A stretch of DNA of 64,000 nt from Thermoanaerobacter ethanolicus JW 200. Lineage in GTDB: Bacteria; Bacillota; Thermoanaerobacteria; Thermoanaerobacterales; Thermoanaerobacteraceae. Shown here piece by piece: positions 1-64,000 of this stretch. The notes under the pieces are model-generated. The model ran no database searches. It was given only the letters and a program-made list of their open reading frames with translations, and was not told the DNA's origin. Each line of letters starts with the position of its first letter. Within the stretch, counting starts at the first letter, position 1. Position numbers and translations under genes: made by a program. The stretch spans positions 743,001 through 807,000 of the forward strand of contig NZ_CP033580.1 in assembly GCF_003722315.1 (NCBI RefSeq), written 5' to 3'.

Positions 1-1
1 A

Positions 2-331
2 AAAGCTCGTAATGTTGAAGTTAATGTTTCTACTTTGAGCGGAGGGACTCAGCAAAAAGTTTTGGTAGCTAAAGGCCTTTTTGCTGAACCAGATGTCATT
101 ATTTTGGATGAACCTACAAGAGGTATAGATGTTGGCGCAAAATATGAAATATACACATTAATAAGAGAATTAGCAAGTGAAGGCAAAGCCATTCTCCTTA
201 TATCCTCTGAATTACCGGAAATATTGGGAATGAGTGATAGAATATATATAATGAGCAAAGGTAAAATTACAGGGGAATTGAAATCAGAAGAAGCCAATCA
301 AGAAATCGTAATGGCTTATGCCGTGAGCTAA
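2..331 (+). CDS. Sugar ABC transporter ATP-binding protein, 3' end only
   Basis: This is the C-terminal part of a sugar-importer ATPase of the RbsA/XylG type; the gene starts left of the window. The frame is open from base 2. It shows the ABC signature (LSGGTQQK) and then Walker B with the D-loop ([14 protein letters not shown]), followed by the family tail ending in an [11 protein letters not shown]-like segment and a GKITGEL strand. These features mark the second nucleotide-binding half of the duplicated ATPases of ribose/xylose/galactose importers. A strong ribosome site and a permease gene follow after 14 bp, so both lie in one operon. The sugar cannot be told from this fragment; xylose or ribose is a guess from the family. 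Confidence 0.9.
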
Positions 332-345
332 AGGAGGGTTTAAGA

Positions 346-1536
346 TTGAAGGAATTTATTCGCCATTTAAAAGAATTTTTGAAAGATCATGTAAGAGATT
401 ATGCTATGTTTATAGCACTTTTTGCAATAATGGCTGTTTTTGCGGCCCTCTCTGGCGGCGATTTTTTATCACCTGTAAATATTAGTAATCTTGTGGACCA
501 GACGGGATATATAGCTGTTCTTGCAATTGGAGAAACTTTAATTATTGTTATACGACATATTGACCTTTCTGTAGGATTTTTGTCTGGATTTTTAGGAGCA
601 ATTGCAGCTATATTGATGCAATTTTATCACTTTTCTGCTTTATCAGCCATTATAATAGTGCTAGGATTAGGAACATTAGCTGGATTACTAAACGGTTCGC
701 TAGTAACCTACTTAAGAATCCCAGCTTTTGTTGCTACTTTAGCAGGTTGGTTAGCTTATCGTGGCGCTCTTTTGTTGGCTACAAAAGGATCTGGAACTAT
801 TATAATTACCAATAAAACTTTTAATGCTATAGGCAACGGTTTTATTCCAGACTTGCCTTTTATAAATAATATTTTACCTAATTATCATAAGCTTACATTG
901 TTAGTGGGTATTGTAGCAGCAGTGCTAATTGTTTATTTTTCTCTTAAGAATAGAGCCCAACAAATTAAAAGAGGATTTGATGTACTTCCACTAGACATTT
1001 TCCTTATCGAATTGCTTTTTATTGATGCTTTATTGTTATATATAACTTTTATTTTAGCAGCTCATCGAGGGATTTCATGGACCCTTGTAATTATGATAAT
1101 TACCACAGTTATTTATAGTTTTATTACTAATAGAACCGTTTTGGGAAGACATATTTATGCAGTAGGTGGTAATCCAGAAGCGGCTGCTTTAAGTGGAATT
1201 AATGTGAAAAAAATTACCCTTATTGTCTTTGCTTCGATGGGTTTTCTTTCAGGTTTATCAGGAATATTGTTTGCTTCCAGACTTCAATCAGCTACAACTA
1301 CTGCTGGTACTCTTTTTGAACTTTATGCTATTGCTGGAGCTTATATAGGAGGAGTATCTGCAGCAGGCGGAGTGGGAAAAGTAATCAACTCATTGATTGG
1401 AGCATTTGTTATGTCAACTTTGACTAATGGAATGAATCTTCTAGGAGTGGATATTTCGCTTCAATATATAATTCTTGGAATAGTTTTGGCTGCCGCTGTC
1501 ATATTTGATGTAGCAACTCGCAGCAAGGAAAGATAA
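346..1536 (+). CDS. Sugar ABC transporter permease (XylH/RbsC type)
   Basis: Integral membrane permease of 396 residues, longer than RbsC (about 320) and close to XylH (about 390). Many hydrophobic helices are visible, with the family motif around GETLIIVIRHIDLSVGFLSG near residues 62-80 and a GGNPEAAALSGI segment near residue 276, typical of the BPD_transp_2 family. Start is TTG at 346, preceded by AAGGAGGG. It follows the ATPase by 14 bp and is followed at once by a terminator, so it is the last gene of a sugar-import operon whose binding-protein gene would lie upstream. XylH-like length suggests a pentose importer, but the substrate is inference. Confidence 0.9.
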   Translation: MKEFIRHLKEFLKDHVRDYAMFIALFAIMAVFAALSGGDFLSPVNISNLVDQTGYIAVLAIGETLIIVIRHIDLSVGFLSGFLGAIAAILMQFYHFSALSAIIIVLGLGTLAGLLNGSLVTYLRIPAFVATLAGWLAYRGALLLATKGSGTIIITNKTFNAIGNGFIPDLPFINNILPNYHKLTLLVGIVAAVLIVYFSLKNRAQQIKRGFDVLPLDIFLIELLFIDALLLYITFILAAHRGISWTLVIMIITTVIYSFITNRTVLGRHIYAVGGNPEAAALSGINVKKITLIVFASMGFLSGLSGILFASRLQSATTTAGTLFELYAIAGAYIGGVSAAGGVGKVINSLIGAFVMSTLTNGMNLLGVDISLQYIILGIVLAAAVIFDVATRSKER

Positions 1537-1563
1537 AAAAGACGGGTATGTCCCGTCTTTTTT
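1535..1563. terminator. Bidirectional intrinsic terminator
   Basis: Stem GACGGG/CCCGTC (1541-1546 with 1552-1557) with a 5-nt loop, extended by an A run on the left and a T run on the right, so it works on both strands. It separates the convergent permease and gcvPB genes. Confidence 0.85.
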
Positions 1564-1590
1564 ATCCCCCGCTTTTTCAATGGTCCCCCT

Positions 1591-3045
1591 CTATTTGCTC
1601 CACTTTAAAACAGGATTTCTTGCAGCCAGTACCTCATCAACCCTTCTTACAGGCGTGTTGTGTGGAGCTTCTTTTAAAAGTTGCGGATTTTCTTTTGCTT
1701 CCTCTGCTATTTTAATCATTGCTTCAATGAAAGCGTCTAATGTTTCTTTACTTTCTGTTTCAGTAGGCTCTACCATTATGGCGCTGTCAACAATTAATGG
1801 GAAATATATTGTGGGTGGATGGAAACCGTAGTCTATAAGTCTTTTAGCTACATCTAATGTTGTGATATCATTGACTTTTTCTAAAAGACCAGCTAAAACA
1901 AATTCATGCATGCATACTTTGTCAATAGCGACTTTGTAGTGATTTTTGAGTTTTTCTTTAAGATAATTAGCATTTAAAACTGCCATTTCGCTGGCTCTCT
2001 TAAGTCCTTCAGCTCCCATAGTTAAAATGTAGGAATAAGCCTTTATAAGCACATTGAAGTTGCCATAAAAGCTTCTCACTTTTCCAATAGAAAGCGGCCT
2101 ATCATAGTTTAAGCTATATATGCCGTCTTTAAATTCTATTACAGGCACTGGCAAAAAGTCGGCAAGCTCTTTTTTGACACCTACAGGTCCAGAACCCGGG
2201 CCACCACCGCCATGAGGTGTAGAGAAGGTCTTGTGAAGATTGAGATGTACAACGTCAAATCCCATGTCTCCAGGACGCGTAATTCCCATTATAGCATTTA
2301 GATTTGCACCATCGTAGTATAGAAGACCTCCTGCTTCGTGTATTAATCTTGCGATTTCTACTATGTTCTCTTCAAAAAGCCCCAAAGTACTTGGGTTTGT
2401 CAGCATAAGTCCTGCTACTTCATCATTTAAAACAGCCTTTAAGGCTTCTAAATCTATAGCCCCTTCTTTGTTGGATTTAATTTCAATTACGTCAAAACCT
2501 GCAACTGCTGCACTAGCGGGGTTAGTACCATGAGCAGAGTCTGGCACGATTATTTTTTTACGTTTTTTGTCATTTCTGTGTTCGTGATAGGCCTTAATTA
2601 TCATGAGTCCCGTCAATTCTCCGTGGGCACCTGCAGCAGGCTGTAATGAAAATTTGTCCATTCCAGTTATTTCAGAGAGCATGTTTTCTAATTCATACAT
2701 GAGTTTCAAAGCGCCTTGCACAGTTTCTACTGGTTGATAGGGATGTAGAGCTGTAAAACCGATAAAGGATGCCATGTCTTCATTTATTTTAGGATTGTAC
2801 TTCATAGTACAAGAACCTAATGGATAAAAACCCGTATCGACGCCGTAGTTTTTATTTGATAAAAGGGTGTAATGTCTTATTATGTCTACTTCACTTACTT
2901 CGGGAAGCTCTATTTCTTCTTTTCTCATCATTTGTTGCGGAAGTATGTCTTCTAAAGGTTTTTCTTCTATATCCAACTTAGGGAGAGTGTAGGCTTTTCT
3001 TCCTTCCTTTGACAATTCAAATATCAATTTATTGTACTCTTTCAT
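1591..3045 (-). CDS. gcvPB: Glycine dehydrogenase (decarboxylating), subunit 2 (P protein beta)
   Basis: The PLP-bearing half of the split P protein, which decarboxylates glycine and passes the aminomethyl group to the lipoyl arm of GcvH. It has 484 residues, normal for GcvPB. The PLP lysine lies in [19 protein letters not shown] near residue 270, followed by the glycine-rich loop typical of the family; [10 protein letters not shown] lies near residue 170. It is the last gene of gcvT-gcvH-gcvPA-gcvPB, and its start overlaps the gcvPA stop by 4 bp, so translation is probably coupled. Expression is expected to depend on the glycine riboswitch upstream of gcvT. Confidence 0.97.
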
Positions 3046-4385
3046 TCTATCACCTCCAACAGAGCTTTTAACTCATCAATTTCTTCTTTTGTCCTTTTTT
3101 CTGTAAAGGCTAGTAACATTGTATTTTTGTATTTGTCGTAATCTCTGTGGAGGTTGTATCCGCCTAATATGCCCTTTTCTAAAAGTTTTTTATTAATTAA
3201 GTCTACATCTACATCAGTCTTTAATGCAAATTCCATAAAGAAGGGCTTGTTAAAAGCAGGTTTATATTTTCCTGATGCGGTAAGCATTGAAAAAGCGTAA
3301 TGAGCCTTTTGAGTGCACTGATAAGCCACTTCTTTTATACCTTTTTTGCCCATAGTTGCTAGATACACTGCAGCTGTTAAGGCATTTAATGAGTGGTTTG
3401 AGCATATATTCGAAGTGGCTTTTTCCCTTCTTATGTGTTGCTCTCTTGCTTGCAAAGTAAGCACAAAAGCACGTCTACCATCTACGTCTTTTGTCTGGCC
3501 TACTATTCTTCCTGGCATTTTCCGCACAAGCTTTTGTGTTGTAGCTAAAAAACCAAGATAAGGGCCACCAAAATTTAATCCATTGCCAAGAGACTGACCG
3601 TCTCCTACAGCTATATCTGCGCCAATTTCTCCTGGCGATTTAAGTATGCCGAGAGGTATTGGATGTACGTAAGTTATCAACATTGCTTTATTTTCATGGG
3701 TTATTTTCTCAATTTCTTGCAGGTCTTCGATGATTCCCATGAAATTAGGATACTGTACAATTACTGCCGCAGTGTTAGTCCCAATTTCCGCTTTTAATTT
3801 TTCTAAATCTGTTACTCCTTCATTATCGTCTATTTCAATTACTTGGATATCTCTAAAATGCATATAAGTCTTTAAAACTTTTCGCGTTTCTGGATTTACA
3901 GTTTTTGAAACTAATATGGTTTTTCTTTTTGTATTTTCACAAGCCATAATTGCAGCTTCTGCGCAGGCTGTTGCTCCGTCGTACATTGAAGCGTTTGTGA
4001 CTTCCATTCCTGTAAGGTTTGTAATCATTGTCTGGTACTCAAAGATAGCTTGTAGTGTTCCTTGGCTTATTTCTGGCTGGTAAGGAGTGTAGGCCGTGTA
4101 GAATTCAGAACGAGATATTATGTGCTTTACCACAGAAGGAATGTAATGGTCATATACTCCAGCGCCTAAAAAACTTGTCAGCTCTTCAAGGCTTTTATTT
4201 TCTTTAGCGTATTTTTTTATGTGAGCTGTAAGCTCTATTTCTGACATGGGCTTACCTAAATTTAAAGGCCTTTTTAAGCGAACTTCTTGAGGTATGTTTT
4301 CAAACAGTTCTTCTATAGAATTTTTTCCTATTGTTTTTAGCATTTCTTTTTCGTCATTGGAGGAGGCAGGAAGGTAAGGAAACAT
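3042..4385 (-). CDS. gcvPA: Glycine dehydrogenase (decarboxylating), subunit 1 (P protein alpha)
   Basis: Partner subunit of GcvPB; together they form the glycine-decarboxylating P protein of the glycine cleavage system. The N-terminus [16 protein letters not shown] is the usual GcvPA start, giving about 447 residues. An in-frame ATG at 4400 would add five residues and overlap gcvH, but the GAGGAG ribosome site lies between the two ATGs and favours 4385. The motifs ASMYDGATA and [18 protein letters not shown] fit the family. The gene lies between gcvH and gcvPB in a tight four-gene operon. Confidence 0.96.
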
Positions 4386-4389
4386 GCTC

Positions 4390-4770
4390 TCACTCCTCAT
4401 CTAAAAATTTTTTATATTCTTCGGCTGTCATCAAATTATCAAGCTGTGACTTGTCTTTGAGTTCTACTAATGCCATCCAACTGCCATAGGGGTCATTGTT
4501 TACTAAAGAGGGGTCGTCAACGATAGCATTGTTTACTTCAAGTACTTTTCCATCTACAGGTGTGTAAACATCAGATGCAGCTTTTACAGATTCTACGACT
4601 CCAAGTACATCGCCAGCCGAGAGTTCTGCACCTACTTCTGGAAGCTCAATGTACACTATGTTTCCTAAGGAATGCTGTGCATAGTCAGTTATTCCTATGT
4701 ATGCTTTATCTCCTTCTACTTTGACCCATTCGTGGTCTTTTGAGTAATACAAGCCTTCTAAAACTTCCAT
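4390..4770 (-). CDS. gcvH: Glycine cleavage system H protein
   Basis: Small lipoyl carrier (126 residues) that shuttles the aminomethyl group between the P, T and L proteins. The lipoyl-lysine motif [18 protein letters not shown] is intact near residues 56-73, and the N-terminal HEWVKVEG segment is typical of GcvH. The ribosome site AGGAGG lies just upstream of the ATG at 4770. The lipoyl group could be attached by the lipoate ligase encoded divergently at 6236, which is a sensible reason for the neighbourhood. Confidence 0.97.
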
Positions 4771-4782
4771 ACCAAAAACCTC

Positions 4783-5889
4783 CTATTTTTTATAATTTTT
4801 CTTGTAAAAGTTTTTGCTTATGATTAAAGCCTTAAGTGGCTTATTTCTTATCACAATTTCAATTTGATTTCCTAATTGGGCATATTTTGAATCAATCAAT
4901 GCAAGACCTATATTTTTCTTTAGTGTAGGAGAGAAATACCCTGTTGTTACATAGCCGATTTTTTGATTGTGAGCACGCACTTCATAACCATGTCTTGGAA
5001 TTCCATTGTCTATCATTTCAAATCCCACGATTTTACGCTTAAGCCCTTCTTCTTTTTGCTTTAGTAGAGCATCTTTTCCGATAAAATTGCCCTTGTCAAA
5101 TTTGACGAAAAACTCAAAACCTGCTTCTAAAGGAGTTATTTCTTCTGAAAGTTCATTTCCGTATAGAGGTAAACCTGCTTCAAATCTCAAAGTATCTCTT
5201 GCCCCTAATCCTGCCGGTTTAAGTCCATATTCTTTTCCAACTTCCACTATTTTTTCCCACAATTCTACTGCGTATTTATTAGGCATGTAAATTTCAAAGC
5301 CATCTTCACCCGTATATCCTGTTCTTGATACCAGGCATTCGATTCCAGCTATTTTTACATTGTCTTTAAAGCAGAAAAATTTGATTTGCGAAAGATCAGT
5401 ATCTGTAAGTTTTTGAAGTATTTCTTCTGCTTTTGGACCTTGTATTGCAAGCTCTGAAATTTCATCTGAAATGTTATTTATCTCTACCTCATATACTCCT
5501 TTGTTATCCTTCATCCATTTGTAATCCTTTTCTATATTAGCCGCATTTACAACCAAGTAGAAGTGTTCATCAGAATATTTGTAGACTAATAAGTCATCTA
5601 CAACGCCGCCATTGTAATTGCACATAAAAGTATAAAGGACTTGATTGCCTTTTAGTTTTGACAAATCATTTGTTATGAGATTTTGCAAAAACTTAAAAGC
5701 TTCTCTTCCTTTTACAGTTATTTCTCCCATGTGAGAAACATCAAAGAGTCCTGCAGCATTTCTCACTGCTTCGTGTTCAGAGATTATACTTTCAAACTGA
5801 ACAGGGAGAGCCCATCCTGCAAAGTCAATGATTTTTCCATTATATTTTTTGTAAAGTTCAAAAAGAGGTGTTTTTTTGAGGTTATCCAA
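4783..5889 (-). CDS. gcvT: Aminomethyltransferase (T protein)
   Basis: Tetrahydrofolate-dependent T protein that releases ammonia and forms methylene-THF from the aminomethyl group on GcvH. It has about 368 residues. The N-terminal segment NLKKTPLFELY, FDVSHMGE near residue 55 and SRTGYTGEDGFEIY near residue 190 are diagnostic. The likely start is TTG at 5889: AAAGGGTG lies 8 nt upstream. A GTG at 5898 is also in frame but sits inside that ribosome site. First gene of the gcv operon, directly behind the glycine riboswitch and its expression hairpin. Confidence 0.95.
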   Translation of the reverse strand: MDNLKKTPLFELYKKYNGKIIDFAGWALPVQFESIISEHEAVRNAAGLFDVSHMGEITVKGREAFKFLQNLITNDLSKLKGNQVLYTFMCNYNGGVVDDLLVYKYSDEHFYLVVNAANIEKDYKWMKDNKGVYEVEINNISDEISELAIQGPKAEEILQKLTDTDLSQIKFFCFKDNVKIAGIECLVSRTGYTGEDGFEIYMPNKYAVELWEKIVEVGKEYGLKPAGLGARDTLRFEAGLPLYGNELSEEITPLEAGFEFFVKFDKGNFIGKDALLKQKEEGLKRKIVGFEMIDNGIPRHGYEVRAHNQKIGYVTTGYFSPTLKKNIGLALIDSKYAQLGNQIEIVIRNKPLKALIISKNFYKKNYKK

Positions 5890-5911
5890 ACATACCACAC
5901 CCTTTCATAAA

Positions 5912-5962
5912 ATTTAAAAGAGGAGTTATGATGAGCACAACAAGAGAATATGCCATCACAAC
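5912..5962 (-). terminator. Riboswitch-linked terminator hairpin before gcvT
   Basis: On the minus strand GAGGAGTTGTGATG pairs with CATCATAACTCCTC, followed by TTTTAAATTTT. It lies between the second aptamer and gcvT, where the expression platform of a glycine riboswitch is expected. Glycine binding should prevent terminator formation and switch the operon on, as in Bacillus gcvT; this direction is taken from family knowledge. Confidence 0.7.
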
Positions 5963-5967
5963 TCCTC

Positions 5968-6148
5968 TGTTTTTTGACCTGAGAGCTTCTACTTATGTAT
6001 TGCTCCTTCGGTGCTCTTGCGAGCTTTCCAGAGGTCTATCCGATAGCGATACTTTTGCCTGAGAGCTTCTATAAAGGCTTGGCGGGCCTTTATATTTCCC
6101 CTTCGGCTATCTTTTTACAAAGATATCTCTCGCTATCTTCATCTAGAA
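5968..6148 (-). ncRNA. Tandem glycine riboswitch (gcvT leader)
   Basis: The minus-strand leader of gcvT holds two copies of the glycine aptamer signature: AGAAGCTCTCAGGCAAAAG near 6050-6075 and AGAAGCTCTCAGGTCAAAA near 5976-5998. The first aptamer begins with the GCGAGAGA-type P1 region and ends with CTCTGGAAAGCTC; the second includes the CACCGAAGGAGC segment. The two aptamers are joined by a short linker, as in the classic cooperative glycine riboswitch. It controls the glycine cleavage operon. Confidence 0.93.
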
Positions 6149-6183
6149 CAGTATTAAATTTTTTTAAAATATGCTATACTTTT

Positions 6184-6211
6184 ATTATATTATATTCCCC
6201 GTAATAGTCAA
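6184..6211 (-). promoter_or_regulatory. Promoter of the gcv operon
   Basis: Minus-strand TTGACT (6206-6211), 16-bp spacer, TATAAT (6184-6189). It lies about 35 bp before the first riboswitch aptamer, so the leader RNA would start near 6177 and contain both aptamers. Confidence 0.75.
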
Positions 6212-6235
6212 TAATCAAAACGAGGAGAGGTGGAT

Positions 6236-7216
6236 ATGTTATATATTTACAATAAGAACACAAATCCCTATTTTAATTTAGCTGCTGAAGAGTACGTTTT
6301 AAAAGAATTCCAAGAAGAATGTTTCATGTTATGGAGAAATGAACCTAGCATTATAGTAGGCAAAAATCAAAACACATTAGCGGAAATAAATTTGGATTAT
6401 GTGCGACAACATAAAATTCCAGTTGTCAGAAGATTATCGGGTGGAGGAGCGGTTTTTCACGACCTCGGCAATTTAAATTTTACTTTTATAGTAAATGAGG
6501 ATGTCAGCAGTTTCAGTGATTTTAAAAGATTTACACAGCCAATTATAGATGTGCTTAGAAAACTTTCTGTTAATGCTGAGTTTTCAGGGAGAAATGACAT
6601 AACAATTGACGGCAAAAAAATTTCAGGAAATGCGCAGTATTATTACAAAAATAGAATATTACACCATGGAACACTTTTGTTTTCTTCCAGCATTACAGAT
6701 TTGTCAGCAGCACTGAAAGTGCGACCTGTAAAATTTGAAGATAAAGGTGTAAAATCTGTGTCTAAAAGAGTTACAAACATAAGTGAGCATCTAAAAGAGC
6801 CTATTACAATAGAACAGTTTATAGACCTCATTATGAATCACATTAGAGAACAAACCGGTGGAAGTGAAATGTATGAATTTACGCAGGAAGACATAAAAAA
6901 AATAGAGAAATTGGTTAAAGAAAAGTATAGCACATGGGAATGGAATTTTGGAACATCGCCAGATTACAGTTTTAAAAATGAGAAAAAATTTACTGGTGGC
7001 ACTGTAGAAGTAAATTTAAATGTAGAAAAGGGAATAATAAAAGATATAAAAATTTATGGAGACTTTTTTGGAAAATACGATGTTTCAGAGGTAGAAAACC
7101 TTTTAAAAGGAGTAAAGCATTCAGAAGAAGAGATAAGAAAAGTGCTTTCAAATATTGACATGAATGATTATTTTGCCAACATAACTGTTGACAATTTAAT
7201 AGAAGTGATGTTCTGA
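6236..7216 (+). CDS. lplA: Lipoate--protein ligase
   Basis: Attaches lipoate (through lipoyl-AMP) to lipoyl-domain lysines such as those of GcvH. It has 326 residues with the family motifs VVRRLSGGGAVFHDLGNLNF (near residues 66-85), the catalytic-lysine region DITIDGKKISGNAQ (near 125) and a C-terminal accessory domain. Start is ATG at 6236, with GAGGAGAGG upstream; a GTG six bases earlier overlaps the ribosome site. It is divergent from the gcv operon and next to a lipoyl-domain dihydrolipoyl dehydrogenase, which fits a supply role for the glycine cleavage system. Confidence 0.95.
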   Translation: MLYIYNKNTNPYFNLAAEEYVLKEFQEECFMLWRNEPSIIVGKNQNTLAEINLDYVRQHKIPVVRRLSGGGAVFHDLGNLNFTFIVNEDVSSFSDFKRFTQPIIDVLRKLSVNAEFSGRNDITIDGKKISGNAQYYYKNRILHHGTLLFSSSITDLSAALKVRPVKFEDKGVKSVSKRVTNISEHLKEPITIEQFIDLIMNHIREQTGGSEMYEFTQEDIKKIEKLVKEKYSTWEWNFGTSPDYSFKNEKKFTGGTVEVNLNVEKGIIKDIKIYGDFFGKYDVSEVENLLKGVKHSEEEIRKVLSNIDMNDYFANITVDNLIEVMF

Positions 7217-7240
7217 GAGGTTAAAAATATTTTTAGGTTG

Positions 7241-7269
7241 TTGAACTTTTAACGGAAAAGTGGTAAAAT
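7241..7269 (+). promoter_or_regulatory. Promoter of the dihydrolipoyl dehydrogenase gene
   Basis: TTGAAC (7241-7246), 17-bp spacer, TAAAAT (7264-7269). Transcription would begin near 7276, leaving a leader of about 130 nt before the ATG at 7407. The leader contains CCCTCCCACCAGGG near 7325, a weak dyad of unknown role. Confidence 0.65.
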
Positions 7270-7406
7270 ATATACAAACGAAATTGTTAAATAATTATCG
7301 TTTTTATTTTATCAAATTCAACCCCCTCCCACCAGGGTACAGTTTGCCAAATGAGATATTGTTAGTGGTCAAAATTACTAAGAAAGACGGAAGTGGAGGT
7401 ATATTG

Positions 7407-9062
7407 ATGGATATAGAAATAAAGATGCCTGCTTTGTCAGATACCATGAAAAGCGGGCGAATTACAAAATGGTATGTTGAAGAAGGGCAATATGTAGAAA
7501 AAGGGGCTTGTTTGTGTGATGTAGCAGTAAATAAAATGAGCTTTGAAGTGTACAGTGATTATGAAGGCATTATTTCAAAAATTGTTTGTCCTGCTGGAAC
7601 TACAGTCGAGCCTGGGAATATTATTGCAATTATTACACAGTCTGAAGAAGTCAAGCCTTCCGAGACGCAAAAAGAAATTAAGTATGAATACAAAGAATAT
7701 GATTTAGCTGTCATAGGGGCAGGTCCTGGAGGATATGTTGCTGCTATTAAAGCTGCTAAAAAAGGTGCAAAAGTAGCTTTATTTGAAAAGGATAAATTAG
7801 GTGGTACCTGTCTAAATAGAGGATGTATACCAACAAAAGCTTATGCAAGAATTGCCGAAGTGTATGACATTTTAAAACGAGCTGGAGAATTTGGATTTGA
7901 TGTAAAAGTAAACTCTTTTGATTATACTCAAGTTGTAAAGAGAAAAGATGGTATTGTAGGAGAGCTTGTTGAAGGCATTAATGCTTTGCTGAAGGCTAAT
8001 GGAGTGGACTTGTTTTACGCTGAAGCAAAAGTTGACAAGGAAAAGAATGTACTATTTGGAGAAAACAAAATTAAAGCGAAAAACATTATTATTGCAACTG
8101 GGTCATCACCTGCTGAACTTCCTATTGAAGGCATTAATTCTAAAAATGTCATGAATAGCGATACTATTCTTGAAATGACCTCTTTACCTCAAAGTTTATG
8201 CATTATAGGTGGCGGAGTAATAGGCATGGAATTCGCCTTTATAATGAATCAATTTGGAGTAAAAGTTTCTGTTGTTGAAATGATGCCAGACATTCTTCCT
8301 ACACTTGATAAAGAGATAAGTTCTTTTATTAGGGCCGTGGCTCAAAGAAGAGGGATTAAAATATATACTTCTTCAACGGTTGAGAGAATAGATGAAGAAG
8401 AAAACGGCGGAAGCATAGTATCTGTTAAAAATGGTGAAAATATAAAACACATATACGCAGACAAGGTATTTGTGTCTATAGGGAGGAAGTTAAATACGGA
8501 TATTGGTCCAATTGTAGAACTATTAGAATTTGAAGGAAAAGCTATTAAAGTTGATGAACACATGAGGACAAATTTAGAAGGGGTTTATGCTATAGGTGAT
8601 GTCACAGGCAAAATGATGTTGGCTCATGTTGCTTCAGCACAAGGGGAAGTAGCAGTAGATAATATTTTTGGAGAACAAAGTATATTAGATTATGCGAAAA
8701 TACCTGCAGCAGTATTTACAGAGCCAGAGATTGGATATTTTGGCTATACTGAAGAGGAAGCGAGAAAGAAATTTAACGATATAAAAGTGGGAAGATTTAA
8801 TTTTGAACACAATGGAAGAGCCAAGACGTATGGAGAAACAGAGGGCTTTGCAAAGGTAATTTCAAATGAAAAAGGAGAAGTAGTCGGTACATGGGTGGTA
8901 GGTAGTGGAGCTTCTGAACTTATACACATACTTTCAACTGCTTGTCAGGCGGGAGCAAAAGTAGAAGACCTGAAAAAAGCAGTTTATGCTCACCCAACTA
9001 AAAGTGAAACTATTATGGAAGCTGTTAAGGACATCGTTGGTGAGTCTGTACACAAAGTGTAA
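7407..9062 (+). CDS. lpdA: Dihydrolipoyl dehydrogenase with N-terminal lipoyl domain
   Basis: FAD flavoprotein that reoxidises dihydrolipoyl arms with NAD+ (L protein or E3). It has 551 residues. Residues 1-80 form a lipoyl domain with the lysine in VNKMSFEVYSDYEG. The dehydrogenase domain follows, with the GAGPGGYVAAIKAA nucleotide fold, the redox pair GGTCLNRGCIPTKA, GVYAIGDVTG and the active-site AHPTKSE near the end. The frame is open back to 7260, but the promoter at 7241-7269 lies within or just before that extension. The ATG at 7407 has a GGAGG ribosome site and starts the lipoyl domain (MDIEIKMPALSDTM). Next to lplA and gcv, it probably serves glycine cleavage. Confidence 0.93.
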   Translation: MDIEIKMPALSDTMKSGRITKWYVEEGQYVEKGACLCDVAVNKMSFEVYSDYEGIISKIVCPAGTTVEPGNIIAIITQSEEVKPSETQKEIKYEYKEYDLAVIGAGPGGYVAAIKAAKKGAKVALFEKDKLGGTCLNRGCIPTKAYARIAEVYDILKRAGEFGFDVKVNSFDYTQVVKRKDGIVGELVEGINALLKANGVDLFYAEAKVDKEKNVLFGENKIKAKNIIIATGSSPAELPIEGINSKNVMNSDTILEMTSLPQSLCIIGGGVIGMEFAFIMNQFGVKVSVVEMMPDILPTLDKEISSFIRAVAQRRGIKIYTSSTVERIDEEENGGSIVSVKNGENIKHIYADKVFVSIGRKLNTDIGPIVELLEFEGKAIKVDEHMRTNLEGVYAIGDVTGKMMLAHVASAQGEVAVDNIFGEQSILDYAKIPAAVFTEPEIGYFGYTEEEARKKFNDIKVGRFNFEHNGRAKTYGETEGFAKVISNEKGEVVGTWVVGSGASELIHILSTACQAGAKVEDLKKAVYAHPTKSETIMEAVKDIVGESVHKV

Positions 9063-9150
9063 TTTTAACGTCATTTATCTATATGCTTTCGAAGCTCTTA
9101 TAGAGCTTTCGAAATACATAAAATTTGAAAAATAAAAGGAGGAGTTTAAA

Positions 9151-9594
9151 ATGGCAATTGAAACCTTTAAAGCGGTTTCAAGAAAATTACCAGAAGGTTT
9201 AGCAGTTGAAAGCGAGGTAAGAGGCTTTAAAATAATCTTAGATGAGCCTAAAGAATTAGGCGGTACGAATAAAGGAATGAATCCTGTAGAGGCTTTGCTT
9301 TGCGCTTTAGGTTCTTGCCAGACGATTGTTGCAGCTGCTTTTGCAAAGGCAAAAGGTATAGACCTACAAGGCTTTTGGGTTGAATTAGAAGGGGATCTTG
9401 ATGTAGACGGATTCATGGGAAAAGCTGGTGTAAGGCCAGGTTTTCAAGAGATAAGATTTAAAATGCACATAAAGACAGATGCACCGAAAGAAAAAGTAGA
9501 AGAGTTTGCAAAGTTTATAGAAAAGACTTGCCCAGTAGGAGATTCTTTAGCAAATCCAGTAAAATTAGTTTTGTCAGATGTGGTCGTTGAATAA
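9151..9594 (+). CDS. OsmC family protein
   Basis: Small protein (147 residues) of the OsmC/Ohr-like superfamily, often peroxide- or sulfur-related. The N-terminal strands, then NPVEALLCALGSCQTIVAAAFAKAKGI (near residues 49-75, with the first conserved cysteine in GSC) and a second cysteine in EKTCPVGDSLANP near residue 130 fit the YhfA-like branch. It has a strong AAAGGAGG ribosome site. A hairpin with arms around GAAGCTCT/AGAGCTT lies in the gap before it. It stands at the end of the lipoate/LPD group; a functional link with sulfur chemistry is inference. Confidence 0.85.
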   Translation: MAIETFKAVSRKLPEGLAVESEVRGFKIILDEPKELGGTNKGMNPVEALLCALGSCQTIVAAAFAKAKGIDLQGFWVELEGDLDVDGFMGKAGVRPGFQEIRFKMHIKTDAPKEKVEEFAKFIEKTCPVGDSLANPVKLVLSDVVVE

Positions 9595-9595
9595 T

Positions 9596-9638
9596 AATCA
9601 AAAGCACTCCACCTTTTTGCGGTGGAGTGCTTTTGATT
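9596..9638 (+). terminator. Strong terminator after OsmC gene; intron target
   Basis: 18-bp stem (9596-9613 with 9621-9638) with GC-rich GCACTCCACC core and a T run, loop of 7 nt. A group II intron begins 3 bp downstream, so the hairpin is also the insertion landmark expected for group IIC introns. Confidence 0.92.
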
Positions 9639-9640
9639 AT

Positions 9641-11552
9641 GTGCGCCCGGCATGGGCGATAGCTAGGCGGTGAAAGTCCGCTGTGGGCTTGGTAGTGGGA
9701 ACCACTAGCCAAGAGCAAGGGTGTCCATCGTGAGGTGGAATCTGAAGGAAGCTTAAGGCAAAATCTCGGTCTGATGAACAAGAACCAGATAAGAGGCTGA
9801 ATTGGGGTGGATGAGTTTGCGTAACAAAACGAAGTCCAACACTACCCGAATCCCATACAGTAAATCTGGCAGATATATGAGATGAAAGTTATCGTTCTTA
9901 CCCGGGGAGGTCTCAAGGATAAGTCATGGAAGTAAAATCTGAAGTGACAACCCATGCAGTGATGTATGGCTGAACCTTGAGAAGTCAGCAGAGGTCATAG
10001 TACTTATCTAGACATGAATAGATAAGGAAGGACCGAACGTTAGGAGGTTTTGGAAATCTTATGGACTCGAAAGATATGCAGAGACTGCAGACAACTCAAC
10101 AAAGAGGCTATCCGTTGAATAGAGAAATGGAATTTCAAAAGACAACGGAAGTGCATAGTATATCATCGGCGTCGGAAGATGGAAGAAACGAAGTACAAAG
10201 ATATACCAGCAAGATGCTTGAAATGATAGTAGAACGAAGGAACATGGAAGCAGCATACAAGCGCGTTGTTGCAAATAAAGGAAGCCATGGAGTCGATGGG
10301 ATGGAAGTAGATGAACTTCTACCGTATCTCAAAGAAAACTGGGCAACCATAAAACAACAACTGCTGGAGGGGAAATACAAACCACAACCAGTGCGAAGAG
10401 TAGAAATTCCCAAACCAGATGGAGGAGTAAGACTACTAGGAATACCTACAGTACTAGACAGACTAATACAACAAGCAATAGCCCAAATACTAAATAAAGT
10501 CTACAACCATACATTTTCAGATAGCAGTTATGGATTCAGACCAGGACGCAGTGCAAAAGACGCAATAAAAGCCGCAGAAGCATACATAAATGAAGGATAC
10601 ACGTGGGTTGTAGATATGGACTTAGAAAAGTTCTTTGACAGAGTAAACCACGACATAATAATGTCCAAACTAGAAAAGCGGATAGGAGATAAAAGGGTAC
10701 TAAAGTTAATACGAAGATACCTAGAATCAGGAGTAATGATAAACGGAATCAAAGTATCAACAGAAGAAGGGACACCCCAAGGAGGGCCATTAAGTCCCCT
10801 ATTAGCAAACATAATGTTGGACGAACTAGACAAAGAACTTGAGAAACGAGGGCATAAATTCTGCCGATATGCAGATGACTGCAACATATATGTAAAAAGC
10901 AGGTCTGCAGGAAACAGAGTAATGAAGAGCATAAAGAAGTTCATAGAAAGCAAATTAAAACTAAAAGTCAACGAAGCAAAAAGTGCTGTAGATAGACCAT
11001 GGAGAAGAAAATTTCTTGGATTTTCATTCTATACAAAAGAAAACGAAGTAAGAATAAGAATCCATGAAAAATCCATCAAAAGGTTTAAGGAAAAAGTAAG
11101 AGAAATAACCAATCGGAACAAGGGAATAAGCATGGAAAACAGAATAAAAAGACTAAATCAAATAACAACAGGATGGGTCAACTATTTTGGATTAGCAGAC
11201 GCGAAAAGCATAATGAAAACCCTTGACGAATGGATAAGGCGAAGACTAAGGGCATGTATATGGAAACAATGGAAGAAGATAAAAACGAAGCATGATAACT
11301 TAGTAAAACTAGGAGTAGAAGAACAAAAAGCCTGGGAATACGCCAATACAAGGAAAGGCTACTGGAGAATATCCAATAGCCCAATCCTAAATAAGACTCT
11401 TACAAATAAATACTTTGAAAGCATAGGTTATAAGAGTTTATCCCAAAGATATCTAATTGTACACAATTCCTAATGAACCGCCGTATACCGAACGGTACGT
11501 ACGGTGGTGTGAGAGGACGCTGAATAAAATAATTATTCAGCTCCTACTCGAT
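9641..11552 (+). mobile_element. Group IIC intron, apparently full length
   Basis: Starts with the canonical GTGCG (9641) and ends with a CTACTCGAT-type 3' end (11552), about 1,912 nt. A structured 5' region of 420 nt precedes the reverse transcriptase gene. After its stop comes domain V (GAACCGCCGTATACCGAACGG with the CGTACGGTGGT return, 11474-11515), then domain VI with a GCTGAATAA/TTATTCAGC stem (11519-11541). The position right after a terminator hairpin is the known target choice of bacterial class C introns. No coding sequence is broken. Boundaries are read from motifs, not from an alignment. Confidence 0.9.
10061..11473 (+). CDS. ltrA: Group II intron reverse transcriptase/maturase
   Basis: Intron-encoded protein (470 residues) that splices its intron and copies it into DNA. 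It shows KGSHGVDGM (RT1), the RRVEIPKPDGGVRLLGIPT block, EGTPQGGPLSPLLANIMLD, and the catalytic YADD in CRYADDCNIYVKS near residue 270. The maturase X domain follows, with a TGWVNYFGLADA segment. It ends without an HNH endonuclease domain, as in class C proteins. It lies wholly inside the intron, with ribosome site AGGAGG 16 nt upstream. The reading frame is intact, so the intron may be active. Confidence 0.95.
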   Translation: MDSKDMQRLQTTQQRGYPLNREMEFQKTTEVHSISSASEDGRNEVQRYTSKMLEMIVERRNMEAAYKRVVANKGSHGVDGMEVDELLPYLKENWATIKQQLLEGKYKPQPVRRVEIPKPDGGVRLLGIPTVLDRLIQQAIAQILNKVYNHTFSDSSYGFRPGRSAKDAIKAAEAYINEGYTWVVDMDLEKFFDRVNHDIIMSKLEKRIGDKRVLKLIRRYLESGVMINGIKVSTEEGTPQGGPLSPLLANIMLDELDKELEKRGHKFCRYADDCNIYVKSRSAGNRVMKSIKKFIESKLKLKVNEAKSAVDRPWRRKFLGFSFYTKENEVRIRIHEKSIKRFKEKVREITNRNKGISMENRIKRLNQITTGWVNYFGLADAKSIMKTLDEWIRRRLRACIWKQWKKIKTKHDNLVKLGVEEQKAWEYANTRKGYWRISNSPILNKTLTNKYFESIGYKSLSQRYLIVHNS

Positions 11553-11615
11553 AGAGGATTTTTAAGATTTTTGTAGAACTATAATAATAAAACTATTGTT
11601 TTAGGGGGATTAGAG

Positions 11616-12782
11616 ATGAACTTTGAAGACAGAGTGGCAAAAAGAGCAAAGTCCATAGAAATATCTACCATAAGATATTTCTTTAACATGGCTAGAGAGG
11701 TACCGGGAGCAATATCCCTTGCTATCGGAGAGCCAGATTTTGTAACGCCTCAGCACATAAGGGAAGCAGCGAAAAAAGCCCTCGATGAAGGTAAAACAGG
11801 ATATACTGTAAATCCAGGGCTTATTGAACTAAGGCAGGAAATTTCAAATTATCTCAAAAGAAGGTATAACCTTTCTTACAATTCGGAAACTGAAATTTTA
11901 GTCACAATTGGTGCTACAGAAGCAATATACGTCGCTTTAAATACTTTGGTAGAGGAAGGAGACGAAGTATTAATTCCAGAGCCTTCATTTGTGGCATACC
12001 ATCCTTGTACAATACTCGCAGGTGCCAAATCTGTTTTTGTGCCAACATATGAAGAAGATGACTTTGTACTAAGGGCAGATGTTTTAGAAAAATACATTAC
12101 AGACAAATCAAAAGTATTAATTTTACCATATCCTAACAATCCAACTGGGGCAGTAATGCCAAAAGAGGCGATGGAAAAGATAGCTGAAGTGGTCAAAAAG
12201 TATGACCTCATTGTAGTTACTGATGAAATTTATTCTGAGCTAGTATACAGTGGTTTTGAACATGTAAGTTTTGCATCTTTGCCAGACATGTGGGAAAGGA
12301 CGGTTACTATAAACGGTTTTTCTAAATCCTATGCGATGACAGGTTGGCGTCTCGGATATATAGCGGCACCAGAATATTTTATAAAACATATGACAAAAAT
12401 ACACCAATACGGCGTAACAGCAGCAGCAACGATGTGTCAGTATGCGGGCATAGAGGCTATAAAAAATGGGGACGGAGATATTTTAATGATGAGAGAAGAG
12501 TACGACAAAAGAAGAAAGTATTTGCTTCAAAGTGTGAGAGAAATGGGACTCGATTGTTTTGAGCCAAAGGGTGCTTTTTACATATTCCCTTCAATAAAAA
12601 AGACAGGCCTTACCTCAATGGAATTTGCTAAGAGACTCCTTTACGAAGCAAAAGTTGCAGTTGTACCGGGAAATGCTTTTGGAGAAAATGGTGAAGGGCA
12701 TGTTCGCATGGCTTATGCAACATCTATGGAAAACTTAGAAGAAGCAGTGAAAAGAATGAAAGAATTTATGTCAAAATTTTAA
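11616..12782 (+). CDS. Class I/II pyridoxal-phosphate aminotransferase
   Basis: Aminotransferase of 388 residues in the AspAT-like subgroup. IGEPDFVTPQHI near residue 37, the PLP site region PNNPTGAV near 170, VTDEIYSELVY near 205 and the PLP lysine in NGFSKSYAMTGWRLGY near 232 are all present, with the C-terminal substrate-binding arginine in GEGHVRMAYA. Ribosome site GGGGG before the ATG at 11616. It is a single-gene unit between the intron and a terminator. Aspartate, aromatic or methionine-related substrates are all possible; sequence alone does not decide. Confidence 0.9.
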   Translation: MNFEDRVAKRAKSIEISTIRYFFNMAREVPGAISLAIGEPDFVTPQHIREAAKKALDEGKTGYTVNPGLIELRQEISNYLKRRYNLSYNSETEILVTIGATEAIYVALNTLVEEGDEVLIPEPSFVAYHPCTILAGAKSVFVPTYEEDDFVLRADVLEKYITDKSKVLILPYPNNPTGAVMPKEAMEKIAEVVKKYDLIVVTDEIYSELVYSGFEHVSFASLPDMWERTVTINGFSKSYAMTGWRLGYIAAPEYFIKHMTKIHQYGVTAAATMCQYAGIEAIKNGDGDILMMREEYDKRRKYLLQSVREMGLDCFEPKGAFYIFPSIKKTGLTSMEFAKRLLYEAKVAVVPGNAFGENGEGHVRMAYATSMENLEEAVKRMKEFMSKF

Positions 12783-12787
12783 AAATA

Positions 12788-12830
12788 AACTGCGGAAGGC
12801 GAATAACTTACCTTCCGCAGTTTATTTTTT
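12788..12830 (+). terminator. Intrinsic terminator after aminotransferase
   Basis: AACTGCGGAAGG (12788-12799) pairs with CCTTCCGCAGTT (12811-12822), followed by a T-rich tract. Confidence 0.9.
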
Positions 12831-12916
12831 TGTTATTTTATTTAGTTTACTTTTGCCACATTTACATTGAAAAATGTTAAGCTTTTCATTATAGTGTAAA
12901 TAGAATATAATTTAAA

Positions 12917-15061
12917 ATGAAAGAGGTGATAATTATCACACTCAATGAAAGATGTACTCAAATTCTTATTAAACTTATTAATTCTAATGCGCCTATTAAA
13001 ATTTCTGACCTTGCAAAAATATTCAATGTAAGCAGTAGAACTATAAGATATGACCTTGATACAATTGATGAGTTTTTAAAGTACAATAATTTGCCACAAT
13101 TGATGCGCAAACCGAATGTAGGTGTGAAATTTTCTGAACTATTGGAACACAGAAATAAAGTTTTATCTCTTCTTGATAATCTTAATATTTATTATTACAA
13201 CTTATCACAAAAAGAAAGAGTAAATATCATATTAAGTGAACTTATACAGCAAAAAGACTACATCACTATCAATAGCATTGCAGATAAATTGATGGTGTCA
13301 AGAAGTACCATTATAAAAGATTTAAAAGATGTAAGAGAGTGGCTTACACGTCATGGACTTCAGTTAAAGTCTGCACCGAAATATGGAATCAAAGTTGTGG
13401 GGGATGAAAAACAATTAAGACGAGCCGCTATAGAACTTTTAACAGAGGTAATTGATATTGATAAGGCATTGGATATTGTAAAATCTCCGATTTATACTCG
13501 TTCTAGTGTAGGAATTGATAAACAAATTACCAAGCTGTTTGAGGATATAGACATACCTTATATCGAAGAATGTATACAAATAGCAGAAAGAGAACTGGAA
13601 ACTGTTTTTTCTGATGCTGCATTTTCTGGCCTTGTAATTCACATAGCAATAGCAATTAAAAGGATACAACTTGGGAAAGACATAATTATGCCAAAAGAAG
13701 AATTAAAAGCTTTAGAAATTACAAAAGAGTTTGCTGTAGCATCAAATATTGCAAAAATGCTGGAGGACCATTTTAAGGTTTCTATTCCACATGATGAAAT
13801 TGGATATATTACAGTTCATCTTCTAGGAAGCAATGTAACAAAAACGCGACCTTATGCTAATGAAAATTGGGTTGGGTATCAGTTATTAACAGAAAAAATT
13901 ATTAGAAATGTCAGCAGCAAAATAAATCAAGATTTGTCAGGAGATAGACAGCTTTTTGAAGGGCTTTTGGACCATTTGAGACCGACAGTATACCGGTTAA
14001 GGCACGGCCTTAAATTAAAAAATCCTATTTTGGATGAGATTAAAGCGAATTATAAAGAATTGTTTGAAATAGTCAAAGAAAGTTTAAAACCTTTAGAAGA
14101 TTATACAGGCAAAGTGTTAAATGACGAAGAAATAGGTTATTTTACAATACATTTTGGTGCTGCGATTGAAAGACTAAAAGCTACTAAAGCACCTAAGCCT
14201 AATATCCTCGTTGTATGTGGTACAGGAATAGGTACGGCGAAACTTCTTTCTTCGAGATTACAATTAGTTTTTGATGTAAATATAGTAGATACTGTTGCAT
14301 ACCATCAGGTAAAAGATATATTAAAAGAAAAAAATGTAGATTTAATAGTGTCTACTGTTCCAATCCAATATGAAGGGATTAAAACTATTGAAGTAAATCC
14401 TCTTCTTACAGAAAAAGACATAGAATTATTAAAAAATCTTGTTATTAAACCTAAAGTACAACATACAGTTATTGACGATTTAATAAAAATAATAGAAAAG
14501 CATTGTGTCATAAACAATCGTGAAAAATTGATGGAAGATTTATCAAAATTTTTAAATATAGCATCATATGAAAATGCGAGAGGAGTTGTGCAACCAGTGT
14601 TAAAAGACCTTTTGACTGAGGATACTATAAAACTGAATGTTGAAGCAAAAGATTGGGAAGAAGCAGTGAGGATAGGAGGTGAGTTATTAGAGAAAAGCGG
14701 AGCAATTGAGCCAAGATATATTGATGCAATGATAAACACTGTAAAAGAGATAGGCCCTTATATTGTCATTGCACCAGGAATAGCAATGCCTCACGCAAGG
14801 CCAGAAGCAGGGGCAAAAAAAATAGGCATGAGCTTAATTACACTAAAAAATTCTGTTAACTTTGGAAACAAAGAAAACGATCCAGTAAAAATTGTAGTTT
14901 CTCTTTGTGCAATTGACCATTCTTCACACCTTAAAGCATTATCCGAACTGGTAGAACTTTTGGGGGATGAGAAATTTGTGTCTTTATTAGCAACAGCCGA
15001 AAGAAAGGAGGAGGTTTTGGAATATATTAGTAAATATATAGGTGATTGCAAAATGAGATAA
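12917..15061 (+). CDS. PRD-type transcriptional regulator with PTS EIIB and EIIA domains; C-terminus altered by an IS
   Basis: Sugar-operon activator of the MtlR/ManR kind, 714 residues as read. Two N-terminal helix-turn-helix regions (DLAKIFNVSSRTIRYDLD near 25; SIADKLMVSRSTIIKDL near 115) are followed by PRD1 and PRD2 with conserved histidines (IHIAIAIKRI, ITVHLLGS, IHFGAAIERL), an EIIB-like domain (VVCGTGIGTAKLL near 430) and an EIIA domain with the phospho-histidine in AMPHARPEAG near 625. Phosphorylation by the PTS sets its activity. The last seven residues (after SKY) come from the IS that starts at 15040; before insertion the frame ran into AAAAAAGGAGGAG and ended over the start of the SIS gene. 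The best ribosome site (AGAGGTGAT, 12922-12930) lies after the ATG at 12917, so the real start may be ATT or ATC near 12932-12935. Confidence 0.9.
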   Translation: MKEVIIITLNERCTQILIKLINSNAPIKISDLAKIFNVSSRTIRYDLDTIDEFLKYNNLPQLMRKPNVGVKFSELLEHRNKVLSLLDNLNIYYYNLSQKERVNIILSELIQQKDYITINSIADKLMVSRSTIIKDLKDVREWLTRHGLQLKSAPKYGIKVVGDEKQLRRAAIELLTEVIDIDKALDIVKSPIYTRSSVGIDKQITKLFEDIDIPYIEECIQIAERELETVFSDAAFSGLVIHIAIAIKRIQLGKDIIMPKEELKALEITKEFAVASNIAKMLEDHFKVSIPHDEIGYITVHLLGSNVTKTRPYANENWVGYQLLTEKIIRNVSSKINQDLSGDRQLFEGLLDHLRPTVYRLRHGLKLKNPILDEIKANYKELFEIVKESLKPLEDYTGKVLNDEEIGYFTIHFGAAIERLKATKAPKPNILVVCGTGIGTAKLLSSRLQLVFDVNIVDTVAYHQVKDILKEKNVDLIVSTVPIQYEGIKTIEVNPLLTEKDIELLKNLVIKPKVQHTVIDDLIKIIEKHCVINNREKLMEDLSKFLNIASYENARGVVQPVLKDLLTEDTIKLNVEAKDWEEAVRIGGELLEKSGAIEPRYIDAMINTVKEIGPYIVIAPGIAMPHARPEAGAKKIGMSLITLKNSVNFGNKENDPVKIVVSLCAIDHSSHLKALSELVELLGDEKFVSLLATAERKEEVLEYISKYIGDCKMR

Positions 15062-16785
15062 ATATTAGAGTAAAAAAGTTACATTACAAGGAACAAAATA
15101 AAGAAATTACATTTTAAAGGCACGCTCAAGAGGGGAAAAGAGAAATGGAAGAAAGATACAAATTCAAAAAAGACAATACCTAACACACCTTTTTAATGTA
15201 AAAAGGTGACAAACGAATCAAACCATAAGAACAAGTTATCAAGCCAAAAGTTTTTTCAAAGATAAAGGATGTTCAAAAGTACCAAGTTTTGCAGTAATAA
15301 TTAAACCAATATGTTGAGTGATAGCCCCAAGAAAAACATCAGCTTTGATTGACCTGGTATTTATGAGTTTAAAGCTATCAACAGCGATAGAACTTTTTAA
15401 AAGAGAAATAGATTTTTCAATAATAGGGCGTTTTTCATAAAGTTTGGACCACTTTTTAGAGTTACGAGGGACAACAGTGTTTTTTCTAAAATCAATATCA
15501 AGGGTAGTATAGAATATTCTGCCGCATTTAGAAGAGGTACAGGGGTTATCACATTGAAGGATATAAGTAGTTTTACCGTTTAGTCTAACTTTTTTGGACA
15601 TAGGGCAAAGCCATTTAATTCTGGTAGTTCTACCTTTTTCCCGGACGATGCCATCATAGGACATTTTAAGAGAAGGGTCACGGGGGCAGGTAGGGATACC
15701 ATCAGAGTTAAAAGTAGGCTGAGGTAAGTTTTTAGAATTTCGAGGGTTAATAGGGATAATAGGGATTATGCCATGCTCTGAGAACAAGTATTTGTAATTA
15801 TCAAAAGAATCAAACCCAGCGTCACCTAAGAAGTATCTATAAGAGAAATTAGGATGTAAATTAAAGAATTCCTTAAGAGAAGGGATTAAAGTTTTAGAAT
15901 CGTACAAATCTTTAGACTCGGCAGCAGATTTAGCAGTATTGACATTTAAAGAATCATCGTCATAGAAACTAATATGCTGAATAATGCCTAAGCCATTAGT
16001 GAGGATGGTAGCTTTGATAGAGTAACAATAATGGCCATTAATATAAGAGAATTTAGCATCAGGATTAGAGTGAGCGAACTTAGGCATTTTAGAACAAGCA
16101 TAAGAGTGGGCATCAAAATCAGGATTAGATTTAGAGAACTTTTTAATATTTCTATAAAGGGAATCAAAGAACTTAGGATTATTTTCTCTGACATAAGGTT
16201 GAAAGCCAGTAGTATCAGCGATGAGGATATTAGAAAGTGAAGGATTAATAGCCTGACAAATAGGCTCAGTTAAATTAACAAGATTATTGAAGAAATTCTC
16301 CAAATCTTTGAGGAAAATGGATTTAAATCTAGAGAATTGAGAAGGATGAGGGACTCTTTTAAAGCCACAAAGCTCTCTTAATTCTTTAGAGAGCTTAAGA
16401 ACATGGACAAGGAGTTGAACAGTAGGGATAGAGAGAATTTTTTGGATAATCAAAGAAGTGAGCATAGATTCAAGAGAAAAATCCCTATGACGCCCGAAGT
16501 GAGAATAATAATGGGCGTAAAAAGAAGGTGGAATAAGTTCAGATAAATCAATAAAGGAATCAAAGAGTTTAATAAACTTGGGTTTATCTTCTTCAAAGAA
16601 GGATTGAACATCATCGTAAATATCGGAGAGAGAAAGTTGTTTAGCTTTGATTTTCATAGGATTTCCTCCATTTCTTTTTGGGATTTGGTTCTCTATATAA
16701 ATTCGACGAAAGTGGAGGAATTCCTTTGAAAATATATAGCAGAATCCCTTAATCCATAAGGATTTTGGGATTCTGCAAAGACCTA
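15040..16785 (-). mobile_element. DDE-type insertion sequence, copy 1 (1,746 bp)
   Basis: Ends TAGGTGATTGC at the left and GCAAAGACCTA at the right are imperfect inverted repeats. An 11-bp target duplication TAGTAAATATA is at 15029-15039 and 16786-16796. The element is the same as the one at 27605-29351 except for at least one base (a G present in copy 2 and absent here near 15120). Internal hairpins near both ends (CACCTTTTT/AAAAAGGTG near 15186-15209; GCAGAATCCC/GGGATTCTGC near 16739-16777) look like guards against read-through. It was inserted between the PRD regulator and the SIS gene. Confidence 0.93.
15239..16657 (-). CDS. Transposase, DDE superfamily (IS copy 1)
   Basis: Transposase of 472 residues, intact. 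A DDE-type core is suggested by IADTTGFQPYV (first Asp, near 150), FLGDAGFDSFDNY (second Asp, near 285) and an acidic KRPIIEKSISLL segment (near 425). A cysteine cluster (CDNPCTSSKC) lies in between. It shares the signature IP-N-RNSKN with the transposase at 50719-51996, so the two IS types are distant relatives. The precise IS family is not resolved by eye; databases often call such proteins IS4-like. The ribosome site GGAGG lies before the ATG at 16657. Confidence 0.92.
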   Translation of the reverse strand: MKIKAKQLSLSDIYDDVQSFFEEDKPKFIKLFDSFIDLSELIPPSFYAHYYSHFGRHRDFSLESMLTSLIIQKILSIPTVQLLVHVLKLSKELRELCGFKRVPHPSQFSRFKSIFLKDLENFFNNLVNLTEPICQAINPSLSNILIADTTGFQPYVRENNPKFFDSLYRNIKKFSKSNPDFDAHSYACSKMPKFAHSNPDAKFSYINGHYCYSIKATILTNGLGIIQHISFYDDDSLNVNTAKSAAESKDLYDSKTLIPSLKEFFNLHPNFSYRYFLGDAGFDSFDNYKYLFSEHGIIPIIPINPRNSKNLPQPTFNSDGIPTCPRDPSLKMSYDGIVREKGRTTRIKWLCPMSKKVRLNGKTTYILQCDNPCTSSKCGRIFYTTLDIDFRKNTVVPRNSKKWSKLYEKRPIIEKSISLLKSSIAVDSFKLINTRSIKADVFLGAITQHIGLIITAKLGTFEHPLSLKKLLA

Positions 16786-16814
16786 TAGTAAATATAAAAA
16801 AGGAGGAGAGGAAA

Positions 16815-17405
16815 TTGCTTGATGCAAGAGAGGCTATAAAAAAGAGAATAAGAGTTTTAAATTATGTTGACAATGAAATGATAGCCAAGATTCATTTAAT
16901 TAGCTCAGAAATAGTAGAATGTATTAAAAATGGTAATAAAGTTTTAACATGTGGCAATGGTGGAAGTGCAGCTAATGCCCAACATATTACAGGAGATATA
17001 GTTGGTAGATTTAAGAGAGAGAGGAGAGGGTTTGCAGGGGTAGCTTTAACTGTAGATACAAGTACTTTAACAGCGATAGGAAATGATTACGATTATAGTG
17101 TAGTTTTTGAAAGGCAGCTGGAAGGAATAGGTAAAAAAGGAGATATACTTATCGCGCTTAGTTCAAGTGGTAATTCTCTAAATGTTATAAAAGCAGTCGA
17201 GAAAGCAAAAAGAATGGGTATTAAGACAATAGGCTTTTTGGGAAATAATGGAGGCAAATTAGGTGAACTAGTAGATATAAGTATTACGATACCTGATAAA
17301 GAGTCTGATCTCTGTGAAGAATTTGCAATGGCTCTTAGCCATATAATAATGGAAGAAGCTGAGGCAAAATTGTGTGAGCTAATTGATAAAGGAGTGATGG
17401 TATGA
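16815..17405 (+). CDS. SIS-domain phosphosugar isomerase (GmhA-like)
   Basis: 196 residues with a sugar-isomerase (SIS) fold. CGNGGSAANAQH near residue 47, SSSGNSLNVIKA near 117 and a C-terminal helix with ALSHIIMEEAE match phosphoheptose isomerase GmhA, which interconverts sedoheptulose 7-phosphate and heptose 7-phosphate. By eye, the GmhA catalytic glutamate (E65 in E. coli) is aspartate here (ITGDIVGRF), the catalytic histidine is kept, and the usual RIQE motif reads LCEE, so the substrate may differ. Start TTG at 16815 with GGAGGAG upstream. Before the IS inserted, the regulator stop overlapped this start. It overlaps the EIIB start (ATGA), so it belongs to the PTS operon. Confidence 0.85.
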   Translation: MLDAREAIKKRIRVLNYVDNEMIAKIHLISSEIVECIKNGNKVLTCGNGGSAANAQHITGDIVGRFKRERRGFAGVALTVDTSTLTAIGNDYDYSVVFERQLEGIGKKGDILIALSSSGNSLNVIKAVEKAKRMGIKTIGFLGNNGGKLGELVDISITIPDKESDLCEEFAMALSHIIMEEAEAKLCELIDKGVMV

Positions 17406-17677
17406 ATATTGTAACGGTTTGTGGCATGGGATTTGGCACTAGTTTAATTCTCAAGATGGCTGTTGATGAAATTTTAAAAAAAAATGGAATTGCTGCTAAT
17501 GTAGAGGCGTGTGACCTTGGTTCCGTAAAAGGGAAAGTAGCGGATTTAGTTGTTTCAACTTCCGAATTAGAATCCGAGTTAAAAAATTTGAATTTTAATA
17601 TAGTATTTGTAAAAAATGCAATAGACAAAAAAGATATTGAAGAAAAAGTGTTAGAAGCAATAAAAAAATTAAAATAA
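17402..17677 (+). CDS. PTS EIIB component (ascorbate/galactitol type)
   Basis: Phosphocarrier of 91 residues. The phospho-cysteine lies in VCGMGFGTSLILKM at residue 6, the usual place for GatB/UlaB-type EIIB proteins. It receives phosphate from an EIIA and passes it to sugar entering through the EIIC that follows 12 bp later. No free EIIA gene is nearby; the EIIA domain of the regulator at 12917 could fill the role, but that is inference. Start overlaps the SIS stop by 4 bp. Confidence 0.92.
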   Translation: MNIVTVCGMGFGTSLILKMAVDEILKKNGIAANVEACDLGSVKGKVADLVVSTSELESELKNLNFNIVFVKNAIDKKDIEEKVLEAIKKLK

Positions 17678-17689
17678 AGGAGGATAAGT

Positions 17690-19036
17690 ATGGAATTTAT
17701 AGTCAGTTTATTTAGTCAACCAGCAATAATGGTTGGCATAATGGCCCTAATAGGTTTAATTGCTTTGAAAAAATCTGTGCAAGAAATTATTAATGGTACT
17801 TTAAAAACAATAATTGGTTTTATTATTTTACAGATTGGCGCTGGAGCAATTGTTGATTCACTTAATGTATTAGGTCCATTGTTCCAAAATGCTTTCCATT
17901 TACAAGGAGTTATTCCAACGAACGAAGCGGTAATTGGACTAGCACAAAAAATGTTTGGAACAGAAATGGCTTTAATGATGGCATTTGGATTTTTAGTAAA
18001 CCTAATTATAGCAAGACTTACACCTCTTAAGTATGTATTTTTAACAGGGCACCATATATTATTTATGTCAGGTCTTTTGGCTGCAGTATTGAGTACAGCT
18101 GGTTTTAGAGGAACTGAATTAGTTATAGTTGGTTCATTAATTTTAGGTTCTACAATGGTGCTTACACCAGCAATTGTGCAACCATATTATAGAAAAGTTA
18201 CAGGAAATGATAGTGTTGCAATGGGTCATTATAATGCTTTGACATATTTTATTTCCGCATATATTAGTGGTTTGGTTGGAGACAAAAAACGGTCAACAGA
18301 AGATATTAAGGTACCACAAGGATTAAGCTTTTTCAAAGATAATACTATATCAACAGCAATAATTATGATGATAATTTTCTTAGTAACGCTATACTCCGCA
18401 GATAGAAAACTAGTTTTAGAAGCATCGGGAAATCAAAACATTTTTATATTTGCTATTATTCAAGCATTAACATTTACAGCAGGTTTTGTAGTTGTTCTCC
18501 AAGGTGTTAGAATGATGCTTGCCGAAATTGTGCCTGCTTTTAAAGGTATTGCAGAAAAGATAGTTCCAGATGCCATACCTGCTCTTGACTGTCCTGTAAT
18601 TTTCCCATTTGCTCCTAATGCAGTAATTGTTGGTTTCTTATCATCTCTTGTAGGTGGAATAGTAATGTTCCTTATATTACCCCATATAGGATTACCAGTT
18701 ATTATTCCTGGTTTGATACCGTTGTTTTTTGTAGGTGCAGCTGCCGGCGTATTGTCTAATGCAACAGGAGGTTTAAGGGGAACAATTATAGGAGGTTTTG
18801 TCAATGGCTTAATCTTGACTTTCCTTCCTGCAATTTTATTACCAGTTATGGGTCAACTTGGATTTGCAAACACGACTTTTGGTGATGCCGATTTTGCAGT
18901 AACTGGAATTATTGTAGGATATGCGGCAAAGCTTTTTTCTAAGACGGGTGTGTATGTTTTGATTGGAATATTGATATTACTGTTTATTATAATTTCTCTT
19001 GTTGCTAAACCTCAAAAAATAGCAAATGCAAAGTAA
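17690..19036 (+). CDS. PTS EIIC component, UlaA/SgaT type
   Basis: Membrane permease (448 residues, about 10-12 helices) of the ascorbate-type PTS family. The N-terminal KSVQEIINGTLKTIIGFIIL and the central GHHILFMSGLLAAVLS segments are typical of UlaA/SgaT. Transport and phosphorylation are coupled with the EIIB upstream. UlaA relatives move several pentitol-like or ketose-like compounds, and with transketolase genes next door ascorbate itself is unlikely; none of the UlaDEF enzymes is present. Ribosome site AAAGGAGGA. Confidence 0.92.
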   Translation: MEFIVSLFSQPAIMVGIMALIGLIALKKSVQEIINGTLKTIIGFIILQIGAGAIVDSLNVLGPLFQNAFHLQGVIPTNEAVIGLAQKMFGTEMALMMAFGFLVNLIIARLTPLKYVFLTGHHILFMSGLLAAVLSTAGFRGTELVIVGSLILGSTMVLTPAIVQPYYRKVTGNDSVAMGHYNALTYFISAYISGLVGDKKRSTEDIKVPQGLSFFKDNTISTAIIMMIIFLVTLYSADRKLVLEASGNQNIFIFAIIQALTFTAGFVVVLQGVRMMLAEIVPAFKGIAEKIVPDAIPALDCPVIFPFAPNAVIVGFLSSLVGGIVMFLILPHIGLPVIIPGLIPLFFVGAAAGVLSNATGGLRGTIIGGFVNGLILTFLPAILLPVMGQLGFANTTFGDADFAVTGIIVGYAAKLFSKTGVYVLIGILILLFIIISLVAKPQKIANAK

Positions 19037-19053
19037 ATTAATCTAATTTTTAC

Positions 19054-19088
19054 AAAATTGGCCAAGGAAATGTTCCTTGGTCAATTTT
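19054..19088 (+). terminator. Hairpin between EIIC and transketolase genes
   Basis: AAAATTGGCCAAGGAA (19054-19069) pairs with TTCCTTGGTCAATTTT (19073-19088). The T tract is short, so partial termination or RNA processing may set lower expression of the downstream genes. Confidence 0.65.
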
Positions 19089-19132
19089 CAATAAATTTTT
19101 AAAATTAAAGTGGAAGGGAAGATATTTTTAAC

Positions 19133-19957
19133 ATGAATAAAAAAGAAAATTTAAAAAGAATAGCAAAGGAAATACGATTAGCTATAATTAATATGATTTC
19201 AGAAGCGGCTCATGGACATCCTGGAGGTTCGCTCTCTTGTGTAGATATTTTAACAACACTCTATTTTGACAAAATGAATGTAAAACCAGACAATCCTAAA
19301 TGGGAAGACAGAGATAGAATTGTACTGTCAAAAGGTCATGCGGCACCTGCACTTTATGCTACTCTTGCTAAAAAAGGTTATTTTTCAGAAAAGATTTTAT
19401 CTACTTTAGATAAGCTCGGTTCAATACTTCAAGGGCATCCCGATATGAAATCCACACCGGGACTTGATATGACCACAGGGTCATTAGGGCAAGGGCTTTC
19501 CGCTGCAAATGGAATGGCATTAGCAGGTAAATTAGATAAAAAGGGCTATAGAGTCTATGTAATATTAGGAGATGGAGAATTACAAGAAGGGCAAATATGG
19601 GAAGCAGCTATGACAGCAGCCCATTACAAACTCGACAACTTGACTGCAATACTTGACTTTAACGGCTTACAAATAGATGGCCCAAACAGAGAAGTAAAAA
19701 ACATAGAACCAGTAAATGAAAAATTCAAAGCTTTTGGATGGCACGTAATAGAAATAGACGGCCACGACTTTGACCAAATAGACAAAGCCATAGAAGAAGC
19801 AAAAGCTACAAAAGGAAAACCTACATTGATAATAGCTCATACAATAAAAGGGAAAGGCGTATCCTTTATGGAAAATCAAGTAGGATGGCATGGCAGTGCG
19901 CCTAATGAAGAACAAAGACAAAAAGCTATACAAGAACTTGAAGGGAGTGGAGTATAA
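19133..19957 (+). CDS. Transketolase, N-terminal subunit
   Basis: Thiamine-diphosphate-binding half of a split transketolase (274 residues). HGHPGGSLSCVDILT near residue 28, LSKGHAAPALYATL near 66, and the TPP/Mg motif GDGELQEGQIWEAAMTA (about 145-161) with the closing asparagine are intact. Together with the next gene it transfers two-carbon units between sugar phosphates, such as sedoheptulose 7-phosphate, xylulose 5-phosphate and ribose 5-phosphate. It directly precedes its partner without a gap. A split transketolase beside a UlaA-type PTS points to use of a pentose or heptose skeleton. Confidence 0.95.
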   Translation: MNKKENLKRIAKEIRLAIINMISEAAHGHPGGSLSCVDILTTLYFDKMNVKPDNPKWEDRDRIVLSKGHAAPALYATLAKKGYFSEKILSTLDKLGSILQGHPDMKSTPGLDMTTGSLGQGLSAANGMALAGKLDKKGYRVYVILGDGELQEGQIWEAAMTAAHYKLDNLTAILDFNGLQIDGPNREVKNIEPVNEKFKAFGWHVIEIDGHDFDQIDKAIEEAKATKGKPTLIIAHTIKGKGVSFMENQVGWHGSAPNEEQRQKAIQELEGSGV

Positions 19958-20890
19958 ATGGCTATGGCGACAAGAGAAGCCTATGGGAAAGCCTTAGTAG
20001 AATTAGGCGCAAAAAACAAAGATGTAGTGGTATTAGACGCTGACCTATCAAAATCCACAAAGACGGCAGATTTTCAAAAAGTATATCCAGATAGATTTTT
20101 TAACATGGGAATATCAGAGCAAGATATGATGGTAACAGCAGCAGGACTCGCTACCTGTGGGAAAATTCCTTTTGCCAGCACTTTTGCCATATTTGCAACA
20201 GGAAGAGCTTATGAGCAAGTGAGAAACTCCATAGGTTATCCACACTTAAACGTAAAAATAGCAGCTACCCATGCTGGCATAACAGTAGGAGAAGACGGGG
20301 CGACACACCAATCAATAGAGGATATATCCCTTATGAGAGGAATACCTGGGATGGTGGTAATAAACCCAGCCGATGCAGAAGAGACGAGACAAGCCATATT
20401 TGCGGCGGCAGAGCACTATGGACCAGTATACATAAGGTTGGGGAGGATGGCAGTACCAGATATACACGATCAAAACTACAAATTTGAATTAGGAAAAGGT
20501 GAAGTAATAAGAGAAGGGAAAGACGTAGCGATAATAGCGACAGGGATAATGGTAGCCATAGCGATTGAAGCAGCAGATAAACTAAAAGAAGAGGGAATAG
20601 AAGCGACAGTGGTGAACATCCACACCATAAAGCCGATAGACAAAGATTTAATAGTAGAAGTAGCTAAAAAGACGGGCAAAGTTATAACAGCAGAAGAGCA
20701 CAACATAATAGGAGGACTTGGGTCTGCTGTGGCAGAAGTTCTTTCAGAAGAATACCCAGTAAAGATAAAGAGAATAGGTATAAAAGACCAATTTGGCCAA
20801 TCAGGTTCACCTAAAGAGCTTTTAAAGTATTATGGATTGACAGCGGAGGGTATTGTTAAAAACTCCAAAGCTATTCTTAAAATATCTTAA
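19958..20890 (+). CDS. Transketolase, C-terminal subunit
   Basis: Pyrimidine-binding and C-terminal part of the split transketolase (310 residues), starting on the base after the partner gene ends. The catalytic glutamate lies in MGISEQDMMVTAAGLA near residue 54, THAGITVGEDGATHQ near 105, and a C-terminal domain with HNIIGGLGSAVAEVL follows. GGGAGTGGAG before the ATG gives translation in step with the first subunit. Base composition in parts of this gene is more A-rich at third positions (AGAAGTAGC-type stretches) but not enough to claim transfer. Confidence 0.95.
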   Translation: MAMATREAYGKALVELGAKNKDVVVLDADLSKSTKTADFQKVYPDRFFNMGISEQDMMVTAAGLATCGKIPFASTFAIFATGRAYEQVRNSIGYPHLNVKIAATHAGITVGEDGATHQSIEDISLMRGIPGMVVINPADAEETRQAIFAAAEHYGPVYIRLGRMAVPDIHDQNYKFELGKGEVIREGKDVAIIATGIMVAIAIEAADKLKEEGIEATVVNIHTIKPIDKDLIVEVAKKTGKVITAEEHNIIGGLGSAVAEVLSEEYPVKIKRIGIKDQFGQSGSPKELLKYYGLTAEGIVKNSKAILKIS

Positions 20891-20945
20891 CGAATAAATT
20901 TAGGAAGTAGAAATTAGAAAAATTGCGAAAAAGGGGGCCCATAAT

Positions 20946-21776
20946 TTGAATGATTTACTTATAGCGGCGAGAAAGAATAAGTATGCTATTGGAGGTTTTA
21001 ATTTTAATTTTTATGATGATGCATTAGGCATAGTTTTAGGAGCATATGAATTGAGTTCTCCTGTATTTTTGATGGCTAGTGAGGGAACAGTTAAATTTTT
21101 AGGAGTTAAAAAAATAGTTAATTATGTAAAACAGCTAAAAGAAGATTTTAATATTCCTATTGTTTTACATCTTGATCACGGTAAAAATATAGAAATAATA
21201 AAAGAGTGTATAAACGATGGATTTGATTCTATAATGTACGATGGCTCACTGCTTGATTTTGAAAATAATATTAAAAATACCAGAATGATAGCTGAATTAT
21301 GCCATGACAGAGGAATACCATTAGAAGGTGAATTAGGCAGAATATCAGGAATAGAAGAAAATGTTGAAAATATTGATGATGTATTAACCGATCCGGATAG
21401 TGTAGTGGAATTCATAGAAAGGAGTAAAGTAGACTCTTTGGCAATAGCTATTGGGAATGCACATGGATTATATAAAGACAAACCTAAGTTAGATTTTGAA
21501 AGACTCTCAAAAATTAATGATATTTCATCAGTGCCTTTAGTTTTACATGGAGGCACAGGTATACCTTTAGAAGATATAAAAAAAGCTATAAAATTAGGTA
21601 TAAGTAAAGTAAATATTGGAACTGAAATAAAGATAACATATTTTAAAACTATAAAAAGATATATTGGAACTATTAATAAAAATGATGTAAGACATTTAAT
21701 TTCTACTATTCAGAATGATATCAAAGAACTTGTAAAACAATATATTGAGATATTTGGTAGTTTTAATAGGATATGA
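20946..21776 (+). CDS. Class II fructose/tagatose-bisphosphate-type aldolase
   Basis: Zinc-dependent class II aldolase of 276 residues in the FbaA/GatY/KbaY group. The metal-binding and catalytic HLDHG (about 79-83), GELGRISG (about 132), AIGNAHGLYK (second metal histidine, about 180), LHGGTGIP (about 208) and a phosphate-binding NIGTEI are present. It cleaves a ketose 1,n-bisphosphate into dihydroxyacetone phosphate and an aldehyde; hexose versus heptose bisphosphate cannot be told. Start TTG at 20946 behind AGGGGG. The stop overlaps the upstream in-frame ATG of the PFK gene (ATGA), so these two genes are translated together. Confidence 0.9.
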   Translation: MNDLLIAARKNKYAIGGFNFNFYDDALGIVLGAYELSSPVFLMASEGTVKFLGVKKIVNYVKQLKEDFNIPIVLHLDHGKNIEIIKECINDGFDSIMYDGSLLDFENNIKNTRMIAELCHDRGIPLEGELGRISGIEENVENIDDVLTDPDSVVEFIERSKVDSLAIAIGNAHGLYKDKPKLDFERLSKINDISSVPLVLHGGTGIPLEDIKKAIKLGISKVNIGTEIKITYFKTIKRYIGTINKNDVRHLISTIQNDIKELVKQYIEIFGSFNRI

Positions 21777-21802
21777 TTATCGATATCTCCGAGGTGAATT
21801 TC

Positions 21803-22699
21803 ATGAAGATAGGTGTAGTAACAAGTGGAGGGGATTGCCCCGGAATGAATGCGTTTATATTGGAATTAGCAAAATTATGTAGCAAAACGGATTGTGATTT
21901 GATTGGATATATTGGAGGGTATAAAGGGGTAGAGGAAAATAATTTTATCGATCTTAATTTTAATAGTATAAGTGGTATGTCATTAGGGAAAAGAGGAGGA
22001 AGTATATTATTCACAGGTCGATATGAAAATTTAAAAGATGACAAAAAAATGATTTATTTAAAGCAAAATTTGAACAAGAGTGGAGTAGATTGGCTGGTGG
22101 TATTAGGCGGAGATGGCTCTTTAAGAGCTGCTAAAAAATTGTCTGATTTAGGAATAAAGGTAGTTGGAGTCCCAGCCACGATAGATAATGATGTCAAAGG
22201 TACAGATTATACACTAGGTTTTGATACCGCTATTAATAAAACACTGGAGGTTATAAATGATATTGAAGATACTGCTACTGCTATGCCTGGCAAAATATAC
22301 ATAGTGGAAACATTAGGAGGCGATTCTGGAAATATAGCAAAGGCTGCATTTGATCAAGGTGCAGCAGATATAGCATTGATACCTGAAATGCCAATTAGTG
22401 ATGAAGAACTTGTTAATATGGTAAAGGAAAAATTTAGTAATGGCAATAAATACATAATAATAACAATCTGTGAAGGACTAAAAAGAACAATGCATTATAG
22501 CGAATTGTTACAACAAGCTTTAAACAGAAAAGTACATGTAACAATCATAGGACATAAACAAAGAGGAGGAAGTCCCACTGCATATGATAGATATATGGCA
22601 AAACAATTTGCAAAGCAAGCCTTTGATTTAATTAAAAAAAATGATTATGGGAAAATGGTTTGCTATACATTGGGTAAAATTGGGAATTGCAATTTATAA
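21803..22699 (+). CDS. 6-phosphofructokinase homologue with altered substrate residues and a short C-terminus
   Basis: PfkA-family sugar-phosphate kinase, 298 residues from ATG 21803 (GAGGTG upstream; an earlier ATG at 21773 gives ten extra residues). GGDCPGMN, the ATP-type GGDGS motif and PATIDNDVKGTDYTLGFDTA with the catalytic Asp are intact. Compared by eye with PfkA, two of the arginines that hold the 6-phosphate of fructose 6-phosphate appear replaced (R162 by K in MPGKIYIVE; R243 by H in KVHVTIIGH), and MGR of the substrate loop reads LGG. About 20-30 C-terminal residues are missing, and the gene runs into IS debris. Substrate other than fructose 6-phosphate is plausible. Confidence 0.85.
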   Translation: MKIGVVTSGGDCPGMNAFILELAKLCSKTDCDLIGYIGGYKGVEENNFIDLNFNSISGMSLGKRGGSILFTGRYENLKDDKKMIYLKQNLNKSGVDWLVVLGGDGSLRAAKKLSDLGIKVVGVPATIDNDVKGTDYTLGFDTAINKTLEVINDIEDTATAMPGKIYIVETLGGDSGNIAKAAFDQGAADIALIPEMPISDEELVNMVKEKFSNGNKYIIITICEGLKRTMHYSELLQQALNRKVHVTIIGHKQRGGSPTAYDRYMAKQFAKQAFDLIKKNDYGKMVCYTLGKIGNCNL

Positions 22700-22925
22700 T
22701 TATTTCCAATAGTTTCTTTTTCGTTCTTTTGTACTATATTTTAGGTTATATACTAATATATTGAGGGCAGGTAGAAGTGACCTTGTTTGAAGTATAGAGC
22801 ACTTATTTTGAATGTCTATTATATATATATTGTTTAGATGCTAAAATTTAGGCATACAGAATAAGTGCATTAAATACATATTTTATCATTTACAAAAACA
22901 TACTAACAATAGAAATACAAACACA

Positions 22926-23110
22926 TGTGACCTACAGATGGTTTTGAGGATATGGATTAAACGAAGAAATACCCCACTTTTCTACCTTTGGGAAAAACTA
23001 TGAAAGAAAATTCAAAAACACAGATATATTCGAAAAAATATTTACGAGGATACTAGAAGAAGCAATAAAACACAAATTCATAATTTGCATGTTTTTATCC
23101 AATATTCATC
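22926..23110 (+). pseudogene. IS1182-type transposase remnant, N-terminal region
   Basis: Plus-strand translation reads TYRWF-stop-GYGLNEEIPHFSTF followed by GKNYERKFKNTDIFEKIF, a pattern common near the N-terminus of IS1182-type transposases. A TGA breaks the frame and the rest of the gene is missing. Confidence 0.75.
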
Positions 23111-23261
23111 AGATTATATACAATTATATCCAAATATAAAGCAAACCCCACTTTTTACATGTATAAAAAGTGGGGTTTGTCTTCAATCTGAATCACTTTA
23201 TATACAAAGTGTAAAGTGATATTCAGTTTGTTGACAAAATTAATTTTAAGCCCCACTTTCG

Positions 23262-23403
23262 GAACGTAGAAAGTGGGGATATTGCTTTTGGTGTTCCTAC
23301 TTTTCCCTCAACTTCTTCTAATACTTCTTCAGACATTACGCTGTCGTGGACATTTGCTGCTGTTATTTTTACTCCTAATACAAATCCATTTTTATCGCAG
23401 GCT
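23262..23403 (-). pseudogene. Transposase remnant, central region
   Basis: Minus-strand reading gives ACDKNGFVLGVKITAANVHD followed by SVMSEEVLEEV, typical of the central catalytic part of IS1182/IS5-type transposases. It faces the other remnant and ends exactly where the neighbouring dehydrogenase frame begins (near 23403). Confidence 0.75.
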
Positions 23404-24228
23404 GTGGGAGAATCGTGGTTAAATCTAGAAAACAAAGTTGCGATAATAACAGGAGGTGCTTCTGGTATAGGTAAAGAAATAGCAATTAAGTTAGCAGAAC
23501 AAGGAGCATCAGTAGTTATAGCTGATATAAATTCTGATGGTGAGAAAGTCATAAATCAATTAAGTGGGGGAAGAAAAAGACATCTATTTTTACAAACAGA
23601 TGTTGCCAAAAAAGATAGTGTTAGGAAGATGGTAGAGAATGTTATTAAGATATTTAGAAAAATTGATATATTGGTTAATAATGCTGGTATAAATATTCCA
23701 AGACTTTTAGTAGATCCTAAAGATCCAAACGGAAAATATGAGTTAAACGAGCAAGATTTTGACTTAATGGTAGCAGTAAATCAAAAGGGCACTTTTTTCT
23801 GCACTCAGGAAGTAGCGCGAGAAATGATAAAAAATGGATACGGTGTCATAATTAATATGAGCTCGGAAGCAGGTCTTGAAGGTTCAGAAGGTCAGAGTTG
23901 CTATGCAGGAACAAAAGGTGCTATTTATGCTTTTACAAGGTCATGGGCAAAGGAATTGGGCAAATATGGAATAAGAGTTGTAGGAGTTGCTCCAGGAATT
24001 ATTGAAGATACAGGATTAAGAACTTTAGAATATGAAAAGGCTCTTGCTTATACGAGAGGTATCACTGTAGAAAAATTAAGAGAAAATTATGAAAATAAAT
24101 CAATACCTCTAGGAAGAGCTGGTAGAGTTAGTGAAATAGCAGATTTGGTTTGTTTTTTGGCTTCAGAAAGAGCAAGTTATATTCATGGAGTTACTTACAA
24201 CATTTCAGGTGGAAAATCTCGTGGTTAA
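23404..24228 (+). CDS. Short-chain dehydrogenase, probable sorbitol-6-phosphate 2-dehydrogenase
   Basis: NAD(P)-dependent SDR enzyme, 274 residues. It shows the nucleotide motif TGGASGIGKEIA, NNAG (NNAGINIPRL), the catalytic S and YxxxK (SSEAG...CYAGTKGA) and a C-terminal NISGGKSRG. With glucitol PTS genes next door it should oxidise glucitol 6-phosphate to fructose 6-phosphate. Its start is odd: the GTG at 23404 abuts an IS remnant and no good ribosome site remains, so the native leader seems lost and expression is doubtful. An ATG start may have been changed to GTG at the junction. Confidence 0.85.
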   Translation: MGESWLNLENKVAIITGGASGIGKEIAIKLAEQGASVVIADINSDGEKVINQLSGGRKRHLFLQTDVAKKDSVRKMVENVIKIFRKIDILVNNAGINIPRLLVDPKDPNGKYELNEQDFDLMVAVNQKGTFFCTQEVAREMIKNGYGVIINMSSEAGLEGSEGQSCYAGTKGAIYAFTRSWAKELGKYGIRVVGVAPGIIEDTGLRTLEYEKALAYTRGITVEKLRENYENKSIPLGRAGRVSEIADLVCFLASERASYIHGVTYNISGGKSRG

Positions 24229-24255
24229 GTTGCTCAACATATAATTTTCTACTCT

Positions 24256-24360
24256 CATCACCCCTCATGTTTTGCGTTTTATAAATCAAATATTACACTA
24301 TTGCACATTTGTGTCAAAAAGTTTATACTACTAAAGTAGAATAAAAAATGAGGGGTGATG
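24256..24360 (+). promoter_or_regulatory. Long-range inverted repeat over the regulator's ribosome site
   Basis: CATCACCCCTCAT (24256-24268) is a perfect 13-bp complement of ATGAGGGGTGATG (24348-24360), which contains the ribosome site of the SorC-type gene. Transcripts that begin upstream could fold and hide this site; transcripts from the promoter at 24301-24329 lack the left arm. The effect is inference. Confidence 0.6.
24301..24329 (+). promoter_or_regulatory. Promoter of the glucitol regulator/PTS operon
   Basis: TTGCAC (24301-24306), 17-bp spacer, TATACT (24324-24329), giving a start near 24336 and a short leader before ATG 24363. Confidence 0.7.
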
Positions 24361-24362
24361 CT

Positions 24363-25322
24363 ATGAGTAAGTGGGAAGAAACAAGGCTTCTTGCTAAAAT
24401 TGCTCAGATGTATTATATTGAAAACTTAACTCAAAGTGAGATATCCAAAAAATTAGGTATTTATCGGACAACTATAAGTAGACTTTTGAAAAAGGCAAGA
24501 GAAAAGGGAATAGTAGAAATCGTGATCAAAAGTGATTTTGGTGAGTGCTTAGAATTGGAAAAATTATTAGAAAGTAAATTTTCTTTAAAAGAAGCAGTTG
24601 TTATACCATCTACAGATGAGCAAAACGAAATAATATTAAAACAAATGCTTGGTAAAGCCGGAGCAGAATATTTAAAGAGAATTGTTAAAGATGGTGACGT
24701 AATTGGGTTTGCATGGGGTACTACCATGGCTGCAGTTGCAAATGCATTGTCGGACTGTAATAGTATATCTGCTAATATTATTCCCCTTGTAGGTGGACCA
24801 GGAAACATAGAAAGTGAATACCATGTTAATACAATAGTATCAAAAGTTGCGTCTGCCTTTAAGGCTAAAGGACATTATCTCTATGCTCCGGCTATTACTG
24901 CAGAAAAAGAAACGAAAAAAGCTATTATGAATGATAATAATTTAAGATCAATACTAGAATTATGGAATAAAGTTAATATTGCAGTGGTAGGAATAGGCGC
25001 ACCTATTAAGTCTTCTAATCTAATATGGTCAGGTTATTTTGGAAATGAAGATATTGAATTTTTGAAAAAGGTAAATGCAGTTGGTGATATATGTTCTAGA
25101 TTTTACGACATAAATGGTAATATTATAAATTCGGATTTAAATGATAGAACAATAGCGATAGATTTAGAAAAACTGCGAAATATTGAATATTCAATAGGAG
25201 TTGCTGAATCTCTTGAAAAGGTTCCCTCAATATTAGGAGCGTTAAATGGTAGATTTATAAATGTGCTTATTACTACAGAAAGAACTGCAAAATTATTAAT
25301 TGAATTAAATAACAATATGTAA
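24363..25322 (+). CDS. SorC/DeoR-type sugar-binding transcriptional regulator
   Basis: Regulator of 319 residues. An N-terminal helix-turn-helix (NLTQSEISKKLGIYRTTISRLLKKAREKGIVEI, about residues 17-48) is followed by a large sugar-phosphate-binding domain with GFAWGTTMAAVANAL near 120 and VVGIGAP near 215, as in SorC/CggR/DeoR-like effectors. Start is ATG at 24363; an in-frame ATG at 24348 lies inside the ribosome site GAGGGGTGAT. It opens the glucitol PTS operon and probably responds to glucitol 6-phosphate or fructose 6-phosphate (inference). Confidence 0.88.
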   Translation: MSKWEETRLLAKIAQMYYIENLTQSEISKKLGIYRTTISRLLKKAREKGIVEIVIKSDFGECLELEKLLESKFSLKEAVVIPSTDEQNEIILKQMLGKAGAEYLKRIVKDGDVIGFAWGTTMAAVANALSDCNSISANIIPLVGGPGNIESEYHVNTIVSKVASAFKAKGHYLYAPAITAEKETKKAIMNDNNLRSILELWNKVNIAVVGIGAPIKSSNLIWSGYFGNEDIEFLKKVNAVGDICSRFYDINGNIINSDLNDRTIAIDLEKLRNIEYSIGVAESLEKVPSILGALNGRFINVLITTERTAKLLIELNNNM

Positions 25323-25372
25323 AAAATGCATTATTAAATAATTTTAGAAACAATTTTTAAAAGAGGGATTTT

Positions 25373-25756
25373 ATGGTTTGGCATATAGTTATATTGCTGG
25401 GAGCTGCATGGTTTATACAGAGTATTTTAGGATATTTGCAAATAAAACATTTTAATAAGCATTTTAAAAAAATGAGAGAATTAGGAAGAGTTGCAATAGG
25501 GAAGAACAAAGGCAAAATAAGAGCTGGGGTAGTTGTTCTAATTGCGGTCGACGGAAATGGTAACATTATTCGAGTTGAAAAAATGAAGGGTGTTTCGGTC
25601 TTTGCCAGAATGAAACCTGTGAAAGGATTAGAAGACAAAAATATTCTCAGTATAGATAATAACACACTAAAAAATTTTGACAAATTGACAGCTAAAGCTA
25701 TAGAGAATGCAATAGAAAATTTTAAAAAATTTTCTGGTGAAGGAGGTGAGGAATAG
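25373..25756 (+). CDS. srlM: Glucitol operon activator (GutM/SrlM)
   Basis: 127 residues. One N-terminal membrane segment (IVILLGAAWFIQSILGYLQI) is followed by a small conserved domain, RVAIGKNKGKIRAGVVVLIA, typical of GutM/SrlM proteins encoded in glucitol operons. In E. coli this protein assists activation of the srl operon. It lies between the regulator and the EIIC gene, which is the usual order. The ribosome site AGAGGGA precedes ATG 25373. Confidence 0.9.
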   Translation: MVWHIVILLGAAWFIQSILGYLQIKHFNKHFKKMRELGRVAIGKNKGKIRAGVVVLIAVDGNGNIIRVEKMKGVSVFARMKPVKGLEDKNILSIDNNTLKNFDKLTAKAIENAIENFKKFSGEGGEE

Positions 25757-25826
25757 AAGAAATGTTTTAAATAGTTTATAAGTAGTTATGCAAAATTAAA
25801 TAAAAGAACAAAAAGGAGGTAATTTT

Positions 25827-26375
25827 ATGGAAGTATTGACACATGCGGCGGAAGTTTTTATAGGTTTATTTCAAGAAGGTGGGAAAACATTTGTAAATAT
25901 GCTTTCTGGGATAGTTCCCACATTAATAATGCTCCTTGTTGCGATGAATGCATTAATAAAATTTGTTGGTCCTGAAAAGGTTGAAAAATTAGCAAAAGCT
26001 AGTTCAAGAAATGTATTTACAAGATATCTTATACTACCTGTGGTTGGAACATTCTTTTTCTGCAATCCCATGACATTATCATTAGGTAAATTTTTACCAG
26101 AAAAATACAAACCTAGCTATTATGCAGCAGCATCCTTTTCATGTCATACCATGAATGGACTGTTTCCGCATGTAAATCCAGCTGAACTCTTTGTGTTTTT
26201 AGGTATAGCGAATGGTATTACTCAACTAGGTTTGCCAACAAGTGACTTGGCTTTAAGATATTTTTTGGTAGGAGTTGTAACGAATTTCTTTAGAGGTTGG
26301 ATAACAGATTTCACAACTTCTTGGGTTGAAAAGCAACAAAATGTTAAATTAAAGACGGTAATTTCTCTTAAATAA
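25827..26375 (+). CDS. srlA: PTS glucitol/sorbitol EIIC component
   Basis: Membrane permease (182 residues, about five helices) of the Gut family. [30 protein letters not shown] at the N-terminus, [20 protein letters not shown] (about 75-94) and [20 protein letters not shown] are typical of SrlA. It carries glucitol with EIIB SrlE and EIIA SrlB. It has a strong AAAAAGGAGGT ribosome site. About 150 bp of AT-rich sequence without recognisable features separates it from srlE. Confidence 0.94.
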
Positions 26376-26524
26376 TCTTGAGCGATAAAAAATAAGTTAT
26401 CTTAGATAAATTGCTTAACAGAAGAAATGAAGTTAAACAAAAATATTTATGAAGCCTTTACTAAGGAAATTTTTAGTTAAAATACTTTTAATAACACAAA
26501 ATTTACAATAAAGGAGGATGAAAA

Positions 26525-27529
26525 ATGAGCAAATATAGGAGTATAAAGATAACTGCGGGGCCAGGTGGATTTGGTGGACCTTTAATTATAACGCCTACAG
26601 AGAAAAGAAACAAAGTTGTGACGATTACAGGAGGAGATATTTCACCTGTTGCGAAAAGGATTGCTGAGTTAACGGGTTGTGAACTGATAGACGGTTTCAA
26701 AACTACAGTTCCAGATGATGAAATTGCGTGCGTAATAATAGATTGTGGTGGAACATTAAGGTGTGGTATATACCCTCAAAAAAATATACCAACAGTAAAT
26801 TTGACACCTGCTGGCCCAAGCGGTCCGCTTTCACAATATATTAAACCTGATATATATGTCTCAGGAGTTAAAACGAACAACATAGAACTATTTAATGGGC
26901 CTATAGAAGAGATAAAAGCTAACATTGAAGAAGTTGCAGCAGCAACTCCAAAGCCAAAGTATGATACAAGTAAAAAAATTAGTGAACAATCAAATACAGG
27001 AAATTTAATGGTTAAAATAGGTAAAGGCATGGGATACTTAGTTGGGGTACTATATCAAGCAGGGCGTGATACTATAGATACAGTATTAAGGACGATTCTT
27101 CCATTTATGGCTTTTGTATCTATGTTAATTGGCATAATATTAAAATCTGGAATAGGCGATGCGTTGGCACATGTATTAACGCCTCTTGCTGGTACATTAC
27201 CTGGATTGTTACTGATATCAGCAATTTGTTCTTTTCCATTTCTTTCGCCGTTCTTGGGACCTGGCGCGGTAATAGCTCAGGTTATAGGTGTATTAGTTGG
27301 TGTTGAAATAGGCAAAGGCCATATTCCTCCACAATTATCTTTACCTGCTTTATTTGCAATAAACTCACAGGCAGCATGTGATTTTATACCTGTGGGGCTT
27401 GGACTTGCAGAAGCAGAACCGGAAACAGTAGAAGTTGGTGTACCATCTGTATTGTATAGTAGATTCTTGACTGGTCCTACCACTGTATTTGTTGCATGGC
27501 TTGCAAGTTTTGGCCTTTATTCAAAATAA
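26525..27529 (+). CDS. srlE: PTS glucitol/sorbitol EIIB component
   Basis: 334-residue Gut-family EIIB with a membrane-bound second half. The N-terminal domain includes [20 protein letters not shown] and the phospho-cysteine region [15 protein letters not shown] (about residue 83), followed by hydrophobic segments from about residue 185 ([20 protein letters not shown]) to the C-terminus. Complete. A hairpin (27541-27583) and then the second IS copy lie between this gene and srlB, so srlB no longer follows directly. Confidence 0.93.
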
Positions 27530-27540
27530 AATGGTAAAAT

Positions 27541-27583
27541 AATAAGGGAATAGAAGATAGTACCACTATCTTCTTTCCTTATT
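27541..27583 (+). terminator. Hairpin after srlE
   Basis: AATAAGGGAATAGAAGATAG can pair with CTATCTTCTTTCCTTATT with two small mismatches. It is a terminator or attenuator within the glucitol operon; T-rich sequence follows weakly. Confidence 0.55.
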
Positions 27584-27604
27584 ATTAATTAATGTTAAGA
27601 ATTT

Positions 27605-29351
27605 TAGGTGATTGCAAAATGAGATAAATATTAGAGTAAAAAAGTTACATTACAAGGAACAAAATAAAGAAATTACATTTTAAAGGCACGCTCAAGAGGG
27701 GAAAAGAGAAATGGAAGAAAGATACAAATTCAAAAAAGACAATACCTAACACACCTTTTTAATGTAAAAAGGTGACAAACGAATCAAACCATAAGAACAA
27801 GTTATCAAGCCAAAAGTTTTTTCAAAGATAAAGGATGTTCAAAAGTACCAAGTTTTGCAGTAATAATTAAACCAATATGTTGAGTGATAGCCCCAAGAAA
27901 AACATCAGCTTTGATTGACCTGGTATTTATGAGTTTAAAGCTATCAACAGCGATAGAACTTTTTAAAAGAGAAATAGATTTTTCAATAATAGGGCGTTTT
28001 TCATAAAGTTTGGACCACTTTTTAGAGTTACGAGGGACAACAGTGTTTTTTCTAAAATCAATATCAAGGGTAGTATAGAATATTCTGCCGCATTTAGAAG
28101 AGGTACAGGGGTTATCACATTGAAGGATATAAGTAGTTTTACCGTTTAGTCTAACTTTTTTGGACATAGGGCAAAGCCATTTAATTCTGGTAGTTCTACC
28201 TTTTTCCCGGACGATGCCATCATAGGACATTTTAAGAGAAGGGTCACGGGGGCAGGTAGGGATACCATCAGAGTTAAAAGTAGGCTGAGGTAAGTTTTTA
28301 GAATTTCGAGGGTTAATAGGGATAATAGGGATTATGCCATGCTCTGAGAACAAGTATTTGTAATTATCAAAAGAATCAAACCCAGCGTCACCTAAGAAGT
28401 ATCTATAAGAGAAATTAGGATGTAAATTAAAGAATTCCTTAAGAGAAGGGATTAAAGTTTTAGAATCGTACAAATCTTTAGACTCGGCAGCAGATTTAGC
28501 AGTATTGACATTTAAAGAATCATCGTCATAGAAACTAATATGCTGAATAATGCCTAAGCCATTAGTGAGGATGGTAGCTTTGATAGAGTAACAATAATGG
28601 CCATTAATATAAGAGAATTTAGCATCAGGATTAGAGTGAGCGAACTTAGGCATTTTAGAACAAGCATAAGAGTGGGCATCAAAATCAGGATTAGATTTAG
28701 AGAACTTTTTAATATTTCTATAAAGGGAATCAAAGAACTTAGGATTATTTTCTCTGACATAAGGTTGAAAGCCAGTAGTATCAGCGATGAGGATATTAGA
28801 AAGTGAAGGATTAATAGCCTGACAAATAGGCTCAGTTAAATTAACAAGATTATTGAAGAAATTCTCCAAATCTTTGAGGAAAATGGATTTAAATCTAGAG
28901 AATTGAGAAGGATGAGGGACTCTTTTAAAGCCACAAAGCTCTCTTAATTCTTTAGAGAGCTTAAGAACATGGACAAGGAGTTGAACAGTAGGGATAGAGA
29001 GAATTTTTTGGATAATCAAAGAAGTGAGCATAGATTCAAGAGAAAAATCCCTATGACGCCCGAAGTGAGAATAATAATGGGCGTAAAAAGAAGGTGGAAT
29101 AAGTTCAGATAAATCAATAAAGGAATCAAAGAGTTTAATAAACTTGGGTTTATCTTCTTCAAAGAAGGATTGAACATCATCGTAAATATCGGAGAGAGAA
29201 AGTTGTTTAGCTTTGATTTTCATAGGATTTCCTCCATTTCTTTTTGGGATTTGGTTCTCTATATAAATTCGACGAAAGTGGAGGAATTCCTTTGAAAATA
29301 TATAGCAGAATCCCTTAATCCATAAGGATTTTGGGATTCTGCAAAGACCTA
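27605..29351 (-). mobile_element. DDE-type insertion sequence, copy 2 (1,747 bp)
   Basis: Second copy of the element at 15040-16785, in the same orientation, with the same ends TAGGTGATTGC and GCAAAGACCTA. It has its own 14-bp target duplication AATGTTAAGAATTT (27591-27604 and 29352-29365). It splits the glucitol PTS operon between srlE and srlB. Confidence 0.93.
27805..29223 (-). CDS. Transposase, DDE superfamily (IS copy 2)
   Basis: 472-residue transposase with the same protein sequence as the one at 15239-16657, including the DTTGFQPYV, GDAGFDSFD and KRPIIEKS segments. The reading frame is intact. The identity of the two copies implies recent transposition in this genome. Confidence 0.92.
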   Translation of the reverse strand: MKIKAKQLSLSDIYDDVQSFFEEDKPKFIKLFDSFIDLSELIPPSFYAHYYSHFGRHRDFSLESMLTSLIIQKILSIPTVQLLVHVLKLSKELRELCGFKRVPHPSQFSRFKSIFLKDLENFFNNLVNLTEPICQAINPSLSNILIADTTGFQPYVRENNPKFFDSLYRNIKKFSKSNPDFDAHSYACSKMPKFAHSNPDAKFSYINGHYCYSIKATILTNGLGIIQHISFYDDDSLNVNTAKSAAESKDLYDSKTLIPSLKEFFNLHPNFSYRYFLGDAGFDSFDNYKYLFSEHGIIPIIPINPRNSKNLPQPTFNSDGIPTCPRDPSLKMSYDGIVREKGRTTRIKWLCPMSKKVRLNGKTTYILQCDNPCTSSKCGRIFYTTLDIDFRKNTVVPRNSKKWSKLYEKRPIIEKSISLLKSSIAVDSFKLINTRSIKADVFLGAITQHIGLIITAKLGTFEHPLSLKKLLA

Positions 29352-29383
29352 AATGTTAAGAATTTTATTAGGAGGAGAGCAAA

Positions 29384-29764
29384 ATGAATACTATTTATGA
29401 AACGATAGTTACTAAAATAGGTGCAAAAGCACAAGATTTTTATTCAGAAAAAATTGTTATATTATTTGGAGATAATGTTCCGGATGAATTAATTGAGTAT
29501 TGTGTACTACATAATAATAACATAGATAAAGCGCATATAGATTATAAAAATATAGAAGTTGGAGATATACTTAAGATAAATGAAGAAAAATTTAAAATAA
29601 CAGCAGTGGGTGAATTGGTCAATATTAACCTTAAAAATCTAGGACACATTACTATAAAATTTGACGGAAGTACGATAGCAGAACTACCCGGAACTTTACA
29701 TGTAGAAAATAAAAATATACCAATTATAAATGTAGGGGATGCAATAGTAATTGTGAGGGAATAA
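29384..29764 (+). CDS. srlB: PTS glucitol/sorbitol EIIA component
   Basis: 126-residue cytoplasmic EIIA of the Gut family. The segment LFGDNVPDELIEYCVLHNN (about residues 26-44) and the C-terminal GTLHVENKNIPIINVGDAIVI are typical of SrlB. It passes phosphate from HPr to SrlE. Its ribosome site (TTAGGAGGAG) is intact, just right of the IS target duplication. Transcription must now come from outside or from within the IS, because the element cuts it from srlA-srlE. Confidence 0.92.
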   Translation: MNTIYETIVTKIGAKAQDFYSEKIVILFGDNVPDELIEYCVLHNNNIDKAHIDYKNIEVGDILKINEEKFKITAVGELVNINLKNLGHITIKFDGSTIAELPGTLHVENKNIPIINVGDAIVIVRE

Positions 29765-29795
29765 TAATAATTAATTTACCATAAAACCAAGTAGA

Positions 29796-29852
29796 GATGT
29801 GTGTTTAACTTTGCTTTTCATAGATTTTCTCCGTTTCGTTTTGTTTAGTTTA
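29796..29852 (-). repeat. Degenerate relic resembling the 5' end of the 1.75-kb IS transposase
   Basis: GTTTAACTTTGCTTTTCATAG and following TTTTCTCCGTTTCGTTTTG resemble the IS sequence GTTTAGCTTTGATTTTCATAG with TTTCCTCCATTTCTTTTTG (29205-29245). It looks like a diverged fragment of a related IS, found between srlB and the aldolase gene. Confidence 0.4.
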
Positions 29853-29901
29853 TGAAAAATTTAAGGTTATACAAGGGCAAAAAGAAGGGAGGAAAATTAT
29901 T

Positions 29902-30570
29902 ATGTTATTATTAATGGATACAGCTAACATAAAAGAAATTAAACAAAGCATTGAAATGTATCCGATAGATGGTGTAACGACAAATCCTTCTATAATAGCA
30001 AAAGAAAAAAGGGATTTTATTGAATTATTGAAGGAAATTAGAGATATAATAGGATATGATAAAATGCTTCATGTACAGGTTATTAGCCAGAAAGCAGATG
30101 AAATTGTAGAAGAAGCAAAATATATAAATAGAGAAATAGGAGGAAATTTATATATAAAAATACCCGTAATACCTGAAGGAATAAAAGCCATAAAAATGCT
30201 TAAAGGAGAAATAAAAACAACGGCAACTGCTGTATTTACACCTCAACAGGCTCTTATAGCGGCTAAATCTGGTGCCGATTTTGTTGCGCCTTATGTAAAC
30301 AGATTAGATAATATATCCGCAAATGGCATTAAAGTTGTATCAGATGTTGTAAAACTTATAAATATATATAATTTTAATACTAAAGTTATTGCAGCAAGTT
30401 TTAAAAATGTCGAACAAATTTATGGAGTATGTATGGCTGGAGCTCATGCTATTACGGTTAATTATGATATGATAAATCAAATGATTTTCCATCCAATGAC
30501 TGATTGGAGTGTGTTGCAATTTGTTAAAGATTGGGAAAATTTTTATGGTAATAAAAAAATACGAACATAG
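29902..30570 (+). CDS. Fructose-6-phosphate aldolase / transaldolase-like protein
   Basis: 222-residue Schiff-base aldolase of the TalC/FSA group. The N-terminal LLLMDTANIKEIKQ and GVTTNPSIIAKE, the catalytic lysine in LYIKIPVIPEG (about residue 88) and APYVNRLDNIS are clear. Residues that separate E. coli FSA from true small transaldolases favour FSA here: glutamine in HVQV and APYVNR rather than SPFLGR. It would then split fructose 6-phosphate into dihydroxyacetone and glyceraldehyde 3-phosphate. At the end of a glucitol operon this gives a direct exit for the fructose 6-phosphate made by the dehydrogenase. Assignment is by eye. Confidence 0.85.
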   Translation: MLLLMDTANIKEIKQSIEMYPIDGVTTNPSIIAKEKRDFIELLKEIRDIIGYDKMLHVQVISQKADEIVEEAKYINREIGGNLYIKIPVIPEGIKAIKMLKGEIKTTATAVFTPQQALIAAKSGADFVAPYVNRLDNISANGIKVVSDVVKLINIYNFNTKVIAASFKNVEQIYGVCMAGAHAITVNYDMINQMIFHPMTDWSVLQFVKDWENFYGNKKIRT

Positions 30571-30643
30571 GAAATTATATTTAGAAGTAATTACAAATAG
30601 GTAAAATTTAGGATAATACGAAAATATGAAATAACATAACTAT

Positions 30644-32581
30644 GATTCTAGTGTAGAAACTCAATTTTAGAATCTGCTTTTCTGTACTTTGACAAATTTA
30701 TTTAGGTAAATTGTGGTAATTTGCACCTATGATAACAAAAATCCAGTTTAAAGTCCGCCAAGAAAAGCTTATATTTTACCTTTATAATACGTTATTACCA
30801 TTTATTGGGCCAATATGGGCACACTTCCCCCTCGGACCTTTGGAATAGCTTTTTTAGCTCGCTCCAACATGTATCTTGCAAAACGCTTAAAGTTCTGGGC
30901 CAATACCTTTAAGCCTACGTTTACTCTACATTTTACAAGTCCCCTTACTCGAAGCTTCGAAAGACCATGACCCCTCTTCAAGGCTGAATTGGTACCTTCT
31001 ATTGCAGCTCTTTTGCTCTTGTCTTCCTCACACCTACATTCTATCTTTTCCCGTTGTTTGGCTGCTTCTATCGATTTTAGATTTATCCTCACCACGTAAT
31101 CTTTTTTCTGTTCTTTGCAGTAACATTGATTTTTCAATTCACACATTGCACAGGCTTCTTTTGGAAAATGGGCCACCGTCTGCCCCTTCTTAACACCGGC
31201 ATGGATGGGTATTATTCCCCTTGGGCACTTCGTTATCACTTTCGTTTCTTCATCTATTTCATATTCGGTCACTGATATCCTAGAAATAGGCTTCCTGCCG
31301 CTTAAGTCGGTAAAGTGGAGTTCCACACCGTTTTCTTTTGCAATTTGCACTACTTCTTCGGAGTAATAACCACCGTCTACATAGACTTCTTGGCATTCAG
31401 TATTTTGTTTTACAATAGGTAGTCTTTCTTTTAAAAGTTCTACATCGCTTTTTATGTTCTTTTCTACCGTATAGTCTGTTATGAGCTGGAAGGGATTTTC
31501 TTTTGAACAGGTTTCGCTGAGGTTTAAAACGTATCCGCTTTCAGCTTTGTTCCCCTTCTTGCGATAAGTAGCATCCTCATCGTATGCTGACTGAAGGGAA
31601 TCGCTGGGTATGCTTTTGCTGTCTTTGGCCTTGAGCCTCTTGGTTTTTTCGTCGTAGTACGCCTGTTCTGACAGGAATCTTGCGAGGATTTTATATGCAT
31701 CGGATTTTTCAAGTCCGGGAATGTTTTCGATTGTTTCCTTTGCTTCTTGGCACAGATTCAAGAGTATTTCGAGCCTGCTTTCGCTTTCTGAAGGCTTGGT
31801 TTTATGTATCACTTCTGTCTTGAATTTAGGGTTGAGGACTTCTTTCAGGTTCTCTGAAAGTCTATCTTCAGGGATGGATTTTACTGCCCTGTAAAGTACA
31901 TCAAAGGCAAGGGCGATTCTTCCTGCTTTTTTGATGTTTGACATGAACATGGTGGAGTCCATGCGCTGTTCTTTCATGGATATGCCTGCTTCTTTGGCAA
32001 AAATACTGGTAAGATTTAGAAATTGCCCGAATATCAAGTCCTCTTGTTCAGGATGTTTTATGAGGTATTGGTATATCCTTGATCTAAAGTCATACAAGGT
32101 TTTCTCTGAAAGGTTCATGCCTCCTAATGTCCTTATTCCTACAGCGTAATTTATCAGGTAATTGAAGTTAAAGTTTTCAATAAGTTCATCATCAGAGTAG
32201 TTTTTAAGGTGTTTTATGTATTCCAGGGAAAGGAGTATGTTAACCGGGAAGTTAGGCCTTCCTGTATCACTGTATAAGACTGAAAAGGGTTTTTCATCGA
32301 TGTTGCAGAACACGTATTTATAGAATATGGGTGCCCATGATTTTTCTAGTTTAGCCTTTATCCTTGAATCCATGAAGTTAACACTTTCAAATAAAGATTG
32401 TTGAAAATGGTCGCTGTTTTCTCTAAACAAGTGCAACACCCCATTTGTTGTAATTTTTGCTTCTTTGATTCTAACATAATTCTATGAAAATTTGTACTAC
32501 CTATATTTTTATGTTTATTTATTCAATCTATTTTATATTTATACTTCTTCATAAAGAAAAGAGGCTTTTTACACTAGAATC
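30644..32581 (-). mobile_element. IS1182-family insertion sequence (about 1,938 bp)
   Basis: Inverted ends GATTCTAGTGTA (30644-) and TACACTAGAATC (-32581) with a 6-bp direct repeat AACTAT outside (30638-30643; 32582-32587). One intact transposase gene lies inside. Confidence 0.88.
30802..32439 (-). CDS. Transposase, IS1182 family
   Basis: 545 residues, full length. The N-terminal domain (FSVLYSDTGRPNFPVNILLSLEYIK, about 50-76) is the DUF772 module of IS1182/IS5 transposases. The DDE core follows: RMDSTMFMSNIKK near 160, VYVDGGYYSEE near 350 and an acidic KRAAIEGTNSALKRGHG near 488, with a C-rich segment (CAMCELKNQCYC) before it. Start GTG at 32439 is the ORF limit; in-frame TTG codons just inside are possible starts. 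Confidence 0.92.
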   Translation of the reverse strand: MLHLFRENSDHFQQSLFESVNFMDSRIKAKLEKSWAPIFYKYVFCNIDEKPFSVLYSDTGRPNFPVNILLSLEYIKHLKNYSDDELIENFNFNYLINYAVGIRTLGGMNLSEKTLYDFRSRIYQYLIKHPEQEDLIFGQFLNLTSIFAKEAGISMKEQRMDSTMFMSNIKKAGRIALAFDVLYRAVKSIPEDRLSENLKEVLNPKFKTEVIHKTKPSESESRLEILLNLCQEAKETIENIPGLEKSDAYKILARFLSEQAYYDEKTKRLKAKDSKSIPSDSLQSAYDEDATYRKKGNKAESGYVLNLSETCSKENPFQLITDYTVEKNIKSDVELLKERLPIVKQNTECQEVYVDGGYYSEEVVQIAKENGVELHFTDLSGRKPISRISVTEYEIDEETKVITKCPRGIIPIHAGVKKGQTVAHFPKEACAMCELKNQCYCKEQKKDYVVRINLKSIEAAKQREKIECRCEEDKSKRAAIEGTNSALKRGHGLSKLRVRGLVKCRVNVGLKVLAQNFKRFARYMLERAKKAIPKVRGGSVPILAQ

Positions 32582-32587
32582 AACTAT

Positions 32588-32985
32588 AAATAAATTGAGA
32601 TTGCGGCTTTAAAATATTGAAAGATGAAATTTGATGACTACATTACAAAAGAGAGTTACTCTGTTAATATAAACTATATAAGAGTTTTACCAATTGCTAT
32701 GACAACGGGGCAAATGACAGAGACCGTGGCGAGTAGAGCAGCATGAGAAATATTTTATTAAAACAGGGAGCTTTTTAAAAAAGAGGCATCAGAATAGGTC
32801 AAGTCCAAATTTCTGTATAAAAATTCCGCTGGATACAACCAGATGCTCATATTACCGCTGCACGGCCTATTATACTGCCTCCGGACATGTAGGTGTCAAA
32901 GATACGCTATCGCCGGGCCTTGACAGCCCTTGACACCAAGAGCCTTCAGCAGTTATTAAAAGCTACCGGTGGTGATAATGGTTAA
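32588..32985. other. Stretch without a recognisable gene
   Basis: No intact frame. Short plus-strand pieces look coding but broken (for example RWIQPDAHITAARPIILPPD near 32828-32893 and ALTALDTKSLQQLLKATGG near 32910-32975); their origin is not recognised. GC content is higher than around it near 32830-32980, consistent with imported, decayed DNA. Confidence 0.4.
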
Positions 32986-33510
32986 CTATCTTTTCTCTTG
33001 TTTTTTTTGCCATTTAAAATACTCGGCCGTATCCAAGTACTTTTTGCCACAAGACCATTTTTTCATCTTGTTGTTCCATTAGTAAAGTTCCGATTAGGAG
33101 AATAGCAGATTCTCGACTGGGGAATATCCTTATCACTCTTTCACGGCGGCAAATCACTTCATTTAGCCGCTATAACATATTAGTAGTGCGAAGTCTCCTT
33201 TGGTAAAGTTCAGCAAGTTCTAAAATTCGTATTGCATTTTCAAACCCCTCTTCTAAAACTTCCATTGCCATAGGTGCTTTATTTCTATATTCATCTAATA
33301 CTTGTTTAGTACCATTCTTGCTGTTTTGGCATATGGTGCTTCAAATATAGCTCTTACCTTGGCATGGATTTCTTTTTGTAAAACTTTCGGAATTTTGTCA
33401 AGAATATTACGCATAAAGTGGGTTTGACATTCCTGCCAAGTAGCTCCTTGAAAATATCGACGAATAGAATAGCCTGTATAAGCTATTGCTATATGGTATA
33501 CACGAGGTAT
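32986..33510 (-). pseudogene. IS256-family transposase remnant
   Basis: Minus-strand pieces in shifting frames match the C-terminal half of IS256-type transposases: GATWQECQTHFMRNILDKIP, QKEIHAKVRAIFEAP, LRTTN-L, RRERVIRIFPSRESA, LLMEQQDEKW and KKYLDTAEYFKWQ. Stop codons and frameshifts (for example the TAG near 33298 and one near 33178) make it nonfunctional. The N-terminal half is absent. Confidence 0.85.
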
Positions 33511-33612
33511 TAGACAAGAGCAAAATAAAAGATATTCTCGGACTTGAATAAAACAGGGTGTTCATTGTGTTAGAAATTTATTTGGTAAAAAGAAAAGTGA
33601 CACCAGGGAGAA

Positions 33613-34069
33613 ATAATTACATCTCCGATGTCCGGCGATTTAGTTGATATTACAAATGTTCCCGAGCCGGTATTTTCACAAAAAATGATGGGAGACGGAA
33701 TTGCTATAGTGCCGACCGATGGAGTGGTTGTATCACCTGTAGATGGTGTTGTCATAAATGTTTTTAGAACAAAGCACGCTATCGGCCTCCGTTCAAAATG
33801 TGGTGTCGAAATTATGATTCACATAGGCCTTGAGACTGTTGAATTAAACGGTGAAGGTTTTGAAATGTATGTAGAGGACGGTCAGGATGTTAAGAAAGGC
33901 GACAAATTGTTAACATTTGCTCTTGAAAAAATACATAGTAAATCATATAATTCTGATATCACCAGTAGTAATTACGAATATGGATGAAAAGGTAACGAAA
34001 ATGGAAAAGTTAAATTTAGATAATACGGTTATTTGCGGTACACCAATTATGAGAGTTTTATTGAAATAA
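33613..34069 (+). pseudogene. PTS glucose-type EIIA domain, truncated and frameshifted
   Basis: The reading ITSPMSGDLVDITNVPEPV, VFSQKMMGDGIAIVPTDG and the phospho-histidine motif VEIMIHIGLETVELNGEGFE mark a Crr-type EIIA domain. The N-terminal part (or the fused EIICB) is missing; upstream sequence is IS debris with an in-frame TGA near 33598. The frame ends early at 33987, but a neighbouring frame continues with the expected family end (VVITNMDEKVTKMEKLNLDN, then TVICGTPIMRVLLK) to a stop at 34069, so a one-base frameshift lies near 33965. Probably the leftover of a sugar-specific EII gene; it could still give a truncated EIIA. Confidence 0.8.
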
Positions 34070-34099
34070 TTTTAAAGAGTAAGGCATTTTAAGAATTTT

Positions 34100-34140
34100 G
34101 TCAGACTTACTCAGGACTTAAATTTCCGAGTAAGTCCGAC
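34100..34140. terminator. Hairpin between EIIA relic and aconitase X genes
   Basis: GTCAGACTTACTC (34100-34112) pairs with GAGTAAGTCCGAC (34128-34140) with one mismatch; placed between convergent genes, it probably ends both transcripts. Confidence 0.65.
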
Positions 34141-34164
34141 ATTTCATCGTTGCTATCGTAGCTT

Positions 34165-34608
34165 CTAACTTACAATCACAGTACCATCTTCACTTATTTC
34201 AATATGCTGTCCATCTTTTACAAATTCTAAAAATTCATCTCCTAATTGGTCAATAGTTACAATTTTTTTATTATTCCATACATAACAAAGTATAATCCCA
34301 GCAGCTGCAAGAGAATCTATATGCTTTGAAAAGAGCATTGCTTTTGGACCTATACCCAGTTCTGTAACGCTCTGTAGAATCATACCTCCGGTGGTGGAAC
34401 CAATAGTTTGTGGAAGACAGATTATTTTACCCGCTAGATCCTTGTTGTAAAGATCTTTATTATTCTGATCGGAGCAAATTGCCTTTCCATTTCTATCATT
34501 AAGGCTTTTTAAATATGATGCGAGTATATTTAATCCTTGATGAGTTACAATGCTTTCTCCACTTACGTTTCCGCCAAGAACAACTCTTCCCTTAAACGTC
34601 CTTGTCAA
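34165..34608 (-). CDS. Aconitase X swivel-domain subunit (DUF126)
   Basis: Small subunit (about 147 residues) of a two-subunit aconitase X dehydratase. FKGRVVLGGNVSGES at the N-terminus, the swivel loop GKIICLPQTIGSTTGGMILQ and AMLFSKHIDSLAAAGIIL are typical of the AcnX small domain; the serine in the IGSTTG loop is the expected catalytic site. Likely start TTG at 34608, with AAGGGGGTG upstream; the longer frame to 34635 overlaps the partner gene. It follows the large subunit by 13 bp. In other organisms AcnX proteins act as cis-3-hydroxyproline dehydratase or mevalonate-5-phosphate dehydratase; the substrate here is unknown. Confidence 0.88.
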   Translation of the reverse strand: MTRTFKGRVVLGGNVSGESIVTHQGLNILASYLKSLNDRNGKAICSDQNNKDLYNKDLAGKIICLPQTIGSTTGGMILQSVTELGIGPKAMLFSKHIDSLAAAGIILCYVWNNKKIVTIDQLGDEFLEFVKDGQHIEISEDGTVIVS

Positions 34609-34621
34609 ATTCCACACCCCC

Positions 34622-35911
34622 TTATATATTCCCATTTACTATTATGTCTAATATATCATCGTCCAGGAAGAATCTGGCCGTAGAATAAGTTCTTAATTTA
34701 TTTGAGTTTGTTATAATTGGTTGCTTTGCACACTCAGGATTACTCATGTACATAAGCGGGCATATATAAGTTAGATGCAATCCCATGTCAACCAATTTCT
34801 TATATGCCTCATTATCTAATTTAAACTTTGAAATAACGTCTGGAGCTGCGCATAATACAGTATTTATTGAAACCTTATCTTTCCCTGCTTTTGAAAGTCT
34901 ATCAGAAATCTTTTCAACCCAACCATAAATTTGTCCAAGTGATAGATGGGGACATCCTATAAAGCACATAGTAGGCTTTGCATCTAAATCTTTCCAGAGT
35001 ATCGGGTACGAATCAATTACTCTTTTAATCTCATTATCATCTATAGTATATATGCGGTAGTTTTCAACCAAAAGAGATCTCCCTTGCTCAACCGCTTCTG
35101 GAGTTATATTTTCCACATGATATAAACCCACGGCACCATTTGATGCACTAGCAGCACCCATATCTTTAAGGTAATCTAAAGTAGTACTATTAATCCCTTT
35201 TCCAAGGAATCTATCAAGACCCACAATATACGGTACATCCTCCATAACTTTCATACCTATTGCACTTCCTAAAACTTGTGCGTTTGGAAGTGTAGAAGTT
35301 TTGACTTCAACAAGCCATGTTGCCCGTCTTCCCTTATCCGTTACCAATCCAAATTCTGGCACTTTACCAATGATACCGCATAAAAGCTCTATAAGGGCAG
35401 ACATTCGATTAGTTCTCGCACCTATTATAGAATTTGCATATACTACAGCAGAAGATTCAGCCCACGAGAGAATCTGCCCCTTTTTAGGAATGTTCCCGAC
35501 TTCTGGCATGTAACATGTGCATGTAAATGCGCTATCATCCTTTAGGCCTAATTTTTTGAGCTGTATCTCATATCTTTCCTGATTTTCATACATAGCATTA
35601 AATATCTTTTTTTGTGCTTCGGTACATTCTACATTATCATAATCAATAGGTCTTGGATCTACCGTAAAAGGTTCTTTTGTTTTCAATCCTGCATTTATTA
35701 GTTCATCCATCATATCAAATACGCTTTCTATCCCTGTCAGCGCAAATGATGTAACCAAATGTACTGGACCATCAATAGGGAGAAGCCTTCTAGCTTCAAA
35801 GGCTTCTCCGTAAAGCACTACAGACTCCAATACTTTTCGCATCACTTCGCCATGTTTTCCCTCCAGTATCTCCTTTTCTTCATCGGTAAGTTCCATCTTA
35901 TACTGCTTCAT
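34622..35911 (-). CDS. Aconitase X catalytic subunit (DUF521)
   Basis: Large subunit, 429 residues. LTDEEKEILEGKHGEVMRKVL at the N-terminus, SWAESSAVVYANSIIGARTNR (about 147-167) and cysteines in FTCTCYMPEVGN (about 130) and MCFIGCPHLSLGQI (about 313) fit AcnX, whose iron-sulfur cluster uses such cysteines. With the swivel subunit it should remove water from a hydroxy acid. It starts 15 bp after a flavoprotein gene of the enoate reductase type, suggesting a dehydrate-then-reduce sequence. The GAGGAGGTG ribosome site is strong. Confidence 0.9.
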   Translation of the reverse strand: MKQYKMELTDEEKEILEGKHGEVMRKVLESVVLYGEAFEARRLLPIDGPVHLVTSFALTGIESVFDMMDELINAGLKTKEPFTVDPRPIDYDNVECTEAQKKIFNAMYENQERYEIQLKKLGLKDDSAFTCTCYMPEVGNIPKKGQILSWAESSAVVYANSIIGARTNRMSALIELLCGIIGKVPEFGLVTDKGRRATWLVEVKTSTLPNAQVLGSAIGMKVMEDVPYIVGLDRFLGKGINSTTLDYLKDMGAASASNGAVGLYHVENITPEAVEQGRSLLVENYRIYTIDDNEIKRVIDSYPILWKDLDAKPTMCFIGCPHLSLGQIYGWVEKISDRLSKAGKDKVSINTVLCAAPDVISKFKLDNEAYKKLVDMGLHLTYICPLMYMSNPECAKQPIITNSNKLRTYSTARFFLDDDILDIIVNGNI

Positions 35912-35926
35912 GGCTTATTCACCTCC

Positions 35927-37930
35927 TCAAATGTTCCTAGCAACTTCATAAGCATCCCAGATGGCATTCATGATATTTTGTACTTTTCTTGCATCACCCA
36001 GAAGGTAAGTTTCGGCCTTATACGGTGCTATTTGTTTATATAATCTGTTATCAGGATCATAACCTATTGCCATAATCACGCTGTCTGCTGCTATAATTTC
36101 TTCACCAGTTTCGGTCTTTACAACAGCTCCTGTATCATTTACTGCAGCTATAGAAGTATTGGTTCTTATTTCAACATTGTAGAATTTTAACAAATCCTTC
36201 AGCATTTCTGAATTCATATGCGGTATCGGCATTCCAGCTGATAATATGTCTTTCAATATTTCCACAATAATAACCTTCTTGCCTTGTTTAGCAAGCCACA
36301 GTGCCAGTTCGCATCCTACAAGACCACCTCCGATCACAACTACTTTATCTCCTACTTTCTTTTTCCCAAGCAGTACATCTGTGGCTTGCAAAGTTCTTTC
36401 AATACCCGGTATATTTAATTGTTTTGGAGTAGAGCCTGTAGCCACTACAACAACATCTGGATTAATTTCATCTACTAGTTCTTTTGTAACTTCTGTATTC
36501 AAATGCACATCGACTTTAAGATCTTTAAGTTGCTTTTCATACCAGTGCACCAATCTTATGTCATCCTTTTTAAAATCAGGAACCCCTGCTGCTAAAAGTA
36601 CTCCGCCTAAAGTATCGCCTTTTTCGTAAAGACTCACTTTATGTCCTCTTGATGCGCAAATTCTTGCAGCTTCCATGCCTGCTACTCCACCGCCTATAAC
36701 CATTACATTTTTTGTTTTTTCAGCAGGTTTTACCCCATATTCAGCTTCTCTGCCAACTTGTGGGTTAACAGCACAGCATAGTGGCTTTACCTGAGCTATT
36801 CTTCCCATGCAACCGTCGTGACAACCAAGGCATGGACGAATATCGTCTACTTTTCCTGATTTTATCTTATTGGGCAATTGAGGATCTGCTAAAAGGCCCC
36901 GCCCAATAACAATAGCATCGGCTTTTCCTTCCTCTAATGCACTGCTTGCTAACTCTGGATCCTCCATTCTTCCCGCCACTAATACCGGAACATTTACCAC
37001 CTTCTTTAGTTTTTCGGTCAAAGGCAAATAAAGTCCCTTCTTTTGATACATGGGCGGATGGTTCCAATACCAGGAATCATATGTCCCTGCATCGGCATTG
37101 AATGCATCATAGCCTGCTTCTTCAAGTATTTTAGCGGCTTCAAGCCCTTCATCAATATCGCGACCAAGCTCAGTAAATTCCTCTTCAGCAAGTCCTCCCT
37201 GCCTTATACCCTTTATATAGCTCTTTACACTATACCTCAATGATACAGGAAAATCGTCTCCACAGGCTTTTTTTATAGCCTGAACTATTTCTATAGGGAA
37301 TCTCAATCTTCCCATTAAATCTCCACCATATTTATCAGTCCTTTTGTTAAATAGTGCTATTGTAAACTGATCAAGTAGATATCCCTCATGTACAGCATGA
37401 ATCTCTACACCATCAAAGCCGGACATCTTAGCTATAACTGCAGCTTCAGCGAACTTTTTTACAATAGTCTCGACTTCTTCGGTGGTCAGTTCCCTGCACA
37501 TTATTTTAGGATTCCAAAAGTTCTCAATAGGCGACGGTGCTACGGCTTCACCTCTTAATATGGCTGGTATTGCCACTCTTCCAAATCCTGCTGTTAATTG
37601 CAAAAATATTTTTGAATCATAAGCATGTACCCTTTCAGTCATTTGACTGGCGGTTTTAATAAAGCTTACAGGGTTCAAGGTAGGACATGGCATTGTAGGC
37701 ATAGCTTTTTTTTCAATTTCATTTTCCACGTAGCATATGCCGGTAATTATAAGACCAGTACCGCCTTTTGCTCTCTCAACATAATATTCAATGCCCTTTT
37801 CATTAAAAGCTCCATCAGGCGTTGACAATCCTCCGGGTCCCATTGGTGCCATCACAAACCTGTTTTTAATTTCAAGTTTTCCGATTTTAAAAGGTTCAAA
37901 CAAGTTAGAATATCTTTTTTCCAACCTCAT
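35927..37930 (-). CDS. FMN/FAD/Fe-S oxidoreductase of the 2-enoate / 2,4-dienoyl-CoA reductase type
   Basis: 667 residues. Residues 1-360 form an old-yellow-enzyme TIM barrel (FEPFKIGKLEIKNRFVMAPM; DGVEIHAVHEGYLLDQF). A 4Fe-4S motif follows with CLGCHDGC and a downstream CC pair (about 350-372). The C-terminal part binds FAD and NAD(P) (VIGGGVAGMEAARICASRGH near 395; VVIGGGLVGCELALWLAKQG near 530). Relatives reduce carbon-carbon double bonds of 2-enoates or enoyl thioesters using NAD(P)H. It is the first gene behind a sigma-54 promoter and is followed by both AcnX subunits. Substrate is unknown; the unit probably handles a hydroxy acid turned enoate. Confidence 0.9.
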   Translation of the reverse strand: MRLEKRYSNLFEPFKIGKLEIKNRFVMAPMGPGGLSTPDGAFNEKGIEYYVERAKGGTGLIITGICYVENEIEKKAMPTMPCPTLNPVSFIKTASQMTERVHAYDSKIFLQLTAGFGRVAIPAILRGEAVAPSPIENFWNPKIMCRELTTEEVETIVKKFAEAAVIAKMSGFDGVEIHAVHEGYLLDQFTIALFNKRTDKYGGDLMGRLRFPIEIVQAIKKACGDDFPVSLRYSVKSYIKGIRQGGLAEEEFTELGRDIDEGLEAAKILEEAGYDAFNADAGTYDSWYWNHPPMYQKKGLYLPLTEKLKKVVNVPVLVAGRMEDPELASSALEEGKADAIVIGRGLLADPQLPNKIKSGKVDDIRPCLGCHDGCMGRIAQVKPLCCAVNPQVGREAEYGVKPAEKTKNVMVIGGGVAGMEAARICASRGHKVSLYEKGDTLGGVLLAAGVPDFKKDDIRLVHWYEKQLKDLKVDVHLNTEVTKELVDEINPDVVVVATGSTPKQLNIPGIERTLQATDVLLGKKKVGDKVVVIGGGLVGCELALWLAKQGKKVIIVEILKDILSAGMPIPHMNSEMLKDLLKFYNVEIRTNTSIAAVNDTGAVVKTETGEEIIAADSVIMAIGYDPDNRLYKQIAPYKAETYLLGDARKVQNIMNAIWDAYEVARNI

Positions 37931-37935
37931 TACCC

Positions 37936-38120
37936 CCTCAAATTATTGATATAAATTTACTTCCTGCAAATACATACTAGTGTGCTGCCATTACCGCGTC
38001 ACTTCGCTACTTGCGGTAAAAAGTTTGATTGTTAATAATCAAACAAACTTGTCGCTTCTACTCCTTTCAAAAATTTTTAAGCATAAAAATCACACTCCTT
38101 TTATGCATTTGTTATTTTTA
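37936..38120 (-). promoter_or_regulatory. Structured leader of the flavoprotein/aconitase X operon
   Basis: On the transcript, three hairpins lie in a row: GCATAAAA/TTTTATGC (38081-38106), GTTTGATT/AATCAAAC (38023-38044) and TTACCGC/GCGGTAA (37991-38019). The first encloses AGGAGTG, 7 nt before a five-codon frame MLKNF. A second AAAGGAG follows it without a usable start. Either a regulated leader or the scar of a deleted gene. Confidence 0.5.
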
Positions 38121-38186
38121 ACCTAATTATCCATATATAGAAAAGCACTGTTATTAATAAAATAAATTTGTCATGTTAATATATTA

Positions 38187-38201
38187 GCAATAAGCGTGCC
38201 A
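38187..38201 (-). promoter_or_regulatory. Sigma-54 (-24/-12) promoter
   Basis: Minus-strand TGGCACGCTTATTGC fits TGGCAC-N5-TTGC exactly. It lies between the sigma-54 activator gene and the flavoprotein/aconitase X genes, pointing at the latter, with a leader of about 245 nt. Confidence 0.88.
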
Positions 38202-38263
38202 AATTTATATACTATATTAATTTAACTTTTATTTATTAAACTTGCTAAGATTTAATAGTGAAA

Positions 38264-38311
38264 AAGAAGAGTGATATATGAATCATTTATGGTTCATATA
38301 TCACTCTTCTT
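38264..38311 (-). terminator. Terminator of the sigma-54 activator gene
   Basis: Perfect 19-bp stem: AAGAAGAGTGATATATGAA (38264-38282) with its complement at 38293-38311, loop 10 nt. It keeps activator transcription out of the sigma-54 driven operon. Confidence 0.85.
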
Positions 38312-38379
38312 AGCTAAAACACTTTAGTCTAGACGTTTTTGCTGTGATTTATTAATGATTCAGTTGAAGCATTTTTGGT

Positions 38380-39783
38380 TCAACTCCCTAATTTTTCTCG
38401 TATCTTCTTATATTTTCTTACAATCGACGTTTGGCTGATCTTTAAAGCTTTTGCAGCTTCCCTCGTGGAGTGGCAATGTTCCATCGCAAGTTTGATCAAC
38501 TTTGTTTCAGCTTCATCAATTAATTCTTTTAGTGGTACAATGTCTCTAAGTATAATCTGAAATTTATCATTGTTTAAACTATTTATAAGTTCATTGGGGA
38601 GATCTTTTTCAGTGATTACATCATTCTCAGTCATGACGACTAATCTTTCAATCACATTTTTTAATTCTCTCACATTACCTGGCCAATTATATGCTTCAAG
38701 ATATTTAAATGTATTTATAGACAAATCTTTGCGGGAATTATATTTTTTATTGAAATACTGAAGATAGTGAATTGCAAGTGGTATTATATCTTTTTTTCTT
38801 TCTCGAAGAGGCGGCAAAATTATAGGAACGGTATTTACTCTAAAATATAGATCTTTCCTAAACAGTCCTTTATCTACCAATTCTTTTAAATCCTTATTAG
38901 TCGAGGCAATTAATCTAAAATTGATTTTTTTTGATTTTTCGGAACCCAACCTTCTTATTTCAAACGTTTCAATGACTCTTAAAAGTTTTCCTTGTAAGCC
39001 GATCGGAAGTGAATTAAGTTCATCTAAAAAAAGTGTTCCCCCATCAGCTAGTTCTATTAACCCCACTTTTCCTCTTTTTCTTGCACCAGTGAAAGCACCT
39101 TCTTCATAGCCGAATAATTCAGCATCCAGCAATGACTCAGGTATCCCAGCACAATTTATGGAAATAAAAGGAGCTTTATTACGAGGACTCATTTCATGAA
39201 TAAATCTTGCAATTACTTCTTTCCCTGTTCCAGATTCTCCTTCCAATAAAACATTAGAATCTACTTGTGCTACGCGATATGCTAATTGCATTATTTTTCT
39301 CATTTCTTCACTCTCAGCAATTACTTTCCCTGAATAGCCCCTTTCTTTCATTAACTCCAAATAGTATTGTTCTGAAAGAGACTGAATTTTCTTGCATTCG
39401 TTTTCAAGGTAGATTAAATCTGTCATGTCTCTAACATTTGCCACAATGTATTTTATTTTTCCCTTCTCATCTAATATAGGTGTAGCTGTTACCATAATTT
39501 CTTTTATGGTTTTACCTTTTAAAGTTTGATTTATTGTAATACGCTCTTTTTTTTCTATAACCATTTCTACTATTGATTTATTAATTATTCCTGTTTTGGC
39601 CAAATCTTGGGCATGAGTTTCAATCACATCTTCTTTCTTATAACCAGTCATTTCCAGTAATCTGTTGTTTATATTCAAAAATCGTCCTTCTCCGTCAGTA
39701 ATATAAATCCCATCATAGCTTGATTCCAGTATTGCGTTAAGTTGTTCTTTTATAAATTGTAATTCATTGTCATTATTAGTCAT
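38380..39783 (-). CDS. Sigma-54 dependent transcriptional activator (PAS-AAA+-Fis)
   Basis: 467 residues. An N-terminal PAS domain (about 10-120; ILESSYDGIYITDGEGRFLNIN) is the likely sensor. The AAA+ domain has Walker A GESGTGKE (about 180), the sigma-54 contact GAFTGA (in GYEEGAFTGARKRGKVG), Walker B region GGTLFLDELNSLP and an arginine-finger region. A C-terminal Fis-type helix-turn-helix (STREAAKALKISQTSIVRKYKKI, about 435-458) follows. It precedes the exact -24/-12 promoter of the flavoprotein/aconitase X operon on the same strand, so that operon is the obvious target. The PAS ligand is unknown. Its own promoter is TTAACG, 17 bp, TATAAT on the minus strand at 39887-39915. Confidence 0.93.
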   Translation of the reverse strand: MTNNDNELQFIKEQLNAILESSYDGIYITDGEGRFLNINNRLLEMTGYKKEDVIETHAQDLAKTGIINKSIVEMVIEKKERITINQTLKGKTIKEIMVTATPILDEKGKIKYIVANVRDMTDLIYLENECKKIQSLSEQYYLELMKERGYSGKVIAESEEMRKIMQLAYRVAQVDSNVLLEGESGTGKEVIARFIHEMSPRNKAPFISINCAGIPESLLDAELFGYEEGAFTGARKRGKVGLIELADGGTLFLDELNSLPIGLQGKLLRVIETFEIRRLGSEKSKKINFRLIASTNKDLKELVDKGLFRKDLYFRVNTVPIILPPLRERKKDIIPLAIHYLQYFNKKYNSRKDLSINTFKYLEAYNWPGNVRELKNVIERLVVMTENDVITEKDLPNELINSLNNDKFQIILRDIVPLKELIDEAETKLIKLAMEHCHSTREAAKALKISQTSIVRKYKKIREKLGS

Positions 39784-39886
39784 AAAATAGTACCTCCTAG
39801 GAAACTATTTTTCATTCCCTTATGCAGGAATTTTTCTGGATTATCATACTACCTGTTTTTATTAATACATCTTCTTTTTTATTTTT

Positions 39887-39915
39887 ATTATATCACAGCA
39901 AAAACTTTTCGTTAA
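39887..39915 (-). promoter_or_regulatory. Sigma-70 type promoter of the activator gene
   Basis: Minus strand TTAACG (39910-39915), 17-bp spacer, TATAAT (39887-39892). Confidence 0.6.
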
Positions 39916-40446
39916 AAGTTAAACTTGAATTTGGCAAGTGACAAACAAATTAAATGTCCATCTGAAGGCTATTTAATATGGCAGATGATGTTGTTGGTCT
40001 TGCAATTGTAACTTTAAAATTTTTTTGGAGTACATCCGAGAGTCTTAGTATTATTAGAACTTCTATATATAGACTTTCCATAGTTAGAAACATTATGCCA
40101 AAATCAGTAGTATTCAGAAGTCCAAGATATTTATCGCAAAATTTTTTGTTTCTTGCTTTACTTTTTTCATTCTGCATCTATAATAACACAAAGTAGATGA
40201 TAACATAATCATAATAAGTAAAATTGCATTAGTGCGTGTAAAATACGCCAAACGAATAATTCTGAAAATAGCCGCTATACAAAATCATCTTGAAGAAATA
40301 TTATTGTATCGACGAAGTGGATTTTATTATAAAACATTTAAAATTTCCGCATTAATTATGGAAAAGTAATGAATTTTAATTTAGACACTTACTTGTTATA
40401 ATACAACTGTAAACAATGGGTAAGCTCTTAAGAGGTTGATCATCAA
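39916..40446. other. Intergenic stretch, no convincing gene
   Basis: A 75-codon minus-strand frame (39950-40177) reads MQNEKSKARNKKFC...LLNTTDFGIMFLTME but has no ribosome site and no recognised family; it may be a decayed piece. An extended -10 (TTGTTATAAT, 40393-40402) lies before the truncated regulator gene. Confidence 0.4.
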
Positions 40447-41274
40447 ATGGATGCGCGCAAAAAGAAGATTCTCAAGAAGCTACTTGAAAATAAAAAGCCG
40501 ATTACAAGTGAATATCTATCAAAATTACTTGGTGTGTCTTCAAAAACAATACGGAATGATATAAAAGAATTAAACGAAGAGCTGAAAGGTAAATCAATAG
40601 AAATAATTTCACTCCCGGGAGTAGGATATTTCATTAGATTCACTGGAGGTGATAAAGAAAAAGGTATTATAAAAGAAGTGCTGGATGATGATAACTACGT
40701 CGTTCCTACCATGCCGGAGGAAAGGGTAAGGTATATAATTAAGAAACTTTTATATACTGATTGCTTTATTACATTTGAGGAAATTGCGAGAGATCTTTAT
40801 GTAAGTAAATCAACGATAGTAAATGATGTAAATAAAGCAGTAGAATGGCTTACAAAGCATAACCTTAAACTTTTTAGAAAGCCTAATTATGGCATTAAAA
40901 TCGAAGGGAATGAAATGAATCTAAGATTTGCAATATCTGACTACCTTAATGAACAAAATAATAAATCGGCATTATATGATGTGTCTGCTTTTGAAGAGAT
41001 GTTTAAAGATATTAGTCTTGAAAAAATAAAAAATATCATAATTGATGCTCAAAAAGATATGGATTATAAACTTTCAAATATTGCATTTTATAACTTACTA
41101 ATTCATATAGCAATTGCAATTAAGAGAATAAAGCAAAATAAAACAATAAACGTTTCCAATGAAGCTTTTAAAAATATGAAAGATAAAAAAGAATATAAGA
41201 TTGCACAAGGAATAGTTAAAGCCATAGAAAAGAATTTTGATATAAATATGCCCGTAGGTGGAATTTGTAAATGA
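40447..41274 (+). pseudogene. Truncated PRD/BglG-type sugar regulator
   Basis: 275 residues corresponding to the N-terminal 40% of a MtlR/ManR-like activator. The first HTH (SEYLSKLLGVSSKTIRNDIK), the second HTH (EEIARDLYVSKSTIVNDVNKAVEWL) and part of PRD1 (LLIHIAIAIKRIKQNKTI) are intact and resemble the regulator at 12917. It stops a few residues into the second histidine region (FDINMPVGGICK) where the family would read on to an ITVHLLG-type motif; PRD2, EIIB and EIIA are lost. A deletion end near 41250 is likely. It could still make a DNA-binding fragment. Confidence 0.8.
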
Positions 41275-41463
41275 GAAAGCTAAGAAATTTTGTGATGTAT
41301 TCGTTTTGCGTCCAGCGCTACTGTTGACTTTTACCTTTATCCCATTTCATTATTTTCTCCCTTTGTGTTATAATTTCTAAAGGACATTTTTATTAATGTA
41401 TTTTGACGTCTTGGTAAGCTTCCAAGGGATAAAATGATAAAAAACTTTTGGGGGAGTGATTTT

Positions 41464-42633
41464 ATGGAAAACTTTGTTTTTTCAAGCCCTACAAAAATTA
41501 TTTTTGGCAAGGGAACAGAATATCAGGTTGGCAGGGAAGTAAAAAATTATAGCAGTAAAGTGCTGCTTTGTTATGGTGGAGGAAGCATAAAAAAGACTGG
41601 TTTATATGATAAAGTTGTAGATTCTTTAAAAGAAGCTGGAGTTGAGTTTATAGAGCTATCAGGTGTAAAGCCTAATCCAAGGCTTAGCCTTGTGCAGGAA
41701 GGAATAAAATTATGCCGAGAAAATAATATCGATTTTATTTTAGCTGTTGGCGGAGGAAGCGTTATTGACACTGCAAAGGCTATTGCAATGGGTGTGCCTT
41801 ATGAGGGAAATGTGTGGGACTTTTTTGCAGGAAAAGCGCAGCTTGAAGAGGCTTTACCTGTAGGTGTCATCTTAACTATCCCTGCAACAGGAAGTGAGGC
41901 AAGCGATGCTACAGTTATTACAAATGAAGACGGATGGTTTAAAAAAGGGTTTCATCATGACTTGATAAGGCCTAAGTTTGCAATTATGAATCCAGAGCTT
42001 ACATATACATTACCCAATTATCAAACGGCCTGTGGTGTTGCAGATATTATGGCCCACGTCATGGAAAGATATTTTACAAATGTCAAAAATGTTGATTTGA
42101 CTGATAGGCTTTGTGAAGCTACTTTAAAAACTGTTATAAACAATGTGCGTATTGTGCTAAAAGACCCAGCAAATTACAATGCAAGGGCAGAAATTATGTG
42201 GGCGGGTACCATCGCACACAATGATTTATTAAGCACAGGAAGGATAGGAGATTGGGCTTCCCATAGAATTGAACATGAACTAAGCGCTATTTACGATATT
42301 GCTCATGGAGCAGGACTTGCAATTATCTTTCCAGCCTGGATGAAATATGTATACAAGCATGATATAAATCGCTTTGTACAATTTGCTGTAAGAGTATGGG
42401 ATGTGGACCTACCTTATGAAAACCTCGAAGACATAGCATTAGAGGGTATAAGACGAATGACAGAATTTTTTAAAGAGATTGGTCTTCCTGTTACCCTTAA
42501 AGAAGCAGGCATTTCTGATGACAGATTTGAAGAGATGGCCAATAAATGTACAGACAATGGCAACAAAAAACTCGGCAGTTTTGTAAAGTTAGGAAAGGAA
42601 GATGTCATTAATATCTATAAATTAGCAAAGTAG
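41464..42633 (+). CDS. Iron-containing alcohol dehydrogenase (butanol dehydrogenase type)
   Basis: 389-residue group III alcohol dehydrogenase that reduces aldehydes with NAD(P)H during fermentation. GGGSVIDTAKAIAMG (about 92-106, cofactor), TIPATGSEASD (about 139), and iron ligands in CGVADIMAHVMERYF (Asp and His, about 190) and the H-rich HRIEHELSAIYDIAHGAG (about 262-279) are all present. It resembles YqhD/BdhA more than AdhE. Start ATG 41464 with GGGGGAG upstream. Single gene with its own terminator. A short CTTGG/CCAAG dyad lies in the leader. Confidence 0.94.
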   Translation: MENFVFSSPTKIIFGKGTEYQVGREVKNYSSKVLLCYGGGSIKKTGLYDKVVDSLKEAGVEFIELSGVKPNPRLSLVQEGIKLCRENNIDFILAVGGGSVIDTAKAIAMGVPYEGNVWDFFAGKAQLEEALPVGVILTIPATGSEASDATVITNEDGWFKKGFHHDLIRPKFAIMNPELTYTLPNYQTACGVADIMAHVMERYFTNVKNVDLTDRLCEATLKTVINNVRIVLKDPANYNARAEIMWAGTIAHNDLLSTGRIGDWASHRIEHELSAIYDIAHGAGLAIIFPAWMKYVYKHDINRFVQFAVRVWDVDLPYENLEDIALEGIRRMTEFFKEIGLPVTLKEAGISDDRFEEMANKCTDNGNKKLGSFVKLGKEDVINIYKLAK

Positions 42634-42640
42634 AATTTCT

Positions 42641-42670
42641 AAAAGTCAGTCATTATTGGCTGACTTTTTT
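42641..42670 (+). terminator. Terminator after alcohol dehydrogenase
   Basis: AAAAGTCAG (42641-42649) pairs with CTGACTTTT (42660-42668), then more T. Confidence 0.85.
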
Positions 42671-42808
42671 GCTGTGATTTTATATTTTTTTAATAATTAA
42701 TTAATAATTTGTTACAAATTGGACATAAAAACTGATATAATTTATGATATAATCTATATTGACAAAATGTGACGTGTGAACCGAGTATTTTTAATATGGG
42801 GGATCGAT

Positions 42809-45283
42809 ATGGAAAATAATGCAAATTTAAAGCGAAGTGAAAGGAGAAAGCATAAAAGAAAAAATGAAAACAACAGTACCATTAGAAATATATTAAAATT
42901 TTTAGGATATGCAATATTGATTTTGATTTTTATAGGAGTTGGGGTAATAGGAGGCAAAGTTTGGGCAATAATTAAAAATACTCCACCGATTTCGCAGGAG
43001 GCTTTGACAGCACAAAGCCAATCCTCCATTGTATATGCAAAAGACAGCAATGGTCAGTGGCAAAGAGTAGCAATACTTCATGGGGCTGACAATAGGCTGT
43101 GGGTTCCTATAGAAAAAATACCCAAAGATTTGCAAAATGCTTTTGTTGCTATAGAAGACCAAAGGTTTTATAAAAATAATTTAGGGATTGACCCCAAAAG
43201 AATCATTGGAGCTCTTATTGCAGATATTAAAGCAGGAGGTAAACCCGTTCAGGGTGCAAGTACTATAACGCAACAGCTTGTAAAAAATACCATGCTTTCC
43301 AATGAAAAAACACTTACCAGAAAAATACAAGAGGCTGTACTTGCGTGGAGATTAGAACAAAAGTATACAAAAGAGCAAATACTTGAAGCATACCTTAATA
43401 CAATATATCTTGGAGGACCTAATGTAAATGCTTATGGAGTCCAGGCGGCAGCTTTGGCTTACTTTGGCAAAGACGTAAGCCAGTTAGACTTAGCCGAATC
43501 TGCTATGATTGCTGGTATTACTAATAATCCGTCTGTATATTCACCTTATGCCAATTTAGAAGCTGCTACACAAAGACAACACCTTGTTTTAAAAAAAATG
43601 CTCGAACAAGGGTATATTACTAAAGAGCAGTACGATAAAGCAATAGCAGAGAAATTGGTATTTAAAAAGACGAATTTTACCACATATGACCATAAATATT
43701 TTATAGACCAAGTCATAAATGATGTAGCAGATGAATTGTCTAAAAAACTCAATATCTCTCATGACGAAGCAATAAACAAAATATATAATGGCGGACTCAG
43801 AATTTATTCGACAATGGATTTGAAAATACAAAGTTATGTTGAAGAGGCTTTCAAAAACCCAGAACTTTTTCCTATGAATTCAAAGATTAAAGACGAAGTT
43901 CAGGGTGCAATGGTTGTAATGGATTGGAGAACAGGAGAAGTTAAGGGACTTGTTGGGGGACGTGATACTTCTAATATAGTTAGAGGATTCAATAGGGCAA
44001 CTCAAGCTTATAGACAACCGGGCTCTTCAATAAAACCTCTTACGGTTTATGGACCGGCTTTAGAAAGCGGGCTCACAGCAGCGACAGTTGTTGATGATGT
44101 TCCAACAACTTTTGGCAATTGGACTCCTCACAATTACGAAAGTTCTACTTATAGGGGACTTGTAACGCTGAGAGAAGCTTTGACTCATTCATTAAACATC
44201 CCTGCTGTCAAAGTTGTTGATAGGATAGGGGTAGCTACTTCTGCAAATTATGGCAAAAAATTTGGACTTGATATAACCAAGAATGATATGTATTTACCTG
44301 CTCTTGCTCTTGGGGGACTTTACAAGGGGGTTACGCCTCTTCAAGAAGCTGCTGCTTATGGAGCAATTGCAAATGGAGGAGTTTATACAACACCTATTAC
44401 TTTTACTAAAGTCACAGATTCTGAAGGGAATTTGATTTTAGAAAATAAACCGTTAAGACATGTAGTTTTAAGCGAGCAAAATGCTTATATATTAATGAAC
44501 ATGATGCAAGACGTTGTAAAATACGGCACAGGTACTCGTGCGAGGATTCCTAATATGCCTGTTGCTGGTAAAACTGGAACTACTGATAATTACAGTAATG
44601 CATGGTTTTCAGGTTTTACTCCTTATTATGTTGCTACTGTGTGGATGGGCTATGATAATAATTCTATTTCATTATACGATACCAGAACAGGTACTAAGGT
44701 AGTAGGTGGCAGTTACCCTGCTCAGTTGTGGAAGACAGTGATGCTTCAGATACACAAAGATTTACCATATAAAGATTTTGTAAGGCCATCAGGAATTATT
44801 TCTGCGACAGTATGTCGCGATTCAGGAGAACTTCCTACAGATTTGTGTCACTTAGATCCTCGGGGTGACAGAACCTATACTGAAATTTTTGCACAAGGTA
44901 CCCAACCCACAACTTATTGTACTGTTCACGTAATGGTTAAAATAAATTCTCAAAATGGTAAACTAGCAACGGATTTAACTCCTCCTGATTTGGTAAAAGA
45001 AGCTGTGTTTATAGATCCACCGGGTAGAACACCAGCGCAGAATGCAGTTGCACTAGATGGAAAATATGTGGTTCCAAAAGAATACGACGATATTGTTCCG
45101 CCACCACAGAATTCTACTAATGGTAATGCTCCAAGGGATAATACTCAACCACCGCCCGCTAATAACGGTGGTACAGAGCAACCTCCTGGAGGAGAAACGA
45201 CCAATCCGCCTCCTAACAATGGTAATTCTCAAACTACTCCGCCTAGTAATAACTCTCCTTCCACAACAAATCCAACACCATGA
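42809..45283 (+). CDS. Penicillin-binding protein 1A (transglycosylase/transpeptidase)
   Basis: Class A PBP of 824 residues that polymerises and crosslinks peptidoglycan. A basic cytoplasmic start (KRSERRKHKRKNENN) is followed by a membrane segment (FLGYAILILIFIGVGVIGG). The glycosyltransferase domain has the catalytic AIEDQRFYKN and GASTITQQLVKN motifs (about 115-165). The transpeptidase has SSIK as SXXK (RQPGSSIKPL, about 405), an SLN motif (THSLNIPA) and KTG (VAGKTGTTD). The last 60 residues are a low-complexity P/N/T tail, common in this family. Start ATG 42809 with GGGGG; a GTG 33 bases earlier is weaker. Confidence 0.95.
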   Translation: MENNANLKRSERRKHKRKNENNSTIRNILKFLGYAILILIFIGVGVIGGKVWAIIKNTPPISQEALTAQSQSSIVYAKDSNGQWQRVAILHGADNRLWVPIEKIPKDLQNAFVAIEDQRFYKNNLGIDPKRIIGALIADIKAGGKPVQGASTITQQLVKNTMLSNEKTLTRKIQEAVLAWRLEQKYTKEQILEAYLNTIYLGGPNVNAYGVQAAALAYFGKDVSQLDLAESAMIAGITNNPSVYSPYANLEAATQRQHLVLKKMLEQGYITKEQYDKAIAEKLVFKKTNFTTYDHKYFIDQVINDVADELSKKLNISHDEAINKIYNGGLRIYSTMDLKIQSYVEEAFKNPELFPMNSKIKDEVQGAMVVMDWRTGEVKGLVGGRDTSNIVRGFNRATQAYRQPGSSIKPLTVYGPALESGLTAATVVDDVPTTFGNWTPHNYESSTYRGLVTLREALTHSLNIPAVKVVDRIGVATSANYGKKFGLDITKNDMYLPALALGGLYKGVTPLQEAAAYGAIANGGVYTTPITFTKVTDSEGNLILENKPLRHVVLSEQNAYILMNMMQDVVKYGTGTRARIPNMPVAGKTGTTDNYSNAWFSGFTPYYVATVWMGYDNNSISLYDTRTGTKVVGGSYPAQLWKTVMLQIHKDLPYKDFVRPSGIISATVCRDSGELPTDLCHLDPRGDRTYTEIFAQGTQPTTYCTVHVMVKINSQNGKLATDLTPPDLVKEAVFIDPPGRTPAQNAVALDGKYVVPKEYDDIVPPPQNSTNGNAPRDNTQPPPANNGGTEQPPGGETTNPPPNNGNSQTTPPSNNSPSTTNPTP

Positions 45284-45284
45284 G

Positions 45285-45327
45285 AAAAAAGCATACTTGA
45301 AAGCATAGCTTTCAAGTATGCTTTTTT
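45285..45327 (+). terminator. Terminator after PBP1A
   Basis: 20-bp stem with arms AAAAAAGCATACTTGAAAGC (45285-45304) and its complement at 45308-45327, three-base loop, T run. Confidence 0.92.
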
Positions 45328-45375
45328 TATAAAATGTGCTATTATTAACTTAAGGTACAGTTGGAGGGGTTAAAT

Positions 45376-47178
45376 TTGAAAAAGATTGTTTTATTAATGA
45401 TGGTTTTAGTGTTATTTTTATCAGGGTGTGACAATTTAAAAACCCCAGGGGAAGCTATAAAACCTCCGAAAAATATTGCAAATGCCGCCTTGCAAGACGG
45501 CAATGTGCCTTTGTGGACAATTCAAAGTAATGGAGAAAGATTTTTTGATACGACATTTATATCAGAAGATGAAATCGTTACTTTAGTGTATAAAGATGGC
45601 AACATATATTTGAGAAGTTATGACAAAGATAAAATGATTGAAGAAAAACTTTTGGGGACAAAAGCAGATTATAGAATATTAAATACCTCTTTAAATAAAT
45701 TTGTGGTTAAAAAAGGAGAAACGGAAATAGCACTTTATGATGATAAGTTAACTGAAATTTTAAATTATAATGTGGAGGCTAAAAAGATTGATTATCAAAA
45801 GAATGTGTTAGATGCTATGGTGTCTCCTGATGGAGAAGCTGTTGTTATTTCCAATGTATACTATAAGGATAATTATCCAGCTGATGGCGAATTAATATTG
45901 TTCAATCAAAATAAAATTGTCAAAAAGATAAATCATGTAATACCGAAACTTGAAAATTTTAGCGATAATAGCGAAAAATTTTTGTTTATTGATTTAAGCA
46001 ATAGAAATAACAACAATAATTTGATGAAAGAGAAAGAAAATGACGTTCTTTATCTTTCCTCTAGTGATTTGCTACAATATAACATTTATGTGTATAATAG
46101 AAATGGGAAAATGATAAAAAGAATAAAGATGCCGCTCAGCCCATCAAAGGTAGAAGGAACTTCTGGCATGACAAAAATTTCGGCTTTATTATCTGCTGAT
46201 GGCAATACAATTTTATTTTCCAGTTATTTTGACAAAAAACTTTATATAGAAAAATTAAATGGCGACAAAGCAGAGATCCCAACGATAGCAGAGAGGTTTT
46301 ACACTAATAAAGATGCTACTAAGTTTGTTATAGGCAATTATGGAGTTTCTAAAATTTATGATAGTTGTGGAAAGCTTGTAGACTATATTGTAGTAAATTA
46401 CGGACTTATAAATGATGTGCGTTTTGAAGGGAATAATACTTATTTTGCTATAAATGGCACAACAATTCCTAACGCGAAAACTAAAGATTACATAGGGGTC
46501 ATGGATGAAAGTGGAAATATGATTTGGACTGCCAAAGTCTATGATACTATAGCAATGCTTAAATTTTCTCCAGATGGCAAAAGAATTATGGCACAGTCTT
46601 CTAAATCTATATCAGTATATGACTATCACAATGGGAAAATGGACATTATACCTCGCCCTATAAACGGAAAATATCCTGAGTTTGTCTGGAAAAGGTTATT
46701 AAATGAAGACATTGAAGGAGAAAATGCTTTTATATTTACAGATGAATTAGAAAATATTTATATAGCTAAAAATACTAATTTGATAAAGGCTACAAAAAAT
46801 GGCAATCAGTTTTGGATGGTAGGTACAAGTAAACCTATCAAATTTTTGGATTTATCTCGCAATGGAGAGTTAATTGCTTTAGTCATAGAAGATGAAAAAG
46901 GCAGTGAAGTGATAGTTTATGATAAGTCAGGCATGGTGATTTCCCACAAATACATAATAAAAGGGCACGAAGTAACTTCCGTTTCTGTATCTCCTGATGG
47001 AGAATATTTTTCCTATGCAGTATCAACGCCTGAAAATGAGGAATATGGCTCTTTTATTGATTTTTTTAATGATAAAGGGTATATGATATGGGAGCAAAAA
47101 ATAAAATCTACTTTTGTTTATGACTTATCTATCCTGAAAATAATGATCCTCAAAAAGGCAATAAAAAACTAAGCCCAT
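45376..47178 (+). pseudogene. Beta-propeller-like lipoprotein gene, 5' part (interrupted)
   Basis: Codes for an exported lipoprotein: TTG start at 45376 behind GGAGGGG, signal peptide KKIVLLMMVLVLFLSGC with the lipobox LSGC. It is followed by about 590 residues of repeated blade-like units (for example VSPDGEAVVISN, SPDGKRIMAQSS, VSPDGEYFSYAV) as in WD40/PQQ-like propellers. The frame is lost near 47128 by one base (YDLS, then the third frame reads YPENNDPQKGNKKLSP), and an IS110-type element then cuts the gene at about 47178. The rest lies at 48689-49317. The role of the intact protein is unknown. Confidence 0.85.
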
Positions 47179-47230
47179 ACCGATGTAAAAATATGGGATA
47201 AATAAATGGTTAATAAAGTTAAATTAAAAG

Positions 47231-48451
47231 TTAAGACACTGCAGATTCGACCGTGACCTTAAGGCCTAAAGACTCTAGCTTTTTTAAAGATTGACGAATA
47301 ATCATATTACGCTTTTTCTCTTCATAATAAGTAGGACCTAATTCAATATATGGTTGCTTTTGCTTGAGAATATGATAAACTATAATTAAAATGCTATGTG
47401 CCACTGCAACTGCTGCACGGTTTGCTCCTCTTCGAGCAGCGATGCGGTGGTACTGACTTGAAAGATAAGTACCTTTTGCCCTTGAGGCAGCTCTGGCAGC
47501 TTCAATAAGAGAGCTTCGCAATTTTTGGTTACCTTTTCGAGTTCTTGCAGACTTTTGTTTACCAGCACTTTCATTATGACCTGGACACAACCCTGCCCAA
47601 GAACACAAATGGGCAGCAGAGGGGAACTGTTCCATATTCGTGCCGATTTCGGCTATTATTTGTTCTGCAGTTCTTCTTCCGACTCCAGGGATTGTATCCA
47701 GCAGTGCCAGGTCTTTTTCAAAAGGGAGCATTCGATTTTTAATTTCTTCGTCTAATTTTGCTATTTCTTCATCAAGGTAATCAATATGTCTAAGCTGTAT
47801 TTCCAGAAGCATCCTTTGGTGATGATTGATCAAGCCTTTTAAAGCGCGTTTTAGTTCATCCATTTTATTTTTTAGCTTGCCTTGAGAAAGCTCAGCCAGG
47901 ATTTCGGGATTTTCTTCACCATTTATAATAGCCTCAAGTATAGAACGACTGGATGCCCCGTTGATATCAGAGACTACCGAAGACAGTTTGATATTAGCTC
48001 CTTCTAAAACCTTTTGTATGCGATTAAGTTCTCTTGATTTTTCTTCAATGAGGCTTTTTCTATAGCGGACAAGTTCGCGAAGCTCTCTTTGTTCTCTGTC
48101 TGGGACAAAGCTGCCTTGCAAAAGGCCATGTTGCAAAAGACTTGCTATCCACTCAGCATCTTTTACATCGGTTTTTCTACCAGGGACATTTTTAATATGC
48201 TTAGCATTGACGAGTAGGATTTTAATGCTCTCAAGCTCAAGTAGATTGTAAATAGGTTTCCAATAAGAGCCGGTACTTTCCATAGCAACAACAGAACAAC
48301 CTTTAGCTTTAATAAATTCTTTTAATGCAATAAGGTCATCGGTCATAGTTGAAAAAGTGCGGATTTCTTTACCTTCTGGTGTTATTATACAAGCTACGAC
48401 ATTCTTTTTATGGACATCTAATCCGCAAACGTGAGAGTAAACTAAATCCAT
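47231..48451 (-). CDS. Transposase, IS110 family (DEDD)
   Basis: 406-residue recombinase of the IS110 family. The N-terminal RuvC-like domain starts with VCGLDVHKKNVVACI (first Asp) and has MESTGSYWKPIYNLL and VKDAEWIASLLQHGLL (about 95-112). The C-terminal Tnp2 domain has DTIPGVGRRTAEQIIAEIG (about 268-286), then FPSAAHLCSWAGLCPGHNES with the catalytic serine region. ATG 48451 with AAGGAG upstream is preferred over the longer GTG/TTG frame to 48523. Confidence 0.95.
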   Translation of the reverse strand: MDLVYSHVCGLDVHKKNVVACIITPEGKEIRTFSTMTDDLIALKEFIKAKGCSVVAMESTGSYWKPIYNLLELESIKILLVNAKHIKNVPGRKTDVKDAEWIASLLQHGLLQGSFVPDREQRELRELVRYRKSLIEEKSRELNRIQKVLEGANIKLSSVVSDINGASSRSILEAIINGEENPEILAELSQGKLKNKMDELKRALKGLINHHQRMLLEIQLRHIDYLDEEIAKLDEEIKNRMLPFEKDLALLDTIPGVGRRTAEQIIAEIGTNMEQFPSAAHLCSWAGLCPGHNESAGKQKSARTRKGNQKLRSSLIEAARAASRAKGTYLSSQYHRIAARRGANRAAVAVAHSILIIVYHILKQKQPYIELGPTYYEEKKRNMIIRQSLKKLESLGLKVTVESAVS

Positions 48452-48524
48452 GAAAGAGCCAACTCCTTTTTTAAAATTTGAACGATAGCGACTGTAAAAT
48501 TGAAGAGCTGGTGCAACAACCATA

Positions 48525-48658
48525 AGGGGTTATTCTATCCTGCGTGCTTCCCGTAAAGGGAGCAACAATCTGTGGTGCACCTGGTCGTTGGAGTCTGTCT
48601 ATGAGTCGGGCTCAAAGCACCAAGGTAAGAACGACCTTTCTTCACCAGCCGCTGTACT
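48525..48658 (-). ncRNA. Candidate bridge-RNA region of the IS110 element
   Basis: The 5' noncoding end of the IS (upstream of the transposase) is about 235 bp long and structured. GGTCGTT and AACGACC form a 7-bp stem around a 40-nt loop (minus strand, about 48636 to 48586), and a second stem-loop with GTGC...GCAC follows. TATAAT (minus strand, 48659-48664) lies just before. IS110 elements such as IS621 encode the target-choosing bridge RNA in this place; the assignment here is by position and structure only. Confidence 0.45.
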
Positions 48659-48688
48659 GATTATATCATCAAAAAAGGACATTTTCAT

Positions 48689-49317
48689 CCTCTGCTGGTG
48701 CCGCATTTGCGGCATGGGAGTCTATAAATAAAGATATAGTAACTGCTTCTTTTGATGATGGTAATTCTTCTGGAATTTTAGCGATGGATTTTAGCGGCAA
48801 AGTTTTTTATAATAAAGACATGAAAAGCAATGAACCTTTTATAACAGCTTCAGAGGATGGAAAAGCGTTTTTACTCTTAGGTTTTGACGGTAGTATTGGA
48901 TTTTATAATAGAGAAAAGGCGCTTTTAAGTGAAAACTATACAAAAAAAGGAGTTATACAACAAGCTTTAATGTCTAAAGATGGGAAAGCAGCGGTTCTAA
49001 TATCTTTCAGCAAAGATTATAAAGAATATTATATTACATTTTTTAACAATTTTAATATGACAAAAACTATAACTTCTAGTTGGAAAGTTAAAAAAGCAGT
49101 TATGACACCTGATGGAAATTATATAGTAATTTTATCTCAAGAATATGACAATACCATAAACAATGCTAATAAAATAACTATGTACGACAAACAAGGAAAT
49201 ACTTTATATAGTTATTATCATAAAAGCGGTATTTATGATATTGCTATTACGGAGGATGGTTCGAACTTGTACATATATTCCGCAGATGGTTACGTATATA
49301 AGTATCGCAATAAATAG
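48689..49317 (+). pseudogene. Beta-propeller-like lipoprotein gene, 3' part
   Basis: Continues the lipoprotein broken at 47178. The frame reads SSAGAAFAAWESINKDIVTA and then ILAMDFSGKVFYNK with further blade repeats (ASEDGKAFLLLGFDGS, MTPDGNYIVILS, ITEDGSNLYIYS) to the stop at 49317. It has no start of its own; an internal ATG at 48784 could give a 177-residue fragment without a signal peptide. Confidence 0.85.
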
Positions 49318-49341
49318 TTTTACTGAGAGGGGGCTTTTAAT

Positions 49342-50514
49342 TTGAAGAGCATTGACTATTTAAAGGAATTGACTAAGTTTGAACACAGGGGCTCTGCGAC
49401 AAAAAATGAAAGGCAAGCCGCGGAGTATATTTTGCAGGAATTGAAGAGGATGGGGTATAAAGTAGAGAAGCAGACTTTTAAAACTACAAGAGACAATCTA
49501 TATATGCTTCCTTTACAAGTGGGTGTTTTGCTATTTATTTGCGGTTTTTTCTCATTGATGTACGGCGGACCTTTAGAAATAGTACTATTTTTACTCAGTT
49601 TATTTGCGATAAGTCTTTTGTTATTAGAAGTAAGTGGTAAGCCAGTTGAAACAAGTATAATGCCAAAGTTTTTATCTCAAAATGTTTTTACAAGTTTTGA
49701 TGAAAGCCGCAGCAGAAGAATAATTGTATCAGCTCATTATGATACGCAAAGAGGCAGTATAATGTTTCATCCCAAGATTGTAGATAATCTCAATTTAATT
49801 TACAATATTTCATATGTGGGGTTTGGGCTTATACCAATCGGAATTTTGTTTAATATTTTCAATTTAAAATTTATAGCCTCTGTAATATTGTATATTGGAC
49901 TTGTTATTGTTTTTACTGATATAGTTTTTATGGCTATATGTGAAGTAACAGGTAGGTACACACAAGGAGCAAATGATAATGGCACAGGAGTAGCTTTAAC
50001 TTTAGCATTGGCAAATTACTATATAAACCATAAAGACAAATTTCCAGATAATGCTGATGTGATATTTTTATTTACTGGCAGTGAAGAAACAGGAGAAAGA
50101 GGGATGAAAAATTTCATAAAAAAATATAGAAAAAAATTTGCTTTAGATACCAAATTTATAATACTTGACAATCTTGGAACAGGCAAGATTACGTATCTTG
50201 AAGGAGAAGGCATGATATTTTATAAAAAAGCTGGGAAAATGTTACTTGATATAGCAGAGGAGATGGTAAAAGGTCATGCTGGAAGAGTTCAAAAAATGAA
50301 AAATTTGCTCCTCCCTACAGATGCTCTTCCAGCAATGGCCGCTGGATTTGATGCAATAGCGTTTCTTGGAAAAGATGAAAAGGAAAGATTGGGGAACTAT
50401 CACTGGCATACAGATACAATAGAAAATGTTGACACACAGCTATTAAGTTATGAAGAAGAGTTTTTTAAAGAGTATTTAGTTAAAGTAGCGGAAAGATTAA
50501 GTAATAAAAACTAA
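49342..50514 (+). CDS. Membrane-bound M28-family metallopeptidase
   Basis: 390 residues. Zn ligands fit aminopeptidases of family M28: VSAHYDTQ (about 132), GANDNGTGVA (about 212), the GSEETGERG glutamates (about 246), a downstream ILDNLGTG Asp, and HWHTDTIEN (about 352). Unlike soluble M28 enzymes it has four hydrophobic helices in two pairs (residues about 54-92 and 150-195) before and within the catalytic domain. Start TTG 49342 behind GAGAGGGGGC. Its stop codon lies inside the target duplication of the next IS. The peptide substrate is unknown. Confidence 0.88.
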   Translation: MKSIDYLKELTKFEHRGSATKNERQAAEYILQELKRMGYKVEKQTFKTTRDNLYMLPLQVGVLLFICGFFSLMYGGPLEIVLFLLSLFAISLLLLEVSGKPVETSIMPKFLSQNVFTSFDESRSRRIIVSAHYDTQRGSIMFHPKIVDNLNLIYNISYVGFGLIPIGILFNIFNLKFIASVILYIGLVIVFTDIVFMAICEVTGRYTQGANDNGTGVALTLALANYYINHKDKFPDNADVIFLFTGSEETGERGMKNFIKKYRKKFALDTKFIILDNLGTGKITYLEGEGMIFYKKAGKMLLDIAEEMVKGHAGRVQKMKNLLLPTDALPAMAAGFDAIAFLGKDEKERLGNYHWHTDTIENVDTQLLSYEEEFFKEYLVKVAERLSNKN

Positions 50515-52160
50515 TAGGGATGTGCAAAATTAATTAAAATAATCATAATCAAAAACCAAAATATGTATTACATACAATATATAGTAATCAACACTGACAA
50601 TCAAACATAAAGGAAGTGGTAAGGGAAAAGAAAAGACAAAAAGAGGAGCTAAAAAAGGGCATAAATATCCTGTAGAAGTCAAATGTTAAAAAATGGCATG
50701 AAATAGATTCAATAAAAATTAGGCCGATTGCATCAAAGCAACAAGAGATCTAAACTCATCAAATTTACCCAGTTTAATAGCTACAATAGCGACAGTAAGC
50801 AAAGTAATATGGCCAAAAGTATTAAGGTTGCTGACAGAATTAATATTTCTAACATAAGCTTTTTCAAAATCTAGAGCTTTAAAGCGGGAATTATATCTTT
50901 CTGATTCAATCCTCAATTTATAGACAGCCTTAAAATATAGGGAGTCTCTATTAATAGAGGACCTATAATCAGAAGATATAATAGCATACTTAGTACAGCC
51001 TCTATGCTTTTTGCCATTAAAATATTTAGGATGCTGAATAGGGCAGGCAGAGTCATCTTTAGAATTACAGAACTTGCAAACAAATTTTTGCTTAATAAAA
51101 CCATCAAAATATTGCTTGCCATCTTTGAGCATTTTAATACCTGCTTCACAAACCATATAACCATCATCAGTCAGTGGGGGATTTTTAGAATTACGCTTGT
51201 TAAGAGGAATAAAACAATGACCATGGAGAGTATCTCTAACAAAATTATAAACTCTCTTAACATCATACCCCTTATCGGCAATAAAATTAACATACTTAAG
51301 GTTAAACCACTTATTAGTCTTCTCAAGCAAAGATAAAGCGGCTTCAAAATCAGGGGCATCAGCGGGGGTAGTAGTTTCAGCGATGGGTAAACCAGAGATA
51401 GCATCAACAATAATGTGATTTTTATAGCCCCAATAAAACTTATAGCGTTTATTAGAAGAATCGTTAGAAGCAGAATAAACGCCTAATTTACAATCCTTAT
51501 CTGACTTAGGCTGATTATCTTTAGAGAATTTATTTTTAGAAAAAGACTTAGGGTTATTTAACTTAGTGTTAGCTTTAATAGGGGTAGAATCCATGGAAAT
51601 AAACTCACCGGAGATAATACCCATATTTTTGAGGATATTGACCTGATTTTGAAAAATAGAGGTCAAATAATCATGAGAGAAGTCATTAATAAAACGGCGA
51701 AAAGTCCAATAAGAAGGAAGAGGTTTAGAAATGTCGAAGCCACAAAGATGAGCAATGATAAGATTATTGCGGAGATAATCTAAAAGGTCAGAAATTGTGC
51801 CGAATCTTTCAGCTTTCATGACAATAAAAGCTCTAAAAAGTGCATGGTGAGAATAACCCTTACGGCCAGGACTAGAGGAAGGGAATTCAGGTATTGAAGA
51901 CAGGTCAAGATTTTCAAACATAGAAGAATAGAAATCAATTTTAGACTGAGAGGTAAAGAGTTCAGGTATATTTAAAAGCAATTGAAGCTGGTACATGTAG
52001 AATTTCCTCCTTCTTAAAAAATTTTTTATAGTGTATATATAATAATTCGACAAATGGGAGGGGAAATCCTACATAAAAGATAAAAAATTCAAGAGTGATA
52101 GGAAAAAAGTATGTCTGTAGAATGGCTTAAATTAAGGCTTCTGAATTTTGCACAAGTCTA
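50515..52160 (-). mobile_element. DDE-type insertion sequence (1,646 bp)
   Basis: Ends TAGGGATGTGCAAAATT (left) and the complement of TAGACTTGTGCAAAATT (right) are inverted repeats. A 12-bp direct repeat AATAAAAACTAA flanks it (50503-50514; 52161-52172). The left copy contains the TAA stop of the peptidase gene. Confidence 0.9.
50719..51996 (-). CDS. Transposase, DDE superfamily
   Basis: 425-residue transposase. FISMDSTPIKANTK (first Asp, about 152), NFIADKGYDVKRVYNF (second Asp, about 255) and a glutamate in KLRIESERYNSRFKALDF (about 375) outline the DDE core. A Cys-rich stretch CKFCNSKDDSAC lies between. It shares IPLNKRNSKN with the 472-residue transposase of the other IS (IPINPRNSKN), long target duplications and TAG-type ends. 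Start ATG 51996 with GGAGGA upstream; the frame is open 19 codons further. Confidence 0.9.
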   Translation of the reverse strand: MYQLQLLLNIPELFTSQSKIDFYSSMFENLDLSSIPEFPSSSPGRKGYSHHALFRAFIVMKAERFGTISDLLDYLRNNLIIAHLCGFDISKPLPSYWTFRRFINDFSHDYLTSIFQNQVNILKNMGIISGEFISMDSTPIKANTKLNNPKSFSKNKFSKDNQPKSDKDCKLGVYSASNDSSNKRYKFYWGYKNHIIVDAISGLPIAETTTPADAPDFEAALSLLEKTNKWFNLKYVNFIADKGYDVKRVYNFVRDTLHGHCFIPLNKRNSKNPPLTDDGYMVCEAGIKMLKDGKQYFDGFIKQKFVCKFCNSKDDSACPIQHPKYFNGKKHRGCTKYAIISSDYRSSINRDSLYFKAVYKLRIESERYNSRFKALDFEKAYVRNINSVSNLNTFGHITLLTVAIVAIKLGKFDEFRSLVALMQSA

Positions 52161-52192
52161 AATAAAAACTAAAATATTTGAGGTGATAATAG

Positions 52193-53071
52193 ATGAAATT
52201 AGATCCACAATGTATTCCTTGTGTATTAAACCACGCTTACAAAATGGCTGATAGATATCTTAAAAGTGATGAGGAAAAGGTGACCTATTTGAAAGATGTG
52301 ATGGAAAGCATAATAAATACACCATCTTCTAAAGCTTCTCCTTATATAACAGGCATTTCGTATAAGCTTCTAAAAAGTTATCTTGGCTTGGATGAAAATT
52401 ACGACTTTTATTCGGAGGAGAGAAAATATTTTAATGAAAAATTGTTAAATCTGGGAGAAGAGTTAGAGCAGCTTATAAAAAACTCATCGGACAGGCTTTT
52501 AACAGCTGTAAAAATTGCTGCAGCGGGGAATATCATAGATTTTGGAGTTTTTGATAATGTCGAAAAAAATGTAATGGAGAAAGCAATTATACCTACTCTG
52601 AAAAAAGAGTTTCCTATGGAAGTCTACAATAAATTTAAAAAAGACCTCAAAAAGAGTAAATATCTTCTTTATTTAGGTGATAATGCAGGAGAAATTGTTT
52701 TGGATATGCTTTTAATAAAGGAGATAAAGAATTATAATCCTAAATTGCAAATAATTTTTGTCACAAGAGGAGGGTATATACTAAATGATGTAACAAAAGA
52801 AGATGCCTATATGGTAGGGATAGATAAATTTGCCCATGTTATTAACAATGGTACAAATATACCTGGCACAGATTTAGAAGAAGTCTCAGAAGAGTTTATG
52901 AAGTGGTTTGAAAAAGCAGATATCATTATATCAAAAGGGCAAGGGAATTTTGAGACTTTAAATGATGCTTGTGGGCATAATATTTATTTTATTTTTTTGT
53001 GCAAATGTGATCTTATTATGAAAAAGACTAATCTCAAAAGCCTTGATATCGCTTTTTTAAATATAGAGTAA
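52193..53071 (+). CDS. DUF89 family protein (ARMT1-like)
   Basis: 292 residues. The N-terminal KLDPQCIPCVLNHAYKMADRY with the CxxC pair, YLGDNAGEIVLDMLLIKEI (about 160-178, metal and phosphate site), FVTRGGYILNDVTKEDAYMVG and IISKGQGNFETL (about 243) are the DUF89 motifs. Family members are metal-dependent phosphatases of the damage-control type; the bacterial substrate is not established. ATG 52193 has GAGGTGATAA upstream. Before the IS inserted, this gene began about 20 bp after the peptidase stop, so both were probably one operon. Confidence 0.88.
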   Translation: MKLDPQCIPCVLNHAYKMADRYLKSDEEKVTYLKDVMESIINTPSSKASPYITGISYKLLKSYLGLDENYDFYSEERKYFNEKLLNLGEELEQLIKNSSDRLLTAVKIAAAGNIIDFGVFDNVEKNVMEKAIIPTLKKEFPMEVYNKFKKDLKKSKYLLYLGDNAGEIVLDMLLIKEIKNYNPKLQIIFVTRGGYILNDVTKEDAYMVGIDKFAHVINNGTNIPGTDLEEVSEEFMKWFEKADIIISKGQGNFETLNDACGHNIYFIFLCKCDLIMKKTNLKSLDIAFLNIE

Positions 53072-53109
53072 TTTGACCTTTATTATTACCGAATTGACAA
53101 AAAATTAAC

Positions 53110-53138
53110 TTGACTATATTTGAAAAATCGAATATAAT
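53110..53138 (+). promoter_or_regulatory. arsR promoter
   Basis: TTGACT (53110-53115), 17 bp, TATAAT (53133-53138). The 20-bp operator at 53116-53135 fills the spacer, which predicts autorepression. Confidence 0.85.
53116..53135 (+). promoter_or_regulatory. ArsR-type operator, site A
   Basis: ATATTTGAAAAATCGAATAT: two 8-bp half sites (ATATTYGA / TCGAATAT) with 4-bp centre. Confidence 0.8.
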
Positions 53139-53160
53139 TTATATGAAAGGGTGAAAAGAA

Positions 53161-53448
53161 GTGGAAGCTGACGTATATAATAAAGCTGCCGAATACTTTA
53201 AAGCATTATCACATCCTACAAGAATAAAAATAATAGAGCTTTTAAGCAAAAAAGAAATGTGCGTATGTCAAATGATGGCAGCACTAAATTTAGACCAATC
53301 TCATGTATCAAGGCATTTAATGGTATTAAGAGCAAATAAAATGGTAAAAACAAGAAGAGAAGGGACTATAATTTATTATTCTTTAACAGATGAAAATATC
53401 ATAAACATTATCGATGAAGTGAAAAATATTTTTCTTGTCACAAAATAA
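53161..53448 (+). CDS. ArsR/SmtB-family transcriptional repressor
   Basis: 95-residue winged-helix repressor. KALSHPTRIKIIELLSKKEMCVCQMMAALNLDQSHVSRHLMVLRANKM covers residues 15-62. The CVC pair in helix 3 (residues 38 and 40) is the As(III)/Sb(III)-type sensor position, although the third cysteine of E. coli ArsR is not present. GTG start at 53161 with AAAGGGTG upstream. A 20-bp palindrome lies in its own promoter and three more copies lie before neighbouring transcription units, so it probably controls the whole block to about 58.4 kb. Confidence 0.92.
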   Translation: MEADVYNKAAEYFKALSHPTRIKIIELLSKKEMCVCQMMAALNLDQSHVSRHLMVLRANKMVKTRREGTIIYYSLTDENIINIIDEVKNIFLVTK

Positions 53449-53462
53449 TTTTTTTACTTGCT

Positions 53463-53482
53463 ATATTCGAATATTCGAATAT
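53463..53482 (+). promoter_or_regulatory. ArsR-type operator, site B
   Basis: ATATTCGAATATTCGAATAT, a perfect 20-bp palindrome, 27 bp before the NifX-like gene. TTGCTA (53458-53463) and TATAAA (53480-53485) overlap it. Confidence 0.85.
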
Positions 53483-53508
53483 AAAAATATACAAGGAGGT
53501 TAATATAA

Positions 53509-53829
53509 ATGATAATTGTTTTTGCATCAAAAAACCATCTTGGTTTAAATAGCGATATAGGAAGTAGTATTGTTTCATCAGAATACTTTACTGTTGCAGA
53601 AATTGAAAATGGAAAGTTAAAGAAAGTTAAAAACGTAGAAAATCCATTTTTTAAAGAAGAGAAAATAAATACACAAAAATTTATTGATTTTATCAAAAAT
53701 ACCAATGCACAAAAAATCGTAGTTTCAGCTGTAGATAATGCTGACATAGAAAATGAGCTCTTATTAAATCATATAGAAGTTATAAAAAATGTAAATGGAA
53801 GGATAGCTGATATATTAAAAGAGCTTTAA
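53509..53829 (+). CDS. NifX/NifB-type dinitrogenase iron-molybdenum cofactor domain protein
   Basis: 106 residues with the fold of the small NifX/NifB C-terminal family: an N-terminal strand IVFASKNHLGLNSDIG, YFTVAEIENGKLKKVKNVENP in the middle and KIVVSAVDNADIENELL. The signature is weak but the length and block order fit. Such proteins carry iron-sulfur or metal cofactors. It heads the second ArsR-controlled unit (site B) and is followed by a ferredoxin and an HdrA-like domain, so a redox or metal-handling role is likely. GGAGG ribosome site. Confidence 0.7.
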   Translation: MIIVFASKNHLGLNSDIGSSIVSSEYFTVAEIENGKLKKVKNVENPFFKEEKINTQKFIDFIKNTNAQKIVVSAVDNADIENELLLNHIEVIKNVNGRIADILKEL

Positions 53830-53852
53830 ACGCTGGAGAGGAGGTGAAATAT

Positions 53853-54059
53853 GTGGCAAAAAATTGGTATCCTATAATAGATAAGGATAAATGCATTCAG
53901 TGCTATCAATGTGTGAACTTTTGTCCACACGACGTTTATACCATCGGTGACGATGGGTATCCGGATGTTGTAAATCCAGACAACTGCGTAGAATTTTGCC
54001 GTGGCTGTTCAAAAGTTTGTGATAATGAAGCTATAACATATTTTGGGGATAGGAGGTAA
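53853..54059 (+). CDS. Small 2[4Fe-4S] ferredoxin-type protein
   Basis: 68 residues. CIQCYQCVNFCPHDVYTIG (about 12-30) is a classical 4Fe-4S motif; CVEFCRGCSKVCDNEAI (about 43-59) is a variant second motif (C-x3-C-x2-C-x3-C). Electron carrier in the cytoplasm. GTG 53853 with GGAGGTG is favoured over the in-frame GTG nine bases earlier. Tightly packed between the NifX-like gene and the HdrA-like gene. Confidence 0.88.
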   Translation: MAKNWYPIIDKDKCIQCYQCVNFCPHDVYTIGDDGYPDVVNPDNCVEFCRGCSKVCDNEAITYFGDRR

Positions 54060-54064
54060 TTTTT

Positions 54065-54439
54065 ATGAGTAAAAAAGGATTACTTTTATGTGTTTGCCAA
54101 GGCACATGTCCATCATTTCAAGAGATGGATACATTTGAAGTTTTGAACACTCTAAGAAGAGAGGGTATTTTTGAATGGGTAGGATTACATCCTCAACTTT
54201 GTGCAGATGATGGAGATAGGTATTTAAGGGAATTATTAAGAGGAGCGCAAATAGATGAACTTTATGTCGCTGCCTGTGACCCTACAATGCAGAAGAAAAT
54301 GTACAGAGATGCTTTTGATGATGTAGGCTTTCCTAGAGATAAGCATATTGGAATCGAAATAAGAAACATGAATACACAGCAGGTTATTGAGGAAATAAAG
54401 AAAGCTGTTACTCAAAGAGAACAATCTCAAGATAAATAA
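54065..54439 (+). CDS. Stand-alone HdrA N-terminal-like iron-sulfur domain
   Basis: 124 residues. CVCQGTCPSFQEMDTFEVL at the N-terminus, GLHPQLCADDGDRYLRELL and VAACDPTMQKKMYRDAFDDVG resemble the N-terminal domain of heterodisulfide reductase subunit A and its relatives, which binds an extra 4Fe-4S cluster. No FAD domain is attached. It follows the ferredoxin by 5 bp. The trio could form a small electron-transfer unit under ArsR control. Function not known. Confidence 0.72.
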   Translation: MSKKGLLLCVCQGTCPSFQEMDTFEVLNTLRREGIFEWVGLHPQLCADDGDRYLRELLRGAQIDELYVAACDPTMQKKMYRDAFDDVGFPRDKHIGIEIRNMNTQQVIEEIKKAVTQREQSQDK

Positions 54440-54445
54440 TTATTT

Positions 54446-54510
54446 AAAGGAGGTTTTGATTATTAAGAGAAATAGAAAAAGATTTAGCAATAATCAAAAC
54501 CTCCTTTTTT
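54446..54510 (+). terminator. Terminator of the small redox operon
   Basis: AAAGGAGGTTTTGATTATT (54446-54464) pairs with its complement at 54489-54507, followed by TTT. Long stem with a 24-nt loop. Confidence 0.85.
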
Positions 54511-54621
54511 AAATTATCAAGTCTATTTTGAATTATTTTTTTATCCTGAGATATAATAAGAATGTTGTAGAGAATATTAAGGCAGATTAATTATGTGATT
54601 CGAGTATCTTTACACGATTTA

Positions 54622-54670
54622 TTGACATATGTTAATTATGCTGATATAATATATTCGTTAATTCGAATAT
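54622..54670 (+). promoter_or_regulatory. Consensus promoter with ArsR-type operator, site C
   Basis: TTGACA (54622-54627), 17 bp, TATAAT (54645-54650), followed directly by operator ATATTCGTTAATTCGAATAT (54651-54670) over the start site. Full consensus promoter that must be held down by repression. Confidence 0.9.
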
Positions 54671-54689
54671 ATTAATGGAGGTACGGTCA

Positions 54690-55784
54690 ATGGAACACAG
54701 AATATGCTTTAACTGCATTATAAGGCACTTTTCACCAGCATGGTATGCATCCGTTATGGGTACTGGTGGATTTGCTAATGTTCTCTATTTGTTAAGTGCA
54801 GAAATGCCTTTTTTAAAACCAGTAGCTATAGCACTTTTCTTTTTAAATATATTTTTGTTTTTAATATTTATAATTCCGTGGGTAGGAAGATGGTTTTTAC
54901 ATTTTGATAAATTAATAGAGGATTTAAAGCATCCTGTTATGTCTAACTTTTTTGTTACTATGCCGGTGGGAGGTTTAATTCTTGGAACAAACTTTTTTAT
55001 GATAGGCAAGGAATATTTTAGTATGGCATTTATTGTAACATTGAGCACAATTTTGTGGATATATGGTGTAGCTCTTGCCTTAATTTTTGGAGTTTTTGTA
55101 ACATACAATATGATGATAACAGAGGGTATAGGTCCTGAGCTTACAAATTACTCATGGTATATAACTCCTGTTGCAAGTATTGTAGTGCCTTTATTAGGGA
55201 ATCTTTTAGTTAAGGTTTATGCTGCTAAAAATATGGAATTGGCAAAATTAATAAATATTACAGATATAGTTTTTTATGGAATTGGATTAATGCTCTTTGT
55301 TATACTTAGTAGTATTATTTTGAATAGATTTATAAATCATGCAATGCCGCATGCTATGGCAACGCCAACTTTCTGGATTATACTTGGTCCTATTGGTGTA
55401 GGAACTGTAAGTTTGATGGGTATTGCTGACGCTTCGAAGGAAATAGGGTTAATTTTGGTGGCAGATTCTTTAAAGATGCTTTCACTAATTTTATGGGGTT
55501 TTGGACTTTGGGCATTTGTGCTTACTGTTATAATAACAATTAAATATCTTATGGAAGGTGGAATACCTTTTTCACTTTCGTGGTGGGCATTTATATTTCC
55601 ACTGTCAGCATATACTTTGTCAGCTTTTAATGTATTCATGTATACAAAAATACAGCTTATATACTGGTATACAGTATTATTAGCAATTTTACTCGCTATA
55701 TTGTGGATAAGCACTTTTATAAAGTCTTTGATTGGAACGCTTAATGGTACACTATTGGTTCCACCAGAAAGTAATAAAAAATAG
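54690..55784 (+). CDS. TDT-family (TehA/SLAC1-like) anion transporter
   Basis: 364 residues, about ten membrane helices. The start HFSPAWYASVMGTGGFANVLY and the repeated helix pattern are typical of the telluride/dicarboxylate transporter family (TehA, malic-acid permease Mae1, sulfite exporter Ssu1, SLAC1 channels). ATG 54690 with GGAGGT is preferred over ATG 54675. Controlled by ArsR site C and a consensus promoter. Export of a toxic oxyanion or of sulfite is a reasonable inference from the operator; substrate is not known. Confidence 0.88.
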   Translation: MEHRICFNCIIRHFSPAWYASVMGTGGFANVLYLLSAEMPFLKPVAIALFFLNIFLFLIFIIPWVGRWFLHFDKLIEDLKHPVMSNFFVTMPVGGLILGTNFFMIGKEYFSMAFIVTLSTILWIYGVALALIFGVFVTYNMMITEGIGPELTNYSWYITPVASIVVPLLGNLLVKVYAAKNMELAKLINITDIVFYGIGLMLFVILSSIILNRFINHAMPHAMATPTFWIILGPIGVGTVSLMGIADASKEIGLILVADSLKMLSLILWGFGLWAFVLTVIITIKYLMEGGIPFSLSWWAFIFPLSAYTLSAFNVFMYTKIQLIYWYTVLLAILLAILWISTFIKSLIGTLNGTLLVPPESNKK

Positions 55785-55824
55785 TTGGATATTTTGGCCA
55801 GTAGGCCAAAATATTTTAACTTAA

Positions 55825-55844
55825 ATATTTGATAAATCGAATAT
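55825..55844 (+). promoter_or_regulatory. ArsR-type operator, site D
   Basis: ATATTTGATAAATCGAATAT, same 8-4-8 layout as sites A-C, 37 bp before the BASS-family permease gene. No clear -35/-10 pair is seen. Confidence 0.8.
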
Positions 55845-55881
55845 TCAAAAGTTCTTTTTAAGCCAGAAAGGAGTATAAAAA

Positions 55882-56901
55882 ATGAATAATCTTAAAAAAT
55901 TGCAAAACCATCTCAATAATTGGATGCTTGTTTATACCTTGATATTAATTATTGCTGGTGTATGGATAGGCTATGGGCATAACGCTACTTTATGGGTAAA
56001 AGCAAATCAGCAGTTTTTAACTCTTTTAAATACTGTTGCAGTTTTCTTTATTATCTATCCGATGATGGTAAATGTTAAACTTGAATTGCTTTTAAAGTCA
56101 ATAAAAAATTGGAAGGCATTGCTATTAAGCTTGATATATAATTTTGTGTGGGCGCCGATTTTTGGATATTTTATTGCGACATATATGATTAAAGATCCTA
56201 CTTTGTCAATTGGATTTTTATTAGTTATGGTGGTTCCTTGCTCAAGTATGAGCATTACTTATACAGGCCTTGCTGAAGGAGATGTTGAATTAAGCACTAT
56301 GATTGTGGCTTTAAGTTTTATTGCGGCAATTTTTGCAGTTCCATTTTGGATGAGGATTTTTGCTTCTCATACGAATGTTCCTGTACCGACAGGTCAACTA
56401 CTTATGTCTATATTAGAAGTTCTTATTTTGCCAATGGTGTTAGGTTATTTAACAAGGACTTTGTTAGTGAAAGCTTTTGGAGAAGAGAAATTTAAAAATA
56501 TACAACCAATTTTTCCATCTATATCTATAATTTCAATGTACATTTTAATTTTCTTGATATTCTTTAGTAAAGCTGGTATGGTTGTTGATAAAATAGGATT
56601 AATATTGTTTTTGCTTGTTCCAAATGCTATCTTTATTGCAGTTACACTGATATTTGTTACGTGGCTTAATAAAGTATTGCACTTTTCGTATAAAGAACAT
56701 ATGGCAATTGTATTTGCTAGCACAGGAAAAAATAATGGGACTGCTGTTGCACTAGCTACTGCTGCTTTTTCTCCTATGGTTGCTATACCAGCAGCTACTA
56801 TGCCTATCTTTCAGATTATTTTACTGATTTTATATCTTAAATTAGGGCCTTGGATAAAGAAGTATTATGAACCCGTAAATAAAAGAATCTCAGAAGAATA
56901 A
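55882..56901 (+). CDS. Bile acid:sodium symporter/ACR3-superfamily permease, candidate arsenite exporter
   Basis: 339 residues with about ten helices. PMMVNVKLELLLKSIKNWKAL, VMVVPCSSMSITYTGLAEGDVELS (cysteine in the ion path, about 117), and STGKNNGTAVALATAAFSP (about 283) are typical of the BASS/ACR3 superfamily. Placement behind an ArsR-type operator favours As(III) or Sb(III) export, but it is not a textbook ACR3. Strong ribosome site GAAAGGAG. Probably one operon with the disulfide oxidoreductase about 100 bp downstream. Confidence 0.85.
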   Translation: MNNLKKLQNHLNNWMLVYTLILIIAGVWIGYGHNATLWVKANQQFLTLLNTVAVFFIIYPMMVNVKLELLLKSIKNWKALLLSLIYNFVWAPIFGYFIATYMIKDPTLSIGFLLVMVVPCSSMSITYTGLAEGDVELSTMIVALSFIAAIFAVPFWMRIFASHTNVPVPTGQLLMSILEVLILPMVLGYLTRTLLVKAFGEEKFKNIQPIFPSISIISMYILIFLIFFSKAGMVVDKIGLILFLLVPNAIFIAVTLIFVTWLNKVLHFSYKEHMAIVFASTGKNNGTAVALATAAFSPMVAIPAATMPIFQIILLILYLKLGPWIKKYYEPVNKRISEE

Positions 56902-56999
56902 TCAATTACTACTTAGAACATGGATATGCTAAATTAAGATATAAACTTGCATAATATTAAAACATATAAAAAACATACAAAAGAAAGGAAGGATAAATT

Positions 57000-58388
57000 A
57001 TGAGAGAGTTAAAGTATGATGTGGTAGTGATAGGTGGTGGCCCTGGTGGTACACCAGGAGCGAATATGTTAGCTAAAAAAGGACTAAAGGTAGCACTTGT
57101 AGAAAAAGGAGTAGGCCTTGGTGGAACATGTTTGTTTGAAGGATGTATTCCTTCAAAAATTTATATTGAAACTGCCACAAGATATTCAGAAATAAAAAAT
57201 TCAAGCAAGTTTGGAATAACATTATCTTATGATAATATCAGTGTGGATTTTGGTGCTCTGAAAGAGAGGAAAGAAGCGATATTGAAAGCGAGAGTCGAAA
57301 GAGCAGAAAAAATTGCTAAAATGAATAAACTTGATATCTACTATGGGGTGGCACAGATTACGGATAAAAATTCTGTAGAAGTTGATACGAGAGACGAAAA
57401 AGTAAAATTATTATTTGACAAACTTATTATAGCAACTGGCTCTGAGACAGTTAAACCTCCTATTTCAGGAATTAATTTGCCTGGTGTTATTTTTAGCGAA
57501 GATATATTTAAACTGGAAGCTAAGCCTGATTCAATTGCTATTATAGGGGGAGGATATATAGGGGTTGAGATAGCTTCTATGTTTGCAAGAGTAGATACAA
57601 AGGTAATCATTATTGAAGCATTACCAAGGATTCTTGCAACTGAGGATGTTTCAATAAGCGAGGCGGTTACAGAAGGATTGAAAAATGTTAATGTAGATAT
57701 GTATACAGATGCGAAAGTTTCTGTTATTGAAAAAGAAGGAGAACTGCTGAAAGTAAATTATAAACAAAATGGTGAAGATAAAACTGTTCAGGCTGAAAAA
57801 GTTCTTGTTGCTGTTGGAAGAAGACCACGTACAAAAGAATTAAATCTCGATGTGCTAAATATTAAGTTGGGAAATCATGGAGAGATTCCGGTAAATGAAT
57901 ACATGCAAACGGAAAATATAAACGTATATGCTACAGGGGATGTAAATGGCAGAATAATGCTTGCACATGCAGCAACGAGAGAGTCTATTATTGCGGCAAA
58001 AGCGATACTGGGAGAAAAAGTGCCCATGACATATAATGCAATTCCACATGCGATATTTTCTGAACCAGAAGCTGCAAGTGTTGGTATTGATACAACAAAG
58101 GCTCATGAACTTGGTTATAAAGTTGTGCGATATTCTTATGCTGAAGATGCTAGAGCTCTTATTGTAGGAGATAAAAAAGGATTTGTTCAAATAATTGCCG
58201 ATCCCAAGACACATAAATTATATGGAATGCAGATAGTTGGCAAAGGGGCAGGAGAGTTGATTGCAGAAGCAACGCAAGTTATCAGAATGAACGGAAAAGT
58301 TGAAGATATTACGGCAACCATACACACACATCCAACATTAAGCGAAATAATAGCAGAAGCAGCAGAAAAAGCGTTAAGTAGCTTTTAA
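57000..58388 (+). CDS. Pyridine nucleotide-disulfide oxidoreductase (dihydrolipoyl dehydrogenase-like)
   Basis: 462-residue FAD enzyme. VVVIGGGPGGTPGANMLAKKG (FAD), the redox pair GGTCLFEGCIPSKIYIE (about 41-56), IIGGGYIGVEIASMFARV (NAD), VYATGDVNG and the C-terminal catalytic THPTLSE are intact. It resembles dihydrolipoyl dehydrogenase, mercuric reductase and related metal-handling reductases; no N-terminal metal-binding or lipoyl domain is present. This is the second Lpd-like gene in the window, distinct from the one at 7407, and its place in an ArsR regulon suggests a detoxifying or thiol-recycling role. Confidence 0.88.
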   Translation: MRELKYDVVVIGGGPGGTPGANMLAKKGLKVALVEKGVGLGGTCLFEGCIPSKIYIETATRYSEIKNSSKFGITLSYDNISVDFGALKERKEAILKARVERAEKIAKMNKLDIYYGVAQITDKNSVEVDTRDEKVKLLFDKLIIATGSETVKPPISGINLPGVIFSEDIFKLEAKPDSIAIIGGGYIGVEIASMFARVDTKVIIIEALPRILATEDVSISEAVTEGLKNVNVDMYTDAKVSVIEKEGELLKVNYKQNGEDKTVQAEKVLVAVGRRPRTKELNLDVLNIKLGNHGEIPVNEYMQTENINVYATGDVNGRIMLAHAATRESIIAAKAILGEKVPMTYNAIPHAIFSEPEAASVGIDTTKAHELGYKVVRYSYAEDARALIVGDKKGFVQIIADPKTHKLYGMQIVGKGAGELIAEATQVIRMNGKVEDITATIHTHPTLSEIIAEAAEKALSSF

Positions 58389-58483
58389 TGTTTTTCCAGT
58401 AAATATTATTTCTATAAAAGAATGCTGTCAAACAAGTTGGAAAATTGGTATAAAATGTTAAAAGACACGAAAAGGGTGAGGAG

Positions 58484-59023
58484 ATGAATATTTTATATAT
58501 TTCCGGAAGTCCACGGAAAAAGAGCAACACTGACATTCTTTTAAAATTGACTATGTCAATTACGGGAGGAGAATTTATAAAACTTATAGAGTATAATATA
58601 AAGCCATGTCTGGCTTGTTGGGCCTGCCAAAAGGATGGGGAGTGCCCTATAGAAGATGAGATGACAGAAAAACTTATACCAATGCTTTTAAAAAGTGATG
58701 CAATTGTAATAGGAAGTCCAGTTTTTTTTAACAACATTTCTGCTCAACTTAAGGCTTTTATAGATAGAACTTGGTGTATAAAAGGACAGTTAAGAAACAA
58801 AATTGGCGGTGCTATTGTAGTGGGTAGAAAATATGGGGAAGAAAGTGCTATAACGGCTATAAATGCGTTTTTCCTTAAGCATGATATGATTCCTGCAAAT
58901 AGAGGCGTTTGTGGCATTGCTTATAGAGAAAGAGAAATTTTAAATGATACGGAAGCAATAGAGGCGACGAAAAGATTGGGAAAGCGTATATTAGAACTTG
59001 GAGAAATATTAGGAATTAAATAG
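58484..59023 (+). CDS. Flavodoxin-like NAD(P)H-dependent FMN reductase (iron-sulfur flavoprotein type)
   Basis: 179 residues. The flavodoxin-like start ILYISGSPRKKSNTDILL binds FMN phosphate; KPCLACWACQKDGECPIEDEM (about 44-64) is the compact cysteine motif of iron-sulfur flavoproteins, and GSPVFFNNISAQLKAFIDRT (about 78-97) the second FMN loop. It probably carries FMN and perhaps a 4Fe-4S cluster. Strong GGTGAGGAG ribosome site. No ArsR operator was found in front of it. Confidence 0.85.
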   Translation: MNILYISGSPRKKSNTDILLKLTMSITGGEFIKLIEYNIKPCLACWACQKDGECPIEDEMTEKLIPMLLKSDAIVIGSPVFFNNISAQLKAFIDRTWCIKGQLRNKIGGAIVVGRKYGEESAITAINAFFLKHDMIPANRGVCGIAYREREILNDTEAIEATKRLGKRILELGEILGIK

Positions 59024-59060
59024 CAAGGTATATTTTGTTTTTTGCTTAAATATGTTATAA

Positions 59061-59090
59061 TATGTATGCAAGCAATTACTTGCATACATA
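59061..59090 (+). promoter_or_regulatory. Large palindrome, probable TetR operator
   Basis: TATGTATGCAAG (59061-59072) and CTTGCATACATA (59079-59090), perfect 12-bp arms with a 6-bp centre, directly after TATAAT (59056-59061) and 15 bp before the TetR gene. Confidence 0.85.
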
Positions 59091-59105
59091 TTGTGAGGTG
59101 TTTTA

Positions 59106-59690
59106 ATGGGCGATTCGGTGAAGGAAAAGATAGTTATGTCTACTTTAAAACTAATTTCTGAAAAAGGATATAAGTCTACAACTACAAGAAATATTGCAGA
59201 AGAGGCAGGAGTAAATGAAGTTACAATTTTTAGATGTTTTGGAAGCAAAAAAGATATAGTGCTTTATGCATTAAAAGAGCTGGAATTATTAAAGCCTGTA
59301 AATGAAAGAATATTAGACAAATGTACATGGGATTTAAAAGAAGACCTATTCATGTTGGCTCATGAATATCATAAAAATTTTACAGAAGAAAAAGCGAAAA
59401 TCATGATAGGTTTGAGAAGTCCAGAGATTTTTGAAGAGGTAAAAGAATATCTGATCAGGATTCCAAAAGGCTTTAAAGAAGTTTTGATAAAGTATTTTGA
59501 AAAAATGTATGAGAAGGGATTATTAAATACTGATGATTTTGAACTTTTAGCCTTTGCTTTTATATCATTGAATTTCGGTTTTGTTTTAATGAATGCCTCC
59601 TATGGTAACAAGCTAATTGGCTTTAGCGATAGAGAATTTGTTAAAAAAAGCATAGAAATTTTTGTAAAAGCAATAGAAAAAAGTGATTGA
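59106..59690 (+). CDS. TetR/AcrR-family transcriptional regulator
   Basis: 194 residues. The N-terminal helix-turn-helix reads KEKIVMSTLKLISEKGYKSTTTRNIAEEAGVNEVTIFRCFGSKKDIVLYAL (about 5-55), standard for TetR; the ligand domain has no strong clue. A perfect palindrome overlaps its promoter, so it is autoregulated. The DUF2229/activase genes follow 51 bp downstream on the same strand and are the likely targets. Confidence 0.9.
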   Translation: MGDSVKEKIVMSTLKLISEKGYKSTTTRNIAEEAGVNEVTIFRCFGSKKDIVLYALKELELLKPVNERILDKCTWDLKEDLFMLAHEYHKNFTEEKAKIMIGLRSPEIFEEVKEYLIRIPKGFKEVLIKYFEKMYEKGLLNTDDFELLAFAFISLNFGFVLMNASYGNKLIGFSDREFVKKSIEIFVKAIEKSD

Positions 59691-59741
59691 AGTAGTGTAA
59701 AATATGATATATGATGTACTTGGAGGAGAGGAGAGCAAATA

Positions 59742-60725
59742 ATGAAAATAGGTATTCCAAAAGCTTTAATGTATTATTTTTATTATCCATTCTGGAAAAC
59801 TCTTTTCGAAAGCCTTGGTTTTGAAGTGGTCACCTCTGACGATACTTCAAAAAGTATTTTAGACATAGGGGTAAAAGAAGCAGTTGCGGAAATATGTGTA
59901 CCTATGAAGGTATATACAGGACATGTTTTAAATTTGCTGGATAAGAGTGTCGATTACATATATATTCCTAGGTTTGTAAGCTTAAGGAAAGGTATATTTA
60001 TGTGCCCTAAATTTATGGGGTTGCCTGACATGATAAAAGGCCTTTTTGATGGCATTGAGAATAAAATTTTGACTCATAACATAGTGTCAAAAAGTACTGA
60101 CATATCAGAGTTTCACAATTATACAGTTTTTATCGATAAATTGGGTGTAAGTAGAAAAGATTTAAAAAATGCTTTAAAGAAAGCACGAGACAAATGGCTT
60201 GAGTTTAGAACTTTGAATAGGCAAGGATATGATATAAATGAGCTTTTGACGAGTGATAAACCAAAAAAATATGATGGCGATATTACAATAGGTCTAATTG
60301 GTTATGTATATAATGTTTATGATAGATTTGTTAATATGGACTTGCTTAATGTTTTTCGCAAGCTCAACATAAAAGTTGTGACTTTTGATATGATGGAAGA
60401 AAGGATAATACAACGTCAATTGAAAAAATTTAAAAAAAATATGTTTTGGGAATTTACTAATATGCTTTTAGGCACAGCTTATGAGTTTATGGAAAGAGAT
60501 GACATTGACGGCATTATTCATATTACTGCCTTTGGATGCGGTCCTGATTCAATTCTTGAGCCTTTTTTAACTATAGATTCTGAAAAACATAAAAAACCTT
60601 TTATGACTTTAAGAATTGACGAACAAACTGGTGAAAGTCACGTAATTACACGAGTTGAGGCATTTACGGACCTCATAAGGATTAAAAAATATAAAGCTGA
60701 AAAAACTGTGGAAGGCGTGATTTAA
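59742..60725 (+). CDS. DUF2229 / CoA-protein activase-associated protein, first copy
   Basis: 327 residues. Starts KIGIPKALMYYFYYPFWKTLFESLGFEVVTSDDTSKSI like the DUF2229 and 2-hydroxyacyl-CoA dehydratase B/C-related family. Three conserved cysteines stand in EICVPMK (about 52), FMCPKFMG (about 89) and ITAFGCGPDS (about 266), which suggests a 4Fe-4S cluster. Part of a three-gene set with the next DUF2229 gene and an ASKHA activase, often fused into one long protein in other clostridia. Reaction not established. GGAGGAGAGGAG ribosome site. Confidence 0.85.
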   Translation: MKIGIPKALMYYFYYPFWKTLFESLGFEVVTSDDTSKSILDIGVKEAVAEICVPMKVYTGHVLNLLDKSVDYIYIPRFVSLRKGIFMCPKFMGLPDMIKGLFDGIENKILTHNIVSKSTDISEFHNYTVFIDKLGVSRKDLKNALKKARDKWLEFRTLNRQGYDINELLTSDKPKKYDGDITIGLIGYVYNVYDRFVNMDLLNVFRKLNIKVVTFDMMEERIIQRQLKKFKKNMFWEFTNMLLGTAYEFMERDDIDGIIHITAFGCGPDSILEPFLTIDSEKHKKPFMTLRIDEQTGESHVITRVEAFTDLIRIKKYKAEKTVEGVI

Positions 60726-61823
60726 GTGAAGATAACATTTCCTTATATGGGTTCTCCTTATATGTATGAAAAACTTTTTACATTATTAGGGCATGAAGTG
60801 ATAACTCCCCCGAAGCCTTCACAAAAAACTGTAGATTATGGCGTAAAATATAGCCCTGAATTTGCTTGTTTTCCTTTAAAGGTTATTTTAGGGACTTATC
60901 TTGAGGCTTTAGAATTAGGAGCGGATACTATAGTGACTTCTGGTGGGAATGGTCCCTGCAGGGCCGGTTACTATGGAGAGGCTCAGAAAAAAATACTTCA
61001 AAACATGGGTTATGATGTAGAATTTATAATATTTGATGAGCCGAAAAGAGATTTGAAAACTTTTTTGGAAAATGTAAAAAAGATAAAAGGAAATAATTCA
61101 TGGCGGCAGGTTATTAAAACTGTAAAAACTGTATATGACATGGCAAAATCGATGGATAAAGTAGAGAAAATTGTAGAGTGCAAGAGAGCTTATGAGTGTA
61201 ATAAGGGAGAGTTTACTAAGGCGTGGCATGAAATTACAGAAGAGTATAGAAGAATAGAGTCCTCTGAAGATGTAAAGAAGATTGAAAGAAAGGCAATTGA
61301 GAGGTTGAATAGTATAAAAATTTGTGAAGTACCGGAAGAAGAAAAAATAAGGATTGGAATAGTAGGAGAAATATATGTTGTAATGGAGCCTTCAATAAAT
61401 GGTAATATAGAAGAAGTTTTAAATGCTTATGGTGCAGAAGTAGAAAGGTCTCATTACATTTCCGAATGGATTGACTTTAATCTAATACCTTTGCCTTCTT
61501 ACAAAGAGAAGGAACATCAAATATTGAAAAAAGGTGAGAAATACATAGAGATAATAATTGGTGGGCATGCAAAACAGTCTGTGGGTGCAATAATTGATTT
61601 TATGGAAAGAGGATTTGATGGAGTTGTTCATTTAAAACCCTTTGGATGTTTACCAGAACTTGTTTCTCAAAGTGTGATAGATAAAATAATGAGAGAATAT
61701 GATTATCCAATTTTGTCACTTTCTGTAGATGAACAAATGGCTATTGCCAATGTATTAACGAGAATAGAAGCTTTTTTAGATGTTATAAAACAAAAAAAAC
61801 ACAGAAAAAGGATAGCGAGGTAG
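60726..61823 (+). CDS. DUF2229 / CoA-protein activase-associated protein, second copy
   Basis: 365 residues, beginning right after its neighbour's stop (GTG start 60726). ITFPYMGSPYMYEKLFTLLGHEVITPP at the N-terminus parallels the first copy. Cysteines in EFACFPLK (about 48), NGPCRAGYYGE (about 79) and KPFGCLPELV (about 309) match the same three-cysteine layout. The two proteins probably pair as a heterodimer, like the two dehydratase subunits of the family. Substrate not known. Confidence 0.85.
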   Translation: MKITFPYMGSPYMYEKLFTLLGHEVITPPKPSQKTVDYGVKYSPEFACFPLKVILGTYLEALELGADTIVTSGGNGPCRAGYYGEAQKKILQNMGYDVEFIIFDEPKRDLKTFLENVKKIKGNNSWRQVIKTVKTVYDMAKSMDKVEKIVECKRAYECNKGEFTKAWHEITEEYRRIESSEDVKKIERKAIERLNSIKICEVPEEEKIRIGIVGEIYVVMEPSINGNIEEVLNAYGAEVERSHYISEWIDFNLIPLPSYKEKEHQILKKGEKYIEIIIGGHAKQSVGAIIDFMERGFDGVVHLKPFGCLPELVSQSVIDKIMREYDYPILSLSVDEQMAIANVLTRIEAFLDVIKQKKHRKRIAR

Positions 61824-61829
61824 ACAAAA

Positions 61830-62792
61830 GTGGAGAAAATATATATTGGTGTTGATGTAGGATCAGTAAGTATAAAGGTTGTAGCCATTGATGAAAATAA
61901 TGAGGTATTATTCAATTCGTACGTAAGAAATGTTGGGCAACCAATTGATACTGTAAAGGATGAACTAGCCAAATTACACAATGAATTGGCAACTAAAGAA
62001 ATAGGTGGGGTTGGCGTAACGGGAAGTGGCAGACAGCTTCTTGGATACGTTCTTGGTGCAGATGTAATAAAAAATGAGATTACGGCCCATGCTACTGCTA
62101 CATTACACTTTCATCCAGATGCTAGTACTATTTTTGAAATTGGCGGACAGGACTCAAAACTTATTATTATAAATGATGGTACGATAGCTGACTTTGCTAT
62201 GAATACGGTTTGTGCTGCTGGTACAGGATCATTTCTTGACCATCAGGCACAAAGGCTGGGTATAAAGATTGAAGAATTTGGTGAAATTGCATTGACTGCA
62301 AAGCGAGATGTGAGAATTGCAGGTAGATGCACAGTCTTTGCCGAATCTGATATGATATCGAAACAACAATATGGCTTTAGCAAAGCTGAAATATTAAAAG
62401 GTCTTTCTAAGGCCTTAGTGAGAAATTATATGAACAATCTTGTAAGAGGAAGAAAATTGAAGCCAATTTTTGTATTCCAAGGCGGTGTGGCGGCAAATAT
62501 TGCGATAAAAAAAGCGTTTGAAGAAGAGGTGGGACACGAAGTAATTGTGCCAAAGTATTATGACATCATGGGAGCAATAGGAATAGCGATGTTGGCAAAA
62601 GATGAAATGGAACGGACAGGCAATTCTACTAAGTTTAAAGGGTTTGAGGTTTCAGAGGAGAAGTTTGAAACGACGAGCTTTATTTGCAAAGCTTGTCCTA
62701 ACGAATGTGAAATAATACAAATTAAAGCAAACGGCAAAGTAATAGCGATGACAGGTGATAGATGTGGAAGGTATTCAAATTCTATTATATAA
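61830..62792 (+). CDS. ASKHA-type ATPase activator (2-hydroxyacyl-CoA dehydratase activase family)
   Basis: 320 residues. The ATPase core YIGVDVGSVSIKVVAID, IFEIGGQDSKLI (about 110), NTVCAAGTGSFLDHQAQRLG (about 128-147; cluster cysteine) and GRCTVFAESDMISKQQ (about 166) are those of HgdC/FldI/BadFG-like activators, which use ATP to push a low-potential electron into a partner. An extra C-terminal segment with FICKACPNECEI and GDRCGRYS adds four cysteines. It closes the TetR-DUF2229-DUF2229-activase group; no ordinary dehydratase subunits are nearby. Confidence 0.88.
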   Translation: MEKIYIGVDVGSVSIKVVAIDENNEVLFNSYVRNVGQPIDTVKDELAKLHNELATKEIGGVGVTGSGRQLLGYVLGADVIKNEITAHATATLHFHPDASTIFEIGGQDSKLIIINDGTIADFAMNTVCAAGTGSFLDHQAQRLGIKIEEFGEIALTAKRDVRIAGRCTVFAESDMISKQQYGFSKAEILKGLSKALVRNYMNNLVRGRKLKPIFVFQGGVAANIAIKKAFEEEVGHEVIVPKYYDIMGAIGIAMLAKDEMERTGNSTKFKGFEVSEEKFETTSFICKACPNECEIIQIKANGKVIAMTGDRCGRYSNSII

Positions 62793-62810
62793 GCATAAGG
62801 AGGCTTAGAT

Positions 62811-63713
62811 ATGGCCCATCATCATGATCATGGTGAGATAAGCAAAAATAACTTAGTTATTGCGATGATACTAAATTTTGTGATAACAATAGTTGAAATA
62901 ATAGGAGGTATATTGTCAGGCAGTTTATCTCTTATATCAGATGCACTTCACAATTTTAATGATGGAATCTCAATAATTGTAAGTTACGTTGCAATAAAAA
63001 TATCCAAAAAAGAGAACAATGAAAAAATGACATTTGGCTATAAACGGGCAGAGATACTTGCAGCGCTATTTAATTCGGTGGTTTTGGTAGTTATATCTTT
63101 ATATCTTTTTAAAGAAGCATATATAAAATTTTTTAAACCAGAACCGATTAATGGTTCCTTAATGATAGTAGTTGCTGTTATAGGACTTGCGGCAAATACG
63201 TTATCAGTGTTTTTACTGAAGGAAAACGCTCAAAAGAATTTAAATATAAAATCAACATATATACATCTGCTTTCTGATGCTTTGTCATCGCTTGGTGTAG
63301 TTATTGGAGGTATATTTATCTATGCATACAATATTTACTGGATTGATCCGCTGCTAACAGTTTTAATAGGAGCTTATATAATAAAAGAAAGCTTTGAAAT
63401 AATAGATGAAACGATAGGAATATTGATGCAAAAAACACCCGAGAATATAAATCTTGACATCATAAAAAAGGAAATTGAGAAACTTCCAGACGTAAAAAAT
63501 ATACACCATGTACACGTGTGGCAAACTAATGATAAAGATATACATTTTGAGTGCCATGTCAACACAAGAGATGACATTAAATTAAGTCAAGCAAAATTAT
63601 TAATGGATCAGATTGAAACTATTCTCGATGAAACTTTTGGCATACATCATGTTACTTTGCAGATGGAATATGAATGTTGTGAGAATGTTGGGCTGATAAA
63701 TAGAAGGGGTTAG
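62811..63713 (+). CDS. Cation diffusion facilitator (metal cation exporter)
   Basis: 300 residues, six helices. A His-rich start (AHHHDHGEI), SDALHNFNDGISII (about 47; HxxxD metal site), a second site in HLLSDALSSLGVV (about 152), and a cytoplasmic C-terminal domain (NIHHVHVWQTNDKDIHFECHV) identify a CDF exporter of Zn, Co, Cd, Fe or similar, driven by proton exchange. AAGGAGG ribosome site. It follows the activase by 18 bp and may share its transcript; the metal is not predictable. Confidence 0.92.
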   Translation: MAHHHDHGEISKNNLVIAMILNFVITIVEIIGGILSGSLSLISDALHNFNDGISIIVSYVAIKISKKENNEKMTFGYKRAEILAALFNSVVLVVISLYLFKEAYIKFFKPEPINGSLMIVVAVIGLAANTLSVFLLKENAQKNLNIKSTYIHLLSDALSSLGVVIGGIFIYAYNIYWIDPLLTVLIGAYIIKESFEIIDETIGILMQKTPENINLDIIKKEIEKLPDVKNIHHVHVWQTNDKDIHFECHVNTRDDIKLSQAKLLMDQIETILDETFGIHHVTLQMEYECCENVGLINRRG

Positions 63714-63742
63714 TAATATAAAAAAGTCTTTAGCTAAGTTTA

Positions 63743-63780
63743 AAAACAAGGAGAGAAGAAAACCGTCTCCCCTTGTTTTT
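63743..63780. terminator. Bidirectional terminator
   Basis: AAAACAAGGAGAGA pairs with TCTCCCCTTGTTTT with one mismatch; A run on the left, T run on the right. It separates two convergent genes. Confidence 0.85.
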
Positions 63781-63781
63781 A

Positions 63782-64000
63782 TTATTGCTCTTTCACATTT
63801 TTGAAGTAGTTTTCGAGCAATGCAATTACTATAATTCCCAGTATACCTCCTATTATAGCTGTTATAAGCTGAGGTGTTGTAAAAGCCTGTACAATTTTTA
63901 GGGGAACTTTTACATTAAAAAGCTGCATTATATATTTTACTGATAAAGCAAGCCATATAAACTTAACTACAGCACCCACTATCATTCCTATTACTTTGTT
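63782..64000 (-). CDS. Membrane protein, 3' part (gene continues beyond the window)
   Basis: The minus-strand frame is open to the window edge (NKVIGMIVGAVVKFIWLALSV...) and ends at 63782 with a basic tail. Two hydrophobic helices are visible (VVKFIWLALSVKYIM; LITAIIGGILGIIVIALL). The pattern recalls the last helices of ECF-transporter S components, but this is too short to decide. Confidence 0.55.
   Translation of the reverse strand, partial: NKVIGMIVGAVVKFIWLALSVKYIMQLFNVKVPLKIVQAFTTPQLITAIIGGILGIIVIALLENYFKNVKEQ

Follow-up and report, generated by a model that had tools for sequence, protein, structure and literature searches.

The window analysed here, a 64-kb stretch of the Thermoanaerobacter ethanolicus JW 200 genome, carries on its plus strand a gene for a SorC-type regulator (sorC, 24363-25322), whose product has a helix-turn-helix at its N-terminus and the sugar-binding domain PF04198, as expected of a SorC-type protein. 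It is flanked on one side by a gene for a sorbitol-6-phosphate dehydrogenase of the short-chain type (23404-24228, plus strand, NF004817), which has lost its original start codon and begins with GTG, and on the other side by the glucitol genes gutM, EIIC and EIIBC.

Between the dehydrogenase and sorC lies an inverted repeat, with both arms given here on the plus strand. The arms CATCACCCCTCAT (24256-24268) and ATGAGGGGTGATG (24348-24360) are perfectly complementary over 13 bp and are separated by 79 nt; if one mismatch is allowed, they grow to 18 nt at 94% (24256-24273 and 24343-24360), and at the RNA level the pairing extends to about 24246-24273 with 24343-24377, so reaching the first sorC codons. 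The Shine-Dalgarno sequence GGGGTGAT (24352-24359) is contained in the right arm, directly 5' of the ATG at 24363. The first-pass annotation had described a 13-bp repeat whose right arm is the ribosome site of the regulator and whose left arm lies 79 nt upstream, and in all these points it was correct. The repeat is also beyond chance for the composition: in Markov sequences with the dinucleotide content of the window, 0.28 repeats of this kind (13 bp, loop of 20-120 nt) are expected per 64 kb, and repeats with at least 7 G/C in an arm occurred in none of 100 such sequences. No other exact copy of an arm was found in the 2.9-Mb genome, and no Rfam family was matched at gathering score in 19000-31000. 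An intrinsic terminator, taken as a G+C-rich stem with a short loop followed by a T-run, was not found in 23800-24700, which includes the gap between the dehydrogenase and sorC.

The segment between the arms holds a palindrome, TTGCACATTTGTGTCAA, at 24301-24317. Palindromes of the form TTGCACANNTGTGCAA occur upstream of many orthologues, and judged by its sequence the one found here is likely the SorC site. It sits, to within 1 nt, at the centre of the inverted repeat; we found no reason for this position, and it is perhaps a coincidence. A candidate internal promoter on the plus strand (24302-24329, TGCACA-16-TATACT, with the -10 box at 24324-24329) matches the consensus in 9 of 12 positions, and RNA from it would be expected to start at about 24336. 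Its -35 box, TGCACA, is weak and falls within the likely operator, which fits autoregulation of sorC. The top-scoring promoter-like site between the arms is on the minus strand (TTGACA-16-TAATAT, 10 of 12); it is the best consensus match, but we rejected it, as its -35 box is not kept in relatives (it is changed to TTAACA in both T. wiegelii and T. thermocopriae) and no gene lies downstream of it. The good -35 and -10 boxes that had been ascribed to the internal promoter were thus overstated.

RNA that runs from the dehydrogenase stop codon is predicted to fold with the stem closed (-43.7 kcal/mol, z -4.1, 0 of 200 shuffles), and RNA beginning at about the expected internal start is predicted to leave the ribosome site open. 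As a reference set we took sampled stretches of this genome, 444 kb in all, in which 366 gene starts were called mechanically. For sorC, the duplex that the start region forms with the stretch lying 60-140 nt upstream amounts to -31.1 kcal/mol, the strongest among the 366 sampled starts, and was equalled in 0 of 2000 shuffles. The predicted cost of opening the region of the 30S footprint is 29.8 kcal/mol on the long (read-through) RNA vs 7.2 kcal/mol on the short RNA, and this difference of 22.6 kcal/mol is the largest among the 366; since sorC was picked because of its repeat, rank 1 by itself is no independent test. The energy measures were selected after the folds had been seen, and a base-pair-probability statistic separates less well (45 to 110 of 1000 shuffles for the ribosome site). 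Seven of the nine starts that come next after sorC in opening-cost difference (ranks 2, 3, 4, 6, 8, 9 and 10) belong to transposases; four distinct types among them were confirmed by Pfam, while the other three are further copies, as seen from their length and start sequence. Protection from outside transcription is documented for transposases as a class, and the opening-cost measure thus finds genes that it would be expected to find.

Close relatives of the locus are present in T. wiegelii Rt8.B1, T. thermocopriae and two further Thermoanaerobacter records. Arm pairing in relatives, proposed earlier as a check, was followed up here, and the stem is retained, with a duplex of -30.6 in T. wiegelii and -29.1 in T. 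thermocopriae; the left arm of the former carries two changes, both of which leave G-U pairs, and the arms of the latter have lost one G. The left arm is no better conserved than its surroundings, and the Thermoanaerobacter arms have diverged too little to allow a covariation test. Another genus of the same family, referred to here as the sister genus (G017), which was not selected for any repeat, has a regulator that is 73% identical and shows the same topology with different arm sequences: a segment just past the dehydrogenase stop codon pairs with codons 1-6, start codon included. Its duplex (0 of 2000 shuffles) ranks 5th of 298 and its opening cost 4th of 298, the independent lineages that show the effect being two only. 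No promoter was found between the arms in G017. In the sister genus, the genes for dehydrogenase and regulator are surrounded by three SorC-type operators (L096, 7318-7332, 8209-8223 and 8281-8295), and the left stem arm overlaps the second of them.

We also compared about 45 orthologues without the combined layout of a dehydrogenase upstream and an operator between the genes, loci L011 and L013 being left out; their long-minus-short differences range from -1.9 to 7.9, vs 12.6 to 22.6 where the layout is present. In Bacillus, Domibacillus, Paenibacillus and others without an upstream dehydrogenase, the differences are -1.9 to 3.9, and several of these orthologues carry a visible terminator before the regulator gene. 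A second set, with differences of -1.4 to 7.9, includes eight loci (L104, L105, L121, L123, L125, L126, L127 and L134) that have the same dehydrogenase directly upstream and no recognisable operator; there production of the regulator presumably relies on the shared RNA, so that hiding its start site would do harm. The strong effect is found only where dehydrogenase, absent terminator and internal operator coincide. L104, L105 and L126 have the dehydrogenase directly 5' of the SorC gene, with no operator recognisable between the two, and in the gap of L104 and L105 there is a hairpin (CTGGCACA...TGTGCCAG) followed by T's, perhaps a partial terminator that sets the dose of the regulator.

The region in front of the dehydrogenase differs in this strain from that of its relatives. 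At 23404-23405, about 258 bp are missing relative to L045, L046 and L047, and with them the dehydrogenase promoter, a SorC operator, the ribosome site and the ATG, so that GTG now stands at the start position; we found no relocated copy of the missing segment, and an assembly error may lie behind the apparent deletion. In relatives (L045, L047 and G017) an operator of this type, a -10 box and a proper ribosome site precede the dehydrogenase, and both promoters would thus answer to the regulator. Here, no promoter-like site was found on the plus strand in 22690-23420, and a terminator-like hairpin (23251-23278, plus strand) lies upstream of the dehydrogenase. To judge from the sequence, the dehydrogenase may be poorly expressed in this strain. 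The deletion has probably weakened the upstream source of RNA and, given also the lack of a promoter-like site and the hairpin, the supply of read-through RNA appears doubtful in this strain; the source is intact in relatives, and T. wiegelii is therefore a better place to study the switch proposed below.

We consider it fairly probable that a translational switch governed by promoter choice insulates the autoregulated SorC-type regulator against transcription that comes in from the dehydrogenase upstream. On read-through RNA, the left arm, which comes just past the dehydrogenase stop codon, would fold back over ~70-80 nt onto the Shine-Dalgarno sequence and the first sorC codons, and this fold-back would block 30S binding. 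RNA begun at the operator-controlled promoter between the arms would lack the left arm and would be translated. The dose of the regulator would then follow its own promoter, and the downstream transporter genes could still draw on read-through RNA. It is from the sequence, the predicted energetics, the outlier status and the comparison across relatives, all of which support such a switch, that we infer the internal start site, the existence of read-through RNA, the translational effect and the purpose. The first-pass annotation had already suggested that the repeat links promoter choice to translation; the computed energetics, the relatives, the sister genus and the other layouts speak for this part of the proposal, while the internal promoter proved to be weak and RNA from the dehydrogenase is not assured here.

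The same stem could serve mainly in RNA processing or stability, if a double-strand-specific RNase cuts the 18-28 bp helix of the read-through RNA; the dehydrogenase message would then gain a 3' end and be separated from the regulator message. With its length and its persistence across three Thermoanaerobacter haplotypes, the helix suits an RNase substrate as well as it suits occlusion, but processing does not require a right arm exactly on the ribosome site or, in the case of G017, on the start codon and the codons next to it; moreover, transposases have the profile nearest to that of sorC, and for them a translation block is the known reason. We therefore believe that both a main role in processing and the separation of the two messages by such a cut are unlikely. 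There is likewise a small chance that the repeat arose by accident, or that it once worked and is now an idle, decaying relic, above all in this strain, where the dehydrogenase promoter is deleted; the left arm shows no excess conservation and the lineages are few, yet the duplex was equalled in 0 of 2000 shuffles in either genus, and this, like the ranks of 1 in 366 and 4-5 in 298, is hard to reconcile with an accident, though less so with a relic in this strain.

An element acting at the level of DNA is very improbable. A promoter and an operator do lie between inverted repeats, with the operator within 1 nt of the centre, and long operators are bound by SorC tetramers (PMC11229326), for which the arms might be distant half-sites; we rejected this form of the explanation because the arms do not resemble the SorC operator. 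An invertible promoter does not agree with the single orientation seen in all five genomes, nor with arms that have diverged in T. wiegelii and T. thermocopriae and are no longer identical in the former. We also discarded a small mobile element, as there are no further copies and the intergenic length in the sister genus is similar, which argues against an insertion.

The proposed switch at sorC closely resembles those of T4 gene e (lysozyme) and of I-TevI, in which hairpins form on early or middle transcripts only, so that the ribosome site is hidden on the long early RNA but accessible on RNA begun at the proximal promoter; I-TevI in addition represses its own proximal promoter through an overlapping operator (PMC3014915, PMC2988022). 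As in these systems, a 5' strand upstream of the candidate proximal promoter is predicted here to pair with the Shine-Dalgarno sequence and start codon. The short RNA is predicted to be open, and the candidate promoter from which it would arise is a weak consensus match. As in I-TevI, a putative autorepressor operator lies over the proximal promoter. They differ in that the T4 genes belong to a phage and have their timing set by early and late promoters, whereas sorC is a chromosomal sugar regulator with a much longer loop (~70-80 nt) and a likely SorC operator. Protection from outside transcription has also been described for Tn10 (Davis et al. 1985) and IS200 (Beuzon et al. 1999), as cited in PMC2965389. 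In these elements too, outside RNA is kept from translation by structure near the start, and the transposases of the present genome score next to sorC; their structures, however, keep a mobile element quiet after insertion, whereas the neighbour of sorC is a fixed operon partner. Within the SorC family, the autoregulated repressors CggR and DeoR of B. subtilis have an operator at or near the promoter, and CggR represses the operon that encodes it (PMC11229326). The sorC regulator belongs to the same protein family and has its likely site in the same position; in contrast, the Bacillus orthologues examined here lack occlusion, and several have a terminator upstream. To our knowledge, no ribosome-site switch has been described for repressors of the CggR/DeoR type.

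The principle is thus already known from T4 gene e, I-TevI and IS transposases, and what it appears to protect here is an ordinary metabolic regulator; our literature search found no such switch in metabolic operons, and no map of transcription start sites for Thermoanaerobacter. If the switch is real, it shows how a self-regulated regulator can sit within its own operon and yet, with no terminator, be made in amounts that do not depend on transcription of the operon. More tentatively, we speculate that chromosomal metabolic regulators use occlusion of the ribosome site by promoter choice as an insulator against operon read-through, and that such insulators are evolutionarily interchangeable with terminators, their arm sequences turning over while the topology is kept. 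The opening-cost difference, which singles out sorC and the transposases among hundreds of starts, could be applied genome-wide in a search for more insulators of this kind.

Some further elements were seen in the course of the analysis. Copies of an element with a DDE transposase (L065:12591-12670, L078:5706-5785, L072, L077 and, on the minus strand of the window, ~51996) carry, 54 nt upstream, a stretch that pairs with their ribosome site and start codon (ATGTAGGATTTCC / GGAAATCCTACAT), in the same layout as sorC, and this fold-back is likely a protection from outside transcription. A similar inverted repeat at the start site (GCACTTATTCTGA) is found in copies of an ISL3-type transposase (L070:12717-12788 and 17575-17646, L071:8742-8815). 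The motif TGTCGAA, which we take to resemble a Spo0A box, is present both before the DDE transposase (L065 ~12615) and, in the sister genus, close to the promoter of the regulator (L096 ~8258). Elsewhere in the window, a group II intron reverse transcriptase/maturase (RVT_1, GIIM) is encoded at 10061-11473, and a perfect 19-bp inverted repeat with a 24-nt loop (54446-54507, left arm AAAGGAGG) is followed by a T-run past its right arm and is probably a terminator.
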